From Gilvibacter sp. (GTDB lineage: Bacteria > Bacteroidota > Bacteroidia > Flavobacteriales > Flavobacteriaceae): a stretch of DNA of 64,000 nucleotides. Below are positions 1 to 64,000 of the stretch, piece after piece. The stretch's first letter is position 1. Every line of letters begins with the position of its first letter. The stretch covers positions 1-64,000 of the forward strand of contig NZ_JABSPU010000007.1 in NCBI RefSeq assembly GCF_013214815.1, in the 5' to 3' direction. A model generated the notes under the pieces. It searched no databases. It had not been told where the DNA came from and saw only the letters and a list, made by a program, of their open reading frames with translations. The translations under genes and the position numbers were made by a program.

Positions 1-396
1 GGAGTTAGCTCCGTCATTATTTAGGCCTGAACTCGCTCCTAAAAATATAGAGGACCCATCAGTTATTCCGTCTGTGAGTTCGTTGATCTGTTGAGCGCCG
101 CTACCAGAAATACTGTCCCAAGCAGTGGTGCCGTTGTTCCAGAAGTAGAATCCTGGAGGGTTACCACCATCTGTGGTGGTTAAGTAAACAAGCATGCCGT
201 GTTGTGCAGCTGCTGGGTCTGTGGTTGGAAAGGTGTCGATCCGAGGAATCAATAAACCGTCTGTGTTAGCAGGTGTTGCTTGATTACTGGCAGTAATATC
301 TAAACTGGCGCTTGGTGAAAGATTGTTGATCCCAACTTGGGCGTTAAGATTAAGAGCCAACAGGGCAAAAATCACTAGGGGTAAAATTCGTTTCAT
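1..396 (-). CDS. Secreted tail-fibre/collagen-like surface protein, N-terminal part (runs off the window)
   Basis: Open reverse frame from ATG at 396: MKRILPLVIFALLALNLNAQVGINNLSPSASLDITASNQATPANTDGLLIPRIDTFPTT..., signal peptide plus VGIN..P.ASLDI opening typical of Bacteroidota fibre-like surface proteins; not in the supplied ORF track because partial. Confidence 0.75.
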   Translation of the reverse strand, partial: MKRILPLVIFALLALNLNAQVGINNLSPSASLDITASNQATPANTDGLLIPRIDTFPTTDPAAAQHGMLVYLTTTDGGNPPGFYFWNNGTTAWDSISGSGAQQINELTDGITDGSSIFLGASSGLNNDGANS

Positions 397-511
397 GCGA
401 TTGTGTTTTGAAATTTTTACCGAAGCAAAAGCAGGAGTAGGTAGGGCATAAAAAGGTGGGGGATGACCTTTTCTGACACCTAAAGTAGTGTGGCTTAATG
501 CCTTGCCCAAT

Positions 512-545
512 AATTTTTAGTGAAGGCTACCGAATTTTTAGTGAA
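512..545 (-). promoter_or_regulatory. Candidate LytTR operator: two direct repeats AATTTTTAGTGAA at 21 bp spacing
   Basis: aatttttagtgaa at 512-524 and 533-545, upstream of the minus-strand gene starting at 396. Confidence 0.6.
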
Positions 546-546
546 G

Positions 547-2457
547 CTAGCTTAGCAAGTTGAATTTGGTGATTTCAAGACTCGCTATAGTACCCTGAGC
601 AGGCGCCGGACTGAAGGTTAGGTTGGCCTTGAGTTTTTTAGAAAGCGCTTTCATCAGCTTAATTCCAAAGGAACTTTCTGCCACCTCATCGGGCATACCT
701 TGACCGTTATCTTCAAGTTCTAAAACCAAGGAATCGCCTTTTTGGTCAAAGCGCAATTGCATCTCACTGGTATCCTTGACCTCTGGAAAAGCGTGCTTGA
801 GCACGTTGGTAATGAGTTCATTGAGGATCAATCCAATGGGAGTGATGGTTTCTATATCAAGCACCATAGGTTTGATGTCTGTAGCATATTTAATCGGCTT
901 ACTTTTAAACTGATGGGATTCAAAAATGTCACGAGTAAGATCTTCAAAATACTCCTTGGTATTAATGCCCACTAGTTGATCCTTATTGTAGAGTTTTTGA
1001 TGGATCAGCACCATTGAACGCACCCGGTTTTGGGCTTCTTTTATAGCGAGTTGGGCTTCTTTGTCTTCAATATTTTCAGATTGCAAATAGAGCAAGGAAG
1101 ACACAATTTGAAAGCTGTTCTTTACGCGGTGATGAATTTCTTTGAGTAAGACGTTCTTTTCATCTAAAGTGGTTTCCAAAAGAGATTTTTGACGTGCGAG
1201 TATTTTATTCTTTTGACGGTTCTTATACAAAAAATAGAGTACGAGTAACAGTACTAAGCCACCCGCCCATAGTAAGGCGGTCAAAAACTTCTTATTGGCC
1301 TCGGTGCGCTGCAGTTCAAGTTCCTTTTCTTGGGTTTGATATTTGACCTCGTAGTCGGCAATCTTAGCGAGAACCTCAGAGTTTCTCAGACTGTCCTCCA
1401 TCGCTTTTTGGTCCAAAAGGATGTTGTAAGCACCTTCATAATTGTTCATCGCTAAATAAACGCGTTGCAACATTTGTCGCTCACTGGTATTCCCGTATAA
1501 ATAGTTGGCAGCGGTAAGCTTTTCAATAGTGTTGTTTAGATGGGGTAGGGCTCTTTCTGGTTGGCCTGATTTTAAAAATGCTCTGGATATGGCGATGGTA
1601 CATACAGAAAGTGCATTGTAGTTGGACAGACTGTCGGAGACTCTAATAATATTCTCTAAGTTGGCTATAGCCTCCTCAGAAGAATCATCGAGCAGGACTT
1701 GATCTATTGGTAAATGATAATCTGGAGTGTTCAGGGTCTTCTCCTTGTAATAGGCTGAGAGTTGTTCTGTAAAATAGGTCAAACGATCTAATTGATCCAC
1801 CTGCTTGTAGAAGTCTACTATTAGAAATAACAAAAACCCTCGCCTTCTGTGGTTGGGAATATCAGCAATGGCGCTCCAAGCTTTTTCTAAATACACTCCT
1901 TGGGCTTCGTAATTGCCCAAAATATGCTCAATATCCGAACGCATACGGTAAACGATCTCATACAGATCCCTAGGAATATCCTGATACTGCGCCAAGATGT
2001 TTTCCGCTTGATTGTTGTAAAGCGAAGCAGAATCGACCTTAGCAACGTTGATATAATGCGCAGTTAAGGAAGATAAACAGTCAAAGGTCAACGTGGGATC
2101 CCCATAGGATTCAGACATCGCTAGACTTTGCTTGCGTAACTTTAAAGAGGCTGCTACATCTCCTTTACGCAAATAGAAGGGCGCAAAATTCAAGTTGGTG
2201 TTGATCATGACCTCTGGTAGATCTGAGATTGAATCCATGATTTGATGCACGCGTATTGGGTCTTTACTGCGGATGTAGGATCGGGATAAATCATAGGAGG
2301 CATCAATGATCTGATCCTTAGGAAGCTCAAGAATACTATCTATTTGTTGTTTTATAGTTTCTGGACTTATTGATTGTGCAATTACTTGCCCGGTAAAAAG
2401 CGTTAGAATAATAATCAGGCTTGTGAGTGCCTTGGTGGGGGTTTTCATAAATTTCAT
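547..2457 (-). CDS. Sensor histidine kinase with signal peptide, TPR-like periplasmic part, one TM, HisKA_2-like dimerisation motif (EIHHRVKNSFQIVSSLLYLQS) and HATPase
   Basis: Translated ORF motifs; N, G boxes (LNELITNVLKHAF, DNGQGMP). Confidence 0.93.
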   Translation of the reverse strand: MKFMKTPTKALTSLIIILTLFTGQVIAQSISPETIKQQIDSILELPKDQIIDASYDLSRSYIRSKDPIRVHQIMDSISDLPEVMINTNLNFAPFYLRKGDVAASLKLRKQSLAMSESYGDPTLTFDCLSSLTAHYINVAKVDSASLYNNQAENILAQYQDIPRDLYEIVYRMRSDIEHILGNYEAQGVYLEKAWSAIADIPNHRRRGFLLFLIVDFYKQVDQLDRLTYFTEQLSAYYKEKTLNTPDYHLPIDQVLLDDSSEEAIANLENIIRVSDSLSNYNALSVCTIAISRAFLKSGQPERALPHLNNTIEKLTAANYLYGNTSERQMLQRVYLAMNNYEGAYNILLDQKAMEDSLRNSEVLAKIADYEVKYQTQEKELELQRTEANKKFLTALLWAGGLVLLLVLYFLYKNRQKNKILARQKSLLETTLDEKNVLLKEIHHRVKNSFQIVSSLLYLQSENIEDKEAQLAIKEAQNRVRSMVLIHQKLYNKDQLVGINTKEYFEDLTRDIFESHQFKSKPIKYATDIKPMVLDIETITPIGLILNELITNVLKHAFPEVKDTSEMQLRFDQKGDSLVLELEDNGQGMPDEVAESSFGIKLMKALSKKLKANLTFSPAPAQGTIASLEITKFNLLS

Positions 2458-3147
2458 TTAACGTCGGCTCATCAAAGTTTCAACTTCAGATCGGTTTTTA
2501 GTACTCATAGGTAAATCTTCTTCACCCAAAAACACACTGTCTTTGGTCACGGCAGTGACCTGATCAATATTCACTACATAAGATCGGTGAATGCGTACAA
2601 ATCGATCATCGGTAAGACCTTGCATTTGTTTTTTTAAAGTGTGCGGTAATAAATAGGTCTGTTTTTCAGTTACGATATAGCAGTAATTGTCGTAGGCTTT
2701 TAAGTACTTGATACTTTCTTTGGCGAGTTTATGCGTGCGTCCATTAACCCGAATGATCAAGGGTGATGGTGGGGTTTGTTTTTTAAGCTGATGCCAAGCC
2801 AATTCTATATTGCTCCTCAAACCGGACTCCGTAAACGGTTTGGCAATAAATCCTGAGGGATGTACCTCTTTGATTCGATCAATAGTATTCGGATCGGCCT
2901 GCGAGGTGAGAAATAAATAGGGAATCCTTTGTCGGTCTAAATGAGCTGCCAGATCGATACCGTCTTTCTCACCGTCCAGTTGAATGTCCAAAAGTACCAG
3001 ATCAACCGAATTTTGAGCTAATACTTTTTGAGCACTCTCATAACTGTCGGCGTCACCAATGACCCGATAACCCTGTTTTTCAAGTGCGGTTTCAATGGTC
3101 ACTGCGATCAGTGGTTCGTCCTCTACGATTAGAATTTTAATTGACAT
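2458..3147 (-). CDS. LytTR-family response regulator
   Basis: N-terminal receiver (MSIKILIVEDEPLIA...LLDIQLDGEKDG) and C-terminal LytTR DNA-binding domain (YCYIVTEKQTYLLPHTLK...FVRIHRSYVVNI). Confidence 0.95.
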   Translation of the reverse strand: MSIKILIVEDEPLIAVTIETALEKQGYRVIGDADSYESAQKVLAQNSVDLVLLDIQLDGEKDGIDLAAHLDRQRIPYLFLTSQADPNTIDRIKEVHPSGFIAKPFTESGLRSNIELAWHQLKKQTPPSPLIIRVNGRTHKLAKESIKYLKAYDNYCYIVTEKQTYLLPHTLKKQMQGLTDDRFVRIHRSYVVNIDQVTAVTKDSVFLGEEDLPMSTKNRSEVETLMSRR

Positions 3148-3195
3148 TGTTGCTAAAACTCGTGTTAAGCTACTGAATCTAATTCGTTTGGGCCT

Positions 3196-3230
3196 AATTT
3201 TTTAGTTAGCGCGGCTGATTTTTTAGTGAA
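3196..3230 (-). promoter_or_regulatory. Candidate LytTR operator upstream of the regulator gene itself
   Basis: aattttttagtta at 3196-3208 and attttttagtgaa at 3218-3230; AGT cores 21 bp apart. Confidence 0.6.
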
Positions 3231-3267
3231 TGAAGAACAAAAGTCAAGGGCAAAAATGCAGAAAATA

Positions 3268-3295
3268 GAAAAGCTGCCATAAATGACAGCTTTTC
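3268..3295. terminator. Inverted repeat gaaaagctgcca-taaa-tgacagcttttc, possible terminator
   Basis: 12-bp stem with one mismatch and 4-nt loop in the intergenic region. Confidence 0.4.
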
Positions 3296-3356
3296 GCCCC
3301 AAATTTGATCGATTACCCGAAGGCATCAACCTACTTATGTAACTCAAAGATAATAA

Positions 3357-3381
3357 ATTATTACGGCTAAACCGTAATAAT
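3357..3381. repeat. Perfect 10-bp inverted repeat ATTATTACGG-ctaaa-CCGTAATAAT
   Basis: Direct reading; no downstream T-run. Confidence 0.7.
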
Positions 3382-3474
3382 GTTTGGACTTCTTATTGAA
3401 AAACAGGGTTTTACCTCTGGGAAAAGTAGGAAGACACTGTAGCTGATTTTCTGAGTTTGTATTAAAGTCTGGTC

Positions 3475-4470
3475 TTAGGCTTCCTTGTTAAAGTAGTCAG
3501 ACTCAAAGTTTTTATTTTCTGCAGCATTATGCTGAGTAGTCCAAAATCCTTTGTGAATGGCAAAATAGCCCGTTTCCCCTTTTTTATTCATGGCGATATA
3601 GCCCACTTGGAAGTCTTTATAGTTGCTTCCAGGTTTTGAAACGATACGCTTAATAGCCTCTTCACAAGCCTCTTGAGGGGATTTGCCTTGTCGCATAAGC
3701 TCTACAATAAGAAAACTACCTACTGTTTTGACCACTTCTTCACCTAAACCGGTAGCTACTGCAGCTCCCACCTCATTGTCCACAAAGAGTCCAGAGCCAA
3801 TAATAGGACTGTCTCCCACACGGCCTTGCATTTTATAGGCTAAGCCACTGGTGGTGCAGCCCCCGGCAAGGGTTCCATCTTTATCCATGACTAACATTCC
3901 AATAGTGTCGTGGTTCTCAATATTGATAATGGGTTTGTACTTAGAGGTTTCTTTCCATTTTTCCCAGGCTGCGCGAGATTCTGGGGTAAGCAGATCCTCC
4001 GCTTCCAAACCAATAGCTCTGGCGTGCATTTCTGCTCCTTGTCCGGCCAGCATTACGTGCGGGGTGTCTTCCATCACGGAACGTGCTACTGTAATGGCAT
4101 GAGTTGTGTTTTTAAGATAAACCACAGATCCGCAGTTGCCCGTATGATCCATGATACAGGCGTCTAAGGTCACATTACCATCACGATCTGGCAAGCCCCC
4201 TTTACCCACAGAGGAGTTTTTTACATCAGCTTCTTCTATTTTGCAACCGGCTTCAACGGCATCCAATGCGGAGTTACCCGCAGCTAGACTTTCCCAAGCG
4301 GCCTTGGTTGCATTGTTAACATTCCAAGTGGCTAAAACTAGTGGTCCTCCAGGACCAGTCTCATCGGTTGGGGCTTCTTGTGAGTTCTCAGCACAGCTCA
4401 TTGCAGCTGCTGGAATACCGAGAGCCAAACTGCCCAAAGAAGTATTCTTTAAAAAGGTTCTGCGTTTCAT
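3475..4470 (-). CDS. N4-(beta-N-acetylglucosaminyl)-L-asparaginase (glycosylasparaginase, Ntn hydrolase)
   Basis: ...HDTIGMLVMDKDGTLAGGCTTSG autoprocessing-site motif; Tat/lipoprotein-like N-terminus MKRRTFLKNTSLGSLALGIPAAAMSC. Confidence 0.93.
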   Translation of the reverse strand: MKRRTFLKNTSLGSLALGIPAAAMSCAENSQEAPTDETGPGGPLVLATWNVNNATKAAWESLAAGNSALDAVEAGCKIEEADVKNSSVGKGGLPDRDGNVTLDACIMDHTGNCGSVVYLKNTTHAITVARSVMEDTPHVMLAGQGAEMHARAIGLEAEDLLTPESRAAWEKWKETSKYKPIINIENHDTIGMLVMDKDGTLAGGCTTSGLAYKMQGRVGDSPIIGSGLFVDNEVGAAVATGLGEEVVKTVGSFLIVELMRQGKSPQEACEEAIKRIVSKPGSNYKDFQVGYIAMNKKGETGYFAIHKGFWTTQHNAAENKNFESDYFNKEA

Positions 4471-4479
4471 GGTTGTGGT

Positions 4480-7413
4480 TTAATCAATTACTATTTCGTC
4501 TACAAAGATCCAAGCCTTGCCGTCGTAAGGCGCCCCGAGGTGCCATGAGGGCAAATCTCCAAGGTTTTTGGCCACGATCTTTACGTATCGCGCGCTATAT
4601 CCGTTCATACTAAAGGCTGCGGAAGCGATCTCGCTTTCATCGTCTCGAGTTGCTGAATCAAATTTTACGGCCGGAAGGTTTTTATTAAAGCTGTTGGGGT
4701 TATCAGAGATATAACATTCCACCTCTGTGGGTAGAAAGATCCAACTGCCTTGGTCTTGTAAAAAGCCTACTTTGATAGAATCTATCGCCTTAACGCTGCC
4801 CAAATCGACAATGGCAATAACATCTTGATCTTGATAGCCTTGCCATGCTCCAGTGCGGAAGTCTTCGCTGCCTCTAATTCCGTCAATTAAAGCATCATTA
4901 CCACCGGCATTGTATTGATTGGCAAATTCAGATTCCAACTTAATGCTTCGGCTAGGATCTACCTTGTAGAAGGGTGTTCTCAACACAGGGCTTTCTTGTC
5001 CGTTGAGGTTTGCATAGGTTTCTAAAACGGCATCTTCACTAAGGCTAAAAGGAGCGGTGTACTCGGCGAAATCCGCGTCATTGAGTCGATAGTAAATCAC
5101 CGCCTCTTGGTTGATGTTCTGCAAGCTTACTTCCGTCTGATTTTTAAAGGCGATCTCTCCTGCGGAGATGAACGGTGGTGTAACCACCAATTGATCGTCA
5201 ATTCTCGCTGTCGGGAGCTGCTCAGCAGCGGTGCCCCAAGTTCCCGGTTGTGGGCCCATATCAAATTCGATCCAACCGCCGTCAATTAACTCCTCATGCC
5301 ATAGATAGGATCGATCCAATGGTTTTTCATTCAGACGAACCGCTTGAATGTATGGGTTTTCCATAGAAAAATCGTTGACAATGACCGTAAAGCTTTTGCC
5401 ACTTTCCAAGTTGATGGTCGCTTTTTCCATAAGAGGAGTCCCAATAATGTACTGATTACTCGCCGGGGTGACGGGATAGAATCCTAAAGCGCTAAATACA
5501 TACCAAGCGCTCATCTGTCCGCAGTCTTCATTACCCGAAATTCCATCTGGCGTGTTGGTGTAAAGGGTAGTACCTATCTCTTGGACGTACTTCTGAGTCT
5601 TCTCTGGTTTGCCCACAAAGTTGTACAGGTAGGCCATATGATGACTCGGTTCATTTCCGTGTGCATATTGACCAATAAGACCTGTAATGTCTGCCTGATC
5701 ACGCCCTGAAGTTTCCGTTTTGGCCGTGAATAGCTGATCCAAATGCTCTTCAAAAGCCTGCGGGCCACCCATAAGGTCAATCAAGCCATTGATGTCTTGC
5801 GGAACATACAAGCTGTACTGCCACGCATTGGCCTCGGTATAATTGAAATTGACCTCATAAGGATCAAAAGGAGTAAACCATTGGTTTCTGAATCGGCCTT
5901 GCATAAATCCAGTCTCCGGGTTGAAAACATTTTTGTAATTCTGAGCTCTGCGGATGTAATTATTGTAGTCCTCTCTTTCGCCCATTTCTTGAGCCATTTG
6001 TGCAATGGTCCAGTCATCATAAGCGTATTCTAGCGTTTTGGACACAGATTCACTCTCTTGCTCCATAGGGACATAGCCAAACTCTTTGTATCCTTCAAGA
6101 CCCAAATGATCACGTGTAGCACTGTGTTTCATAGCTTCCAATGCCAGATCAGTATCGTAATCACGCAAACCTTTCATATAGGCGTCTGCAATCACAGGAA
6201 TGCCGTGATAGCCGATCATACAACCTGTATAATTGGCGCTGAGATCCCAAATTGGAATTATCCCCCCTTCTTGGTATTTGGCGAGCATAGTCTTGACAAA
6301 ATCGTTGGTGCGCTCTTGTTCAAATATCGTATAAAGTGGATGTGCAGCTCGGTAGGTATCCCACAATGAGAAAACCGTGTAATAATTGAAATCGGCTTGA
6401 TGAATCTCTAAATCCATTCCGCGATAACGGCCGTCCACATCTTGATACAAATTAGGTGCGAGCATGCTGTGATAAAGGGAAGTGTAAAAGTTGAAAAGCG
6501 CTTCTTCATTTTGGTTTTCAACCACGATCTTTTGTAATTGGGCTTCCCATTTTTCCTCGGCACGAGCGCGGAGTTGATCAAAGGTCAGTTCACCTACTTC
6601 CGCCTCGGCGTTGGCTTTTGCACCTTCCTCATCAACGGCAGATATTCCCACGGTCACATAAAGCGGTTCTTCATCATTCTTGTCAAACTCTAAGGCCGCT
6701 TTGCGCTTTTTCAATCCATTTCTCAAAAAAGTCGATTGCTTGACCGGCTTGGAGAATTTAATGTAGAAGAATAGGCGCTGATCTGTAGCCCAGGCCTCAG
6801 AGAATCGATACCCACTGAACTCTGTAGTGGAGATTTGCTCCATATCAAATTCCAAGAGTTTGTCTCGGTGGTCCAGATCAATGACAATAAACTGGCGTAC
6901 GTCTTTGTCAAACTCATATTTATGCATTCCGGCGCGTTCACTGGTGGTGAGGCTCACAGTGACCTTAGTGTCGTCCAGTCTGACTTGATAAAACCCTGGC
7001 GAGGCGATCTCATTCTCATGAGAGAATTTAGAACCATAACCGGCCAAACCGTTAGCACCATTATTGAAGTTCAATGAATTGGTAGGAGACAAAAGGAGGT
7101 CTCCATAGTCACTTACCCCGGTCCCACTGAGGTGGGTATGGGAGAAGCCGTAGATATAATCATCAGAATAGTGGTAGCCACTACAACCGTCCCAGCCATC
7201 TAAGCGCGTGTCTGGGCTGAGCTGCATCATTCCAAAAGGTAGGGTGGCACCAGGATACGTATGTCCATGGCCGCCTGTTCCAATAAATGGATTGACGTAG
7301 GAAATTAATTTTTTCTCTTGTTTAGCAGGGGCTGGACCTTGAGGTGAGCAGCCAATAATAAAGGCTAGCAGGAAGTATCCAAGCAGTGATCGGTACATGC
7401 GGTAGTTTTGCAC
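4480..7413 (-). CDS. GH92 family alpha-1,2-mannosidase lipoprotein with C-terminal chitobiase-like/F5-8C-like region
   Basis: VNPFIGTGGHGHTYPGATLPFGMMQLSPDTR, DGISGNEDCGQMSAWYVFSALGFYPVTP, characteristic of GH92. Confidence 0.95.
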   Translation of the reverse strand: MQNYRMYRSLLGYFLLAFIIGCSPQGPAPAKQEKKLISYVNPFIGTGGHGHTYPGATLPFGMMQLSPDTRLDGWDGCSGYHYSDDYIYGFSHTHLSGTGVSDYGDLLLSPTNSLNFNNGANGLAGYGSKFSHENEIASPGFYQVRLDDTKVTVSLTTSERAGMHKYEFDKDVRQFIVIDLDHRDKLLEFDMEQISTTEFSGYRFSEAWATDQRLFFYIKFSKPVKQSTFLRNGLKKRKAALEFDKNDEEPLYVTVGISAVDEEGAKANAEAEVGELTFDQLRARAEEKWEAQLQKIVVENQNEEALFNFYTSLYHSMLAPNLYQDVDGRYRGMDLEIHQADFNYYTVFSLWDTYRAAHPLYTIFEQERTNDFVKTMLAKYQEGGIIPIWDLSANYTGCMIGYHGIPVIADAYMKGLRDYDTDLALEAMKHSATRDHLGLEGYKEFGYVPMEQESESVSKTLEYAYDDWTIAQMAQEMGEREDYNNYIRRAQNYKNVFNPETGFMQGRFRNQWFTPFDPYEVNFNYTEANAWQYSLYVPQDINGLIDLMGGPQAFEEHLDQLFTAKTETSGRDQADITGLIGQYAHGNEPSHHMAYLYNFVGKPEKTQKYVQEIGTTLYTNTPDGISGNEDCGQMSAWYVFSALGFYPVTPASNQYIIGTPLMEKATINLESGKSFTVIVNDFSMENPYIQAVRLNEKPLDRSYLWHEELIDGGWIEFDMGPQPGTWGTAAEQLPTARIDDQLVVTPPFISAGEIAFKNQTEVSLQNINQEAVIYYRLNDADFAEYTAPFSLSEDAVLETYANLNGQESPVLRTPFYKVDPSRSIKLESEFANQYNAGGNDALIDGIRGSEDFRTGAWQGYQDQDVIAIVDLGSVKAIDSIKVGFLQDQGSWIFLPTEVECYISDNPNSFNKNLPAVKFDSATRDDESEIASAAFSMNGYSARYVKIVAKNLGDLPSWHLGAPYDGKAWIFVDEIVID

Positions 7414-7473
7414 GTGAAGTTACGAAAACCGTTAAAAAAAAGTGAAGCCTTTTAACAAGGGCCTCAAAGCCAG

Positions 7474-7481
7474 TATCTTTG
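7474..7481 (+). promoter_or_regulatory. TATCTTTG -7 box five bases before ATG 7487 (possibly leaderless)
   Basis: Matches Bacteroidota TAnnTTTG. Confidence 0.55.
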
Positions 7482-7486
7482 TTTTT

Positions 7487-8722
7487 ATGAATATAGGATG
7501 GATCATCTTTATCGCCATTTATGTGGCGGTTGACGTATATACTTTTCAAGCCATTAAAACCATAACCAGCAACCGCTGGATTCATATTGCTTACTTTGGT
7601 GTTTCTCTCATCATCTTAGGACTTTTCATTTATCAGATCTCCGCCATGTCTGGCAATCGGGTTATGACACCGCTAAGAATGTACAGCTTTGGAACCTTCA
7701 TTGCGGTCTTTATGCCCAAGCTCTTTGTATTGGTGATTGTTTTACTAGGAGAAGACTTGGTGCGGATTGCTGTGGGCTTGTATTCTAAATTCGGAAGTCA
7801 TGAAGGCAGTTTCTATATGCCTTCTAGGCGGAAGTTTATCAGTACGATTGCTTTAGGTGCAGCTGCTATTCCTTTTGGGGCTTTGCTCTACGGAATGTTT
7901 AAAGGGCGCTATAACTATCAGGTACTAAAATATGAAATGACCTTTGAAGACCTGCCTGATGCTTTTGATGGCTATACCATTACTCAGATCAGTGATATTC
8001 ATTCGGGTAGTTTTAGTAATGCAGAAAAAGTGCAATACGCCGTAGACCTGGTCAATGAACAGAAGAGTGATGTCATTCTATTTACTGGAGATTTGGTCAA
8101 TGATCTCGCGGCAGAGATGCGTCCATGGAAAAAAGTATTCAGTACACTAACAGCTAAAGATGGTGTCTATTCCGTTTTGGGTAATCACGATTATGGAGAT
8201 TACTACAACTGGCCCAATGCAGAGGATAAAAAGAAGAACTTGGAAGAGCTCAAAAACATCCAAGCAGAAATGGGCTGGGACCTACTATTGAACGAACACC
8301 GTTTCTTGGAGCGCGACGGTCAACGCTTGGCGCTTATTGGTGTGGAGAACTGGGGTAAAGGCGGATTCAAAAAGGCTGGAGATCTACAAAAGGCAGTATC
8401 TGCGGTTGGCGCTGACGATTTTAAGATCTTGATGAGTCACGATCCTTCGCATTGGCGCGCAGAGGTTATACCGCATGAGAATCACTTCCACCTAACCCTG
8501 AGCGGGCATACCCACGGAATGCAGTTTGGTATTGAGATCCCTGGATGGGTACGCTGGTCTCCGGTCAAGTGGCGTTATGACGAATGGGCGGGCATCTATG
8601 AAGAGGCCGGGCAGTTCATCAATGTGAACCGCGGATTTGGATATATTGGCTATCCTGGGCGGGTTGGAATCTGGCCAGAAGTCTCTGTGATAACCCTTAA
8701 AAAAGGGCCTAAAACAGCATAG
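7487..8722 (+). CDS. Metallophosphoesterase, membrane anchored
   Basis: ITQISDIHSGSF, FTGDLVND, VLGNHDYGDY, LSGHTHGMQFG motifs; start reassigned to MNIGWIIF (track start 7442 is upstream of the -7 box). Confidence 0.9.
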   Translation: MNIGWIIFIAIYVAVDVYTFQAIKTITSNRWIHIAYFGVSLIILGLFIYQISAMSGNRVMTPLRMYSFGTFIAVFMPKLFVLVIVLLGEDLVRIAVGLYSKFGSHEGSFYMPSRRKFISTIALGAAAIPFGALLYGMFKGRYNYQVLKYEMTFEDLPDAFDGYTITQISDIHSGSFSNAEKVQYAVDLVNEQKSDVILFTGDLVNDLAAEMRPWKKVFSTLTAKDGVYSVLGNHDYGDYYNWPNAEDKKKNLEELKNIQAEMGWDLLLNEHRFLERDGQRLALIGVENWGKGGFKKAGDLQKAVSAVGADDFKILMSHDPSHWRAEVIPHENHFHLTLSGHTHGMQFGIEIPGWVRWSPVKWRYDEWAGIYEEAGQFINVNRGFGYIGYPGRVGIWPEVSVITLKKGPKTA

Positions 8723-8777
8723 TTGCCCTAAAACACTATATTTGTAGTATTGATCACCAATCTCATACGGGAATCAT

Positions 8778-9074
8778 ATGTCAAAATTTGGAGAATTAAT
8801 AGAAGCCGACATTCCTGTACTCCTCGATTTTTATACCGAATGGAACGAGCCCTCTACGGCTATGCATCCGGTGCTGCGTGATGTTGCAGCTGCTTTAGGC
8901 GATAAGGCCAGAGTGATCAAGATCGACGTGGACAAGAACAAGGAATTGGCTGACGCCCTGCGCGTTAAAGGCCTCCCAACCTTGATGATTTACAAGAACG
9001 GCGAAATGAAATGGCGTCAAAGCGGTGAGCAAGACGCAAATACCTTGATCGGACTGGTTAAGGAATACATTTAA
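8778..9074 (+). CDS. Thioredoxin family protein (active-site cysteines replaced: EWNEPS)
   Basis: MSKFGELIEADIPVLLDFYTEWNEPSTAMHPVLRDVAAALGDKARVIKIDVDKN...VKGLPTLMIYKNGE. Confidence 0.85.
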   Translation: MSKFGELIEADIPVLLDFYTEWNEPSTAMHPVLRDVAAALGDKARVIKIDVDKNKELADALRVKGLPTLMIYKNGEMKWRQSGEQDANTLIGLVKEYI

Positions 9075-9699
9075 ACGCAAATCCCCGCTCACTAAACTCT
9101 TTTAAAACCGCTGGTAGGGCCACTTGGAGCCTCGGTGCCGCTTTTAGGCTGTCGTGAAAGACAACGATACTGCCTTCTTTTGCGTGTTTGATAACATTTT
9201 CCGAGCACTTTTCTGGGGAAAGCTGAAGGTCAAAATCCGCAGAGAGAATATCCCACATCACAATTTTGTAACCCTTTTTTTGTAGTGCCTTGGATTGATT
9301 GGAACGCAGCTGCCCGTAGGGAGGTCTGAACAGTTTGCTTATTTCAGTACCATCGCTCCCTGCTTCCATGAGATTTTGGCAGCTTTCAGTTTCCCTTAGG
9401 TAATCGAGCAATGGTGTTTTCCAACCTTTCACGTGATGCATGGTGTGATTGGCCACTCGGTGTCCTTCTTGAATAAGTTCCCGATAAATCTCGGGATGCT
9501 TACGCACATTGTCTCCAATACAAAAGAAGGTTGCTTTGGCGTCAAATCGCTTCAAGGTTTCTAATACCCAAGGAGTGATCTCAGGAATGGGACCGTCATC
9601 AAAGGTCAAATAAATGACTTTCTCTGTGCTGTCTAAACGCCAAAGGCGCTTCGGATAAAGCATCTGAAGCACCTTTGGAGATTTGACTGTATATTTCAT
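9058..9699 (-). CDS. Polysaccharide deacetylase family protein
   Basis: IYLTFDDGPIPEITPWVLETL...HRVANHTMHH; convergent 17-bp overlap with the thioredoxin ORF. Confidence 0.92.
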   Translation of the reverse strand: MKYTVKSPKVLQMLYPKRLWRLDSTEKVIYLTFDDGPIPEITPWVLETLKRFDAKATFFCIGDNVRKHPEIYRELIQEGHRVANHTMHHVKGWKTPLLDYLRETESCQNLMEAGSDGTEISKLFRPPYGQLRSNQSKALQKKGYKIVMWDILSADFDLQLSPEKCSENVIKHAKEGSIVVFHDSLKAAPRLQVALPAVLKEFSERGFAFKCIP

Positions 9700-9703
9700 G
9701 TAC

Positions 9704-12700
9704 TTATTCTACGCCGTCTAAGCCTGTGCTGTCCAGACCTGTAGTATCTGCTGGCATCAGCAATGGATCTTCATCATTATTGAAATCAAGATCGTCTGTG
9801 TCATCATCAAACAAACCTTGACGCATATAAAGCGCTTTGAATTTCTCCAGATAGGAGTTGAAGGTGATGAATTCCTGTTCGATAAAGTCTTCATCCTCGC
9901 CCGGAACATTCAATTGATACACCAAGGCGCGGTAACGTTCTACATCCGTGAGAATTTCAGAAACCAATCGGTCTTGCTCTCTAGGGCTGAATTGATCAAA
10001 GAAGATCAGTTTTTCCTGATACTTCTGAGAAACTTCTTTAAAGATCTTACGGGCCTTTTCATTCTCACCAATCGCGTAATAGGCTCTGATATACGGATCC
10101 AACATGGTGTAGAATCCAAACTTCTCTACAGGCATTTTTTCCATGGCAAGATCAAGAACGGTCTTGGCCATATCGTTCTTGCCTTCCACAATAAGGCTGT
10201 CTGCCAAACGCGAAATGTTTGAACGATACGTCAATGCATTTCTGCGGGTTTCAGGATCGTGATAGATGTCTTCACTTCCGCTGTTACCCCAATCCCACTT
10301 GGTGACGATATCATACATCTTATCAGTATCTATACGTCCCATTTCATAAGGATTCTCTGGGTCACGTGGAGTTTTGATAGGAACCAATTTGTAGGTCACC
10401 CCATCCAACTGTAGATAGTCTTTCATCCACAGATAATCGTCATCACCAAAACTACCACCGGTAAAGTAAATAGGACGTTCCCAGTTGTTATTGGCAATAA
10501 TATCTAGCATCAACAAACGGTTTTTATAAAGGACATCGCCGTTGAGTTTAATGTCGATATAAGGAACGATCAGATCGGCATCCTTAGGGTCTACAATACC
10601 GTTGCGCAATACCGTTTCTTTATCCACAGGAATACGGATTGTCTTAGATGGGAAGGTGCTTATCTTTTGATTGTTGTCTGGCAGTGTCACCATGGTTCGT
10701 GGATCGTCAGAAACAATCCAATTCAACCATTCTTTGATATTGACAGGTTCATCGGTTACTTCTTGCGCAAAGACAAAATCACGAGTTCCTGTGCGGTATT
10801 GAGCGTGCGTCATTTGTGAAGGAATCGGCGCACTGGTGTAGGCGGCCTTCTTCATATCGTCTATATACCAATCCGTCTGGAAAAGACTCGTATTTACCGT
10901 TCGTATATCCTGCCTGTAACCCTCTATCCCTTGGGCGTACCAAAGGGCAAAGGTGTCATTATCACCGATGGTGAACAGTATGGCATTCTCATCACAGGAA
11001 TCCAGATACATCTTAGCCATAGAGTTGGCCGTATAACGGTTTGAGCGGTCGTGATCATCCCAGTTTTGAGAGATCAGAAGGGCAGGAGCGGCCAACATTC
11101 CAATGACCACCACCAGTGGAGCCACCACGCGTGGTGTGCTGTATTCTTTGATGAGGTCAAATAAGGCATAAACTCCAAATCCAATCCAAATGGCGAACAT
11201 ATAGAAGGAACCAACCAAGGCGTAATCGCGTTCACGAGGTTCAAAAGGTCTTTCGTTTAGATACACTTTAAGGGCGATTCCTGTAAAGAGGAAGAACACC
11301 AAAAGCACCCAAAAATACTTCGGATTTTTGCTAGCAATAAAGAAGATTCCTAAGAGTCCAAGCAATAGCGGAAGGAAGAAATACGTGTTTCTGCCTTTGT
11401 TGTTCACAGCATCACTGGGTAAATTGTCTTGTGGCCCTAAACGCCATTCGTCCAAGAACTTTATACCGCTGATCCAGTTTCCGTTCAAGACGGTTCCTTG
11501 GCCTTGAATGTCGTTTTGTCGGCCGGCAAAATTCCACATGAAATAGCGGCCATACATATAACCGAATTGGTAGGAGAACATGAATTTTATGTTGTCACTA
11601 AAACTCGGTTTTTCAATATCTATAACACTAGCAAACTCTTTGAGGAAGCGGTGGTAACCTTCTGCATCTACATAACCCAAACGGTAGGCTTCTTTAAACT
11701 GAGCTACTTCTTGACGGATCACCTCTTCACTGAGGTATTCGCGTTTAATGCTAAAATCAAGTCCATCCGTGTAGGCCAAATAGTTGGCGCTATGTTCTAT
11801 ACTCCACATACGCGGGAAGATCGCTTTTTGACGATCATCCGTATTTTGCTTGGCGAGTTTGTAGTTGTTTGCAATCTCGTAGCGGCCCAATTCCTCGTTC
11901 TTTTCGTATTTGGGTTTGTCGTCTACATAAGGGGTAATAGGATCTAAGCCCACATAATCTTCAGAGAATTGCGGTCCATAGAACAGGTGTGTTTCCGGGT
12001 ATTGCTCACGGTTGTAATAAGCGAGTAGCTCGCGGGCGTTGTTCGGATTGTTTTCGTTAATTACCGTCCCAGCATTGGCGCGGATGGGCAGCATTAGCCA
12101 GCTGGAGAATCCAACAAAAATAAAGAGCACACAAAGCGCCAAAGTATTGAGCTTGGCATAGCCTTTTTTGCGCGTGAACTTAAGAACGTAGTAAAAGATG
12201 CCGATATAAAGTAGGCCTGCAATGATGGTTCCGGAGTTGAATGGCAATCCAATTTGATTGACAAAGAAGATCTCAAAACCACTAAAGAGTTTCATACTCA
12301 AAGGCAGGAGCAACTTAAAAATAAATAGTAGAATAGCCACTACCACCACATTGGCCACAATGAAATTCTTAACCGTGATCTTTTTGGTGTTTTTAAAGTA
12401 GTATAAGAAACCAATGGCAGGAATCGTCAGTAATCCCATAAAGTGAACTCCAAAGGAAAGCCCCACAATGAGCGATATGAGTATGACCCATCGGTCTCCG
12501 CCGGGAGTGTTCATTTCACGTTCCCAACGCAATCCGCAGTAAAACAGCACGGCTAGAATCATATTGGCCATGGCGTAAACCTCGGCTTCCACTGCATTGA
12601 ACCAAAAGCTATCGGTAAAGGCAAAGGCTAGTGAACCCACTGCAGCACTACCTAAAACAGCGATGGAAGTTGCGCTATCACTTAGTTTTTCTTTCCCAAT

Positions 12701-13018
12701 AACGTTGACCAATAACATGGTCAAAGACCAGAACATAAAACCAATGGTAAAGGCGCTTGCAAAGGCAGACATCAGGTTGATGGTGTAGGCAATATTGGCC
12801 GGTTCCATGGCAAACCAAGAAAAGAAGGCCCCTAACATTTGATAAAGCGGTGCCCCAGGAGGGTGTCCGATCTCTAAATTAGAAGCTGTAGTAATGTATT
12901 CTCCGGCATCCCAGAAACTGGCAGTGGGTTCTAAGGTCAAGATGTAAACGATAAGCGAAACGCCAAAAACGCCCCAGCCCAACAATAGATTCCATTTTTT
13001 AAAAGCTGCCTCTTGCAT
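9704..13018 (-). CDS. DUF2723 multi-pass membrane protein (putative protein O-glycosyltransferase-like) with C-terminal TPR-like region
   Basis: LTLEPTASFWDAGEYITTASNLEIGHPPGAPLYQM hallmark. Confidence 0.93.
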   Translation of the reverse strand: MQEAAFKKWNLLLGWGVFGVSLIVYILTLEPTASFWDAGEYITTASNLEIGHPPGAPLYQMLGAFFSWFAMEPANIAYTINLMSAFASAFTIGFMFWSLTMLLVNVIGKEKLSDSATSIAVLGSAAVGSLAFAFTDSFWFNAVEAEVYAMANMILAVLFYCGLRWEREMNTPGGDRWVILISLIVGLSFGVHFMGLLTIPAIGFLYYFKNTKKITVKNFIVANVVVVAILLFIFKLLLPLSMKLFSGFEIFFVNQIGLPFNSGTIIAGLLYIGIFYYVLKFTRKKGYAKLNTLALCVLFIFVGFSSWLMLPIRANAGTVINENNPNNARELLAYYNREQYPETHLFYGPQFSEDYVGLDPITPYVDDKPKYEKNEELGRYEIANNYKLAKQNTDDRQKAIFPRMWSIEHSANYLAYTDGLDFSIKREYLSEEVIRQEVAQFKEAYRLGYVDAEGYHRFLKEFASVIDIEKPSFSDNIKFMFSYQFGYMYGRYFMWNFAGRQNDIQGQGTVLNGNWISGIKFLDEWRLGPQDNLPSDAVNNKGRNTYFFLPLLLGLLGIFFIASKNPKYFWVLLVFFLFTGIALKVYLNERPFEPRERDYALVGSFYMFAIWIGFGVYALFDLIKEYSTPRVVAPLVVVIGMLAAPALLISQNWDDHDRSNRYTANSMAKMYLDSCDENAILFTIGDNDTFALWYAQGIEGYRQDIRTVNTSLFQTDWYIDDMKKAAYTSAPIPSQMTHAQYRTGTRDFVFAQEVTDEPVNIKEWLNWIVSDDPRTMVTLPDNNQKISTFPSKTIRIPVDKETVLRNGIVDPKDADLIVPYIDIKLNGDVLYKNRLLMLDIIANNNWERPIYFTGGSFGDDDYLWMKDYLQLDGVTYKLVPIKTPRDPENPYEMGRIDTDKMYDIVTKWDWGNSGSEDIYHDPETRRNALTYRSNISRLADSLIVEGKNDMAKTVLDLAMEKMPVEKFGFYTMLDPYIRAYYAIGENEKARKIFKEVSQKYQEKLIFFDQFSPREQDRLVSEILTDVERYRALVYQLNVPGEDEDFIEQEFITFNSYLEKFKALYMRQGLFDDDTDDLDFNNDEDPLLMPADTTGLDSTGLDGVE

Positions 13019-13138
13019 AAACCTGTGGTTTTAAACTCCCAGCGAAGGTAATAATATTTATACTCTTGGGAATATTTACCCTAAGGTTTCACACCAACTT
13101 TAGCGTATCTTTAAGAGGCTAAATTTTCTAGATTTTGT

Positions 13139-13168
13139 TTGTAGAAGACAAAAGTTGTCTTAAATTTG
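13139..13168 (+). promoter_or_regulatory. Promoter TTG-N19-TAAATTTG for tRNA-Gln
   Basis: ttg 13139-13141, 19 bp, taaatttg 13161-13168. Confidence 0.75.
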
Positions 13169-13185
13169 CGCACTCATTATGGAAT

Positions 13186-13258
13186 TGGCCCATGGTGTAA
13201 CTGGCAACACGTCTGATTTTGGTTCAGAAGAGTCTAGGTTCGAGCCCTAGTGGGCCAA
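13186..13258 (+). tRNA. tRNA-Gln (anticodon TTG)
   Basis: Acceptor tggccca/tgggcca, anticodon arm tctga-ttTTGgt-tcaga, T arm ctagg-ttcgagc-cctag; CCA not encoded. Confidence 0.95.
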
Positions 13259-13267
13259 CTTGTTACG

Positions 13268-13300
13268 AAAGCCTTCAAGTTTTTACTTGAAGGCTTTTTT
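13268..13300 (+). terminator. Intrinsic terminator after tRNA-Gln
   Basis: gccttcaagt-tttt-acttgaaggc followed by t6. Confidence 0.9.
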
Positions 13301-13480
13301 CATTTTCGGTACTAGGGCTCTCACTCCGGCGCGGCAGTCACGCTGCCTTCTTTTGCATAAAGTGTTCACCATATTTCAATTTAGTTCAAATTACTTCCCG
13401 CGCCTCAGCGCCTATCTGTCACTAAATTTGTCCACTGGACAAATTCTTAACGTTCCAGAACCCAGTGGGCCAACTTGATT

Positions 13481-13506
13481 AACCCGAGCATTCGCTCGGG
13501 TTTTTT
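13481..13506 (+). terminator. Second intrinsic terminator, downstream of the partial tRNA copy
   Basis: aacccgagc-attc-gctcgggtt + t-run. Confidence 0.85.
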
Positions 13507-13668
13507 GTTTTTATATCTAGGGCTCGAACAGCCCGCCCCTCAACGCCCGCCGGTCGCTAAATTTGTCCACTTGACAAATTCTAAACGCTTCAGCGCCTAT
13601 ATGGATGATGAGTCTTATTGAAAATATTTCTTTATTATCTTAATCGTGAAATATAAGTTCGATAACTG

Positions 13669-14448
13669 TTGCTGTATTTTTTCGCTCAATTTGTTAATAG
13701 AGAACTCTCTGTTCTAATCATATTAATGTGCTTTTGTGCTTGCTGGGGACAGAGCGACACTCTTTTTGTTAATTTCAATTATCGCGTTACGGATGATGTT
13801 GGTTACTTTTCTCAAACTCGAGAATACGATAAGAACTTCATCTGTCAGGATTCAACCTATACTACAACCTATTTTTACAAATACGATTTCAATCGAATCT
13901 TGCCAGATTCCTCAGCTACTGCGGAAGAGCGAATAATGGCGAGAGCAGATTATTTATACAAGCATATTTTCAAGTTTTCTTATCTATCAAGAAATTGCCC
14001 AGATAGCAAGTCGGAATTTATGGCCTCTTTGAGACGGATGTCTGAATTGGAGCAGTACGAAAAGTTCAAACTGGATCAAGTTGTATCTGTAGATTTACTA
14101 ATCAACGGTGATCTTGAAGAACTCTACAACACTGTGGAGAAACTTTTTGAGCAATATGATAGTGAAGAAAAATGGCAAATGGATTACCGTGTTTTGTGGG
14201 TAGAAAGCCTAAAATATAAATACAATAAGTACTATAAAGAATTTAAGACCATAGAAAAGGATAGTTCAATTTACGAGGATCCTAGATATATCGATTTAAG
14301 CAAGAAAATTGAATCTCGCGCTGACTATTTGGAGTTATTTGACCGCCTTGATCAAGCTAGGACCATTTTTCTCTCAACATCTCCAACAAGTTGTGATACA
14401 ATTGAATTTCAAGAAGTCTATTTTGACAAGGCTAGAAAGAAATATTGA
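13669..14448 (+). CDS. Orphan hypothetical secreted protein
   Basis: 259-aa ORF with N-terminal hydrophobic segment (LSVLIILMCFCACWGQ); no recognised domain; start uncertain. Confidence 0.65.
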   Translation: MLYFFAQFVNRELSVLIILMCFCACWGQSDTLFVNFNYRVTDDVGYFSQTREYDKNFICQDSTYTTTYFYKYDFNRILPDSSATAEERIMARADYLYKHIFKFSYLSRNCPDSKSEFMASLRRMSELEQYEKFKLDQVVSVDLLINGDLEELYNTVEKLFEQYDSEEKWQMDYRVLWVESLKYKYNKYYKEFKTIEKDSSIYEDPRYIDLSKKIESRADYLELFDRLDQARTIFLSTSPTSCDTIEFQEVYFDKARKKY

Positions 14449-14483
14449 TTAGGTTTTATAGTTAGAATGATCATTCCTTCATA

Positions 14484-15440
14484 TCAAAACACCCGCTTCG
14501 CAATCTGCCGAATGTTATCGCTTTTACCCATGGAGTAATAATGAAGCACGGGGACTCCGTGATCGAGTAGCTCTTTACTTTGAGCGCTGCACCATTCAAT
14601 CCCCAATTGCCGCACGGCGGCGTTGTCTTTGCATTTTATGGCTTCTTTGATCAGTGCTTCAGGCAGGTCCACATGAAAACGGTGCGGGATTAGGTTGAGT
14701 TGTTTTTTAGTGGCTAAGGGTTTTAATCCTGGAATGATAGGCACCTCAATTCCCGCTGCACGGCAGCGTTTTACAAAATCAAAATACTTCTCATTGTCAA
14801 AAAACATTTGAGTCACTATGTACTGGGCTCCGGCTTCTACCTTTTTCTTTAAAAAGTGCAGGTCGCTTTCCAAATTCGGAGCCTCCATATGCTTTTCCGG
14901 ATAACCGGCTACTCCGATACAAAAATCAGTACAGGCAGAATTTTGGAGTTCCACGTCCAAATAAGACCCGTGATTGAGCTGATCAATTTGTTTTACCAAA
15001 TCCACCGCATAGGTATGTCCGTCTTTTTCTGGAGAGAAGTAGGTCTCATTTTTTACAGCATCGCCGCGCAAAGCCACTACATTGTCAATTTCTAAAAAGT
15101 CCAGATCTATCAAAAAGTTCTCCGTGTCTTCTTTGGTAAAGCCGCCGCAGAGAATGTGCGGAATAGCATCTACCTGATATTTGTTCTGAATTGCAGCACA
15201 AATACCCACGGTTCCAGGGCGCTTCTTCACCACCTGCCGCTTGAGAAGTCCATCTTCCAATGGAATATAAATGTATTCTTCCCTGTGGTAGGTCACGTCA
15301 ATAAACGGAGGTTTAAACTCCATCAAAGGGTCAATACTCTCAAAGATCGCATCAATACTTTGCCCTTTCAATGGCGGTAAAATTTCAAAGGTAAACTGTG
15401 GGTTCCCTTGTGCTTTAGCTATATGGTCAGTTACTTTCAT
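14484..15440 (-). CDS. metF: Methylenetetrahydrofolate reductase
   Basis: FTFEILPPLKGQSIDAIFESIDPL...GAQYIVTQMFFDNEKYFDFV...PIIPGLKPL. Confidence 0.96.
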   Translation of the reverse strand: MKVTDHIAKAQGNPQFTFEILPPLKGQSIDAIFESIDPLMEFKPPFIDVTYHREEYIYIPLEDGLLKRQVVKKRPGTVGICAAIQNKYQVDAIPHILCGGFTKEDTENFLIDLDFLEIDNVVALRGDAVKNETYFSPEKDGHTYAVDLVKQIDQLNHGSYLDVELQNSACTDFCIGVAGYPEKHMEAPNLESDLHFLKKKVEAGAQYIVTQMFFDNEKYFDFVKRCRAAGIEVPIIPGLKPLATKKQLNLIPHRFHVDLPEALIKEAIKCKDNAAVRQLGIEWCSAQSKELLDHGVPVLHYYSMGKSDNIRQIAKRVF

Positions 15441-15461
15441 GATCTATTTTTTGTTTTGGCG

Positions 15462-15532
15462 TTCCCTTGCCGTTGGCAGGTCGCGCTTTTCGCTGCAAGT
15501 CCTCGCAAGCTGCGGGCTTTCCGCTGCAATCG
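15462..15532. repeat. GC-rich intergenic repeat with internal tandem cgctgcaagtc / cgctgcaatc
   Basis: cgctgcaagtc 15491-15501 and ccgctgcaatc 15521-15531, abutting the metH stop codon. Confidence 0.55.
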
Positions 15533-18211
15533 CTAACGCGATCCAATGGCGAGGTTAGGATGCAACCATTTTTCTGCTTTTTCTAGAGTTATTCCTTTGC
15601 GTTGGGCGTAATTGATCAGTTGATCTTCTGTGATCTTACCCAACCCAAAGTACTTGGACTCTGGATGCGCAAAATAATAGCCAGACACCGAAGCCGCAGG
15701 CCACATGGCCAAACTCTCTGTTAAGCTCACCCCTATATTCTCTTCAACTTTTAAAAGCGACCAAAGTGTCTCTTTTTCCAAATGGTCCGGACAGGCTGGA
15801 TAACCTGGCGCAGGCCTTATACCTCGATACGCCTCCTGGATGAGCCCTTGGTTGTCTAAATCTTCCCCTGCGGCATATCCCCAGTGCTTCATGCGCACTT
15901 CTCGGTGCAAATATTCTGAATAGGCTTCTGCAAAACGATCGGCCAAGGCTTGAACCATGATCGCGTTGTAATCGTCATGCTCACTCTTGTAGCGGTCTGC
16001 TAAATCCTGTGCACCAAAGATGCTCACGCAGAATGCGCCAATATGATCGGTGATTCCGCAGTCTTGCGGAGCAATAAAATCAGCGAGCGCCAAATTGGGA
16101 ACACCATCACGTTTTTTGAGTTGCTGTCTCAAGGTTCTGAATCGTGCCAATTCTTGCTTTTGGTCACTCACTATAATGTCGTCGTGATCTATTGAATTGG
16201 CCTGAAAAATTCCAAAGATCGCCCGAGCTTTCAAGCTTTGGTCTGCTAGCAATTGAGAGATCATTTCCTGAGCATCTGCATAGAGTTGTTGGGCTTCTTG
16301 TCCAACTATATCATCCTCCAAGATCTCTGGAAACTTGCCGTGTAGATCCCAACTTCTAAAAAAGGGACTCCAGTCAATAAATGGAAGCAGATCAGTTAGG
16401 GTAGTGGAGGTGGTTTTTTTGATCCCAACAAAGTTTGGAGCCTCAGGCTTAAAAGTGCTCCAATCAATCTCGTATTTTTTGTCGCGTGCCTCGTCCAAGG
16501 AAATATAGCTCTTCTGTTTACCGCGGTTTAAAAACTTGGTTCGGAAGCTTTCGTATTCCTCCTTGAGATTGGCCGTATAACTTTCAGCCGATCTTTTATT
16601 GAGCAAATCGCCAACAACAGTAACTGCCCTTGAAGCATCATTGACGTGCACAACAGCGTGTTTGTATTGGGTGTCTATTTTAACGGCCGTATGCGCTTTA
16701 GAGGTTGTAGCACCTCCAATCAATAGGGGAATTGCCAAATTATGACGCTCCATTTCTTTGGCTAAAAAGACCATTTCATCCAAGGAGGGTGTGATTAAAC
16801 CAGAAAGGCCAATGGCGTCAACCTGTTGCTCAATAGCGGTTTCAATGATCTTCTCTGGAGGTACCATAACGCCCAGATCAATGATCTCGTAATTATTGCA
16901 TCCCAAGACCACAGAGACAATGTTTTTACCAATATCGTGCACATCGCCTTTTACCGTAGCCATTAAAATCTTACCAAGCGACTGCTGTTTATCACTTTTC
17001 TCTTCTTCTATAAATGGATTCAGATAAGCCACTGCTTTTTTCATGACTCGGGCAGATTTGACCACCTGAGGCAGGAACATCTTTCCAGAACCGAACAGAT
17101 CGCCAACCACACCCATCCCGGTCATTAATTGTCCTTCTATCACATCTAAAGGGCGCTCACTGAGCAGGCGGGCTTCTTCTACATCTTCCACAATAAAGGC
17201 ATCAATCCCTTTGACCACAGCATGGGTTATGCGCTCCTGAAGTTCTTGTTTGCGCCACTGCAGATCGACCGTTTTGGCCTTTTTTGTACCCTGAACGGTC
17301 TCCGCAAAAGCCAACAATCGCTCTGTGGCATCGTCTCGTCGATCCAGAATGACGTCCTCTACATGTTCCAAAAGATCTTTGGGAATACTGTCATACACCT
17401 CTAACAAGGCTGGGTTTACAATTCCCATATTCATTCCCGCTTTGATGGCGTGATACAGAAATACGGAATGCATGGCTTCTCTCACGGTATTGTTCCCTCT
17501 AAAAGAGAAAGAGACGTTACTCACTCCACCACTAACACTGGCATGAGGTAAATGCGCTTTTACCCAACGAGTACCTTCAATAAAGTCTACCGCGTTTTTA
17601 CGATGCTCTTCCATCCCCGTGGCCACCGGGAAGATGTTCAGGTCAAAGATGATGTCTTGGGGAGCAAAGTTTACTTCATCCACAAGAATAGTATAGGAGC
17701 GTTCGGCAATTTCTATCCGACGTTGATAGTTGTCTGCCTGTCCAACTTCGTCAAAAGCCATAACCACCACAGCGGCGCCATAGCGTTTGATCTTTTTTGC
17801 CTGAGCAATAAACTCTTCTTTGCCTTCCTTGAGACTTATGGAATTTACCACGCCCTTTCCCTGAATCACTTGAAGCCCAGCCTCAATGATCTCCCATTTA
17901 GAGCTGTCTATCATGATCGGTACGCGCGCTATGTCGGGCTCTGCAGCAATCAGGTTTAAAAACTTGACCATGGCTTTTTTTCCGTCAATAAGACCATCGT
18001 CCATATTGATGTCAATGATCTGAGCTCCTCCTTCAACCTGGTGTCGAGCTACAGCAACAGCTTCTTCAAATTGCTCCTCTTTTATCAGTCTTAAGAATTT
18101 TCTGGAACCGGCTACGTTGGTTCGTTCTCCAATATTGATGAAGTTACTCTCGGGAGTGATCACCAAAGGTTCAAGGCCGGATAACTTTAAATATTTTGGG
18201 GTATCGCTCAT
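15533..18211 (-). CDS. metH: Cobalamin-dependent methionine synthase, pterin/B12-binding/activation part
   Basis: [62 protein letters not shown]. Confidence 0.96.
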
Positions 18212-19207
18212 TTATAGTGTAATTGGTCTAGGAGTCACTTGTTCTGCTACCTTGGCAATGGCTTTGATGTGCTCCGGAGTAGTACCACAACAGCCTCCAA
18301 CTATATTCACAATACCATTGTCCAAATAACTTTTAACCTGTACGGACATTTTATCGGGAGTTTCATCGTATTCTCCAAAAGCGTTGGGTAAGCCTGCGTT
18401 GGGATAGGCAGAAATTCCAATGTTGGTTTTGCTCGATATGGCTTCCAAATAGGGTTGCAACTTTGAAGCCCCTAAAGAGCAGTTGAAGCCAACGGTGATC
18501 AGATCGGTATGTGATATGGAGATCAGAAAGGCCTCCGCAGTTTGCCCCGATAGTGTTCTCCCAGAAGCATCTGTAATAGTTCCACTAACCATAACGGGGG
18601 TGTTGTTATTGCGCTCTTCTTTGACCTCTTCTATAGCAAATAATGCAGCCTTAGCATTTAAGGTGTCAAACACGGTCTCTACCAGCAGAATATCAACGCC
18701 GCCATCTAATAAAGCCTCTGCTTGTTGCTTATATGCCACACGCAATTCGTCAAAGGTTATGGCTCTGAACCCCGGGTCATTCACGTCTGGAGACATGCTG
18801 GCGGTCTTATTAGTAGGGCCTATAGATCCCGCAACAAAGCGTGGCTTGTTCGGTTGTTTTTTAGAGAATTCTTCTGCCTTTGCCTTAGCGATTTTTGCAG
18901 ATTCAAAGTTGAGTTCATAAACCAAGTCCTCCATTTGGTAATCGGCCATAGCTACTGTGGTGCCAGAAAAGGTATTGGTCTGTATGATGTCCGCACCGGC
19001 ATCAAGGAATTTATGGTGGACTTCGGCTATTGCCTCCGGTTGGGTAATGGACAAGAGATCATTGTTGCCCTTAAGGGGAATCGAGTAGTCTTTAAATCGC
19101 TCTCCCCGGAAGTCTTCTTCTGAGAAATTGTAGCGTTGCAACATGGTACCCATGGCTCCATCGAGCACAAGTACACGCTTTTGCAGTTCATTATATAAGT
19201 TCGGCAT
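18212..19207 (-). CDS. metH: Methionine synthase homocysteine S-methyltransferase part (split MetH)
   Basis: RVLVLDGAMGTMLQRYNFSEEDFRGERF...GGCCGTTPEHIKAI; TAA directly followed by the ATG of the second half. Confidence 0.95.
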   Translation of the reverse strand: MPNLYNELQKRVLVLDGAMGTMLQRYNFSEEDFRGERFKDYSIPLKGNNDLLSITQPEAIAEVHHKFLDAGADIIQTNTFSGTTVAMADYQMEDLVYELNFESAKIAKAKAEEFSKKQPNKPRFVAGSIGPTNKTASMSPDVNDPGFRAITFDELRVAYKQQAEALLDGGVDILLVETVFDTLNAKAALFAIEEVKEERNNNTPVMVSGTITDASGRTLSGQTAEAFLISISHTDLITVGFNCSLGASKLQPYLEAISSKTNIGISAYPNAGLPNAFGEYDETPDKMSVQVKSYLDNGIVNIVGGCCGTTPEHIKAIAKVAEQVTPRPITL

Positions 19208-19257
19208 TCCTGATGATTAGGTTTTACTATTATCAGGAAAGAGGAAGAGTATTCTCC

Positions 19258-19359
19258 GTTATCTGTTCTGCTTCTCGCAGTAGAATTTAGCACCTTCTTT
19301 GCTTGTCAAAGGGTTGCTAAGGTTTCATAGGGTCTATTCCCTCCACCTTTCGTGATAAC
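19258..19359 (-). ncRNA. SAM-I (S-box) riboswitch upstream of split metH
   Basis: Reverse strand: gttatcacgaaaggtggagggaatagaccctatgaaaccttagcaaccctttgacaagcaaagaaggtgctaaattctactgcgagaagcagaacagataac; P1 gttatc/gataac, conserved GATGAAACC-like and GGTGCTAAATTC segments. Confidence 0.95.
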
Positions 19360-19383
19360 ACAATTTGTTTTAGAACGTCAGAG

Positions 19384-19391
19384 CAAATATA
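19384..19391 (-). promoter_or_regulatory. TATATTTG -7 box for riboswitch-metH transcript
   Basis: caaatata on + strand. Confidence 0.65.
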
Positions 19392-19450
19392 GTTAAAAAA
19401 GTTTCTGATCAAATCAAAAGCCAACAGATGTCCGCAGCTTAGCAGATCTA

Positions 19451-20782
19451 CTAGCGTTTGTATTTTAAATCCTGAGCTTTTATCTCTCGAGTCCATAAAG
19501 GCTGACCGTCCTTGTCTCGAATAGTAATGGTCAACACCCGATCAGTTCTGGGACCGCTAACATTGAGCAGTCCAAAATTGTGTTGGCCTACAAAGGTTTC
19601 TTCTATGCCGTTTGTGTTCAGGACTTCTTTGCTGTTGTTTGCGCCTGCGGTAAGCGAGGAGCAAGTTAAATCGTAAAGCGGATAAACACTTTGGTTCTCT
19701 TGTTGCTTGCTGAGGATGGTATGATGCCTGTCCCCATCCAAAAAGACTACTCCTTCAATACGGGCATCGCGAATTTTCTTGATCAGATAGTGTCTTTCAT
19801 CTGCAAAAGTAGCATGGTTCTCAAACCAAGCTTCTGTGCTTAATACTTGTCCACCAATCACTATAAACTTAAATGGAGCGCGGCTCGAAGCTAAGGCATT
19901 AATAAGCCAATCGATTTGCTCTTTCCCAAGCATCTGCCGATCCTCGGTATAGTTCCTGTTTGATGTTCTGTGATAGCGGTTGTCCAACAAGAAAAACTCC
20001 AGATCTGCCCATTGAAAAGTACCGGTAATTCCACCTTCTCCTGTTACATCGTAGTTTGGGTTTGCCCAAAACAGTTTGAAAACTTCAGTGGCTGTTTCTT
20101 TCAGGGAATAGCTTCCGTCTGAATTATTGGGTCCAAAATCGTGATCGTCCCAAGTTGCATAATGGTGAGTGGAAGCCAATAAGGGTTGCATTTCTGCAAG
20201 CGAACGAGTATGGGTATAACGGTGCAGAAATCCGGTGCGAGAATTCCAATCAGCTTCTCGTAAATACGTATTGTCTCCCAACCAGATCATAAAATCTGGT
20301 TTTTGCTCGTGGATTGCGGTAAATATTTCATACTCGCTGCCGTATGGTTTCCCTGGACGATCAAATCGAGCTTCATTGACATAATTACAACTACCAATGG
20401 CAAAATTCACTTCCGGTGGGTCCGTGCGCCACTGCCATAATTCTTGACTTTGGAAAGTCATCGGGTAGTCTCGCTTTACGCGTTTGTTGTTTATGTATAA
20501 TTCATACGTATACGTGTTACCAGGAAGCACTTGGTCTGCAATTATTTGAGCGACATAAGCAGTGCTTTTTTGGGTTTCAACCTGCTCGGTTTTGAATCTG
20601 ACTTTAGGATTTCCTTGCTCGTAATATTCAAAATGAACTTCTGCTTCCTCTGTAGTTTGTGCCCAAAGCATCACCTCGCGCATGGTAGAATAGCCAACCA
20701 TTGGCCCAGATTGCAATAGATCTTGCGCTAGTGGTGCAGGAGAAAAAACAAAAAATACAGTCAGAAATAGTATGAATCGCAT
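19451..20782 (-). CDS. PhoD-like alkaline phosphatase family protein
   Basis: FAIGSCNYVNEARFDRPG...DFMIWLGDNTYLRE...YATWDDHDFGPNNSD...FLDGDRHHT. Confidence 0.92.
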   Translation of the reverse strand: MRFILFLTVFFVFSPAPLAQDLLQSGPMVGYSTMREVMLWAQTTEEAEVHFEYYEQGNPKVRFKTEQVETQKSTAYVAQIIADQVLPGNTYTYELYINNKRVKRDYPMTFQSQELWQWRTDPPEVNFAIGSCNYVNEARFDRPGKPYGSEYEIFTAIHEQKPDFMIWLGDNTYLREADWNSRTGFLHRYTHTRSLAEMQPLLASTHHYATWDDHDFGPNNSDGSYSLKETATEVFKLFWANPNYDVTGEGGITGTFQWADLEFFLLDNRYHRTSNRNYTEDRQMLGKEQIDWLINALASSRAPFKFIVIGGQVLSTEAWFENHATFADERHYLIKKIRDARIEGVVFLDGDRHHTILSKQQENQSVYPLYDLTCSSLTAGANNSKEVLNTNGIEETFVGQHNFGLLNVSGPRTDRVLTITIRDKDGQPLWTREIKAQDLKYKR

Positions 20783-20962
20783 AGCGTTGGTTGGTTTTAA
20801 TGATATCCAAAAGGAGAAACAAAGGTAGTTTATCTGTAGTATTTTGCGTTTGAAAACCTTTAAGGGCTTATTAAATTTTAGGTTGGCGTATTGGTTTATG
20901 GGGGATTGTTAAATTTTAGCGGTAACAATTAGTACCTTTAAGCAATTGAAAAACCACAGATA

Positions 20963-21802
20963 ATGAAACGATATCTTCCACTTCTGCTCTTAGCCGCTAT
21001 GATGACGGCCGTCTCCTGTAAAGAGAACAAACAGACCGACTCAGAAGCGACAACTGCTTCAGAAAATCTGCAACCTAGCATCAAAGGAGAGGCAGTGAGT
21101 TACGCCTCAGATTCTACAAACCTAAAAGGCTATATCGCCTATGATGAGAACCTAAAAGGGAAGCGCCCTGGAATTTTGATCATTCATGAGTGGTGGGGTC
21201 ACAATGACTACGTGCGAGAACGCGCAGATATGTTGGCTAAGCTTGGCTATACGGCCATTGCTGTTGATATGTACGGTGATGGTAAGCAAGCCAGTCATCC
21301 CGATGATGCTGGTAAGTTCGCCATGAGTGTGATGAGCAATCTGCCTGAGGCTAAGGCGCGATTCAATGCAGCTGTTGCCTTGCTTCAAGCTCATGAAACA
21401 GTGGATGCCGATAAACTTGCTGCCATTGGATATTGTTTTGGAGGAAGTGTAGCCTTAACCATGGCAAATTCTGGTGCTGACCTGGATGCTGTTGCGGCAT
21501 TTCATTCTGGAGTCACTTTGCCTGTAATGCCTAATGAGCAGCTCAAAGCTCGTGTTTTAGTCTGTAATGGAGGCGCCGATTCCTTTGTGAGTGAAGAATC
21601 TGTTGGAGTTTTTAAAAGTGCCATGGATTCTATAGGAGCGACTTATGAATACATCTCATATCCTGGGGTGGTGCATAGTTTTACCTCCAAAGAAGCAGAT
21701 GCCAACGGAGAGAAATTTGGTCTTCCTTTAGCTTATGACGCAGATGCAGATCAAAAATCATGGAACAGTTTACAAGAAATGCTCAACGAAGTATTTAAAT
21801 AG
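20963..21802 (+). CDS. Dienelactone hydrolase family lipoprotein
   Basis: GILIIHEWWGHNDYVRERADMLAKLGYTAIAVDMYGDG...AIGYCFGGSVAL. Confidence 0.93.
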   Translation: MKRYLPLLLLAAMMTAVSCKENKQTDSEATTASENLQPSIKGEAVSYASDSTNLKGYIAYDENLKGKRPGILIIHEWWGHNDYVRERADMLAKLGYTAIAVDMYGDGKQASHPDDAGKFAMSVMSNLPEAKARFNAAVALLQAHETVDADKLAAIGYCFGGSVALTMANSGADLDAVAAFHSGVTLPVMPNEQLKARVLVCNGGADSFVSEESVGVFKSAMDSIGATYEYISYPGVVHSFTSKEADANGEKFGLPLAYDADADQKSWNSLQEMLNEVFK

Positions 21803-21820
21803 AGTCCCAACCGAAAGTCA

Positions 21821-23515
21821 ATGAAATTGAAAATTTATGGAGTGCTTTTGATCCTTTGTATTCAAGGGGTTTTTGCACAAGACAGAATTACAGGAGAAGC
21901 CTTTGCCACACGTTCTGTGGTTTTGGGCCAAAACGGGATGGTAGCTACCAGTCATCCTTTAGCTACTCAGATTGGTTTACAAATTTTGAAAGATGGTGGG
22001 AACGCCATTGATGCCGCAATAGCTGCCAATGCGGCTTTAGGGCTTATGGAACCCACGGGCTGTGGTGTTGGGGGTGATCTATTCGCCATAGTTTGGGATC
22101 CAAAAACACAAAAGTTATACGGCTTGAATGCTAGTGGAAGATCGCCAATGGACCTTTCTCTGGAGTACTTTAAGCAGAATGATATGAGTAAAATCCCGTC
22201 TCACGGTCCTTTGCCAGTGAGCGTACCCGGAGCGGTTGATGGCTGGTTTGAACTACACAATAGATTTGGTTCTAAACCTATGACTGATATTTTGGCCCCA
22301 GCCATTAGTTATGCAGAAAAAGGTTTTCCACTTACCGAACTGATCGCTTGGTATCTGCAACGTAGCGTTCCGTTTTATGAATCAAAGGGATTCCCCAATA
22401 TTGCCGATACGTATAAAGTACAGAACGGAGGGCAATTGCCAATGGAAGGTCAGATCTATAAGAATCCGTATTTGGCGGAGACCTACAGAAAGATCGCAGC
22501 TGGTGGACGCGATGCCTTCTACAAAGGTGAGATTGCCCAAGTGATTGGTGAATTCATTCAGCAGCAGGGCGGATTTTTATCTGCTGAGGATTTGGCGGCA
22601 CACAAATCAGAATGGGTTGAACCTGTATCTGTGAATTACCGCGGTTATGATGTATGGGAGTTACCGCCAAACGGTCAAGGTATCGCCGCTTTGCAGATGT
22701 TGCAAATTTTAGAAGGCTATGATTTTTCTCAGATTGAGTTTGGGAGTGAAGAGCATTTGCATTTATTCACGGAAGCTAAAAAATTAGCCTTTGAAGACCG
22801 GGCGAAGTATTATGCCGATATGGACTTTTTTGATGTTCCAGTGGAACAGTTACTCTCTGACGCCTACGCAGAAGAGCGCCGTGCCCAAATAGGTCAAAGA
22901 GCAGGTACCTACAATGCAGGGGAGATCTCTGCGGGTGAGACCATTTATATGACTGTTGCTGACAAAGACGGAACCATGATCTCCCTTATACAAAGTAATT
23001 ATCGTGGAATGGGCTCTGGAATGGTGCCGCCCAAATTGGGCTTTATGCTCCAGGATCGTGGCGAACTTTTTAGTTTGGTTCCCGGGCAGGCCAATACCTT
23101 TGAACCTGGTAAAAGACCTTTCCATACAATTATTCCTGCTTTCATTACCAAAGATGGAAAACCTTATGTGAGTTTTGGTGTTATGGGTGGAGATTTTCAG
23201 CCTATGGGGCATACCCAAATTGTGATGAATCTTATTGATTTTGGCATGAATATTCAAGAAGCCGGAGATGCTCCACGATGGGATCACACCGGTGGTGCAA
23301 GTCCTATGGGAGCTACCACCACTAATACGGGGACCATTAGAACGGAATCTGGAATTCCGTATTCCACTATCCGTGGTCTGATGGACCGAGGACATCGAAT
23401 TGGTGCGGCCAGAGGTGTCTACGGAGGATATCAAGCTATTCTTTGGGATGATGAGAACAAGGTGTATCACGGAGCTTCTGAGAGTCGAAAGGACGGCCAA
23501 GCGGCTGGCTATTAA
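21821..23515 (+). CDS. ggt: Gamma-glutamyltransferase
   Basis: GMVATSHPLATQIGLQILKDGGNAIDAAIAANAALGLMEPTGCGVGGDLFAI...GETIYMTVADKDGTMISLIQSN. Confidence 0.94.
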   Translation: MKLKIYGVLLILCIQGVFAQDRITGEAFATRSVVLGQNGMVATSHPLATQIGLQILKDGGNAIDAAIAANAALGLMEPTGCGVGGDLFAIVWDPKTQKLYGLNASGRSPMDLSLEYFKQNDMSKIPSHGPLPVSVPGAVDGWFELHNRFGSKPMTDILAPAISYAEKGFPLTELIAWYLQRSVPFYESKGFPNIADTYKVQNGGQLPMEGQIYKNPYLAETYRKIAAGGRDAFYKGEIAQVIGEFIQQQGGFLSAEDLAAHKSEWVEPVSVNYRGYDVWELPPNGQGIAALQMLQILEGYDFSQIEFGSEEHLHLFTEAKKLAFEDRAKYYADMDFFDVPVEQLLSDAYAEERRAQIGQRAGTYNAGEISAGETIYMTVADKDGTMISLIQSNYRGMGSGMVPPKLGFMLQDRGELFSLVPGQANTFEPGKRPFHTIIPAFITKDGKPYVSFGVMGGDFQPMGHTQIVMNLIDFGMNIQEAGDAPRWDHTGGASPMGATTTNTGTIRTESGIPYSTIRGLMDRGHRIGAARGVYGGYQAILWDDENKVYHGASESRKDGQAAGY

Positions 23516-23530
23516 TTCTGCCGGATAATT

Positions 23531-24934
23531 ATGTCAAAGAATCCCCTGAGCTCCTTGAGCTTGTTTAAACGAGTGCCGCACGCAGTTACCATGCTGTTTA
23601 TCATTATCGTCCTGGTAACGATTTTGAGTTATGTGCTTCCCGCTGGAACCTATGAAAGAGAAGTGGTCAATGGGAAGAGTTTTGTGGTTCCGAATTCATA
23701 TAAAATTATTCCTTCAACACCCATTGGCTTGTTGGATATGTTTAAGGCGATTCCTTTGGGCTTTAAAGCAGCCTCAGAGATCATTTTCATCGTCCTTGCA
23801 GGTGCTATTATGTTTGGCTTTATGGAGCGGTCCAAAGCCGTAGAGAATGCGGTCGGTACTTTGGTAAAGAAATTAGGTTCTCGAAATAAAAACTTGATCA
23901 TCGTGATCATGACCTTTGTTTACGGTTTGCTGGGGATAGCCGTGGGTTATGAGAACAATATTGCAATGGTACCCATTGCCGCAGTTTTAAGCCTTGCTTT
24001 GGGCGGCGATTTAATTTTAGCTGCGGGAATATCTGTGGGTGCTATGACCATTGGTTTTGGGCTCTCACCAATTAACCCGTATACCGTAGGAACGGGTCAT
24101 AAAATTGCAGAATTGGCCATGTTCTCGGGCTGGCTCCTTCGTGGGATCTTGTGTTTGGGTGCTTTGAGCGTGATGGCCTACTACAACGTCCGATACTTTA
24201 AAAAAATAACCAAAGATCCGCAGAAGAGCCTCTCCAAAGATCTAGATGTTTCTGACATGAAATTATCACAACCGCTTTCCGCCTACAAGGTAAGTGGTCA
24301 GAATTGGATTGTAATTGCAATTTTCCTCATTGGACTGCTCGTTATTCTTTATGGAGTGTTCAACTTGAATTGGTACATCAATGAGCTCTCGGCCATATTT
24401 TTAATGGTTGCCCTTATCTGCGGATTAGTATCCCGAATGGATGCGACACAAATGAGTAATACCACCCTGAAGGCAGTAGGCGTGGCAGCTCCTGGCGCAT
24501 TTATGGTCGGGCTTGCCACCTCTATTAAAGTATTGATGGATACGGGAAATATCAGTGATACAATTTCTCATAATTTGGCAGAGCTTTTGGATGGATTGCC
24601 GCTTTATGCCTCGGCAGTGAGCATGGCCTTATCTCAATCGGTAATAAACTTTTTTATCCCTTCTGGAAGTGGGCAAGCCTTGGCTACTTTACCAGTAATG
24701 CTACCTTTAGGGGAATCCTTAGGACTCAGCAAACAGATCACAATATTGGCTTTTCAGATTGGAGATGGTCTCTCTAATCTTGTGAACCCGACCTTAGGAG
24801 GACTCATCGCCATGTTGAGTATGTGTCGTGTTCCAATTGATCGTTGGGTCCGGTTTATTTTTCCAGTTTTAATCACCTTATTATTGATGGCTTTTACAGC
24901 CCTAGTCGTGGCGGTTGCCATTAATTACGTATAA
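23531..24934 (+). CDS. YfcC/DcuC-like carboxylate/peptide transporter
   Basis: FKRVPHAVTMLFIIIVLVTILSYVLPAGTYER; GIAVGYENNIAMVPIAAVLSLALGGDLI... Confidence 0.88.
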   Translation: MSKNPLSSLSLFKRVPHAVTMLFIIIVLVTILSYVLPAGTYEREVVNGKSFVVPNSYKIIPSTPIGLLDMFKAIPLGFKAASEIIFIVLAGAIMFGFMERSKAVENAVGTLVKKLGSRNKNLIIVIMTFVYGLLGIAVGYENNIAMVPIAAVLSLALGGDLILAAGISVGAMTIGFGLSPINPYTVGTGHKIAELAMFSGWLLRGILCLGALSVMAYYNVRYFKKITKDPQKSLSKDLDVSDMKLSQPLSAYKVSGQNWIVIAIFLIGLLVILYGVFNLNWYINELSAIFLMVALICGLVSRMDATQMSNTTLKAVGVAAPGAFMVGLATSIKVLMDTGNISDTISHNLAELLDGLPLYASAVSMALSQSVINFFIPSGSGQALATLPVMLPLGESLGLSKQITILAFQIGDGLSNLVNPTLGGLIAMLSMCRVPIDRWVRFIFPVLITLLLMAFTALVVAVAINYV

Positions 24935-24936
24935 CT

Positions 24937-26103
24937 ATGAATGTTGAAGAAATTTTAGCAAAATTGGTGAGCTTTCCCGTATTAGGTGGGGAGAGTAACC
25001 TCAGTATTATTTATTGGATCAAGTCCTATATAGAATCACATGATATTGAAGCCTACCTCGTCCCCGATGAGACCGGTGAAAAGGCATCATTACACTGTAG
25101 AATTGGTCCTGCGGTGGACGGTGGAGTGATCCTCTCAGGGCATACAGATGTGGTCCCAGTAGCAGGTCAAGAGTGGCATACAGACCCTTTTGTCTTGACA
25201 GACAAAGGCGATGGAAAACTTTACGGACGTGGTTCGTGCGATATGAAAGGTTTTGTGGCGATCTGTTTGGCAATGTTGCCAAAAATGAAGTCGGCAGCAC
25301 TTAAAAAGCCCATTTACTTTGCCTTCTCCTATGATGAAGAAGTAGGCTGTTTAGCAGGACCGGAATTGGCAAAGACTTTGAGAACCTTTTATCAGGAAAC
25401 TCCAAAGTACGCTATCATTGGCGAGCCTTCTATGATGGAAACCATCGCTGGGCAAAAGGGTATTTACATATTAGAGACCTACGTATACGGATCAGAAGGA
25501 CACAGCAGCAGAATCAAACAAGAGGTGAGCGCTATTCACGAATCCATGCGACTTATTCTGTGGTTGGAACAAAAAATGGATCGTCTCATTGAGGCCAACC
25601 GAACAGATGATCGATTCCATCCGTCGCATTCCACCATACATATTGGGAAGGTGGAAGGTGGTATTGCGCCCAATGTCATTGCGAACAAAGCTCATTTTTA
25701 TTGGGATTTGAGAACCATTCCTAAAGACGACATCTTTGAAATAGTTAAAGAATTTGAAGCCTATTGCGAATCTCGTGAACAAAGCTTGCGGAGCGTTTTT
25801 CCGGACTTTAAAATTGAGACGGTTGAAAATCACCCGCCAGTACCTCATTTAGACACTCAAGCAGAGGATGATGTGGTAAGCCTTATCAACAGACTCACCG
25901 GAAATTCTAAACTCAATACGGTTTCTTACGCCGCAGAAGCCGGTCAATTTGCCAATGAAGGTTTTCAGACTGCTATATGTGGTCCTGGCTCCATTGCTCA
26001 AGCGCATAGGGCCAATGAGTTCATCAGCAAAGAACAGTTGGAATTAGGTGTACAAATGATGGAGAGGCTCATCAAAGAGTTGTCCTCAGAGTCTTTTAAG
26101 TAA
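24937..26103 (+). CDS. M20 peptidase, acetylornithine deacetylase-like
   Basis: VILSGHTDVVPVAGQEWHTDPF, GRGSCDMKGFVAICLAMLPK, SYDEEVGCLAGPEL. Confidence 0.92.
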   Translation: MNVEEILAKLVSFPVLGGESNLSIIYWIKSYIESHDIEAYLVPDETGEKASLHCRIGPAVDGGVILSGHTDVVPVAGQEWHTDPFVLTDKGDGKLYGRGSCDMKGFVAICLAMLPKMKSAALKKPIYFAFSYDEEVGCLAGPELAKTLRTFYQETPKYAIIGEPSMMETIAGQKGIYILETYVYGSEGHSSRIKQEVSAIHESMRLILWLEQKMDRLIEANRTDDRFHPSHSTIHIGKVEGGIAPNVIANKAHFYWDLRTIPKDDIFEIVKEFEAYCESREQSLRSVFPDFKIETVENHPPVPHLDTQAEDDVVSLINRLTGNSKLNTVSYAAEAGQFANEGFQTAICGPGSIAQAHRANEFISKEQLELGVQMMERLIKELSSESFK

Positions 26104-26203
26104 AAGCCTAATTGGCCGCGACTGATCTCCCAAAACTTGGCTGCAGGTTTGAAAAGGGATATTTGTTGTACATTTATTTGCAACCAATCAAAAATCACAT
26201 CTC

Positions 26204-27484
26204 ATGGGAAAATTTACCCTTGGCAGTCTGTTGTCGCTTTGTTTAATACTGGCTTTAGTTAGCTGTAAAGAAGAAACTGGACCCTCAGAAGCAGAGCAAG
26301 CAGAAGCAGCATTGATCGCCAAGGCGATGGAAATTCACAAACGAGTCCTGACCCTAGATACCCATGCAGATACACCTCTGCGACTCATGGAGCCAGGCTT
26401 TGACTTAGCAGAACGGCACGATCCAAATGAAACCGGCTCGAAAGTAGATTACCCCCGCATGATTGAAGGCGATTTGGACGCCATCTTCTTTGCGGCCTTT
26501 GTAGCACAAGATATCAGGGATGTTGATGGAAACTCACGAGCAAAAGCTTTGTGTTTGCAAATGATAGATTCCATAGTAGCATCTACAGAGCGCAATGCTG
26601 ATTTGGTTGGTCTTGCATTGAATCCAGACGATGCCTATGCCTTAGAGAAGGCTGGAAAGCGCGCCATATATATCGGAATTGAGAATGGTTATCCCATTGG
26701 GAATGATCCAGAAAACGTTTCCTTGTTTTATGAAAAAGGGGTGCGCTATATCACTTTGGTACACTCTGCCAACAATGATCTAGCAGATTCTGCCACGGAC
26801 GATCAAGGCGAGGAGCACGGGGGTTTAAGCGACATTGGTGTTGAAGTGGTCAAGCGAATGAATCGTTTGGGGATTATGGTGGATGTGTCTCACGGAAGCG
26901 ACAGCCTGTTCTACGATGCCTTAAAGTATTCCAAGGCTCCAATAATTGCCTCGCATTCCAATGCCAGAAGCGTTACCAATCACCCGAGAAACATGAGTGA
27001 TGAAATGCTGACGCTTATGGCCAAAAATGGTGGAGTAGTGCAGCTGACCATGTTGGCCGACTATTTGAGAGAAGCTCCGCCAAATCCGGCTAGAGATTCC
27101 GCTATGGCTGCCTTTAGAGCCAGTATGAAACCTATTTCAGAAATGACTGATGAAGAGCGTGAAGCCCTGCGTAAAACCTTTAATGAGATCAATGAAAAGT
27201 ATCCAGCACTTCCAGCTACAGTGAAACATGTGGTTGATCATATTGACCATATCGTAAAAATTGCAGGGATTGACCATGTAGGTATTGGTTGTGATTTTGA
27301 TGGTGGTGGCGGTATTGAAGGCGTTTTTGATGCCAGTGAAGTGATGAACATCACCATTGAACTAGTGCGTCGCGGGTATACGGAGGAGCAGATTGCGAAG
27401 ATCTGGGGTGGAAACTTGATCCGTGTGTTCAAGGAAGTTCAAGCCAAGGCTCAAGAAATCCAAGCTGCAGAGACTAATTCGTAA
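26204..27484 (+). CDS. Membrane dipeptidase (M19) lipoprotein
   Basis: LTLDTHADTPLRLM, HSANNDLADSATD, MVDVSHGSD, IASHSNARSVTNHPRNMSDE, HVGIGCDFDGGGG. Confidence 0.94.
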   Translation: MGKFTLGSLLSLCLILALVSCKEETGPSEAEQAEAALIAKAMEIHKRVLTLDTHADTPLRLMEPGFDLAERHDPNETGSKVDYPRMIEGDLDAIFFAAFVAQDIRDVDGNSRAKALCLQMIDSIVASTERNADLVGLALNPDDAYALEKAGKRAIYIGIENGYPIGNDPENVSLFYEKGVRYITLVHSANNDLADSATDDQGEEHGGLSDIGVEVVKRMNRLGIMVDVSHGSDSLFYDALKYSKAPIIASHSNARSVTNHPRNMSDEMLTLMAKNGGVVQLTMLADYLREAPPNPARDSAMAAFRASMKPISEMTDEEREALRKTFNEINEKYPALPATVKHVVDHIDHIVKIAGIDHVGIGCDFDGGGGIEGVFDASEVMNITIELVRRGYTEEQIAKIWGGNLIRVFKEVQAKAQEIQAAETNS

Positions 27485-27494
27485 TTTTTGTGTT

Positions 27495-28004
27495 GTGTTT
27501 AGACCGTTATTGGTTGTAATAGGGTTCTTATTTACAACATCGCTCGTAGCGCATCCCTTGCGCTTATCACTATGTGAGATAGAGTATACCCAGTCTAAAG
27601 ACTTACTCACGGTGAATCTGAAGCTCTTTCTAACTGACGTAAATGAAGCAATAACCTTTGATCCTTACAGCAAAGAATTGGCCTTTTGCCAGTCTAATGA
27701 AGCTTCCAATGCGGAGCAGTTACTGATGGAATACTTGAATAAATTCTTCTATGTCAAGGTCAACGGGAAACGGGTCGACCTTAAAATTAAAAGCAAACGC
27801 CTCAGTGGAGAAGGTGATAATACCGCGCTTTGGGTTTATTTTGAACAATCGCAATCGGAGCGAATTCAAGATTTGGAAATAAAGAATGCTGTATTCACTG
27901 ATTTGTTTTTCGACCAAAACAATATCGTTTACATTCATGCAAATGGCGACTCAAAAAGTATTATGCTCAATAAAAAAACCAAAACCCATCAAATAGACTT
28001 CTAG
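27495..28004 (+). CDS. DUF6702-like small secreted protein
   Basis: Frame 27423-28004; upstream ORF overlap suggests GTG start at 27495 with signal peptide VFRPLLVVIGFLFTTSLVAHPLRLSLCEIEY. Confidence 0.7.
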   Translation: MFRPLLVVIGFLFTTSLVAHPLRLSLCEIEYTQSKDLLTVNLKLFLTDVNEAITFDPYSKELAFCQSNEASNAEQLLMEYLNKFFYVKVNGKRVDLKIKSKRLSGEGDNTALWVYFEQSQSERIQDLEIKNAVFTDLFFDQNNIVYIHANGDSKSIMLNKKTKTHQIDF

Positions 28005-28005
28005 T

Positions 28006-28590
28006 ATGCATCCCTTTGAGTTCTATTTAAAACTTGGATTTGAACACATTTCTAATTTAGCTGGATACGATCATATCCTCTTTTTAGTAGTGCTTTGTGC
28101 GGTCTATAAAATTCATCAATGGAAGCGGGTTTTAATCTTAGTTACTGCCTTTACCATTGGCCATAGTGTTACGTTGGCGCTGGTTTCTTTTGATGTGATC
28201 ACTATTCCGTCAAGCATTATAAAATTTCTGATCCCAACAACTATTTTATTAACTGCATTACACAACGTAATTGGCCCAGATCAGTCCACAGAAACTCGAA
28301 AAATGGGTCGGAATTACGCTATGGCCTTGTTTTTTGGATTCATTCACGGGATGGATTTCTCCAATTATTTTAGAGCGCTACTTTTAGACAATTCAGAAGT
28401 TGTAGTGCCTCTTTTGGCTTTTAATGTTGGTATTGAGCTGGGGCAGATCTTGGTGGTTCTGATCATTGTGGCGATTGCTTATGTGTTCTTGAATCTTATA
28501 AATGTGAAGCACAGAGAATGGAATGTTTTCATTTCAGGGGCAGCTGCTGGAATGGCTTTAATTTCAATGTTTGAGAATAAATTTTGGTAG
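28006..28590 (+). CDS. HupE/UreJ-like membrane protein
   Basis: GFEHISNLAGYDHILFLVVLCAVY...TAFTIGHSVTLAL...FGFIHGMDFSNYF. Confidence 0.88.
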   Translation: MHPFEFYLKLGFEHISNLAGYDHILFLVVLCAVYKIHQWKRVLILVTAFTIGHSVTLALVSFDVITIPSSIIKFLIPTTILLTALHNVIGPDQSTETRKMGRNYAMALFFGFIHGMDFSNYFRALLLDNSEVVVPLLAFNVGIELGQILVVLIIVAIAYVFLNLINVKHREWNVFISGAAAGMALISMFENKFW

Positions 28591-28725
28591 TCGTTTCGCT
28601 GATTTTTAAGGGATTAAGAGGATGTGATCCGCCTAGATTTTAAAGAAATAGCGCCCCGCATTTTGCCCATCCGATCAAAATCACGTCAGAAATCAATAAA
28701 TTTGCAACTCAAAACAAAGCAACCT

Positions 28726-29547
28726 ATGAAAAATCGCAACTCAATTCTCGTATTAGCACTAATAGCCTTATTCGCTTTTACAACCAGCTGCAAGCAAAAT
28801 GCAGAAGAAAATAAAGATGCCGAAACTGAGGCAAAAACAGAAGATCTGACAGAGACGCCGGCTAAGATATCTATTGCTAAGTTGGAAGGTTCTCCTGCTT
28901 ACGCCGATGCAGCCTTAATGTTAGAAGATCCAGCAGGGGCAGAAATTAGCAGTGGTGGTGCTATAGATTTTACTTTCAAGATTGAAAACTACGAGTTGGG
29001 TGCTCAGACCGATAGCCCAAATGCGGAAAAACTAGCCAATTCCGGTAAGGGGCAACACATACATTTTATTTTGAACAATCAGCCTTATTCGGCGCATTAC
29101 GAACCGGCGTTCAATAAGGAAATTCCAGATGGAGTGCACCATTTAGTTGCCTTTTTGAGTCGTTCTTATCACGAATCAGTTAAGAATGAAAATTCTGTTG
29201 TGGTTAGAAAATTAATGGTTGGAGAAAACCCAACAGACTCTCTAGGTTTAGACATGGAGGCGCCAACGCTAATTTACAGCCGCCCAAAGGGAACCTATGC
29301 TGGAGCTGACGCCAAGAGCATTTTACTTGACTTTTTTGTTTTGAATACTACGCTTACAGCCGACGGTAATAAAGTAAAGGCGACGATCAACGGTGAAGAA
29401 TTTATGATTACTGAATGGGCTCCACATGTAATTAGTGGATTGCCAATGGGAGAGGTAAGCATTCAACTGGAGTTGGTTGATGCAAACGGAGATGTAATTC
29501 CAGGACCTTTCAATTCAGTAACTCGAACTGTTACCTTGACTGAATAA
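28726..29547 (+). CDS. Hypothetical lipoprotein
   Basis: Start reassigned to MKNRNSILVLALIALFAFTTSCKQN (lipobox). Confidence 0.75.
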   Translation: MKNRNSILVLALIALFAFTTSCKQNAEENKDAETEAKTEDLTETPAKISIAKLEGSPAYADAALMLEDPAGAEISSGGAIDFTFKIENYELGAQTDSPNAEKLANSGKGQHIHFILNNQPYSAHYEPAFNKEIPDGVHHLVAFLSRSYHESVKNENSVVVRKLMVGENPTDSLGLDMEAPTLIYSRPKGTYAGADAKSILLDFFVLNTTLTADGNKVKATINGEEFMITEWAPHVISGLPMGEVSIQLELVDANGDVIPGPFNSVTRTVTLTE

Positions 29548-29582
29548 GAAAGATTGCGAAACTCAATATTAAAAGATACCGT

Positions 29583-29996
29583 ATGCTGAATGCATTCAAC
29601 ATAAGCGTTAGATCTGATCTCTTTGGGTCTGCTGCTAGTGCCCTCTGCTTGGCACATTGTTTGGCAACCCCATTTTTGTTTGCTGCTCACACCGGACACG
29701 TGCACGGTCATGAGGCAAGCCCGTTTTGGTGGGGTACATTGGATTTGGTATTTATAGCCATTTCGTGGTTGGCGGTTTATTGGTCGGCTAAGCATACCTC
29801 TAAAAAGTGGATGCGAGTAGGTCTATGGATCAGTTGGGTACTTTTAGCTTTCGTGATCTTAAATGAAAAATTTGAGTTGCTTCACATTCCTGAGGCGGCA
29901 ATTTATATACCTTCTCTTGCCTTAGTCGGATTACACTTGTACAATCGTAAATATTGCCAATGTCAAGACGAAGCTTGTTGCGCGACAGACAGCTAG
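29583..29996 (+). CDS. MerC domain membrane protein
   Basis: LFGSAASALCLAHCLATPFLF; C-terminal YCQCQDEACC. Confidence 0.85.
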   Translation: MLNAFNISVRSDLFGSAASALCLAHCLATPFLFAAHTGHVHGHEASPFWWGTLDLVFIAISWLAVYWSAKHTSKKWMRVGLWISWVLLAFVILNEKFELLHIPEAAIYIPSLALVGLHLYNRKYCQCQDEACCATDS

Positions 29997-30020
29997 ACTT
30001 TTTGTGAAAATTAACAGAAT

Positions 30021-30036
30021 TTTAGACTGGCTTAAA
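30021..30036 (+). promoter_or_regulatory. Degenerate Fur-like box TTTAGACTGGCTTAAA
   Basis: Centre 22 nt upstream of tactttta (30047-30054). Confidence 0.4.
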
Positions 30037-30060
30037 CAATAATGCTTACTTTTACAAGTA

Positions 30061-30366
30061 GTGAGTTCTCGAACTAAAAATATCATCAGTTTACTATTCT
30101 TATCAGCATTCTTGCTGTTAAGAGTGGGGAATGTACATGCGATTACTCATATCGATGATGACCATGATGATCACCAATGTGAGTTGTGTGAACTTATTCA
30201 AATCACGGAAGATTCCAAGGATCTGGAAATTCCTGCGACTTTAGAAGTCCCCCTACCAAACACTATAGAGGCCGTCTCAGACGATTTAAACAGCGGTTAC
30301 AATGCGCCTGTTTATCGTTTTGTCTTACCCGATAGACTCCGCAATAGGCCACCTCCTGTCCTTTAG
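30061..30366 (+). CDS. Small His/Asp/Cys-rich exported protein (HIDDDHDDHQCELCELIQ)
   Basis: 101-aa ORF, GTG start, hydrophobic N-terminus. Confidence 0.65.
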   Translation: MSSRTKNIISLLFLSAFLLLRVGNVHAITHIDDDHDDHQCELCELIQITEDSKDLEIPATLEVPLPNTIEAVSDDLNSGYNAPVYRFVLPDRLRNRPPPVL

Positions 30367-30401
30367 GGATATTCGCTTTGTTTGCTTGATAATTCAATTG
30401 C

Positions 30402-30432
30402 TTGACGTGGCTCTGTTTTGCGCGCATATTTG
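30402..30432 (+). promoter_or_regulatory. Promoter TTG-N20-CATATTTG for the ABC transporter operon
   Basis: ttg 30402-30404, catatttg 30425-30432. Confidence 0.5.
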
Positions 30433-30477
30433 TGTATGAGTAGCTCAAACTGCGGAAGATTACAGAGCAACATCCCC

Positions 30478-30554
30478 CATTCGTACGTATAGACCAGAAC
30501 TCAGGTTCTCAGGGTCTACATAAAAATTGTTTTACAATTTGATTCCCACGAATG
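30478..30554 (+). ncRNA. Candidate structured 5' leader that sequesters the ABC ATPase start codon
   Basis: CATTCGT 30478-30484 pairs with ACGAATG 30548-30554 (contains ATG start), enclosing hairpins 30490-30518 and 30524-30540. Confidence 0.4.
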
Positions 30555-31253
30555 ATAACTACAACCAATCTCACTAAAAAATACGCCGATCATTTGGCAC
30601 TGAATAATTTAAATCTGACCGTTAAACCTGGTGAGATCTATTGTTTGCTTGGTGCTAATGGTGCGGGAAAGACTACCACTATAAATTTGCTTTTGGGATT
30701 TATAAGTGCAAGCTCTGGTACGGCTAGCATTGGAGGTATTGATGTGTCAAAGAATGCATTGGCTTCCAAAAAGCTCTTGGCCTACATTCCTGAAAACCTG
30801 ATGCTTTATCCGAGTCTGACAGCCGTTGAGAATCTCGACTACTTCTCCGGTATCGCGGGAAAAAAGTTCTCTAAACTAGCATTAGAAGAGTTCTTAGAAA
30901 ATGCCGGTTTACAGGCCGATGCCTTTCACAAGCGCGTGGAAGCCTTTTCTAAAGGGATGCGCCAAAAGGTGGGTATTGCCATTGCTTTGGCTAAAGATGC
31001 CAGTGCGCTCCTTTTGGATGAACCTACTTCTGGACTTGATCCAAAGGCGAGCAATGAGTTTGGTTTGCTGCTTCAAAAATTGAAGGCTAAAGGTATTGCA
31101 ACGCTGATGGCGACCCATGATTTATTCCGAGCTAAGGAAGTCGCTACTCATATCGGAATCATGAAGAACGGAGAATTGATTCATCAATTCGTTTCTGACG
31201 AGATATCGCTCGCAGATTTAGAAAAAGTCTATTTAGAGGCGATGACCTATTAA
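30552..31253 (+). CDS. ABC transporter ATP-binding protein
   Basis: GANGAGKTTTINLLLG Walker A, FSKGMRQKVGIAIAL signature, LLLDEPTSGLDP Walker B. Confidence 0.95.
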   Translation: MITTTNLTKKYADHLALNNLNLTVKPGEIYCLLGANGAGKTTTINLLLGFISASSGTASIGGIDVSKNALASKKLLAYIPENLMLYPSLTAVENLDYFSGIAGKKFSKLALEEFLENAGLQADAFHKRVEAFSKGMRQKVGIAIALAKDASALLLDEPTSGLDPKASNEFGLLLQKLKAKGIATLMATHDLFRAKEVATHIGIMKNGELIHQFVSDEISLADLEKVYLEAMTY

Positions 31254-31262
31254 GCGGTTATT

Positions 31263-32669
31263 ATGATTCTAAAAACATTTAAAAAGGAACTTAAAGAGAT
31301 CACCAGGGACGGGCGAGCACGCATTGCTTTCTCAATCGTGTTGGTTCTTTTAGGATCTTCGGTTTGGATCAGTGCCAAGCGCTATCAAGACACGAACAAG
31401 GAATACCAACAAGCCTTGAGCAGTGAAAGGGCAATGTGGGACAATCAAGGGGAGAAGAATCCGCATTCTGCGGCGCATTTTGGCACCTATGCTTTTAAAC
31501 CAAAATACCCTTTGTCTCTTATTGATCAAGGGGTGGATAAATATGCCGGGACCTCGATCTTCTTAGAAGCTCACAACAGAAACGAAGCGCAGTTCAGCGC
31601 TGCGGCTGACCAAACAGGTTTGGCTCGTTTTGGAGAGCTTACCCCAGACTTTGTCTTGTTATTTATGGTTCCCTTATTGATCATATTACTGGCTTATAAT
31701 GTTTTTACCAAAGAGCGGGAAATGGGCACCTTGACCCTTTTAAAAAGCCAAGGGCTCTCCAGAGTGAAATGGTTTACGGGCAAATGGTTGGCCTTAATGG
31801 TCCCCATTTTGTCACTCACCCTGGTGGTGTTCATTCTTGCTGGTTTGGTTTTGAGTAATCTAAAAGGCTTTGGAGAGTTTCAATGGAGTGCATTGGGAGT
31901 TTTGTTCTTAGTCTATGCGGCTTACTATGTGGTATTCACTAATGTGGTGATGTTTATTTCCTCTCGTGCACGCAAATCCGGGACGGCACTCGTAATGAGT
32001 TTATCGGTGTGGATATTAGCCTGTCTAGCGGCTCCTAAAGCCGCCAGTAATTTTGCTGAAAACGAGCATCCTTACCCTTCCAGACAAGAATTCTTGGCCA
32101 TGGTCGCTGAAGACAAAAAACAGGGCCTTGATGGGCATAATCCGTGGAGTAAAGAAGCGAAGCTTTTGGAGCAAGAAGTCCTTAAAGAGTACGGAGTAGA
32201 TAGTCTGCATCAGCTGCCATTTAACTTTGATGCATACCGCATGCAAAAAGGTGAGGAACATGAGGCTGAGGTCTATTTCAAGCATTATAACTACCTCAAA
32301 GAGCAATACAAAAATCAATCAAAAACGTACAGAAGTCTTGCGGTAATCTCTCCTTTTTTACCAACTCGATTTATGAGTATGGCCATTGCTCACACCGATT
32401 ACAATACCCATTGGGATTTTGCAGATGCTGCGGAGGAGTATCGTATCCTAACTCAAAAGTTCCTCAACGATAATTTTGCAGAGAATTCTAAATTGGGAGA
32501 ATGGGGCTATCAAGCGGATGCCAGTTTGTGGCAAGAACTGCCTGCCTTTGAATACGATCCACCAGAATTGCAACAGATCGTTTCTGACAATCGAGGAAAC
32601 ACTGCTGTCCTATCCTTTTGGCTTGTGGGTTCTTTTGTGCTGAGTTTGCTATCCATAAAGAGAATCTAG
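31263..32669 (+). CDS. ABC-2 type permease, DUF3526-like
   Basis: Six-TM topology; YNVFTKEREMGTLTLLKSQGLSRVKWFTGK. Confidence 0.88.
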   Translation: MILKTFKKELKEITRDGRARIAFSIVLVLLGSSVWISAKRYQDTNKEYQQALSSERAMWDNQGEKNPHSAAHFGTYAFKPKYPLSLIDQGVDKYAGTSIFLEAHNRNEAQFSAAADQTGLARFGELTPDFVLLFMVPLLIILLAYNVFTKEREMGTLTLLKSQGLSRVKWFTGKWLALMVPILSLTLVVFILAGLVLSNLKGFGEFQWSALGVLFLVYAAYYVVFTNVVMFISSRARKSGTALVMSLSVWILACLAAPKAASNFAENEHPYPSRQEFLAMVAEDKKQGLDGHNPWSKEAKLLEQEVLKEYGVDSLHQLPFNFDAYRMQKGEEHEAEVYFKHYNYLKEQYKNQSKTYRSLAVISPFLPTRFMSMAIAHTDYNTHWDFADAAEEYRILTQKFLNDNFAENSKLGEWGYQADASLWQELPAFEYDPPELQQIVSDNRGNTAVLSFWLVGSFVLSLLSIKRI

Positions 32670-32670
32670 T

Positions 32671-34101
32671 ATGCTGAAATACAATTTTACATACGAGCTT
32701 AAATTATTACTGCGCAGTCGCTGGATTCAGTTGCTCAGCCTAACCTTGATCATTTTGTTCGGTTTTTCAACTTTCAACGGATTACAGAAACTCGATCAGC
32801 GCAAAGCCGTTATTTCTGAGGCTATGGCAGAAGTTGAACAAGCAGATATGGATATGGAGAAGCTCTTGGATTCCGTAGCGCAAGGACTGCCAGTTAGTGC
32901 TTCTCGATGGACGATCCCAACCAACCCTATGGCCGTTGGAAACTATTATCCTCGAGTAGCAGCCATGGAACCTCCAGCCTTTGCATTCATAGCTACAGGC
33001 CAATCCGATATGTATACTTCTTACGTGAAGCCCAAAGTATCTGGAGATGATTTTGCCCTGAATTTTACGGAAATGACCAGTCCTGTCCAGTTGTTGTTTG
33101 GAAGTTTTGATCTCGCCTTTGTTATCGTTTATTTATTGCCACTACTGATCATTGCTTTTTCATACAACATACTGTCAGCAGAAAAGGAACAAGGTACCTT
33201 GCGTTTGCTCGGTGCACAACCTATGAGTATTCGTCGTTGGATGCTTCAAAAGTTAGCTTTGCGTTTCTTCTGGCTTTCCTTAATGGTTGTTGTGGTTCTA
33301 ATCTTGACTTTTACAGTCTTTGGAGCTGGACTGACAACCAACTTAGCTGATTTTTTTGCCCTTACCGGATTGATCTTAGCCTACATGCTATTTTGGTTTG
33401 TTTTGGCCTTCTTGGTCAACTTAAGCGCTGGCAGCTCTGCCAAGAATGCAGTATCTATGCTTGGGTTGTGGGTGATTTTGGTATTACTGGTTCCTTCCGC
33501 ATTGAATCAGGTTGGGAATACCGCTTATCCTATTCCATCGCGTACCCTGATGATCAACGATATGCGTGCTAAAAAGACAGAAGTATCTAAAAAGCAAGAT
33601 GAGATCTTAGACGCTTATCTTAGAGATCATCCAGAATACGCCATCAATGATACTGCTCAAGCGCGGAATTTTTACCACCGTTATATAGCCTCTCAAGAGC
33701 TTATCAAGAAAGAACTAGCTCCTGTAGTGGGAGCCTTTGAAGCTCAGTTGGAAAAACAACAAGAGGTTTTTGAAAAGTTCAAATGGTTGTCTCCAGCCTT
33801 GGTAACCCAGCAATCGCTCAATACCATTGCGGGGAGTTCTACTGCGGATTATGAAAGTTATAGAAAGCAAGTTATTGCCTTTGCTGGCCAGTGGCGAGAT
33901 CATCTTTCGCCTATGCTGTACAACAATCAGCAATTTACAGCATCAGATATAAAAAACTTGCCCCACTTTATATACAAACCTCCATCACAAAATCTTAGCA
34001 TTACCACTTTGATTTTGGTAGGATTGTCTCTAGTTCTCATCGCTATAGGGTGGGGTTTTTCTCAAAAACGTCAAAAGCAAAACGGTTTAATAGGAGCATA
34101 A
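32671..34101 (+). CDS. ABC-2 type permease, DUF3526-like
   Basis: YNILSAEKEQGTLRLLGAQPMSIRRWMLQKL; paralogous to preceding ORF. Confidence 0.88.
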   Translation: MLKYNFTYELKLLLRSRWIQLLSLTLIILFGFSTFNGLQKLDQRKAVISEAMAEVEQADMDMEKLLDSVAQGLPVSASRWTIPTNPMAVGNYYPRVAAMEPPAFAFIATGQSDMYTSYVKPKVSGDDFALNFTEMTSPVQLLFGSFDLAFVIVYLLPLLIIAFSYNILSAEKEQGTLRLLGAQPMSIRRWMLQKLALRFFWLSLMVVVVLILTFTVFGAGLTTNLADFFALTGLILAYMLFWFVLAFLVNLSAGSSAKNAVSMLGLWVILVLLVPSALNQVGNTAYPIPSRTLMINDMRAKKTEVSKKQDEILDAYLRDHPEYAINDTAQARNFYHRYIASQELIKKELAPVVGAFEAQLEKQQEVFEKFKWLSPALVTQQSLNTIAGSSTADYESYRKQVIAFAGQWRDHLSPMLYNNQQFTASDIKNLPHFIYKPPSQNLSITTLILVGLSLVLIAIGWGFSQKRQKQNGLIGA

Positions 34102-34488
34102 ATGAAGAATCAAACCATAGACAAACTCGCAATCACCACCTCCATCTGTTGCGCCTTGCACTGCGCGGTGGTTCCTCTTTTACTAGGGATAACAGCTTTG
34201 GCTGGCTTGCGCTTTTTAGAGAATCCAATGATTGAAATGGGATTCATTGCCGTCGGGATCTTTTTGGCCGTATTCTCTTTGGGCAGAAGCGCCTTGAAGC
34301 ATAAAAATCACACGCCCATCCGAATGGCGATCATCGGTATTGTTTTGTTGGTGGTCAGCCGATTTGAGATCGGGGAGACCTTAGAAGTGGTTATGACTGT
34401 TATGGGCAGCTTGTTCTTAATTGTAAGTCATGCCAGAAATATAAACGCATTTAAAGCATACGAGCGCTGTATAGTTAGTGAAAATTGA
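34102..34488 (+). CDS. MerC domain membrane protein
   Basis: KLAITTSICCALHCAVVPLLLGITAL. Confidence 0.85.
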   Translation: MKNQTIDKLAITTSICCALHCAVVPLLLGITALAGLRFLENPMIEMGFIAVGIFLAVFSLGRSALKHKNHTPIRMAIIGIVLLVVSRFEIGETLEVVMTVMGSLFLIVSHARNINAFKAYERCIVSEN

Positions 34489-34542
34489 GTGTTCGTATTT
34501 TTTGATTTAGTGTGTGGAGCAGGTGAATGGGCTCCACTGCGG

Positions 34543-34567
34543 ACCCGGGCGAGAGCCCGGGTTTTTC
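34543..34567 (+). terminator. Intrinsic terminator of the ABC/MerC operon
   Basis: acccgggc-gaga-gcccgggt + ttttt; preceded by a second hairpin gtggagc...gctccac 34514-34537. Confidence 0.9.
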
Positions 34568-34655
34568 AATTTACTTGGTCTAATTTACTAAAGGTTACTT
34601 ACATCATAAATGCCCTTATCTTAAATCAGTCTAAACAGAAATAACACAGAATCAG

Positions 34656-34678
34656 TTATTTAAATTCAATCTAAAGGG
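34656..34678 (+). promoter_or_regulatory. Fur-like box TTATTTAAATTCAATCTAAAGGG upstream of Cys-rich ORF
   Basis: 24 nt upstream (centre to centre) of TAAATTTG 34688-34695; second degenerate site cttaaatcagtctaaa at about 34620-34634. Confidence 0.5.
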
Positions 34679-34717
34679 AGCTCTTTGTAAATTTGAGTAA
34701 ACAAACACTGAAAAAAG

Positions 34718-34966
34718 ATGGCTATATCACTAGGAAACAGTTGCATCAATTGCGCAAATTTGGTGCTTAATGATAACTGTAAAGTACACGGAGTACAAGT
34801 AAGACAAAATTATACTTGTGAGCGTTTTGAAATGAAAGCGTCTCTCAATAATGACGCGAGTTGCGATTCCTGCGCAAAGTTTGGAAACTCTGCCTGCGCA
34901 CACCCGTCACAAGCAAAATCAGGCGTGTTATGCTCTTCTTGGGCGCCAGAACACGTAACCGCTTAG
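34718..34966 (+). CDS. Small cysteine-rich protein with two CxxC...C...C modules
   Basis: SCINCANLVLNDNCKVHGVQVRQNYTCERF and SCDSCAKFGNSACAHPSQAKSGVLCSSW. Confidence 0.8.
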   Translation: MAISLGNSCINCANLVLNDNCKVHGVQVRQNYTCERFEMKASLNNDASCDSCAKFGNSACAHPSQAKSGVLCSSWAPEHVTA

Positions 34967-35316
34967 TTTAGTAAAAGCGTATAATCTATATCCAGAACCG
35001 TAAGTGAATCTTGCGGTTCTTTGTTTTTTAAACAAACCAGATCCTGTAAGGCGTCAAACTCTTGTTTACTAAAAACCAATCGCAGGTTTTTCTGCATGGT
35101 GTATATTGGGATAATTCTCTTGACAGCCGTCTGACGGTTTTGACAATCCCAGTAATCCACATTAATATTCGTGAGGTAAGTCTCAAAGTTCAACAATTCT
35201 TCATCGTTGAATTCTAAAAGGAGGTTGTTAAAAGTCAATTGAAACTTTCTGCAGTTTTCGCAGTAAGACAATTCTCCGTTGCAATTTTTTTTAATGACTT
35301 TCACCTGATGAGACAT
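34963..35316 (-). CDS. DUF6686-like hypothetical protein
   Basis: CNGELSYCENCRKFQLTFNNLLLEF; tail-to-tail with Cys-rich ORF. Confidence 0.75.
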   Translation of the reverse strand: MSHQVKVIKKNCNGELSYCENCRKFQLTFNNLLLEFNDEELLNFETYLTNINVDYWDCQNRQTAVKRIIPIYTMQKNLRLVFSKQEFDALQDLVCLKNKEPQDSLTVLDIDYTLLLN

Positions 35317-35368
35317 GGGCCAATTATTTATGGAATAATTATACTACAAATGTACGCGCTAAAAATCA

Positions 35369-35391
35369 TTATTTAAAATTATTCTAAATAA
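35369..35391 (-). promoter_or_regulatory. Fur-like box TTATTTAAAATTATTCTAAATAA
   Basis: Near-perfect 23-bp palindrome; -7 box TACATTTG on the minus strand at 35347-35354; further inverted repeat aattatt-tatgg-aataatt at 35322-35340. Confidence 0.6.
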
Positions 35392-35412
35392 AAATAGTGT
35401 TAATATTTGCCA

Positions 35413-37605
35413 TTAATAACAGTCGGTAAGTATTTGACCGTTACTCAGGTATGCTTCTAATGTTGAATTGGAATTTTCACGTAAAAATTCAGCAATAACC
35501 TCCAAGACTCCATCTTGCATTTTTAAAGAACCACAGATCATAATCACACCTCTGTTTTCAAGCAGATCAATTAATTGTTCTGCTTCTTTTCTGATAAGAT
35601 CTTGGACATAATTGCCCGTAACATCTCTAGAAAAGGCCATATCAAAGCTGTGGAGATTATGCTCTGCTTGTGCCTTTTCTAAAATTTCACTGTAGAGATT
35701 AAAAGACGCTGCGGTTCGGCCACCCCAAAAGAGGCGAAGTTGTTGCGAGCTGTCTGTGTTTTGGATCATGCCGAGGAACGGGGCAATTCCGGTTCCATTA
35801 GCTATTAGCCAGACCGCTGGAGCATCTTTAGGGTAGCGGAAGCTACTATTCTTTTCAACATAAGCCTTTAGCAAATCTCCCTTCTTGAGATTGCATAAAT
35901 AAGGAGAACACTTTCCAAACACATGCTTCTTAACACTCAGTAAGACATCTCCATCAACTTTGGCAATGGAATAGGCTCTGGTTTTGGTAGTGTCTGGAGC
36001 AAGTACTTGAAGCAGATCCCCAGATTCAAACTTGCCCTTTTGTTGCGGACACACCTGAATAAGGACGTTGTCATCTGAGTTTAAAGGCGTGCGGTTGATC
36101 ACTTCAAAATTCTGGAACTTTACATCAGCTTTTTTGTTCGGCTTTAAAGAAGTCCTGAGGTTCATATTTTGACTCTTGTTCCAGGCCTTTATCCAAGCTG
36201 CGTATTCGGTCTCCGATTGTTCATTGATCTTGTGTAACGGCAGGATCGGACTAAAATCATGGTGTCCATGAAGCAGCGCATCAGCTTTGATTCCAAATTG
36301 GCAGAACTTGGGATAATCCTTAGAACCAAAGCCAATCACTGCAAAAATCATCGGGTTTAAAGGACTAACCTCATGAATCAGTCGTTCAAAAAGTCGGGCA
36401 TTTGATGGGGCTTCACCATCACCGTAGGTAGCGGTAAATACTACGAGCGTTTTAGCCTGACCGTAGGTGGTATATTCGTTTAAATCTGCAATAAAAACAC
36501 GTTTCCCAGCAGATTCCAGTTCCCTAAAAAATGCATGAGCAAAACGATAGGTATTTCGAGTTTCAGAGCCGACCAGGATTATAATTTCGGCTTCATCCGC
36601 AGTAAAATTGGAGACTATTTGCTTGCTTTTCTTTTTGCGTTTAAACGCAATGCTCAATCCGGAGTAGAGAAAGAAAACAATACTAAGGCTAGCCAATAAA
36701 AGGATTACTGACCACAGCAGACTCCCTTGACCCGTATGCCATTTTAAACTCCAACGAGAAGCGAGAATCACAAAAGGATAAGAAACTTCACTAATAACAG
36801 CTCCCGAGTATTGATGCACTAGGAGTTCCCTATCCTTTAAAGCTAATTCAAAATAGTCTTCTTCATCCGCAGAAAAAGGAAAGCTCAACTTCCGCAACTC
36901 AGCCAAGGAAGTAGTTTCAAATATGTTTTCAAGGGAATCTGGTGCCGTTCTATGAGTAGCTATCTCGTCGTAGTTGTGCTTAATTTTAGCATCCGGTAAT
37001 AGATCAAACTTCTCGGTTGATAAGTATACACCAGTGATTGCTATCAGCGCAATGGGAATGATCATCCAACGGCTTAAGCGAACATGATATCTCTGGTTGA
37101 ATTCCTTTTCTTTAACGGGACTGAACCATTTTTTAAAACCTCCTTGTCGTTGTGCCGATAAAAAAACCCCTGATACTGCAATCAAAAACAAAAGGAAGGA
37201 GACAATTCCAACAAAGGCTCTACCAAGGCCCTTTAAGAATAGGGATCGGTGCAAATTGGTTATAAAACTAAAAAAAGGGGATTGTGGTTTGACAAGACCC
37301 AGCTCGTTGCCGGTAAGGGGATCAATAAATATTTGACGACTCTCTCCTTCAAAAGTAAATACATCTGCTACCAGATAATCGTCTGGAGTTACCTCTAATT
37401 CAAGTACCTCATCGTACTTTTCTTGTAGTGCGGTAATTGTGGTGCTAAGAGAGACCTGAGCTAGATCTACCGATTTATAATCGGTGTTGATTTGGCTCAT
37501 GGGTTCAAAAGCCAAAATAGCCCCGGTCACAGAGGCAAATACCAAAAACAGGCCTGACACCAGAGCCAGTAGATAATGACTATTTCTCCAGATCAGACCA
37601 GTCAT
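35413..37605 (-). CDS. PepSY-TM / flavodoxin / FAD-NAD(P)H reductase fusion (ferric reductase-like)
   Basis: N-terminal PepSY TM helices, central flavodoxin (IIILVGSETRNTYRFAHAFFREL, FTATYGDGEAPSNA), C-terminal reductase (RAYSIAKVDGDV, PAVWLIANGTGIAPFLGMIQ, VIMICGSLKMQDGV). Confidence 0.93.
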   Translation of the reverse strand: MTGLIWRNSHYLLALVSGLFLVFASVTGAILAFEPMSQINTDYKSVDLAQVSLSTTITALQEKYDEVLELEVTPDDYLVADVFTFEGESRQIFIDPLTGNELGLVKPQSPFFSFITNLHRSLFLKGLGRAFVGIVSFLLFLIAVSGVFLSAQRQGGFKKWFSPVKEKEFNQRYHVRLSRWMIIPIALIAITGVYLSTEKFDLLPDAKIKHNYDEIATHRTAPDSLENIFETTSLAELRKLSFPFSADEEDYFELALKDRELLVHQYSGAVISEVSYPFVILASRWSLKWHTGQGSLLWSVILLLASLSIVFFLYSGLSIAFKRKKKSKQIVSNFTADEAEIIILVGSETRNTYRFAHAFFRELESAGKRVFIADLNEYTTYGQAKTLVVFTATYGDGEAPSNARLFERLIHEVSPLNPMIFAVIGFGSKDYPKFCQFGIKADALLHGHHDFSPILPLHKINEQSETEYAAWIKAWNKSQNMNLRTSLKPNKKADVKFQNFEVINRTPLNSDDNVLIQVCPQQKGKFESGDLLQVLAPDTTKTRAYSIAKVDGDVLLSVKKHVFGKCSPYLCNLKKGDLLKAYVEKNSSFRYPKDAPAVWLIANGTGIAPFLGMIQNTDSSQQLRLFWGGRTAASFNLYSEILEKAQAEHNLHSFDMAFSRDVTGNYVQDLIRKEAEQLIDLLENRGVIMICGSLKMQDGVLEVIAEFLRENSNSTLEAYLSNGQILTDCY

Positions 37606-37611
37606 GAACCA

Positions 37612-38097
37612 CTACTGTTGCGGCATTAGACGTACATAGCGAATAAACCCAGAACCTTCTACTTTTGTTTTTAAGTTAGCTGTGGTTAAGTCAATGCGTG
37701 CATCTTCTTGGTAATACTCCTGATCTTCTACGGCAGTCTCAAAACGCAGGCTGTAGCCAGCATCAATCTTTTCCGAAGGAATTTTTAAGATACTTAAACT
37801 GCGTTCTCCACCAGAAACTGTTTCTCCCACAATGGCATCAATATCTGGACGATATTTACCATAAAAACTCCACCATTCTGGGATGTCGCTGTACCATTCC
37901 GGATCATCGCCTTGGACATACAGCGTTTCTGCATAACTACCGTCAGGATTCATAAGCGAAACCACCACATAAGCACCTTCACCGGTATAGTTAACCAATT
38001 GAATCATACATTTAACCGCTGTCTTTTCTACGGGTTTAATAAAACCAACAATGGCTAAGAATATCAAAGTGATTAGAGGTAAAGCTAATTTTCTCAT
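37612..38097 (-). CDS. DUF2271-like secreted protein
   Basis: CMIQLVNYTGEGAYVVVSLMNPDGSYAETLYVQGDDPEWYSDIPEWWSF. Confidence 0.8.
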   Translation of the reverse strand: MRKLALPLITLIFLAIVGFIKPVEKTAVKCMIQLVNYTGEGAYVVVSLMNPDGSYAETLYVQGDDPEWYSDIPEWWSFYGKYRPDIDAIVGETVSGGERSLSILKIPSEKIDAGYSLRFETAVEDQEYYQEDARIDLTTANLKTKVEGSGFIRYVRLMPQQ

Positions 38098-38099
38098 GG

Positions 38100-39596
38100 C
38101 TATATTTTGAGGAAATTTAAAGGAATATTTTGCTGGTTGAGTAATTCATTCTCAGCGGCTAAATCAAAAACGGACTCGTCAAAATCTGTTTTTGAGTTTT
38201 TGTCTGCGCCTTGTGCAATCAGGAATTTCAATATATCTGCATCTTGGGCTTTCATTGCCGCCAGGTGCAAAGGTGTTAGTCCCTCACTGTTCTTTTGATT
38301 GATGGGGATGTTACATTTTGTCAGCTCCTTTAAAAGGTCTAAGTCGTTAGCCTTTACAGCGAGATGCCAAAGTGTGTCACCGGCAGATTGTGTTTCATTC
38401 ATATCGAGTCCTGCAGCACTGAGGGCTGTGAATTTAGAATTGTATATGTCAGTTTTGTCGCTGTTGTAGCCTCCAATCAAATAGTAGGCTAAACTGTTGC
38501 CAGCATTATCTTTTGCAGTTGCATCTGCACCCTGATTCAGAAGGAAAGTAACAACCTCTGCACTGTTGTAGCGCACTGCCCGCATCAACGCGGTCTGGCC
38601 TTTTGCGTTTGCGGCATTGATGTCATTCACATAACCCACTAAATGTTTAAGCGTGCTGAAGTTGTTTCTTCCAGCGGCATTTGTAAAGGCCGTGTTGCCG
38701 TTCATATCGGGTTGATTAAGATCAACTCCTTGGGCGATGAAATAATCAAAAATGTCTAGATCTTTATTGTTGAAGGCCAGTGCATGAAGCGGAGTGAAGC
38801 CGTCATCTGTGGTCACATTTGGTTGAATTCCCAAGCTTTCTAGGTATTTATAGGTTTTTAGGGTATTGCTGTGCCCGCGAGTGCCTTGACTGGCAAAAAT
38901 GAAGGCATTGCCACCTTCTTTATTGGGCGTTTTGTAATCAACACCAAGTTTGATTAGTTTATCTAACAGATCGATGTTACCACGTCTTGCTGCGTAGTTA
39001 AAGATTCCATTGCCCTTATCATCTTTGCTGTTTAAAGAGACTCCTTTGTTTTTAAAGTAGTTGATAAGGCTATCATCTTTCATGAAGGGAGCAACCAGAA
39101 GCAGCGCGTTGGCCCCTGCGTTGCTTACTTCAGATTTTGGATCTGCACCGCGTTCGATTAAGAAATCGTACAATTTAGTATTGAGTTGACCCGTGGTTGC
39201 AGCAAAATTTAAAACCGAATATCCGTGGCTGTCAATGACATCCAATTTTGCTCCGCGGTCAAAGAGGTACTGCATCATTTCCAGGTTGTCCTTGTAGGCA
39301 GCCCAAAAAATGTAGGTGCGTCCGTCATGCGTCAATTTGTTCACCCCATTACCCTCAAGGCTCAGCAAGTATTTAACTACAGCGTTGTCTGTTTTCTCAA
39401 TGAGGGCCCAAGTAACAGCGTCAAATGCATTGATGTTGAGTTCAGTGGCATCATTACCCTTAGCTATGTCAGCTTTTACTTGTTCTAGTGATGGATTCGC
39501 TTTCCAATAGGCGCGGTTGGTAAAAACATTTTCTTGCCCTTTTGCTGAACCACAAAAGACTAGAAAGGCGAATATCCCAATGATGGAGCATTTCAT
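38100..39596 (-). CDS. Secreted ankyrin-repeat protein
   Basis: Signal peptide then many ankyrin repeats (DGFTPLHALAFNNKDLDIFDYFIAQGVDLNQPDMNGNTAFTNAAGRNN...). Confidence 0.92.
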   Translation of the reverse strand: MKCSIIGIFAFLVFCGSAKGQENVFTNRAYWKANPSLEQVKADIAKGNDATELNINAFDAVTWALIEKTDNAVVKYLLSLEGNGVNKLTHDGRTYIFWAAYKDNLEMMQYLFDRGAKLDVIDSHGYSVLNFAATTGQLNTKLYDFLIERGADPKSEVSNAGANALLLVAPFMKDDSLINYFKNKGVSLNSKDDKGNGIFNYAARRGNIDLLDKLIKLGVDYKTPNKEGGNAFIFASQGTRGHSNTLKTYKYLESLGIQPNVTTDDGFTPLHALAFNNKDLDIFDYFIAQGVDLNQPDMNGNTAFTNAAGRNNFSTLKHLVGYVNDINAANAKGQTALMRAVRYNSAEVVTFLLNQGADATAKDNAGNSLAYYLIGGYNSDKTDIYNSKFTALSAAGLDMNETQSAGDTLWHLAVKANDLDLLKELTKCNIPINQKNSEGLTPLHLAAMKAQDADILKFLIAQGADKNSKTDFDESVFDLAAENELLNQQNIPLNFLKI

Positions 39597-39598
39597 GA

Positions 39599-40504
39599 TT
39601 AAGGCTTTTTAACGAAGGATTCAATGATGGTGTCGATGTCATTCTGAGTGAGCTCGTCTTCTGTAAATAAGTGGCTGTACAATCTCTTGTTGTCCACCTT
39701 GGTTTCCAGGGACAAGTTCATGTTTCTTGCGTAAACTTCGTCCCATTTAGCGCGAACCGTCGCCCACTTTTCATTATTCTCAACCCACCATTTGGCAGCT
39801 GCAGCACAACGGCTGTCGTCTACTTTTTTATAAACGTTATATCCTTTTTCCGCCGCCAAGATAATATCGTCCTCTCCTGGCGTGCGAATCACTTTTTGAT
39901 TGTCTTGGTCGTGTACCCAGCCAAAGTTTGTGATCTCTTGGCGGTTTCCTCTGATGGTAACATTGTAATCACTTCTTGTGGTGTATTCACGTCTTGGCAG
40001 TGGCGCAGGAGTGGTGTTTTCCCAATAGCTTTTTCCATCTACGTGCACCCAAGAGGCAGAACCTTCATATCTAGGACTGTCATCTACTTGGAATACCTTT
40101 TGGGTCCATTGTCCTTTAACATCTGCCTTGTCTTTGCGTTGGTAGATCCAATTGTTGTCACCGTCATACATATAAAAGTCTTGGTTTTGGAATGACCAAT
40201 CTTGTCTCCAGTGTTTTACGATCATAGGTTCGCTAGGGTTTCCAACTTGGAGAATGTGTTGAATGCTGACATTGTTTTTATCCTCAGAAACCAATTGTGC
40301 CCATTCCAAACCGTAAGACACCTTGTTTTTAGAAGGCTTGTATAGCGAATCTTCGCTATAAGTAAAGGTCTCTGCAAAATTGAAAGTTACTTCATAGCAA
40401 CCGCACATGCTTTTTATGGCAGCAATATCTTGTTTTTTCTTGCTCTGAGCAGACAGTGGTAGAGCAATTATTAAGGTGAAGAATAGAATAATATTGGTTT
40501 TCAT
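39599..40504 (-). CDS. DUF6607-like secreted protein
   Basis: Start reassigned to MKTNIILFFTLIIALPLSAQ at 40504; ORF track start 40588 lies past the promoter. Confidence 0.8.
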   Translation of the reverse strand: MKTNIILFFTLIIALPLSAQSKKKQDIAAIKSMCGCYEVTFNFAETFTYSEDSLYKPSKNKVSYGLEWAQLVSEDKNNVSIQHILQVGNPSEPMIVKHWRQDWSFQNQDFYMYDGDNNWIYQRKDKADVKGQWTQKVFQVDDSPRYEGSASWVHVDGKSYWENTTPAPLPRREYTTRSDYNVTIRGNRQEITNFGWVHDQDNQKVIRTPGEDDIILAAEKGYNVYKKVDDSRCAAAAKWWVENNEKWATVRAKWDEVYARNMNLSLETKVDNKRLYSHLFTEDELTQNDIDTIIESFVKKP

Positions 40505-40544
40505 AGTTCTAAGATTTAGGGTCAAAATTACAACACAAATTTTA

Positions 40545-40567
40545 TTATTTAAAATTAATCTAAATAA
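40545..40567. promoter_or_regulatory. Fur-like box TTATTTAAAATTAATCTAAATAA in divergent promoter
   Basis: Lies in the -33 region of both TAATTTTG (minus, 40523-40530) and TACATTTG (plus, 40578-40585). Confidence 0.6.
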
Positions 40568-40588
40568 AAATAAGTTATACATTTGCAC

Positions 40589-40611
40589 TTATTAAGAACG
40601 ATTCTAAATAA
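40589..40611 (+). promoter_or_regulatory. Second Fur-like box TTATTAAGAACGATTCTAAATAA at the TonB receptor transcription start
   Basis: 23-bp palindrome immediately before ATG 40613. Confidence 0.55.
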
Positions 40612-40612
40612 A

Positions 40613-42694
40613 ATGTTCAGATCATTTACTTTAATAGCACTCTTGATTAAGTCCATCACTTCAATGCATGGACAAGAACTGCTTTCCGATTCTATACCCA
40701 CTGATTTAGAAGAGGTTATTATTTCAGCAACTCGAACAGAGCGTCAGCTTTCATCTTTGCCTTTACCTGCGTCTATTGTCAGTAAGAAAGAGATTCAACA
40801 GATTAATTCTGTACGTTTAGCTGAGGTGATCAACGAACAAACAGGTCTGATCACCGTACCTGATTTTGGTGGAGGAGAAGGAGTTCAGCTTCAAGGTTTA
40901 GACAGTCAGTATTCCTTGATTTTGGTAGACGGAGTTCCTTTGGTAGGACGATCTGCCGGAACCTTAGATCTCAATCGATTGGCCGTTGGGAATATCAAAC
41001 AGTTGGAGATTGTCAAAGGTGCTTCTTCCAGCCTTTACGGAAGCGAAGCTCTGGGCGGAGTTATCAATATTATCACCGAACAGCCCAAAGAGGGATTTAG
41101 AGGTCAAGTTGGTCATAGAAGTGGTACGTTCAATTCTCAAGACTTCAATGCTTCAGTTAATTATAAAAAGAACCGCTTTGGCATAAATGCTTTTGTCAAT
41201 CGCTTCAGTAGTGATGGTTATGACCTCACGCCAGATACGGAAACCCGCACGGTAGATGCATTTTCAAATTGCACATTCAATTTACAGACCACTTACGACA
41301 TTACTGATAAAACCAAGGCGCTTTTGTCTGGGCGTTTCTACACACAAGATCAGGACAGTCGCCCGACTGTGGACCTTTCAGGTGAAAACGTAATCAATGA
41401 ATGGAATGCTCTTTTAAAAGTAGATCATGAGTTTACTGAAAAATGGAGTGCGTATTTGGAATTTTATACGACTCAGTATGTGGCCGAGCAAACGCTTAAT
41501 AATCCGGACGGTTCTCAATTCTCCTTTAGCGATTTTGATCAACGCTTCTTGCGCCCAGAAATTCGTTCCACTTATAAAATAAATGATGATCATCAGTTCA
41601 TTGGCGGGATAGGGCTTACCAACGAAACTCTTGATAGAACTGATTTTTTTGAAAAGCCAGAGTTCAACGCGCCTTACGTCTATGCACAATATGACGGACA
41701 TCCGCTTGAAAAGTTAAACGTCATTGTTGGTTTTAGGTATGATGACCACAATGTATACGCGTCTCAATTTAGCCCAAAAGCGGCGGTGCGTTATGAACTC
41801 TTTAATTGGGTTGCTGTAAAAGGATCTGTGGGCTACGGTTTTAAGGCTCCAGATTTCAGACAACTCTATTTTGATTTCACCAATTCTACAGTAGGATACA
41901 CGGTGTTGGGATATAACGCTGTTCCTACGCAATTGCAGTTGCTGGCGGATCGCGGTGAACTTACCGATGAAACTGTGAGTAATCTGCCCAACATCATTGC
42001 TCAGTTCAATGACGCTTTAAAACCAGAGAGTTCTGTAGCCTATAATTTTGGATTTGATTTTAAACCGATTCGAGGAGTAAAACTCAATGTCAATGTATTT
42101 CGAAACAACATTGAGAATCTAATTGACACCCAGGTGATCGCCAGAAAAACCAACGGTCAAAACGTGTTCAGTTATAGAAATCAAGCGGAGGTTTACACCC
42201 AAGGGGTTGAGTTTGATGCCCGTTGGAAGATCAACAATAGACTCACAATATCGGGAGGATATCAACTTCTCTATGCCAAAGACAGAGAGGCAGAAGAGGC
42301 TTTTGAAAATGGTGAAGTCTTTGCCCGATTGAGCACTACGTCCCCCTCATTTCAATTAGAAGAAGACGACTACTTTGGGCTATTCAACAGATCCAGACAC
42401 TTGGCGAATTTTAAAGTATTCTACGAGATTCCTAAGTGGAGACTGAACACCAACCTCAGAACCACCTATCGAAGCAAATTTGGCCTATTTGACACCAACG
42501 GCAATACCTACCTAGATCAGTTTGATGAATTCGTAGAAGGTTATGCCACTGTGGATTTGGCAATCAACAAAAAGGTGCTCAACAATTTTGAAGTAGGTGT
42601 TGGTGCAGACAATATTCTGAATTTCACTGACGAACAAAACATAAGCAATATTGCCGGTAGTCTTTTCTACGGCAGAATCAATTTTAATTTTTAA
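40613..42694 (+). CDS. TonB-dependent outer-membrane receptor (heme/siderophore type)
   Basis: Plug domain EEVIISATRTERQLSSLPLPASIVSKKEIQQI...LILVDGVPLVGRSAGTLDLNRLAVGNIKQLEIVKGASSSLYGSEALGGVINIIT; start reassigned to MFRSFTLIALL. Confidence 0.95.
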   Translation: MFRSFTLIALLIKSITSMHGQELLSDSIPTDLEEVIISATRTERQLSSLPLPASIVSKKEIQQINSVRLAEVINEQTGLITVPDFGGGEGVQLQGLDSQYSLILVDGVPLVGRSAGTLDLNRLAVGNIKQLEIVKGASSSLYGSEALGGVINIITEQPKEGFRGQVGHRSGTFNSQDFNASVNYKKNRFGINAFVNRFSSDGYDLTPDTETRTVDAFSNCTFNLQTTYDITDKTKALLSGRFYTQDQDSRPTVDLSGENVINEWNALLKVDHEFTEKWSAYLEFYTTQYVAEQTLNNPDGSQFSFSDFDQRFLRPEIRSTYKINDDHQFIGGIGLTNETLDRTDFFEKPEFNAPYVYAQYDGHPLEKLNVIVGFRYDDHNVYASQFSPKAAVRYELFNWVAVKGSVGYGFKAPDFRQLYFDFTNSTVGYTVLGYNAVPTQLQLLADRGELTDETVSNLPNIIAQFNDALKPESSVAYNFGFDFKPIRGVKLNVNVFRNNIENLIDTQVIARKTNGQNVFSYRNQAEVYTQGVEFDARWKINNRLTISGGYQLLYAKDREAEEAFENGEVFARLSTTSPSFQLEEDDYFGLFNRSRHLANFKVFYEIPKWRLNTNLRTTYRSKFGLFDTNGNTYLDQFDEFVEGYATVDLAINKKVLNNFEVGVGADNILNFTDEQNISNIAGSLFYGRINFNF

Positions 42695-42712
42695 CTCTAC
42701 TTATTACTAATT

Positions 42713-43477
42713 ATGAAAACGATTAAGTTATTTTTTCTCTCAAGTTTGATGCTTGGTTTTACGGCCTGCAGTAACGATGATGATGGCGACGTGGTGGCTG
42801 AGGCGTGTACTGAGGTTGAATTTTTTGCCGATGCTGACAACGACGGTCTAGGTGATGCCAACACCATTGTTATGGCTTGTGAAGCCCCTGATGGATTTGT
42901 GGCAAACGCAGATGACAATGACGATACCCAACCGATTGCAGATCTAGTTGTAGGTCTTGTAGCAGATCTTCACGCACCGCAAACTGGTGGCGGCGGAACT
43001 CCTCCAGGAGGTCCTTTCACCAAGTTTGACCTAGACACCATGACGCAGACCGATAGTGAAACGGACTGGGATATTGCACTTAGAGGAACCACGATTTTAG
43101 TTAATGGAGGTGTTTCTCAGGGAACAGCTGACGAGCCGGACCGTACCGGAAATGCTGCTGCATATATCGCGACAGGAACTATGGATTCTGTAGTTGATAT
43201 TGACACTGCAGCCTTCGTTCAGGATGCCGCAGATATTCTTGCTATTCCAACAGGTTCAGACAATGGGTGGTACAACTACAATCCAGCAACATTTACCATT
43301 ACTCCATTGGCAGGTAAAATTTTGGTATTTAGAACCACCGAGGGACAGTACGCAAAAATTGAGATTTTAAGTTATTATGAAGGTGCGCCCGCCAATCCAG
43401 ACCCAATGACTGATGCTTCTCGTTACTACACCTTCAATCTTGTGTATCAACCAAACAATGGAATTGACAATTTTTAA
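42713..43477 (+). CDS. HmuY family lipoprotein with N-terminal TSP3-like Asp-rich segment
   Basis: KFDLDTMTQTDSETDWDIALRGTTILVNGG...GWYNYNPATFTITPLAGKILVFRTTEGQYAKIEILSYY; EFFADADNDGLGDANTIVMACEAPDGFVANADDNDD. Confidence 0.9.
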   Translation: MKTIKLFFLSSLMLGFTACSNDDDGDVVAEACTEVEFFADADNDGLGDANTIVMACEAPDGFVANADDNDDTQPIADLVVGLVADLHAPQTGGGGTPPGGPFTKFDLDTMTQTDSETDWDIALRGTTILVNGGVSQGTADEPDRTGNAAAYIATGTMDSVVDIDTAAFVQDAADILAIPTGSDNGWYNYNPATFTITPLAGKILVFRTTEGQYAKIEILSYYEGAPANPDPMTDASRYYTFNLVYQPNNGIDNF

Positions 43478-43560
43478 GACATCTTGTTAATAGTAGTGTC
43501 TGATCATAAACGTGTAAAAGTGTCATTTTTTTTGGTAAGAAAATAGTCTGTTTATGGTCA

Positions 43561-43600
43561 AAAAAACCCCGATGTTTTCACGTCGGGGTTTTATTTTTTT
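43561..43600. terminator. Bidirectional intrinsic terminator between hmuY-like gene and rpoD transcript
   Basis: aaaaccccga-n10-tcggggtttt flanked by A and T runs. Confidence 0.88.
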
Positions 43601-43609
43601 GGAGCAATA

Positions 43610-43762
43610 TTAGATCATCGCAGATTTAGTGAGCCTAGATAAGGATTTTAATTTCGGTCTTGCTGGTCTTCTGCGTCCTACCCGAGCACCGAGGCCGTAA
43701 GATTTGTTGTTAGGTAAAGGTTTTTCGTCTGATGGAGGAGTGGCATTGTTTTTCTTAATCAT
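43610..43762 (-). CDS. Small basic protein, 50 aa, downstream of rpoD (missed by ORF track)
   Basis: MIKKNNATPPSDEKPLPNNKSYGLGARVGRRRPARPKLKSLSRLTKSAMI; 38 bp after the rpoD stop and before a terminator. Confidence 0.65.
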   Translation of the reverse strand: MIKKNNATPPSDEKPLPNNKSYGLGARVGRRRPARPKLKSLSRLTKSAMI

Positions 43763-43800
43763 GCTTGTTTATGGTGTCTTAAATTTAATTCGATGGTGTT

Positions 43801-44667
43801 TTATCCCAGATAACCTTGAAGTACAGCTGTGGTACTGGACTTTTTGCGCAGGTTGCGGATTGCTCGATCCTTGATCTGGCGAACGCGTTCTCGAGTGATT
43901 CCAAAATACGCTCCGATCTCACCCATGCTCACTGCTCTGGATTTTCCGAGTCCGTAGTACATTTTTAAGAGGTCGCTTTGACGTCCAGGAAGTTCTTCTA
44001 AAACCATTTCCATATCTGTTTGCAAGGCTTCTTGCATCAAGGATTCGTTAGGTTTTAAGCTATCTTCTGATATAGTAAGGGCGTAGCGATCCGTGGTTTC
44101 TCCCTCTTTTATGGGTGCGTCCATGGATAGATGTCTCCCTGAGTTTTTCATGCTGAGTTTTACATCATCAACAGACATGTCTACCTCGTTGGCGATTTCA
44201 GTTGCAGTTGGCGGTCTTTGATGACTCTGCTCCAAATGCGAATAAGCGCGATAGATCTTCTTAAGAGCTCCAATCTTGTTAGAAGGAAGACGAATCATTC
44301 TCCCACGGTTTGAAATAGCACTAATGATGGATTGGCGGATCCACCATACAGCGTAAGAGATGAATTTGAATCCTCGAGTTTCGTCAAATCGTTTGGCAGC
44401 TTTTACTAAGCCTAAGTTACCTTCATTGATAAGATCTGTAAGATTCATGCCTTGGCCTTGATACTGTTTGGCAACAGATACTACAAAGCGCAAATTGGCG
44501 CGGACCAGTTTGTCCAATGCTTTTTGATCCCCGTCTTTGATGCGAAGCGCAAGCTCGGCTTCTTCATCGGCGGTGATCATAGGAATTTTACTTACTTCAT
44601 TCAAATAAGCCGTTACGGCTTTAGAGTCCCTTAAGGTGACTTGTTTGGTAATTTTGAGTTGTCTCAT
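43801..44667 (-). CDS. rpoD: Primary-type sigma-70 factor RpoD/SigA
   Basis: RANLRFVVSVAKQYQGQGMNLTDLINEGNLGLVKAAKRFDETRGFKFISYAVWWIRQSI; GEIGAYFGITRERVRQIKDRAIRNLR. Confidence 0.96.
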   Translation of the reverse strand: MRQLKITKQVTLRDSKAVTAYLNEVSKIPMITADEEAELALRIKDGDQKALDKLVRANLRFVVSVAKQYQGQGMNLTDLINEGNLGLVKAAKRFDETRGFKFISYAVWWIRQSIISAISNRGRMIRLPSNKIGALKKIYRAYSHLEQSHQRPPTATEIANEVDMSVDDVKLSMKNSGRHLSMDAPIKEGETTDRYALTISEDSLKPNESLMQEALQTDMEMVLEELPGRQSDLLKMYYGLGKSRAVSMGEIGAYFGITRERVRQIKDRAIRNLRKKSSTTAVLQGYLG

Positions 44668-44850
44668 TCAATACAATTTTGAATAAAAACATAACAAAAA
44701 GCTTCAAAATATCACGAAAATGACTCATTTTGGGTGTATTTTAACGAAAAAACGCTCAAAATCGTGAATTTTGAATTTTGGAATTTTAATCAGTTTCGGG
44801 CTATCTGAAGGACGTTAGATTTATTAATTTCGTATAGACCCTTATTAGTC

Positions 44851-45384
44851 GTGACTGAGAAACTCATTTGGACCGTTATCGTCTTGGTAGCCATATTCAT
44901 AGCCATAGTTTTAGGGCGCTTGTTTTTGCGCAGGTTTTCTGTGCTGCGGAATTTAGACGGCAATCGCAGAAAAGTGGTCTTGAACCTACATTATATATTG
45001 GTCTACAGCTTGGCCGCCATTGTTTTAGCAGTAGTGTGGGGACTGAAGCTGGAAAACTTTACTGTATTTATCAGCTCCATCCTAGCAGTACTCGGTGTCG
45101 GTTTTTTTGCCCAATGGTCAATCCTATCTAATTTGACCGCGAGTTTGATCTTGTTTTTTAACCATCCGGTGCGTATCGGACATCGTATAAAAGTGATTGA
45201 TAAAGATTACAATTGGACCGGCGTTGTGACCGATATAACGGGTTTTTATTTGTACATGACCACAGACACTGGAGAGTACCTAACTTTGCCCAACAATTTA
45301 GTCCTTCAAAAGGGGATAGAATTACTGCCTCAACATACTGTGGAAGAATCTGAAAAACAAGAGGATGCGACACTCTTGGAATAG
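44851..45384 (+). CDS. Small MscS-like mechanosensitive channel domain protein (GTG start)
   Basis: FFAQWSILSNLTASLILFFNHPVRIGHRIKVIDKDYNWTGVVTDITGFYLYMTTDTGEYLTLPNNLVLQKG. Confidence 0.85.
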   Translation: MTEKLIWTVIVLVAIFIAIVLGRLFLRRFSVLRNLDGNRRKVVLNLHYILVYSLAAIVLAVVWGLKLENFTVFISSILAVLGVGFFAQWSILSNLTASLILFFNHPVRIGHRIKVIDKDYNWTGVVTDITGFYLYMTTDTGEYLTLPNNLVLQKGIELLPQHTVEESEKQEDATLLE

Positions 45385-45517
45385 CCCATAAACAAAGGCA
45401 ATAGTAGGTATAAATTTTAGTTATGTTTAGTTTTTTATCGGAATAGTTAAACAAAAGCTAAAATTCTAGTTTTCAAGCCTAACAATGATTAGTTTTACTT
45501 AACTAAAATTTAAAGCT

Positions 45518-45739
45518 ATGAGCCTATTTGAAAAAGCCCAAGAGTTCCTCAGCAGAAAGATGAGCCACATGTCCACTAGTGATCGGGTAAAAGCTTCAAG
45601 AGAAGCGAAGGCCTTGGTACTTGGACTCAACGAGATTTACAAACAAAATAAAGATGCCTCCATCATGGAATTGATGAAGACCATCACCGTGAAAAAGAGA
45701 AAAATAGAAAAACGTTTATATCACGTACCTACAGTTTAA
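45518..45739 (+). CDS. Small conserved-looking hypothetical protein
   Basis: 73-aa ORF in its own intergenic space. Confidence 0.6.
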   Translation: MSLFEKAQEFLSRKMSHMSTSDRVKASREAKALVLGLNEIYKQNKDASIMELMKTITVKKRKIEKRLYHVPTV

Positions 45740-45796
45740 ACTTACTGTGATACAGACACTTTGGAAAAAGGGATAGCCTTAATGGTTATTCCTTTT

Positions 45797-46618
45797 TTAT
45801 ATTCTAAAGGTGATGACCGGGCGTTGCGCGTGATTTACCAAATCTTCACTGATACTTCCATTAAAAAAGTGAGACAGCCCTTTGCGGCCGTGCGTAGACA
45901 TACCCACCAATTGCGCGTCCATTTCCTTAGCAAAATTCAAAATACCTTTCTCTACAGAATGATCGTTGTAAATGTTCAGGCTGTAATTCTCTAGGTTCAT
46001 GCCTTTAGTAAAGTTCCTCATAAGGGTTAGTGCTTCGTCAGAAGTCTTAAAATCACTCACCGTATTGACAAAGAGCAAATGGAGCTTCGCATTCATGCTT
46101 TGTGCAAACTTGTATGCCTTGTCTAAAGGAGTTCTGCATTCTTCAGAAAAATCCGTTGCGAACACAAAATCGTTGATGTCAAAATCATCGTGATTGTTTT
46201 TGATGACCAATACAGGTTTATCCGAAGTACGAACTACTTTCTCTGTATTGCTACCAATAAACATCTCTTTAAATCCGCTGGCACCATGCGAGCCCATAAC
46301 AATAAGATCAATTTCATTGACCTTGATCGCGTCTTGGATTCCTGCGTAGATCTCGTTGTAAGCTACCTCCTGATGTACAGTCAATCCTTCTAAATAGGGT
46401 TTGCGCTCCATTTCCTTGAAATTCTTTTCAGCGAGCTTTATGAAAAACAAGGATTCTGGAAGTTGTTCGTTGTTTCCAGAATTGGCCAAATGGATCGGTA
46501 ATTCTAAAATATGGAGTAGGTGAATTTCTCCATTGTGTTTTCTGGCAAGGTCCGCAGCTACTTTTAATGCGTACTCAGCTTGTTCAGAAAAGTCGGTTGG
46601 CACTAATATTCGTTGCAT
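45797..46618 (-). CDS. Tandem universal stress protein
   Basis: MQRILVPTDFSEQAEYALKVA...DLIVMGSHGASGFKEMFIGSNTEKVVRTSDKPVLVIK...FVFATDFSEE...GMSTHGRKGLSHFFNGS. Confidence 0.93.
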   Translation of the reverse strand: MQRILVPTDFSEQAEYALKVAADLARKHNGEIHLLHILELPIHLANSGNNEQLPESLFFIKLAEKNFKEMERKPYLEGLTVHQEVAYNEIYAGIQDAIKVNEIDLIVMGSHGASGFKEMFIGSNTEKVVRTSDKPVLVIKNNHDDFDINDFVFATDFSEECRTPLDKAYKFAQSMNAKLHLLFVNTVSDFKTSDEALTLMRNFTKGMNLENYSLNIYNDHSVEKGILNFAKEMDAQLVGMSTHGRKGLSHFFNGSISEDLVNHAQRPVITFRI

Positions 46619-46695
46619 GTTTGTGGTTTTTAGTATGTAGGAAATTACGAAATAAACCCATGCGTCAAAGGCTTTTAAGTCTCAAATATTATTGC

Positions 46696-46703
46696 TATAT
46701 TTG
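46696..46703 (+). promoter_or_regulatory. TATATTTG -7 box for rimP-nusA-infB
   Basis: Direct match to TAnnTTTG. Confidence 0.65.
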
Positions 46704-46732
46704 CAGCGCATTTATAGGGAATAACGAACTAT

Positions 46733-46758
46733 GAGGGGACACAAAGTCCCCTCTTTTT
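46733..46758 (+). terminator. Terminator-like hairpin in the rimP-nusA-infB leader
   Basis: gaggggac-acaaa-gtcccctc + ttttt. Confidence 0.7.
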
Positions 46759-46765
46759 ATAGACC

Positions 46766-47230
46766 ATGTTCAAAGAAATAGTAACCGATCTTGTCTCCGC
46801 AGCGCTAGAAGAGCGCCCGGATCTTTTTTTGATAGACCTGCACATTGGTGAGGCCAATCAGATCAAGATTGTCATTGATGGAGACCAAGGAGTGCGCGTT
46901 GAAGACTGCATTTCCATGAGCCGCGCAGTAGAGCACAACTTAGATCGTGAGGAAACGGACTTTTCCTTGGAGGTGACCTCTGCAGGAGCTACAGCGCCTT
47001 TGGAATTGCCGAGACAGTACGTAAAGAACATTGGTCGGAAACTTGCTATTAAGACCGCCGAAGGAGAAAAACTGGAAGGCGATTTAACGGCTGCAGACGA
47101 TTCAGGTTGTACCCTGAGTTGGAAGACCCGAGAGCCTAAGCCTGTTGGAAAGGGCAAGGTGACTGTGCAGAAAGAGGCGACTTTGGCTTATGCCGATATT
47201 GCCGAAGCTAAAGTGATGATCAAATTTTAA
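46766..47230 (+). CDS. rimP: Ribosome maturation factor RimP
   Basis: Position before nusA; IKIVIDGDQGVRVEDCISMSRAVEHNLDREETDFSLEVTSAGATAPL. Confidence 0.93.
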   Translation: MFKEIVTDLVSAALEERPDLFLIDLHIGEANQIKIVIDGDQGVRVEDCISMSRAVEHNLDREETDFSLEVTSAGATAPLELPRQYVKNIGRKLAIKTAEGEKLEGDLTAADDSGCTLSWKTREPKPVGKGKVTVQKEATLAYADIAEAKVMIKF

Positions 47231-47244
47231 TTAAGAATAAGCAG

Positions 47245-48477
47245 ATGGAAAATCTCGCATTAATCGAATCATTTTCAGAGTTTAAGGACGACAAGCTGAT
47301 CGATCGTGTAACCCTGATGGCGATTTTGGAAGATGTATTCAGAAGTGCTTTAAAGAAAAAGTACGGAGATGACGATAACTTCGATATTATCATTAACCCT
47401 GACAAAGGGGATTTAGAGATCTGGCGCAACCGAATCGTTGTGGCCGATGGCGAAGTTGAAGACGAGAACCAGGAAATTTCATTGACAGAAGCTCGTAAGA
47501 TTGAGCCTGACTTTGAGGTTGGCGAGGATGTATCCGAAGAAGTAAAGCTCATTGATCTTGGACGTAGAAGTATTTTGGCCTTGCGTCAGAACTTGATCTC
47601 TAAGATCCACGAGCATGACAATACCAACATCTACAAGCAATTTAAAGAGCTTGAAGGTGAGATTTATACGGCAGAGGTGCACCACATTCGTCACCGCGCG
47701 GTAATTTTGTTGGACGATGAAGGCAATGAGATCATTTTGCCAAAGGATCGTCAGATTCCATCGGACTTCTTCCGCAAAGGAGAGAACGTTCGCGGTATCA
47801 TTGAGAGCGTGGAGCTCAAAGGCAACAAGCCTGCGATCATCATGTCTCGTGCAAACCCATTGTTTTTGGAAAAACTCTTCGAACAAGAAATTCCGGAAGT
47901 ATTTGACGGTTTGATTACAGTAAAGAAAGTTGTGCGTATTCCAGGAGAAAAGGCCAAAGTGGCTGTAGACTCTTATGACGACCGTATTGATCCTGTTGGT
48001 GCCTGTGTGGGTATGAAAGGATCGCGTATTCACGGAATCGTGCGCGAGTTGGGTAATGAGAACATTGACGTGATCAACTACACCAACAACCTGCAATTGT
48101 TCATCTCCCGTGCCTTGAGCCCAGCCAAGATCACTTCTATGAAATTGGATGAGGAGAACAAGCGTGCTGAGGTTATCTTGCGTCCTGAGGAGGTTTCTAA
48201 AGCCATCGGACGCGGAGGACATAACATTCGTTTGGCGGGTCAATTGACTGGCTACGAGATCGATGTGTTCCGTGAAGGTGCAGAAGAAGACGTAGAATTA
48301 AGAGAATTCTCTGATGAGATCGAAGATTGGATCATCGCAGAATTCAGCAAAATAGGTTTAGATACCGCCAAGAGTATCTTGGAAAAAGAAGTTGGCGATT
48401 TGGTGAAAATGACCGATTTGGAAGAAGAAACCATCGTCGAAGTAATGAATATTTTAAAAGAAGAATTCGAGGAGTAA
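47245..48477 (+). CDS. nusA: Transcription termination/antitermination factor NusA
   Basis: S1/KH domains: DPVGACVGMKGSRIHGIVRELGNENIDVINY, AIGRGGHNIRLAGQLTGYEIDV. Confidence 0.97.
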   Translation: MENLALIESFSEFKDDKLIDRVTLMAILEDVFRSALKKKYGDDDNFDIIINPDKGDLEIWRNRIVVADGEVEDENQEISLTEARKIEPDFEVGEDVSEEVKLIDLGRRSILALRQNLISKIHEHDNTNIYKQFKELEGEIYTAEVHHIRHRAVILLDDEGNEIILPKDRQIPSDFFRKGENVRGIIESVELKGNKPAIIMSRANPLFLEKLFEQEIPEVFDGLITVKKVVRIPGEKAKVAVDSYDDRIDPVGACVGMKGSRIHGIVRELGNENIDVINYTNNLQLFISRALSPAKITSMKLDEENKRAEVILRPEEVSKAIGRGGHNIRLAGQLTGYEIDVFREGAEEDVELREFSDEIEDWIIAEFSKIGLDTAKSILEKEVGDLVKMTDLEEETIVEVMNILKEEFEE

Positions 48478-48521
48478 ATTGTAACTTGCGGATTCTTATT
48501 AGCTAAGAGAGAAGCATTTTT

Positions 48522-51203
48522 ATGGCTGAAGTAAAAACAATGAGGCTTAGTAAAGTTTTGCGAGAGTTTAATATTTCGCTTGATCGTGCCGTTGACTTTT
48601 TAAAGGAAAACGGATTCGAGGTGGAGGCACGCCCTACTACCAAGATCACGGGAGAGGAATATCAAATTCTGTTTGACGAGTTTCAAACGGACAAGAGCAA
48701 GAAGGTAGCCTCAAAAGAAGTTGGTGAAGAAAAGCGAAAGGAGAAAGAAGAACTCCGTTTGGCTCGTGAACGCGAACTGGAAGAAAAGCAGCAACGCGAA
48801 ACTTCCAAAGTGATCAAAGCCAAAGCGCAGCTCGATGGGCCAAAGGCAGTAGGTAAGATTGACCTAGAGCCTAAGAAGGAAACCCCTGCCCCAGAGCCTG
48901 AGCCACAGCCAGAACCGGTTAAAGAGCAGGAAGCTCCTAAAGTTGAAAAGGAAGCTCTTAAAGCTCCAAAAGCTCCTGAGAAGAAAGAGGAGAAGAAGGA
49001 AGCTGCTCCAGTAGAAGCCAAGAAAGAAGAGGCTCCAGCGGAGCCAGGCAAACCGGACAAGGTAAAAACCCAGTACAAAAAGCTGGACGGTCCTAACTTC
49101 ACAGGACAAAAAATCGATCTGGATAAGTTCAAAAAGCCAGAGCGTAAAAAGAAAGATACCGAAAACAAGGACGACAAGAAAGGTGGCGGACCTAACCGAG
49201 AGAAACGCGGCAAGCGCAGACGTATCAGTAAGGAGCCATCCGGAGGTCGTGATAACAGACGCGGCGGAAACAGACGTTCTCCAATTGTAAAGGAGGAGCC
49301 GTCTGAGGAAGAAGTGCAAAGACAAGTACGCGAAACTCTTGAAAAGCTTCAAGGGAAGAGCAGTAAAGGAAAAGGTGCTAAGTACCGTCGTGAGAAGCGT
49401 GATTCTCACCGTGAAAAGACGGAGAAAGAACTGGCAGCAGCAGAAGCAGAAAGCAAAACACTACGCGTAACAGAATTTGTTACGGTAAGTGAGGTTGCAA
49501 CCATGATGGATGTGTCAGTGACACAGATCATCTCTGCTTGTATGTCTTTGGGAATGATGGTGACCATGAACCAGCGTCTAGATGCAGAAACCCTTTCTAT
49601 TGTTGCCGATGAATTCGGGTTTGAGGTAGAATTTGTCACTGCAGATATTGAAGAAGCAATTCAAGAGGTTGAAGACAAACCAGAAGATCTGGAGTCTCGT
49701 GCACCGATCGTAACGGTTATGGGTCACGTTGACCACGGTAAGACCTCTTTACTGGATTATATTCGTGATGCGAATGTGATTGCCGGAGAATCCGGAGGAA
49801 TCACCCAGCACATTGGAGCCTACGGAGTAACCTTAGAAAGCGGTCAAAAGATCACTTTCCTTGATACTCCTGGTCACGAGGCCTTTACCGCGATGCGTGC
49901 TAGAGGTACTCAAGTAACTGACTTAGTGATCATTGTGGTTGCTGCGGATGATGATATCATGCCTCAGACCAAGGAAGCGATCTCTCACGCCCAAGCGGCT
50001 GGAGTGCCAATCGTTTTCGCGATTAACAAGGTAGATAAGCCAACGGCGAATCCAGATAAGATTAAAGAAGGACTTGCGGCCATGAACCTCTTGGTAGAGG
50101 ATTGGGGTGGTAAGATCCAATCGCATGACATCTCGGCCAAAACCGGTCAAGGAGTGAATGAACTCCTAGAAAAGGTGTTATTAGAGGCAGAGCTTCTAGA
50201 ACTTAAAGCCAACCCGCACAAGGCGGCTGTAGGTAGTGTGATTGAAGCCTTCTTGGATAAGGGTAGAGGTTATGTGTCTACTATATTGGTACAAGCCGGT
50301 ACTCTTGAAATTGGAGATTATGTACTTGCCGGACAACACTCTGGTAAGGTAAAAGCCATGCAGGATGAGCGCGGTAAATCCATTAAAAAGGCAGGACCGG
50401 CTACTCCGGTTTCTATCTTAGGATTGGACGGAGCGCCTCAGGCAGGTGATAAATTTAACGTCTTTGAAGACGAACGTGAAGCAAAAGCTATAGCAGCTAA
50501 GCGTACGCAATTACAACGTGAGCAGTCTGTAAGAACCCAGCGTCACATTACTCTTGATGAGATTGGACGTCGAATCGCCCTTGGAGACTTTAAAGAGCTT
50601 AACATTATCCTTAAAGGAGATGTGGATGGTTCTGTGGAAGCTTTGACCGATTCGTTCCAGAAACTCTCTACAGAGGAGATTCAAGTGAACATCCTGCATA
50701 AAGGTGTGGGTGCGATCACGGAAAGTGATGTGCTATTAGCGTCTGCTTCTGATGCGATCATTATTGGATTTAATGTACGTCCGATGGGTAATGCCCGTCA
50801 GGTAGCTGATAAGGAAGAAATCGACATCAGAACGTATTCGATCATCTATGATGCGATCAACGATCTTAAAGATGCGATGGAAGGTATGCTTTCTCCAGAA
50901 ATGAAGGAAGAGGTTACTGGAACCGCAGAGATCCGCGAGACCTTCAAGATTTCCAAGATCGGAACCATTGCAGGTTGTATGGTAACCAACGGAAAGATCT
51001 TCCGCAATTCAGGTGTACGTCTGATCCGCGAAGGGGTGGTTATCTTCACGGGCGAATTGGCTTCCTTGAAGCGATTTAAAGACGATGTAAAAGAAGTGTC
51101 TAAAGGCTACGACTGTGGTATGCAAGTCAAGAACTATAATGACGTTAAAGAAGGTGATATTATAGAGGCATTCCAAGAAGTGGCCGTTAAGAAGAAGCTG
51201 TAA
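48522..51203 (+). CDS. infB: Translation initiation factor IF-2
   Basis: [44 protein letters not shown]. Confidence 0.98.
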
Positions 51204-51223
51204 TTGACAGTTTAATAGAAATA

Positions 51224-51254
51224 AAAAAAAAGCGACCATTTGGTCGCTTTTTTT
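51224..51254. terminator. Bidirectional terminator between infB and SPOR gene
   Basis: aaaaaaaagcgacca-tt-tggtcgcttttttt. Confidence 0.9.
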
Positions 51255-51259
51255 ATGCT

Positions 51260-51664
51260 TTATTCATCCTTTTTCTTTGCCCGACTCCGCTTTATTGGGA
51301 AAGCGGTGGGGAACTTCTCTTGTATCTTCACCAAAGCCTGATCAGCCTCGAGACGTGTGCTAAAATTACCGACCCAGACCTTGTAATTTGGTGTTTCATA
51401 TTCAATGTTCGCGGGCCATTCGGCAAAACTATTCTTGTAATCGCGTAGGGTCTTGTTGGCGGTATTGAGCTCTCCATAATAGAGTTGAATGGTATATCCA
51501 TCGGCGAGTTTGTTGTTCTTTTCCATGGATTTTTTTAGGTCCAAGAGTTCGGCAATCTGCGGATCCTCATTCACGGTGACCTGCCCCTGTTGAGCAGTCG
51601 TATTCTGGACCGAAAACAGGGCTATTAGACCCAAAATCAACAATTTAATTTTTGTGCTCTTCAT
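51260..51664 (-). CDS. SPOR domain-containing secreted protein
   Basis: GYTIQLYYGELNTANKTLRDYKNSF...YKVWVGNFSTRLEADQALVKIQEKFPTAFPIK. Confidence 0.88.
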   Translation of the reverse strand: MKSTKIKLLILGLIALFSVQNTTAQQGQVTVNEDPQIAELLDLKKSMEKNNKLADGYTIQLYYGELNTANKTLRDYKNSFAEWPANIEYETPNYKVWVGNFSTRLEADQALVKIQEKFPTAFPIKRSRAKKKDE

Positions 51665-51724
51665 CTTCGTAAATTACTGTGTTGGCAAAGGTATAGCTTT
51701 ATAACTCACTACTTTTATTTTTTA

Positions 51725-51747
51725 TTATTTAGAATCGTTATAAATTG
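51725..51747. promoter_or_regulatory. Candidate Fur-like box TTATTTAGAATCGTTATAAATTG upstream of the act operon
   Basis: First 15 nt TTATTTAGAATCGTT identical to the reverse complement of box 40589-40611. Confidence 0.4.
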
Positions 51748-51792
51748 TAGATTAACAATCCGTTCACACTTTTTAAAATCGACTTTATGTCG

Positions 51793-51800
51793 TAGTTTTG
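51793..51800 (+). promoter_or_regulatory. TAGTTTTG -7 box for the act operon
   Basis: Direct match to TAnnTTTG. Confidence 0.6.
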
Positions 51801-51890
51801 CCGTGTTATTTATGGCTCCTAAAATAGCTTTTTTAACTAACTAAAAAGGCCGATTTAGAGCCGCTTAAAAGACGATAATTAACCTGAAGT

Positions 51891-53228
51891 ATGAAAAAGG
51901 TGACACACCGTTCGTTAACTACCAGATTATCACTCACTTTACTAGCATTACTGCTATCGTTTTCAACCTTAACTTTTGGTCAAGAGCCAGCTGCCGCTGA
52001 TGCTGTTGCCGATGCTGCTCCCGCTGCTGATCTCGGAGGAGATCCCGCTGCCGGAAAAACATTGTTCAACGCCAACTGTGCATCCTGTCACAAGCTCTAT
52101 GCCAAAGCTACGGGTCCTGCTCTTTTTGGAGTCGGAGACAAATACGAGAAAGAGTGGCTTTACAAATGGATCCGCAATTCACAAGAGCTGATCAAATCTG
52201 GTGATGCCAGAGCTGTTGCAATCTCTACGGAGTATAACGGAGCTGTGATGAATTCCTTCCCGGCACTCTCCAACGAGGACATTGACAACATCATTGCTTA
52301 CACCTACACGCCAAAGCCACCACCAGCTCCTCCAACAGGTGCAGGTCCAGCGACTGCAGGTGCAGGCGGAGGAGGTATCTCCAGCGACATCATTCTAGCA
52401 GTTCTAGCTCTAGTATTCTTGATGTTAGCCATCATGCTTTACTTGGTTAACAAGACATTGAAAAGAATTGCCGTTGCTAACGGTGTTGAATATGAAGACA
52501 AAGCCCGTGCAGAGCGTTTGCCTATTTGGAAGGCGTTTGCACAAAATCAGTTCTTAGTTCTAGTGAGCGCTATCTTCTTACTATTAGCAAGTGGATACTT
52601 CGCTTACGGATGGATGATGCAAGTAGGGGTAGATCAGGGTTATGCTCCAGTACAACCAATTCACTACTCACACAGAATCCACGCAGGTACAAACCAAATC
52701 GATTGTAAGTACTGTCACAGTTCTGCTCGTAAGAGTAAGCATTCTGGAATTCCATCTTTGAATGTGTGTATGAACTGCCACAAGAACATCGCTCAAGTTG
52801 GAGATAAGACTTACCAAGAAGGTATTTCTGAGTATCAGATCGATTACAACAAAGAAATTCAAAAATTATACGACGCTGTAGGTTGGGATAGAGACAACCA
52901 GCGTTACACAGGAGAGACCAAGCCGGTGAAGTGGGTGAGAATCCACAACCTTCCGGATTTCGCATACTTCAACCACTCCCAACACGTAACTGTTGCGGGT
53001 GTTGAGTGTCAGACCTGTCACGGTCCTGTGGAGGAGATGGAGATTATGTATCAATATTCTCCGCTAACTATGGGATGGTGTATCAACTGTCACCGCGAAA
53101 CCAATGTTAAACTAGAGAGCAACGAGTACTACGCGAAAATTCACGAGACGCTTTCTAAAGAGTATGACTTCCCTACACTTACTGCTGCACAGAACGGTGG
53201 TTTGGAATGTGGAAAATGTCACTACTAA
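51891..53228 (+). CDS. actA: Alternative complex III subunit A, multiheme cytochrome c (fused mono- and pentaheme, six CxxCH)
   Basis: CASCH, CKYCH, CMNCH, CQTCH, CINCH, CGKCH. Confidence 0.94.
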   Translation: MKKVTHRSLTTRLSLTLLALLLSFSTLTFGQEPAAADAVADAAPAADLGGDPAAGKTLFNANCASCHKLYAKATGPALFGVGDKYEKEWLYKWIRNSQELIKSGDARAVAISTEYNGAVMNSFPALSNEDIDNIIAYTYTPKPPPAPPTGAGPATAGAGGGGISSDIILAVLALVFLMLAIMLYLVNKTLKRIAVANGVEYEDKARAERLPIWKAFAQNQFLVLVSAIFLLLASGYFAYGWMMQVGVDQGYAPVQPIHYSHRIHAGTNQIDCKYCHSSARKSKHSGIPSLNVCMNCHKNIAQVGDKTYQEGISEYQIDYNKEIQKLYDAVGWDRDNQRYTGETKPVKWVRIHNLPDFAYFNHSQHVTVAGVECQTCHGPVEEMEIMYQYSPLTMGWCINCHRETNVKLESNEYYAKIHETLSKEYDFPTLTAAQNGGLECGKCHY

Positions 53229-53255
53229 TTCATTAAAGGCAAATTTCGATTATAT

Positions 53256-56200
53256 ATGGCATCGAACAAGAAATACTGGAAAAGTGTTGAGGAGCTGAAA
53301 GATCACAGCCCTATTCTTGAGACGCTACGACAAAACGAATTCGTTGAACAGATTCCAACTGATGAGTTCCTTGGGGACGAGCAGACCATGGAGAATTCTT
53401 CGACTTCTAGACGTGACTTCTTAAAGTTTGTTGGATTCTCTACAGCTGCAGCTACCTTGGCTGCCTGTGAAGGTCCAGTAATCAAATCTATTCCTTACGT
53501 AAACGCTCCTGATGAGATTGTCCCTGGAGTAGCGAACTACTATGCGACCACCATTGCAGACGGTTTTGATTTTGCAAACGTATTGATCAAGACTCGTGAA
53601 GGGCGTCCTATTAAAGTAGAATCTAACGATATGGCCATGCACAACGGGAGCGTAAACGCCCGTGTACATGCTTCTGTGTTGTCTATGTATGACACACAGC
53701 GTTTGGCTGGGCCAATGATCGGGGGAGAAGCAGCTTCTTGGGCCGACTTTGACAGCCAAATGGCCGCTAAGCTAAACGGAATGGCTGGAAAGGAAGTTGT
53801 TCTTTTGACACAGACCTTTGCAAGCCCTTCTACTTCCAAACTGATCGCTGAGTTCACTGCAAAGTATCCTAACGTAAAGCACGTTGTTTATGATTCAGTA
53901 TCGAGCTCAGAGGCTTTGGATGCCTTCCAAAACAAATTCGGGGTTCGCGCCTTAGCAGATTACGATTTCTCTAAAGCAGAGGTGATCGTTTCTGTTGGAG
54001 CTGATATTCTAGGTGACTGGCAAGGTGGCGGATACGATTCTGGATATTCTGCCGGACGTGTTCCAAAGAACGGGAAAATGTCTCGTCACATTCAGTTTGA
54101 ATCAAACATGACCTTATCTGGTGCTAACGCCGACAAGCGTGTTGCTGTTAAGCCATCAGAACTTAAAAAGATAATGAACGCATTGAACGGCGGATCTACT
54201 TCTGGTCTTTCAGACAAAGTAGCAGAAGCTGTGAAAAATGCAAAAGCACAATTAAACGCTGCCGGTGCAAACGGAGTAGTGGTTTGTGGTGCTGAGGATG
54301 TAGCTTGCCAAGCTATGGTGTTGGAAATGAATGCCAACTCTGTAGTAATGGATGCTGCTAAGCCTCGAATGGTACGTCAGGGAAATAAAGCTGAGGTGCT
54401 TAAAGTAATGAACGGCGTGATGAGCGGTTCTGTAAAAGGACTTATCGCCGTAGGTGTGGATCCGGTTTATGCTTTCCCAGGGAAAGGATTTGTTGAGGCC
54501 TTCGCCAACCTTGAATTGAGTGCAACCTTTGCCATGAAAGCTAACGCTACTGCTGCGGCTTCTCAGTTCGTAGGTGCTACTCCACATTATTTAGAGTCTT
54601 GGGGTGATGCGCAAATCAAGAAGGGATACTTCAGTTTGCAGCAGCCAACCATCAGACCATTATTTGACACGCGTTCTTTCCAAGATACCCTATTGGCTTG
54701 GATGGAGAGTGATCAAACCTATTACGATTATATTAAGGACACTTGGGCGTCTATCCTTGGAGGATCTTCTTGGAACCAAGCGCTTCAAGATGGTGTCTTT
54801 ATGAGCGATGCTGAAGTAGCTATGGACGTAGCTGGTTCAGAGAACGTAGATACAACTTTAGAAGATGCTACTTCTAACGGAGCTCAAGATGGAGCTTCCA
54901 GCGGAATGGAACTTCTTTTATATACCAACACTGCAATTGGTGATGGACGTCAGGCAAACAACCCTTGGTTGCAAGAAATGCCAGATCCGATCACTCGTGC
55001 ATCTTGGGATAACTACTTAACCATGTCTGCAGCCGATGCTGCGGCCAAAGGGATCATCAACGAGAATGTTGCTAACGGTGCTTTGAACGGTTCTTACGCC
55101 AAAGTAACTGTAGGTGATGTTACTCTTGAAAAGGTACCTGTGTACATCCAGCCAGGACAAGCAAAAGGTACTGTTGGACTTGCTTTAGGTTACGGGCAAA
55201 CCAACGCCATTCAAAAAGAAATGCAAACCGGTGTAAATGCTTATGCACTTTACAACGGATTCAACTTGATGCAAGCAGGTGTTCAGGTGGAGAAAACCTC
55301 TGGAGATCACGAATTTGCTTGTGTACAGTTGCACAATACTATGATGGGTCGCGATATTATTCGCGAGACCACCTTAGATGTATATAAGGACAAAGACGTT
55401 CACTATTGGAACCCAATTCCAGAAGTATCTAAGGATCACCAGGAAATTCCTGTGACTTCTCCAGATGCTGACCTTTGGGATCCGTTTGATCGTTCTGTCG
55501 GTCACCACTTCAATATGTCTATTGACCTGAACGCTTGTACAGGTTGTGGGGCTTGTGTGATCGCTTGTCATGCAGAAAATAACGTACCAGTAGTAGGTAA
55601 ATCAGAAGTACGTCGCAGCCGCGATATGCACTGGTTGAGAATTGACCGTTACTACTCGTCAGAAGAAAACTTTGCAGCAGATACTCAGAAGAAAGACGAT
55701 ATGTCTGGACTCTTTGGAGACAATGGTTCTCTTGGAGGATTCCTAGAAATGGAAGATCCATCAGAGAATCCGCAAGTGGCCTTTATGCCAGTTATGTGTC
55801 AGCACTGTAACCACGCTCCTTGTGAGACGGTGTGTCCAGTAGCTGCATCTTCTCACGGTCGTCAAGGTCAAAACCACATGGCTTATAACCGTTGTGTGGG
55901 TACGCGTTACTGTGCAAACAACTGTCCTTATAAAGTACGTCGCTTCAACTGGTTCTTGTACAACGAGAATGACGAGTTCAACTACCACATGAACAACGAC
56001 CTTGGTCGTATGGTATTGAACCCAGACGTTGTAGTGCGTTCTCGCGGGGTTATGGAGAAATGTTCTATGTGTATCCAAATGACACAGAAGACTATTCTTG
56101 ATGCTAAGCGCGACGGACGTCCTGTTAAAGACGGTGAATTCCAAACTGCTTGTTCTAACGCATGTTCTGCAGGAGCAATCACCTTTGGAGATATCAACGA

Positions 56201-56321
56201 TCACGACAGTGAGATCTACAAGAAGAAAAAAGACAGTCGTATGTATCACCTACTAGAAGCTGTAGGTACAGAGCCAAACGTGATGTACCAGACTAAGGTG
56301 AGAAATACTAAAGAATCGTAA
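53256..56321 (+). CDS. actB: Alternative complex III subunit B (molybdopterin oxidoreductase-like plus 4Fe-4S domain)
   Basis: SRRDFLKFVGFSTAAATLAAC; C-terminal CTGCGACVIACHAENN, CQHCNHAPCETVCPV, CANNCPYKVRRFN. Confidence 0.95.
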   Translation: MASNKKYWKSVEELKDHSPILETLRQNEFVEQIPTDEFLGDEQTMENSSTSRRDFLKFVGFSTAAATLAACEGPVIKSIPYVNAPDEIVPGVANYYATTIADGFDFANVLIKTREGRPIKVESNDMAMHNGSVNARVHASVLSMYDTQRLAGPMIGGEAASWADFDSQMAAKLNGMAGKEVVLLTQTFASPSTSKLIAEFTAKYPNVKHVVYDSVSSSEALDAFQNKFGVRALADYDFSKAEVIVSVGADILGDWQGGGYDSGYSAGRVPKNGKMSRHIQFESNMTLSGANADKRVAVKPSELKKIMNALNGGSTSGLSDKVAEAVKNAKAQLNAAGANGVVVCGAEDVACQAMVLEMNANSVVMDAAKPRMVRQGNKAEVLKVMNGVMSGSVKGLIAVGVDPVYAFPGKGFVEAFANLELSATFAMKANATAAASQFVGATPHYLESWGDAQIKKGYFSLQQPTIRPLFDTRSFQDTLLAWMESDQTYYDYIKDTWASILGGSSWNQALQDGVFMSDAEVAMDVAGSENVDTTLEDATSNGAQDGASSGMELLLYTNTAIGDGRQANNPWLQEMPDPITRASWDNYLTMSAADAAAKGIINENVANGALNGSYAKVTVGDVTLEKVPVYIQPGQAKGTVGLALGYGQTNAIQKEMQTGVNAYALYNGFNLMQAGVQVEKTSGDHEFACVQLHNTMMGRDIIRETTLDVYKDKDVHYWNPIPEVSKDHQEIPVTSPDADLWDPFDRSVGHHFNMSIDLNACTGCGACVIACHAENNVPVVGKSEVRRSRDMHWLRIDRYYSSEENFAADTQKKDDMSGLFGDNGSLGGFLEMEDPSENPQVAFMPVMCQHCNHAPCETVCPVAASSHGRQGQNHMAYNRCVGTRYCANNCPYKVRRFNWFLYNENDEFNYHMNNDLGRMVLNPDVVVRSRGVMEKCSMCIQMTQKTILDAKRDGRPVKDGEFQTACSNACSAGAITFGDINDHDSEIYKKKKDSRMYHLLEAVGTEPNVMYQTKVRNTKES

Positions 56322-56346
56322 CTACTAAATAATTTTAGCAAAGGAT

Positions 56347-58080
56347 ATGGCATCGCATTACGAAGCACCCATTAGAAGACCTTTAGTAACAGGTAACAAA
56401 ACATACAGTGACGTCACTCGTGACGTAGCTGCGCCTGTTGAAGGTACTGCCAATAAGCAATGGTGGATAGTTTTTTCCATTGCACTGGTTGCATTTTTAT
56501 GGGGAATAGGATGTATCGTTTACACCGTCTCAACAGGGGTTGGAACTTGGGGTCTTAACAAGACCGTAGGTTGGGCCTGGGATATCACCAACTTCGTTTG
56601 GTGGGTAGGTATTGGTCACGCGGGAACACTGATCTCTGCGGTACTACTCTTATTCCGTCAGAAATGGAGAATGGCAATTAACCGATCTGCAGAGGCGATG
56701 ACGATCTTCTCGGTAATTCAGGCTGGTTTATTCCCAATTATTCACATGGGACGTCCTTGGTTGGCTTACTGGGTATTGCCGATCCCGAACCAATTTGGTT
56801 CGCTGTGGGTAAACTTTAACTCACCGCTACTTTGGGACGTATTCGCGATCTCTACCTATTTATCGGTTTCCTTGGTATTCTGGTGGACTGGACTTTTACC
56901 TGACTTCGCGATGATCCGCGATAGAGCGATCACTCCTTTTACTAAAAGAATTTACAGCATCCTTTCCTTTGGATGGTCTGGACGCGCTAAAGACTGGCAG
57001 CGATTTGAAGAAGTATCTTTGGTATTGGCCGGTTTGGCAACACCACTTGTACTTTCTGTACACACCATTGTATCCTTTGACTTTGCTACTTCGGTAATTC
57101 CTGGATGGCACACCACGATCTTCCCACCGTACTTCGTTGCTGGGGCGATCTTCTCTGGATTCGCGATGGTAAACACCCTACTGATCATTATGCGTAAGGT
57201 GTCTAATTTGGAGAACTACATTACTATTCAGCACATCGAGCTTATGAACATTGTGATCATGATCACCGGTTCTATCGTAGGTGTAGCTTACATCACTGAG
57301 CTTTTCATTGCTTGGTACTCTGGAGTTGAATACGAACAGTACGCATTCCTCAACCGTGCAACCGGACCTTACTGGTGGGCATATTGGGCAATGATGACCT
57401 GTAACGTGTTCTCACCACAGTTCATGTGGTTCCCAAAACTTAGAAGAAGCATTATGTTCTCTTTCTTCATCTCGATCGTGGTAAACATCGGAATGTGGTT
57501 TGAGCGTTTCGTGATCATCGTAACTTCATTGCACCGTGACTACTTGCCATCATCATGGACCATGTTCTCACCAACCTTTGTAGATATCGGGATCTTCATC
57601 GGAACCATTGGATTCTTCTTTGTATTGTTCTTACTATACGCAAGAACCTTCCCAGTAATTGCACAAGCAGAGGTGAAGTCGATCCTCAAATCATCTGGAG
57701 ATCGCTACAAGAACCTAAGAGCTGAGCAAGGTGATGATGCTCCGCATTACACCATGCCAGATACAGCAGCTACTCAAGTAGAAGCAGTTCCTGCAGCAGA
57801 CTTATCTGAAGAAGATAAGGCAGCAGGTATCAGCACCTTGATGAGCAAACTCGGAAGCTTTAATCCTGATACGGACACTGCAGATGATTTGAAGAAAATC
57901 TCTGGAGTTGGACCTAAAATGGAAGGAAAATTACACGAACTCGGTATCTACACTTTTGATCAAGTTAGTAAGATGACCGATGCAGAATATGACCTATTAG
58001 ACAGCATTATTGGCGAGTTCCCAGGCCGTGCTAAGCGCGACGACTGGGCTGGTCAAGCTAACGAACTTAAAAATCAATAA
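56347..58080 (+). CDS. actC: Alternative complex III subunit C (NrfD-like) with extra C-terminal helix-hairpin-helix domain
   Basis: NrfD-like multi-TM; C-terminus DDLKKISGVGPKMEGKLHELGIYTFDQVSKMTDAEYDLLDSIIGEFPGRAKRDDW. Confidence 0.94.
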   Translation: MASHYEAPIRRPLVTGNKTYSDVTRDVAAPVEGTANKQWWIVFSIALVAFLWGIGCIVYTVSTGVGTWGLNKTVGWAWDITNFVWWVGIGHAGTLISAVLLLFRQKWRMAINRSAEAMTIFSVIQAGLFPIIHMGRPWLAYWVLPIPNQFGSLWVNFNSPLLWDVFAISTYLSVSLVFWWTGLLPDFAMIRDRAITPFTKRIYSILSFGWSGRAKDWQRFEEVSLVLAGLATPLVLSVHTIVSFDFATSVIPGWHTTIFPPYFVAGAIFSGFAMVNTLLIIMRKVSNLENYITIQHIELMNIVIMITGSIVGVAYITELFIAWYSGVEYEQYAFLNRATGPYWWAYWAMMTCNVFSPQFMWFPKLRRSIMFSFFISIVVNIGMWFERFVIIVTSLHRDYLPSSWTMFSPTFVDIGIFIGTIGFFFVLFLLYARTFPVIAQAEVKSILKSSGDRYKNLRAEQGDDAPHYTMPDTAATQVEAVPAADLSEEDKAAGISTLMSKLGSFNPDTDTADDLKKISGVGPKMEGKLHELGIYTFDQVSKMTDAEYDLLDSIIGEFPGRAKRDDWAGQANELKNQ

Positions 58081-58083
58081 CGG

Positions 58084-58620
58084 ATGGCTTCAAAAGTAAT
58101 TCACGCACTTTACACTGACGACGACATTCTGCTGAATGCCGTTAAGGAGACCCGTAAGGCACACTATCACATTGAGGAAGTGTACACCCCTTTCCCAGTT
58201 CACGGACTAGAGAAAGCAATGGGCCTTGCTGATACGCGACTTGCCATCTGTGCTTTCATGTATGGATTGGTTGGACTGTCTGTAGCAGTTACGATGATGA
58301 ACTTCATCATGATTGAAGATTGGCCACAAAACATTGGTGGTAAGCCAAGTTTTAGCTATATCGAGAACATGCCGGCCTTTGTACCAATCATGTTTGAATT
58401 GACGGTATTCTTTGCAGCGCACCTTATGGTAATTACCTTTTATATGCGCTCTAAGCTTTGGCCGTTCAAGAAAGCAGAAAATCCAGATTTGCGCACCACA
58501 GATGATCACTTCTTGATGGAAGTGGATCTAGGAGGACACAGCGAAGAGGAAGTCTCTAAGTTCTTATCAGGAACTGGAGCGACAGAACTTAAAATAGTAG
58601 AAAAGGAATCAGACCACTAG
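58084..58620 (+). CDS. actD: Alternative complex III subunit D (DUF3341)
   Basis: Operon position; ALYTDDDILLNAVKETRKAHYHIEEVYTPFPVHGLEKAMG. Confidence 0.94.
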   Translation: MASKVIHALYTDDDILLNAVKETRKAHYHIEEVYTPFPVHGLEKAMGLADTRLAICAFMYGLVGLSVAVTMMNFIMIEDWPQNIGGKPSFSYIENMPAFVPIMFELTVFFAAHLMVITFYMRSKLWPFKKAENPDLRTTDDHFLMEVDLGGHSEEEVSKFLSGTGATELKIVEKESDH

Positions 58621-58624
58621 ACCT

Positions 58625-59287
58625 ATGAAGCGTTTATTAAACCTATCCTTAATTTTTGCAGCGGCATTGTCGTTGGTGGGTTGTTTTGACGAAAGCAAAC
58701 CAAACTACCAGTACATGCCCAATATGTACGAGCCTGTAGGTTATGAGACCTATGGCGAGTACGAGATCTTTGAAAACGAGCAAGAGGCTATGCTTCCGGT
58801 TGACGGTACCATTCCACGTGGTTGGATGCCGTATGACTATCCGAACACCTTAGAAGGAAAAGAGATGGCATCTGCAGAGCTTACTAACCCGCATCCAGTG
58901 ACTCAAGAGAACTTGGACAAAGGAAAAGAGCTTTATGACATTTACTGTGCGGTATGTCACGGAACCAAAGGTGATGGTCAAGGTATCCTTATGAAAAATG
59001 AAGTATTCCTAGGAATTCCTTCTTACGCAGACCGTGTGGTAACAGACGGAAACGTTTATCACGTGATGATGTACGGATTGAACTCTATGGGATCATACGC
59101 TTCTCAAACCAATGAGTTGGAGCGCTGGCAGATCACCATGCACGTAAGAAACCTTACAGCAGCCCTAACGGGTGGGGAGCCATTAACTGTGGTAGAACCA
59201 ATGGAAGATGCGATGGATTCTATGGATGCAATGAGTGACGAAACTCATGCAGACGATTCTCACGATTCAACAGACGAAGCACATTAA
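58625..59287 (+). CDS. actE: Alternative complex III subunit E, monoheme cytochrome c
   Basis: lipobox LSLVGC; CAVCHGTKGDGQGIL. Confidence 0.93.
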   Translation: MKRLLNLSLIFAAALSLVGCFDESKPNYQYMPNMYEPVGYETYGEYEIFENEQEAMLPVDGTIPRGWMPYDYPNTLEGKEMASAELTNPHPVTQENLDKGKELYDIYCAVCHGTKGDGQGILMKNEVFLGIPSYADRVVTDGNVYHVMMYGLNSMGSYASQTNELERWQITMHVRNLTAALTGGEPLTVVEPMEDAMDSMDAMSDETHADDSHDSTDEAH

Positions 59288-59313
59288 TAATAGACAAAAG
59301 AGATATTTACGAT

Positions 59314-60666
59314 ATGTATACGCTACCTAACAAACTAAAACTTTTCGCTATTATTTTTATGGTGGTTGGTGCCTTGGGTATGATTGGAGGTTTCCTTGCG
59401 GTTCCTTCAAATGTAGAAGAGGTAAAGACCATGATGGCCAGTCACGATGACGGTCATGGCGGAGGTCATGGAGATGCTACTGCTGCTCACGGAGGAGATC
59501 ACGGCGCTGCCGGAGCTCACGGTGAGGAAGGTGCTCATTCGGGTGATGCCCACTACGAGCACGTTTTAGGTCAGTTGCAAAACCGTCCATGGGCGGCTGT
59601 TTATGTTGCAGCTTTCTTCTTTATGATGATTGCACTTGGAGCATTGGCCTTTTACGCGATACAATATGCAGCACAAGCTGGTTGGTCTCCTGTACTCTTT
59701 AGAGTGATGGAAGGAATCACCGCTTATCTGCCAGTAGGAACAGTTATTTTGTTTGTACTGCTATTGCTTTCTGCTTTACATTTCAATCACCTTTTCCACT
59801 GGATGGATGGTGATCTAGTAAATCCAGATAGCGACAAATTTGACAAGATCATAGCTGGAAAATCTGGTTTCTTGAATACACCTTTCTTCTTGATCCGCGC
59901 AGGAATCTTCATCTTAGGATGGAATCTTTACCGTGCGATTTCTAGAAAGTACTCTTTGAAATTGGACGAGACTAATGATCCAGCATACTTTAAGAAGCTA
60001 TTTAAATTCTCTGCTGGTTTCCTAGTGTTCTTCATCGTGACAGAATCGATGATGTCTTGGGACTGGATCATGAGTTTTGACCCACACTGGTTCTCTACCT
60101 TATTTGGATGGTATGTGTTTGCGGGTATGATGGTTTGTGCCATTACCGTGATCGCTATGATAACCATGGTGCTAAAATCTCAAGGTTACTTAGAGTTTGT
60201 AAACGACAGTCACATTCACGATTTGGCCAAGTTTATGTTCGGATTCAGTATTTTCTGGACCTACCTATGGTTCTCTCAGTTCATGCTGATCTGGTACTCA
60301 AACATTCCGGAAGAGGTAACGTACTTTGTTACAAGAATTGAAGATTTCAACCTCTTGTTCTTTGGAATGGTTGCGATGAACTTTGTGTTCCCGCTTCTTA
60401 TCCTTATGAACAGCGATTACAAACGAGTTAACTTGTTTGTGATCATGGCAGGTATTATTATCCTGGCGGGTCACTACATTGATGTATTTGTTATGGTTAT
60501 GCCATCAGCAGTAGGTACATCATGGTATATCGGAATGCCAGAGATCGGAGCTATGATGTTCTTCTTTGGGTTGTTCGTCTTTGTAGTGTTTACTGCATTG
60601 ACAAAAGCGCCGTTATTGGCCAAGGCTAACCCATTATTGAAAGAAAGTAAACAGTTCCATTATTAA
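59314..60666 (+). CDS. actF: Alternative complex III subunit F with His/Gly-rich loop
   Basis: Multi-TM, operon position; HDDGHGGGHGDATAAHGGDHGAAGAHGEEGAH. Confidence 0.92.
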   Translation: MYTLPNKLKLFAIIFMVVGALGMIGGFLAVPSNVEEVKTMMASHDDGHGGGHGDATAAHGGDHGAAGAHGEEGAHSGDAHYEHVLGQLQNRPWAAVYVAAFFFMMIALGALAFYAIQYAAQAGWSPVLFRVMEGITAYLPVGTVILFVLLLLSALHFNHLFHWMDGDLVNPDSDKFDKIIAGKSGFLNTPFFLIRAGIFILGWNLYRAISRKYSLKLDETNDPAYFKKLFKFSAGFLVFFIVTESMMSWDWIMSFDPHWFSTLFGWYVFAGMMVCAITVIAMITMVLKSQGYLEFVNDSHIHDLAKFMFGFSIFWTYLWFSQFMLIWYSNIPEEVTYFVTRIEDFNLLFFGMVAMNFVFPLLILMNSDYKRVNLFVIMAGIIILAGHYIDVFVMVMPSAVGTSWYIGMPEIGAMMFFFGLFVFVVFTALTKAPLLAKANPLLKESKQFHY

Positions 60667-60696
60667 TAAGTAAACTATAAAAGAAGAGTTATAACG

Positions 60697-61761
60697 ATGA
60701 CCGCATTTTTATACTTAGTAGTAATCATCCTTTTCGCTGTCAGTGTATGGCAGATGAGCAAGATCCTTTCCATGTCTAAAGCAGGAGAGGACAGTAGCAC
60801 TTCTCAGATCGCTAATGATAAAGACAACAAGATCAACGGTAAGTTGATGTTGGGCTTTGTAATCTTTATCTATGTATTGGCGTTCATTTCATTCTACAAA
60901 TGGTCTGATGTATTGCTTCCGGACTCTGCTTCAGAGCACGGAGTTGACATTGACCAACTATGGTTGATCTCCATGATCATCATCTTCATTGTAGGGATTA
61001 TCACCCAGTGGTTGTTGCACTATTTTGCATTCAAGTACAGTGGTAAAAAAGGACAACGCGCTACTTTTTATGCAGATAATGACCGTTTGGAATTTATCTG
61101 GACCGTTATTCCAGTTATCGTATTGGCGGGATTGATCATCTACGGATTGTTCACCTGGTCTGACATTATGAATGTCGACACAGAAGACGATCCAATAGTG
61201 ATTGAGCTTTATGCTTACCAGTTTGACTGGCGTGCCCGTTATGCCGGCGATGATAACATTCTAGGAGACGCTAACGTTCGCCTTATTGAAGGAGTGAACC
61301 AGTTAGGGCTTGACGCTTCCGATCCGGATGCACAGGATGATATCGTTGTTAATGAATTACACCTGCCAGTAGGCAGAAAGATCCTCTTTAAAATGCGCTC
61401 TCAGGACGTATTACACTCGGCCTATATGCCGCATTTTAGAGCTCAAATGAACTGTGTGCCAGGTATGGTTACCCAGTTTTCGTTTACTCCTACCAAGACC
61501 ACCGAGGAGATGCGTTTAGACGATGAAATCATTGCGAAGGTTGAGCATATCAACTCGATTCGCTCTGAAAAGAACGTAGCTCGTGCAATTGCAGGCGATG
61601 AGCCTTTAGAGTTGTATGAGTTTGATTATTTATTGCTATGTAACAAGATCTGTGGTAACACGCATTACAACATGCAGATGAAGATCGTAGTTGAGACGGA
61701 AGACGAATTCAATGAATGGCTTTCGACTCAAGACAACTTCGCCACAACTATGAAAAATTAA
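60697..61761 (+). CDS. coxB: Cytochrome c oxidase subunit II
   Basis: LEFIWTVIPVIVLAGLIIYGLFTW, AYQFDWRARYAG, LCNKICGNTHYNMQMKIVVE (CuA ligands). Confidence 0.95.
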   Translation: MTAFLYLVVIILFAVSVWQMSKILSMSKAGEDSSTSQIANDKDNKINGKLMLGFVIFIYVLAFISFYKWSDVLLPDSASEHGVDIDQLWLISMIIIFIVGIITQWLLHYFAFKYSGKKGQRATFYADNDRLEFIWTVIPVIVLAGLIIYGLFTWSDIMNVDTEDDPIVIELYAYQFDWRARYAGDDNILGDANVRLIEGVNQLGLDASDPDAQDDIVVNELHLPVGRKILFKMRSQDVLHSAYMPHFRAQMNCVPGMVTQFSFTPTKTTEEMRLDDEIIAKVEHINSIRSEKNVARAIAGDEPLELYEFDYLLLCNKICGNTHYNMQMKIVVETEDEFNEWLSTQDNFATTMKN

Positions 61762-61779
61762 AAAAGAATTTTTACAGGT

Positions 61780-63603
61780 ATGTCAGCACAAGGATACGCA
61801 CACCCGGTCACACATGATGAGCACGAACATCATCACAAAGAAACCTTTATAACCAAGTACATCTTCAGTACGGATCACAAGATGATCTCTAAGCAGTACT
61901 TGATTACAGGGCTGTTTATGGGAATCATTGGTATTGCAATGTCATTGATCTTCCGTTTGCAGTTGGCTTGGCCAGATAAACAATTCACCATTTATGAAGT
62001 ACTTCTTGGTAAATGGGGAGAGGACGGAATTATGGACCCCTCTGTATACTTAGCATTAGTTACGATCCACGGTACCATCATGGTATTCTTCGTACTAACG
62101 GCTGGGTTGAGTGGTACATTCTCTAACCTGTTGATTCCATTACAGATCGGAGCCCGAGATATGGCCTCCGGATTCCTGAACATGGTTTCTTATTGGTTGT
62201 TCTTCCTATCCAGTATCATCATGGTAATGTCTCTATTTGTAGAAGCTGGACCAGCATCTGCAGGTTGGACTGTATACCCACCGCTTTCTGCTTTGCCTCA
62301 GGCCATTCCAGGTTCTGGTGCGGGGATGACTTTATGGTTGGTGTCCATGACAATCTTTATCGCTTCCTCACTATTAGGTTCACTGAACTATATCGTAACG
62401 GTACTTAACTTGAGAACTAAAGGTATGTCAATGACGCGTTTGCCATTGACCATCTGGGCGTTCTTTGTAACTGCGATCATCGGTGTTATCTCTTTCCCAG
62501 TATTACTTTCTGCTGGACTTATGATGGTGATGGACAGAAGCTTCGGAACTTCATTCTTCCTTTCGGATATCTATATAGCAGGAGAGGTGTTACACAATCA
62601 AGGAGGTTCTCCAGTATTGTTTGAGCACTTGTTCTGGTTCCTAGGACACCCGGAAGTATATATCGTATTACTACCGGCTTTAGGTATTACGTCGGAAGTA
62701 ATTGCGACCAACGCTCGTAAACCGATCTTCGGTTATCGCGCCATGGTTGCCTCGATTTTGGCTATCGCATTCTTATCAACGATTGTATGGGGTCACCACA
62801 TGTTTATCTCAGGGATGAATCCATTCCTAGGATCGGTATTTACCTTTACAACCTTGCTTATCGCGATTCCATCCGCAGTGAAAGCATTTAACTATATAAC
62901 GACCCTCTGGAAGGGTAATTTGCAGCTCAACCCGGCGATGCTGTTCTCCATTGGATTAGTCTCTACCTTCATCACTGGAGGTTTGACAGGTATCATCTTG
63001 GGTGACTCTGCACTAGATATTAACGTACACGATACTTACTTTGTGGTAGCTCACTTCCACTTGGTAATGGGTATCTCTGCGCTTTACGGACTCTTTGCTG
63101 GGGTTTACCACTGGTTCCCTAAGATGTTCGAAGGCCGCATGATGAACAAGAACTTGGGTTATGTCCACTTCTGGATTACCGCAATTGGAGCTTATGGGGT
63201 ATTCTTCCCGATGCACTTTATCGGTATGGCTGGACTACCAAGACGTTATTACACCAACTCCGCCTTCCCATACTTTGATGACTTGGCAGATGTGAACGTA
63301 GTGATCTCCATCTTCGCCTTCATCACTGGAGCAGCGCAGTTGGTATTCTTGTACAACTTTATCCACTCTATGTTCTACGGTAAGAAAGGACCTAAGAACC
63401 CGTGGAACTCTAACACACTAGAATGGACTGCAGAAGTGAAGCACATTCACGGTAACTGGGATGGACCAATTCCAGAAGTACACCGTTGGGCTTACGATTA
63501 CAGTAAACTGAACAAAGACGAATCAGATTACGTGATCCCAGGGCAGGACTTCGTGCCGCAGCACATTCCACTTCAAGACAATGAAGAAGAAATGAATCAC
63601 TAA
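61780..63603 (+). CDS. coxA: Cytochrome c oxidase subunit I
   Basis: WFLGHPEVYIVLLPALGITSEVI, VWGHHMF, HDTYFVVAHFHLVM. Confidence 0.98.
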   Translation: MSAQGYAHPVTHDEHEHHHKETFITKYIFSTDHKMISKQYLITGLFMGIIGIAMSLIFRLQLAWPDKQFTIYEVLLGKWGEDGIMDPSVYLALVTIHGTIMVFFVLTAGLSGTFSNLLIPLQIGARDMASGFLNMVSYWLFFLSSIIMVMSLFVEAGPASAGWTVYPPLSALPQAIPGSGAGMTLWLVSMTIFIASSLLGSLNYIVTVLNLRTKGMSMTRLPLTIWAFFVTAIIGVISFPVLLSAGLMMVMDRSFGTSFFLSDIYIAGEVLHNQGGSPVLFEHLFWFLGHPEVYIVLLPALGITSEVIATNARKPIFGYRAMVASILAIAFLSTIVWGHHMFISGMNPFLGSVFTFTTLLIAIPSAVKAFNYITTLWKGNLQLNPAMLFSIGLVSTFITGGLTGIILGDSALDINVHDTYFVVAHFHLVMGISALYGLFAGVYHWFPKMFEGRMMNKNLGYVHFWITAIGAYGVFFPMHFIGMAGLPRRYYTNSAFPYFDDLADVNVVISIFAFITGAAQLVFLYNFIHSMFYGKKGPKNPWNSNTLEWTAEVKHIHGNWDGPIPEVHRWAYDYSKLNKDESDYVIPGQDFVPQHIPLQDNEEEMNH

Positions 63604-63625
63604 GACAGTATCCTTAGTAATCTTA

Positions 63626-63654
63626 AAACCCTTCCTCACCGGAAGGGTTTTTTG
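63626..63654 (+). terminator. Intrinsic terminator after coxA
   Basis: aaacccttcc-tcacc-ggaagggttt + t-run. Confidence 0.88.
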
Positions 63655-63691
63655 TTATATTTATCCTCCTTCAACCAACTAACCCAACATT

Positions 63692-64000
63692 ATGGAGACC
63701 GCCAAAAAAGGGCTGGGCTACTATTTTAAGCTCCTCGGCGAAGCTGTAAAGGGCAGTCAACAAGACTTTACAACCGGCAGTATTCGCAAAGCGATCTTCA
63801 TGCTTTCTGTACCTATGGTATTGGAAATGATGATGGAATCTATCTTCTTTTTGGTAGATGCCTATTTTGTTTCTAGTCTAGGTGCTAACGCCATCGCCAC
63901 GGTTGGATTAACCGAATCTGTACTCACTTTGGTCTATGCCATTGCCATAGGACTCAGTATGGGTGTTACGGCTATTGTAGCTCGTCGGATCGGAGAAAAG
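63692..64000 (+). CDS. MATE family efflux transporter, N-terminal part (runs off the window)
   Basis: [77 protein letters not shown]. Confidence 0.9.

Follow-up and report, generated by a model that had tools for sequence, protein, structure and literature searches.

The locus studied here raises the question of which protein reads the paired direct repeats that lie at both ends of a two-component system, and which genes would be controlled through them. The window (the whole stretch of 64,000 nucleotides that was analysed, contig C117 of the 3.0-Mb Gilvibacter sp. genome, G000) carries the following features near its start.

1..396, minus strand: 5' part (132 codons) of a gene for a fibre-type surface protein; the contig ends within the gene, and the rest is on contig C70
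480..487, minus strand: -7-like box of S2, TACTTTAG, starting 34 nt from the A of ACT in the proximal half site
514..544, minus strand: candidate operator S2, with distal TCACTAAAAA (544-535) and proximal TCACTAAAAA (523-514), period 21, just past the kinase stop codon
547..2457, minus strand: sensor histidine kinase, 636 aa (Pfam HisKA_2 4e-26, HATPase_c 2e-8, TPR_12 1e-6)
2458..3147, minus strand: LytTR response regulator, 229 aa, with receiver and LytTR domains (Pfam PF00072 2e-21, PF04397 1e-16)
3165..3172, minus strand: -7-like box of S1, TAGCTTAA, starting 34 nt from the A of ACT in the proximal half site
3199..3229, minus strand: candidate operator S1, with distal TCACTAAAAA (3229-3220) and proximal TAACTAAAAA (3208-3199), period 21, 5' of the regulator gene

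The regulator scored as a LytTR-type response regulator, with 76 bits for PF00072 (cut-off 30) and 61 bits for PF04397 (cut-off 23), and its named relatives point to Flavobacteriaceae. The kinase consists of a signal peptide, a TPR region, one membrane stretch, HisKA_2 and HATPase, the signal peptide and membrane stretch having been read from the sequence. The fibre gene lies directly downstream of the kinase gene; its 5' part is 87% identical to residues 1-132 of a protein of the congener G002, and contig C70 starts at residue 141 of that protein. The full-length G002 protein has 832 aa and includes the endosialidase chaperone domain Peptidase_S74. Contig C70 holds the remainder of the fibre gene together with a tandem paralogue, whose identity to the G002 protein is about 50%, and the assembly break between C117 and C70 probably lies in repeated fibre-gene sequence. 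Asparaginase_2 and GH92 genes adjoin the two-component system in the window (3475-7413) and in G030 (L125). In G042 (L126) an asparaginase-like gene is present beside the system and GH92 was not seen there, and both G030 and G042 harbour cyanophycin-type genes (large synthetase-like and peptidase-like frames) on the system's other side. The neighbourhood is conserved despite an inverted order of the kinase and regulator genes.

On the minus strand, S1 reads TTCACTAAAAA-N10-CTAACTAAAAA, with the box TAGCTTAA farther downstream. The sequence-only reading had placed the two plus-strand AGT cores of S1 at 3204 and 3225, which was correct to the base (3204-3206 and 3225-3227, 21 bp apart). The distance of 32 nt that it gave between the proximal core and the -7-like box was also confirmed (3204-3172), and the same value was obtained at S2 (519-487); counted from the A of the coding-strand ACT, both distances are 34 nt. 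Both half sites of S2 are perfect, with AGT at 519 and 540. The S1 box is a weak match (4 of 6) and is conserved as TTTCAGTAGCTTAAC in G000 and in the congeners G001 and G002, in which the S2 box is conserved as ATTACTTTAG. A scan of the window with TMACTAAAAA-N11-TMACTAAAAA, allowing up to 3 mismatches, returned S1 and S2 only, both perfect. In shuffled sequence 0.02 pairs were expected and none of 100 shuffles reached two.

The complete genome was scanned by pattern matching, with the reversed pattern as the control. Only three perfect pairs were found (S1, S2 and C84:76998-77028), all of them intergenic. With up to one mismatch the count remained at three, against none in the control. At 2-3 mismatches, the number of matches was about equal to that of the control (8 vs 5). 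The match with two mismatches (C102:929) was rejected as a site, being inside coding sequence. The sequence-only reading had named one outcome as counting against it, such pairs being as frequent in shuffled or coding sequence as in promoters, and the scan did not give that outcome. For the other seven LytTR genes of the genome, no 11-mer direct repeat spaced by 18-24 bp (at least 10/11 identical) was found in the 250 bp upstream, and the motif is therefore not common to all LytTR proteins of the cell.

The third site lies beside a radA-like gene in G000 and G002, where some 120 nt and then a terminator come after it. A small RNA was considered for this stretch (L020 7000-7181, G000 C84) and rejected, as G001 has a gene for a 1197-aa type IX-secreted protein at this place. 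The sequence before the terminator in G000 corresponds to the last ~75 bp of the G001 gene, and the two genomes are 93% identical there over a 156-bp stretch that takes in the terminator and the end of the convergent gene. Judging from this comparison with G001, the third site is a relict operator-promoter, the secreted-protein gene having been deleted in G000 and G002 save for its last ~75 bp. A full-length homologue of the secreted protein was not found elsewhere in G000 or G002. The 31 bp of the relict operator are still identical between these two genomes.

Exactly three sites were present in each of G001 and G002, in the same three places as in G000, S2 included. In a third congener (G003), neither the regulator nor the sites were found. 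The regulator was then searched for, independently of the motif, among 301 genomes of the family. Orthologues scoring at least 170 bits (at least 42% identity to the query) were detected in 21 genomes, and the remaining genomes scored 147 bits or less. With G002 added, the orthologue set comprised 24 regulator genes from 22 genomes and 18 genera, two genomes having two each. At least one pair was found within about 10 kb of all 24 regulator genes, at a tolerance of up to 3 mismatches for period 21 and up to 2 for periods 20 and 22, for which well under 0.1 chance pairs per locus are expected, judged from the reversed-pattern genome control. None of these pairs was inside a long reading frame. 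Most were located 5' of a gene, at about 50 bp from that of the regulator or at about 50-130 bp from one for a secreted protein; besides G001 and G002, nine further loci kept an S1-type site 5' of the regulator gene. The site occurred only at the target in some orthologous loci and only at the regulator in others. Six less related LytTR loci had no pair (0/6), and contigs from named genomes of less close relatives (L022-L101) yielded no convincing site. Strict pairs were present in 8 of the 21 orthologue-bearing genomes and in none of the 280 others. Four genomes found through the regulator only (G015, G148, G157 and G267) had no pair with up to one mismatch, but had pairs with 2-3 mismatches beside the regulator. 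In G106 (L154 3714-4102), two divergent operators, identical over 31 bp, each precede a different fibre-type gene. Operators with no recognisable downstream gene were seen in G042 (L126 6725-7034), where about 280 nt with terminator-like hairpins follow, and once in G119 (L205 9510); these may be relict sites or may give rise to small transcripts.

The half site across these loci was TTCACTAAAAA, an A-rich motif of moderate information content in which the C and T of ACT were invariant (76/76 half sites). Among 300 half sites (up to one mismatch) in 490 kb of loci, a spacing of 21 was observed for 27 pairs and a spacing of 20 for 5, with single counts elsewhere and one pair in all in the shuffled control; some of the scanned loci overlap and a few sites were counted twice. 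In 34 of 38 sites a TAnnTT sequence was present 34 or 35 nt downstream of the proximal ACT, where the background is 1.1% at each offset (p about 1e-51), and the count was 26 of 30 after close relatives were dropped (p about 5e-39); these p values overstate the independence of the sites, although the effect is plain. The -7 box has been mapped at -12 to -5 in Flavobacterium psychrophilum (PMC9723704), and, if the box here has the same span, the proximal repeat would lie at about -48 to -40, adjoining the -33 region. The operator has the form of a LytTR-type direct repeat, TTCACTAAA-12-TTCACTAAA (with a spacer of 11 in one clade), with the -7 box at a fixed offset.

The period of the repeats varied with the regulator. 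Linked sites of period 20 were found for three regulators (G106C30, G119 and G330), which form a single clade (support 0.994). In G119 and G330 there is also an unlinked site beside a radA-like gene, again of period 20, and it precedes a homologue (42-45% identity) of the type IX-secreted protein of G001, in which the corresponding radA-linked site has period 21. The G106 homologue of the radA-linked gene is elsewhere in the genome, with no site in its upstream stretch. That an unlinked site changes period along with the site at the regulator itself is the strongest evidence in this analysis that the regulator reads both. The recurrence of the site at orthologous regulators, the fixed distance to the -7 box and a period that follows the phylogeny lend support to the autoregulation and the defined regulon motif that had been predicted from the window.

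The sites precede regulator-kinase operons and mosaic proteins that share an N-terminus (VGIGNT..SLDI) and differ in their modules (Peptidase_S74, C1q/BclA_C, YadA head, phage tail collar). Other targets were LRR proteins, proteins carrying type IX sorting domains, one small membrane protein and a family with a sub-threshold match to MAT_N (NF053851): one G106 target matched this profile at E=2e-10, with 40 bits against a curated cut-off of 60. No match to MAT_N at E 1e-3 was seen in the other targets scanned, including the fibre family of the window. The domains of these targets suggest a fibre and trimer character. A wider picture, put forward tentatively and with somewhat less than even odds, is that of a switch operating throughout the family and dedicated to chimeric surface fibres that resemble phage tails. 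In it, the kinase would be a sensor of the envelope or of a binding partner, and the regulator would turn on interchangeable fibre genes, swapped behind a conserved operator-promoter cassette.

Taken for the window itself, S1 and S2 are likely (probability roughly 0.88) to be operators of the LytTR regulator encoded at 2458-3147, through which the regulator-kinase operon and the adjacent surface-fibre gene would be activated. The kinase, with its TPR sensor region and HisKA_2 domain, presumably phosphorylates the regulator. A regulator dimer would then bind both 9-mers of the TTCACTAAA type, which would share one face of the DNA, the 12-bp spacer placing them two helical turns apart. The proximal ACT would stand 34 nt upstream of a TAnnTTTG-type -7 box, its A near -46 if the box spans -12 to -5, and the bound regulator could recruit RNA polymerase to promoters with no obvious -33 box. 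Activation of the regulator-kinase operon would amount to positive autoregulation, the adjacent surface-fibre gene would be activated as well, and in some relatives so would the unlinked gene for a type IX-secreted protein. Direct binding, phosphorylation, activation over repression and the signal are steps that we infer, whereas the motif, the spacing, the promoter phasing, the co-occurrence with the orthologue and the covariation of period and clade are directly visible in the DNA.

The sign of regulation is the part of this model for which another outcome has most to be considered. The repeats might be the operator of the regulator and yet serve repression, or repression by the unphosphorylated and activation by the phosphorylated form. 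Nothing in sequence by itself proves the sign, and AgrA can repress from sites downstream of the promoter (PMC4227749). Here, however, the operator is upstream of the -7 box, in fixed phase and adjoining the -33 region, and an obvious -33 box is missing, a layout like that of promoters that depend on an activator. LytTR regulatory systems in which repeats of this kind lie upstream act as activators (PMC6193735). Both points make repression unlikely.

It is less probable still that another transcription factor reads the repeats and that the LytTR two-component system is simply one of its targets. Seven further LytTR proteins and many other regulators are encoded in the genome and could be proposed for this role, but those LytTR genes are not preceded by such repeats, the strict pairs were confined to genomes with an orthologue of the regulator, and the period covaried with the regulator clade even at the unlinked site. 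Chance or base composition, by which A-rich intergenic sequence would yield look-alike repeats, could be argued from the A-rich half site and from the genome matches at 2-3 mismatches, which were about at control level. Perfect and near-perfect pairs were nevertheless absent from the controls, and spacing and promoter offset were fixed across 18 genera, so that this explanation is hardly credible. Activation by the LytTR regulator from S1 and S2 is the reading retained.

For a LytTR regulator, this reading provides an operator that can be tested by experiment, together with its precise phasing relative to the -7 box of Bacteroidota and a regulon of small size. It would link a two-component system to mosaic surface fibres, whose mostly unannotated genes gain a regulatory handle, and the natural variation between 20- and 21-bp spacing could be useful for studying LytTR-DNA recognition.

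LytTR proteins are known to bind direct repeats of 9 bp that are separated by 11-13 bp and adjoin the core promoter on its upstream side (PMC6193735). The combination of a 9-12-9 direct repeat in this position and positive autoregulation is well established for LytTR regulators (PMC6193735, PMC4227749). The repeat pair fits this arrangement, so the mechanism is not new. The sequence-only reading had spoken of an undescribed LytTR system; the geometry is classic, and it is the motif, the regulon and the promoter coupling that appear undescribed. Within a partial coverage of the literature, no description was found of this motif, of a LytTR operator in Bacteroidota or of a regulator for such fibre genes. 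The system resembles AgrA of S. aureus and HdrR/BrsR of S. mutans in its LytTR domain, its 9-bp direct repeats (spacer 12 here, 11 in one clade) and its presumed autoregulation. It differs from them in its half site (TTCACTAAA), in having a Bacteroidota -7 box instead of -35/-10, in its partner, which is a HisKA_2 kinase and not AgrC or a membrane inhibitor, and in a regulon of surface fibres. In the LytTR regulatory systems known as LRS, a LytTR regulator without a receiver is paired with a membrane inhibitor and no kinase, whereas a HisKA_2 kinase and a receiver domain are present here.

A TPR sensor region in the kinase is shared with FimS-FimR of Porphyromonas gingivalis, which activates surface adhesin (fimbria) genes (PMC11053733, PMC1974823). 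Against the NCBIfam FimS model (NF053520), the kinase scored E=1e-10 and 40.5 bits, far from the cut-off of 600, and does not class as FimS. FimR is a LuxR-type regulator, not a LytTR protein, and fimbriae are a different structure from the fibre proteins found here. Although the best target match fell below the cut-off, the targets, as predicted fibre proteins, are like the mosaic adhesive trimer (MAT) fibres of Bdellovibrio in sharing a conserved N-terminus and swapping modules and tips (S74 chaperone, C1q-like, collar and YadA head).
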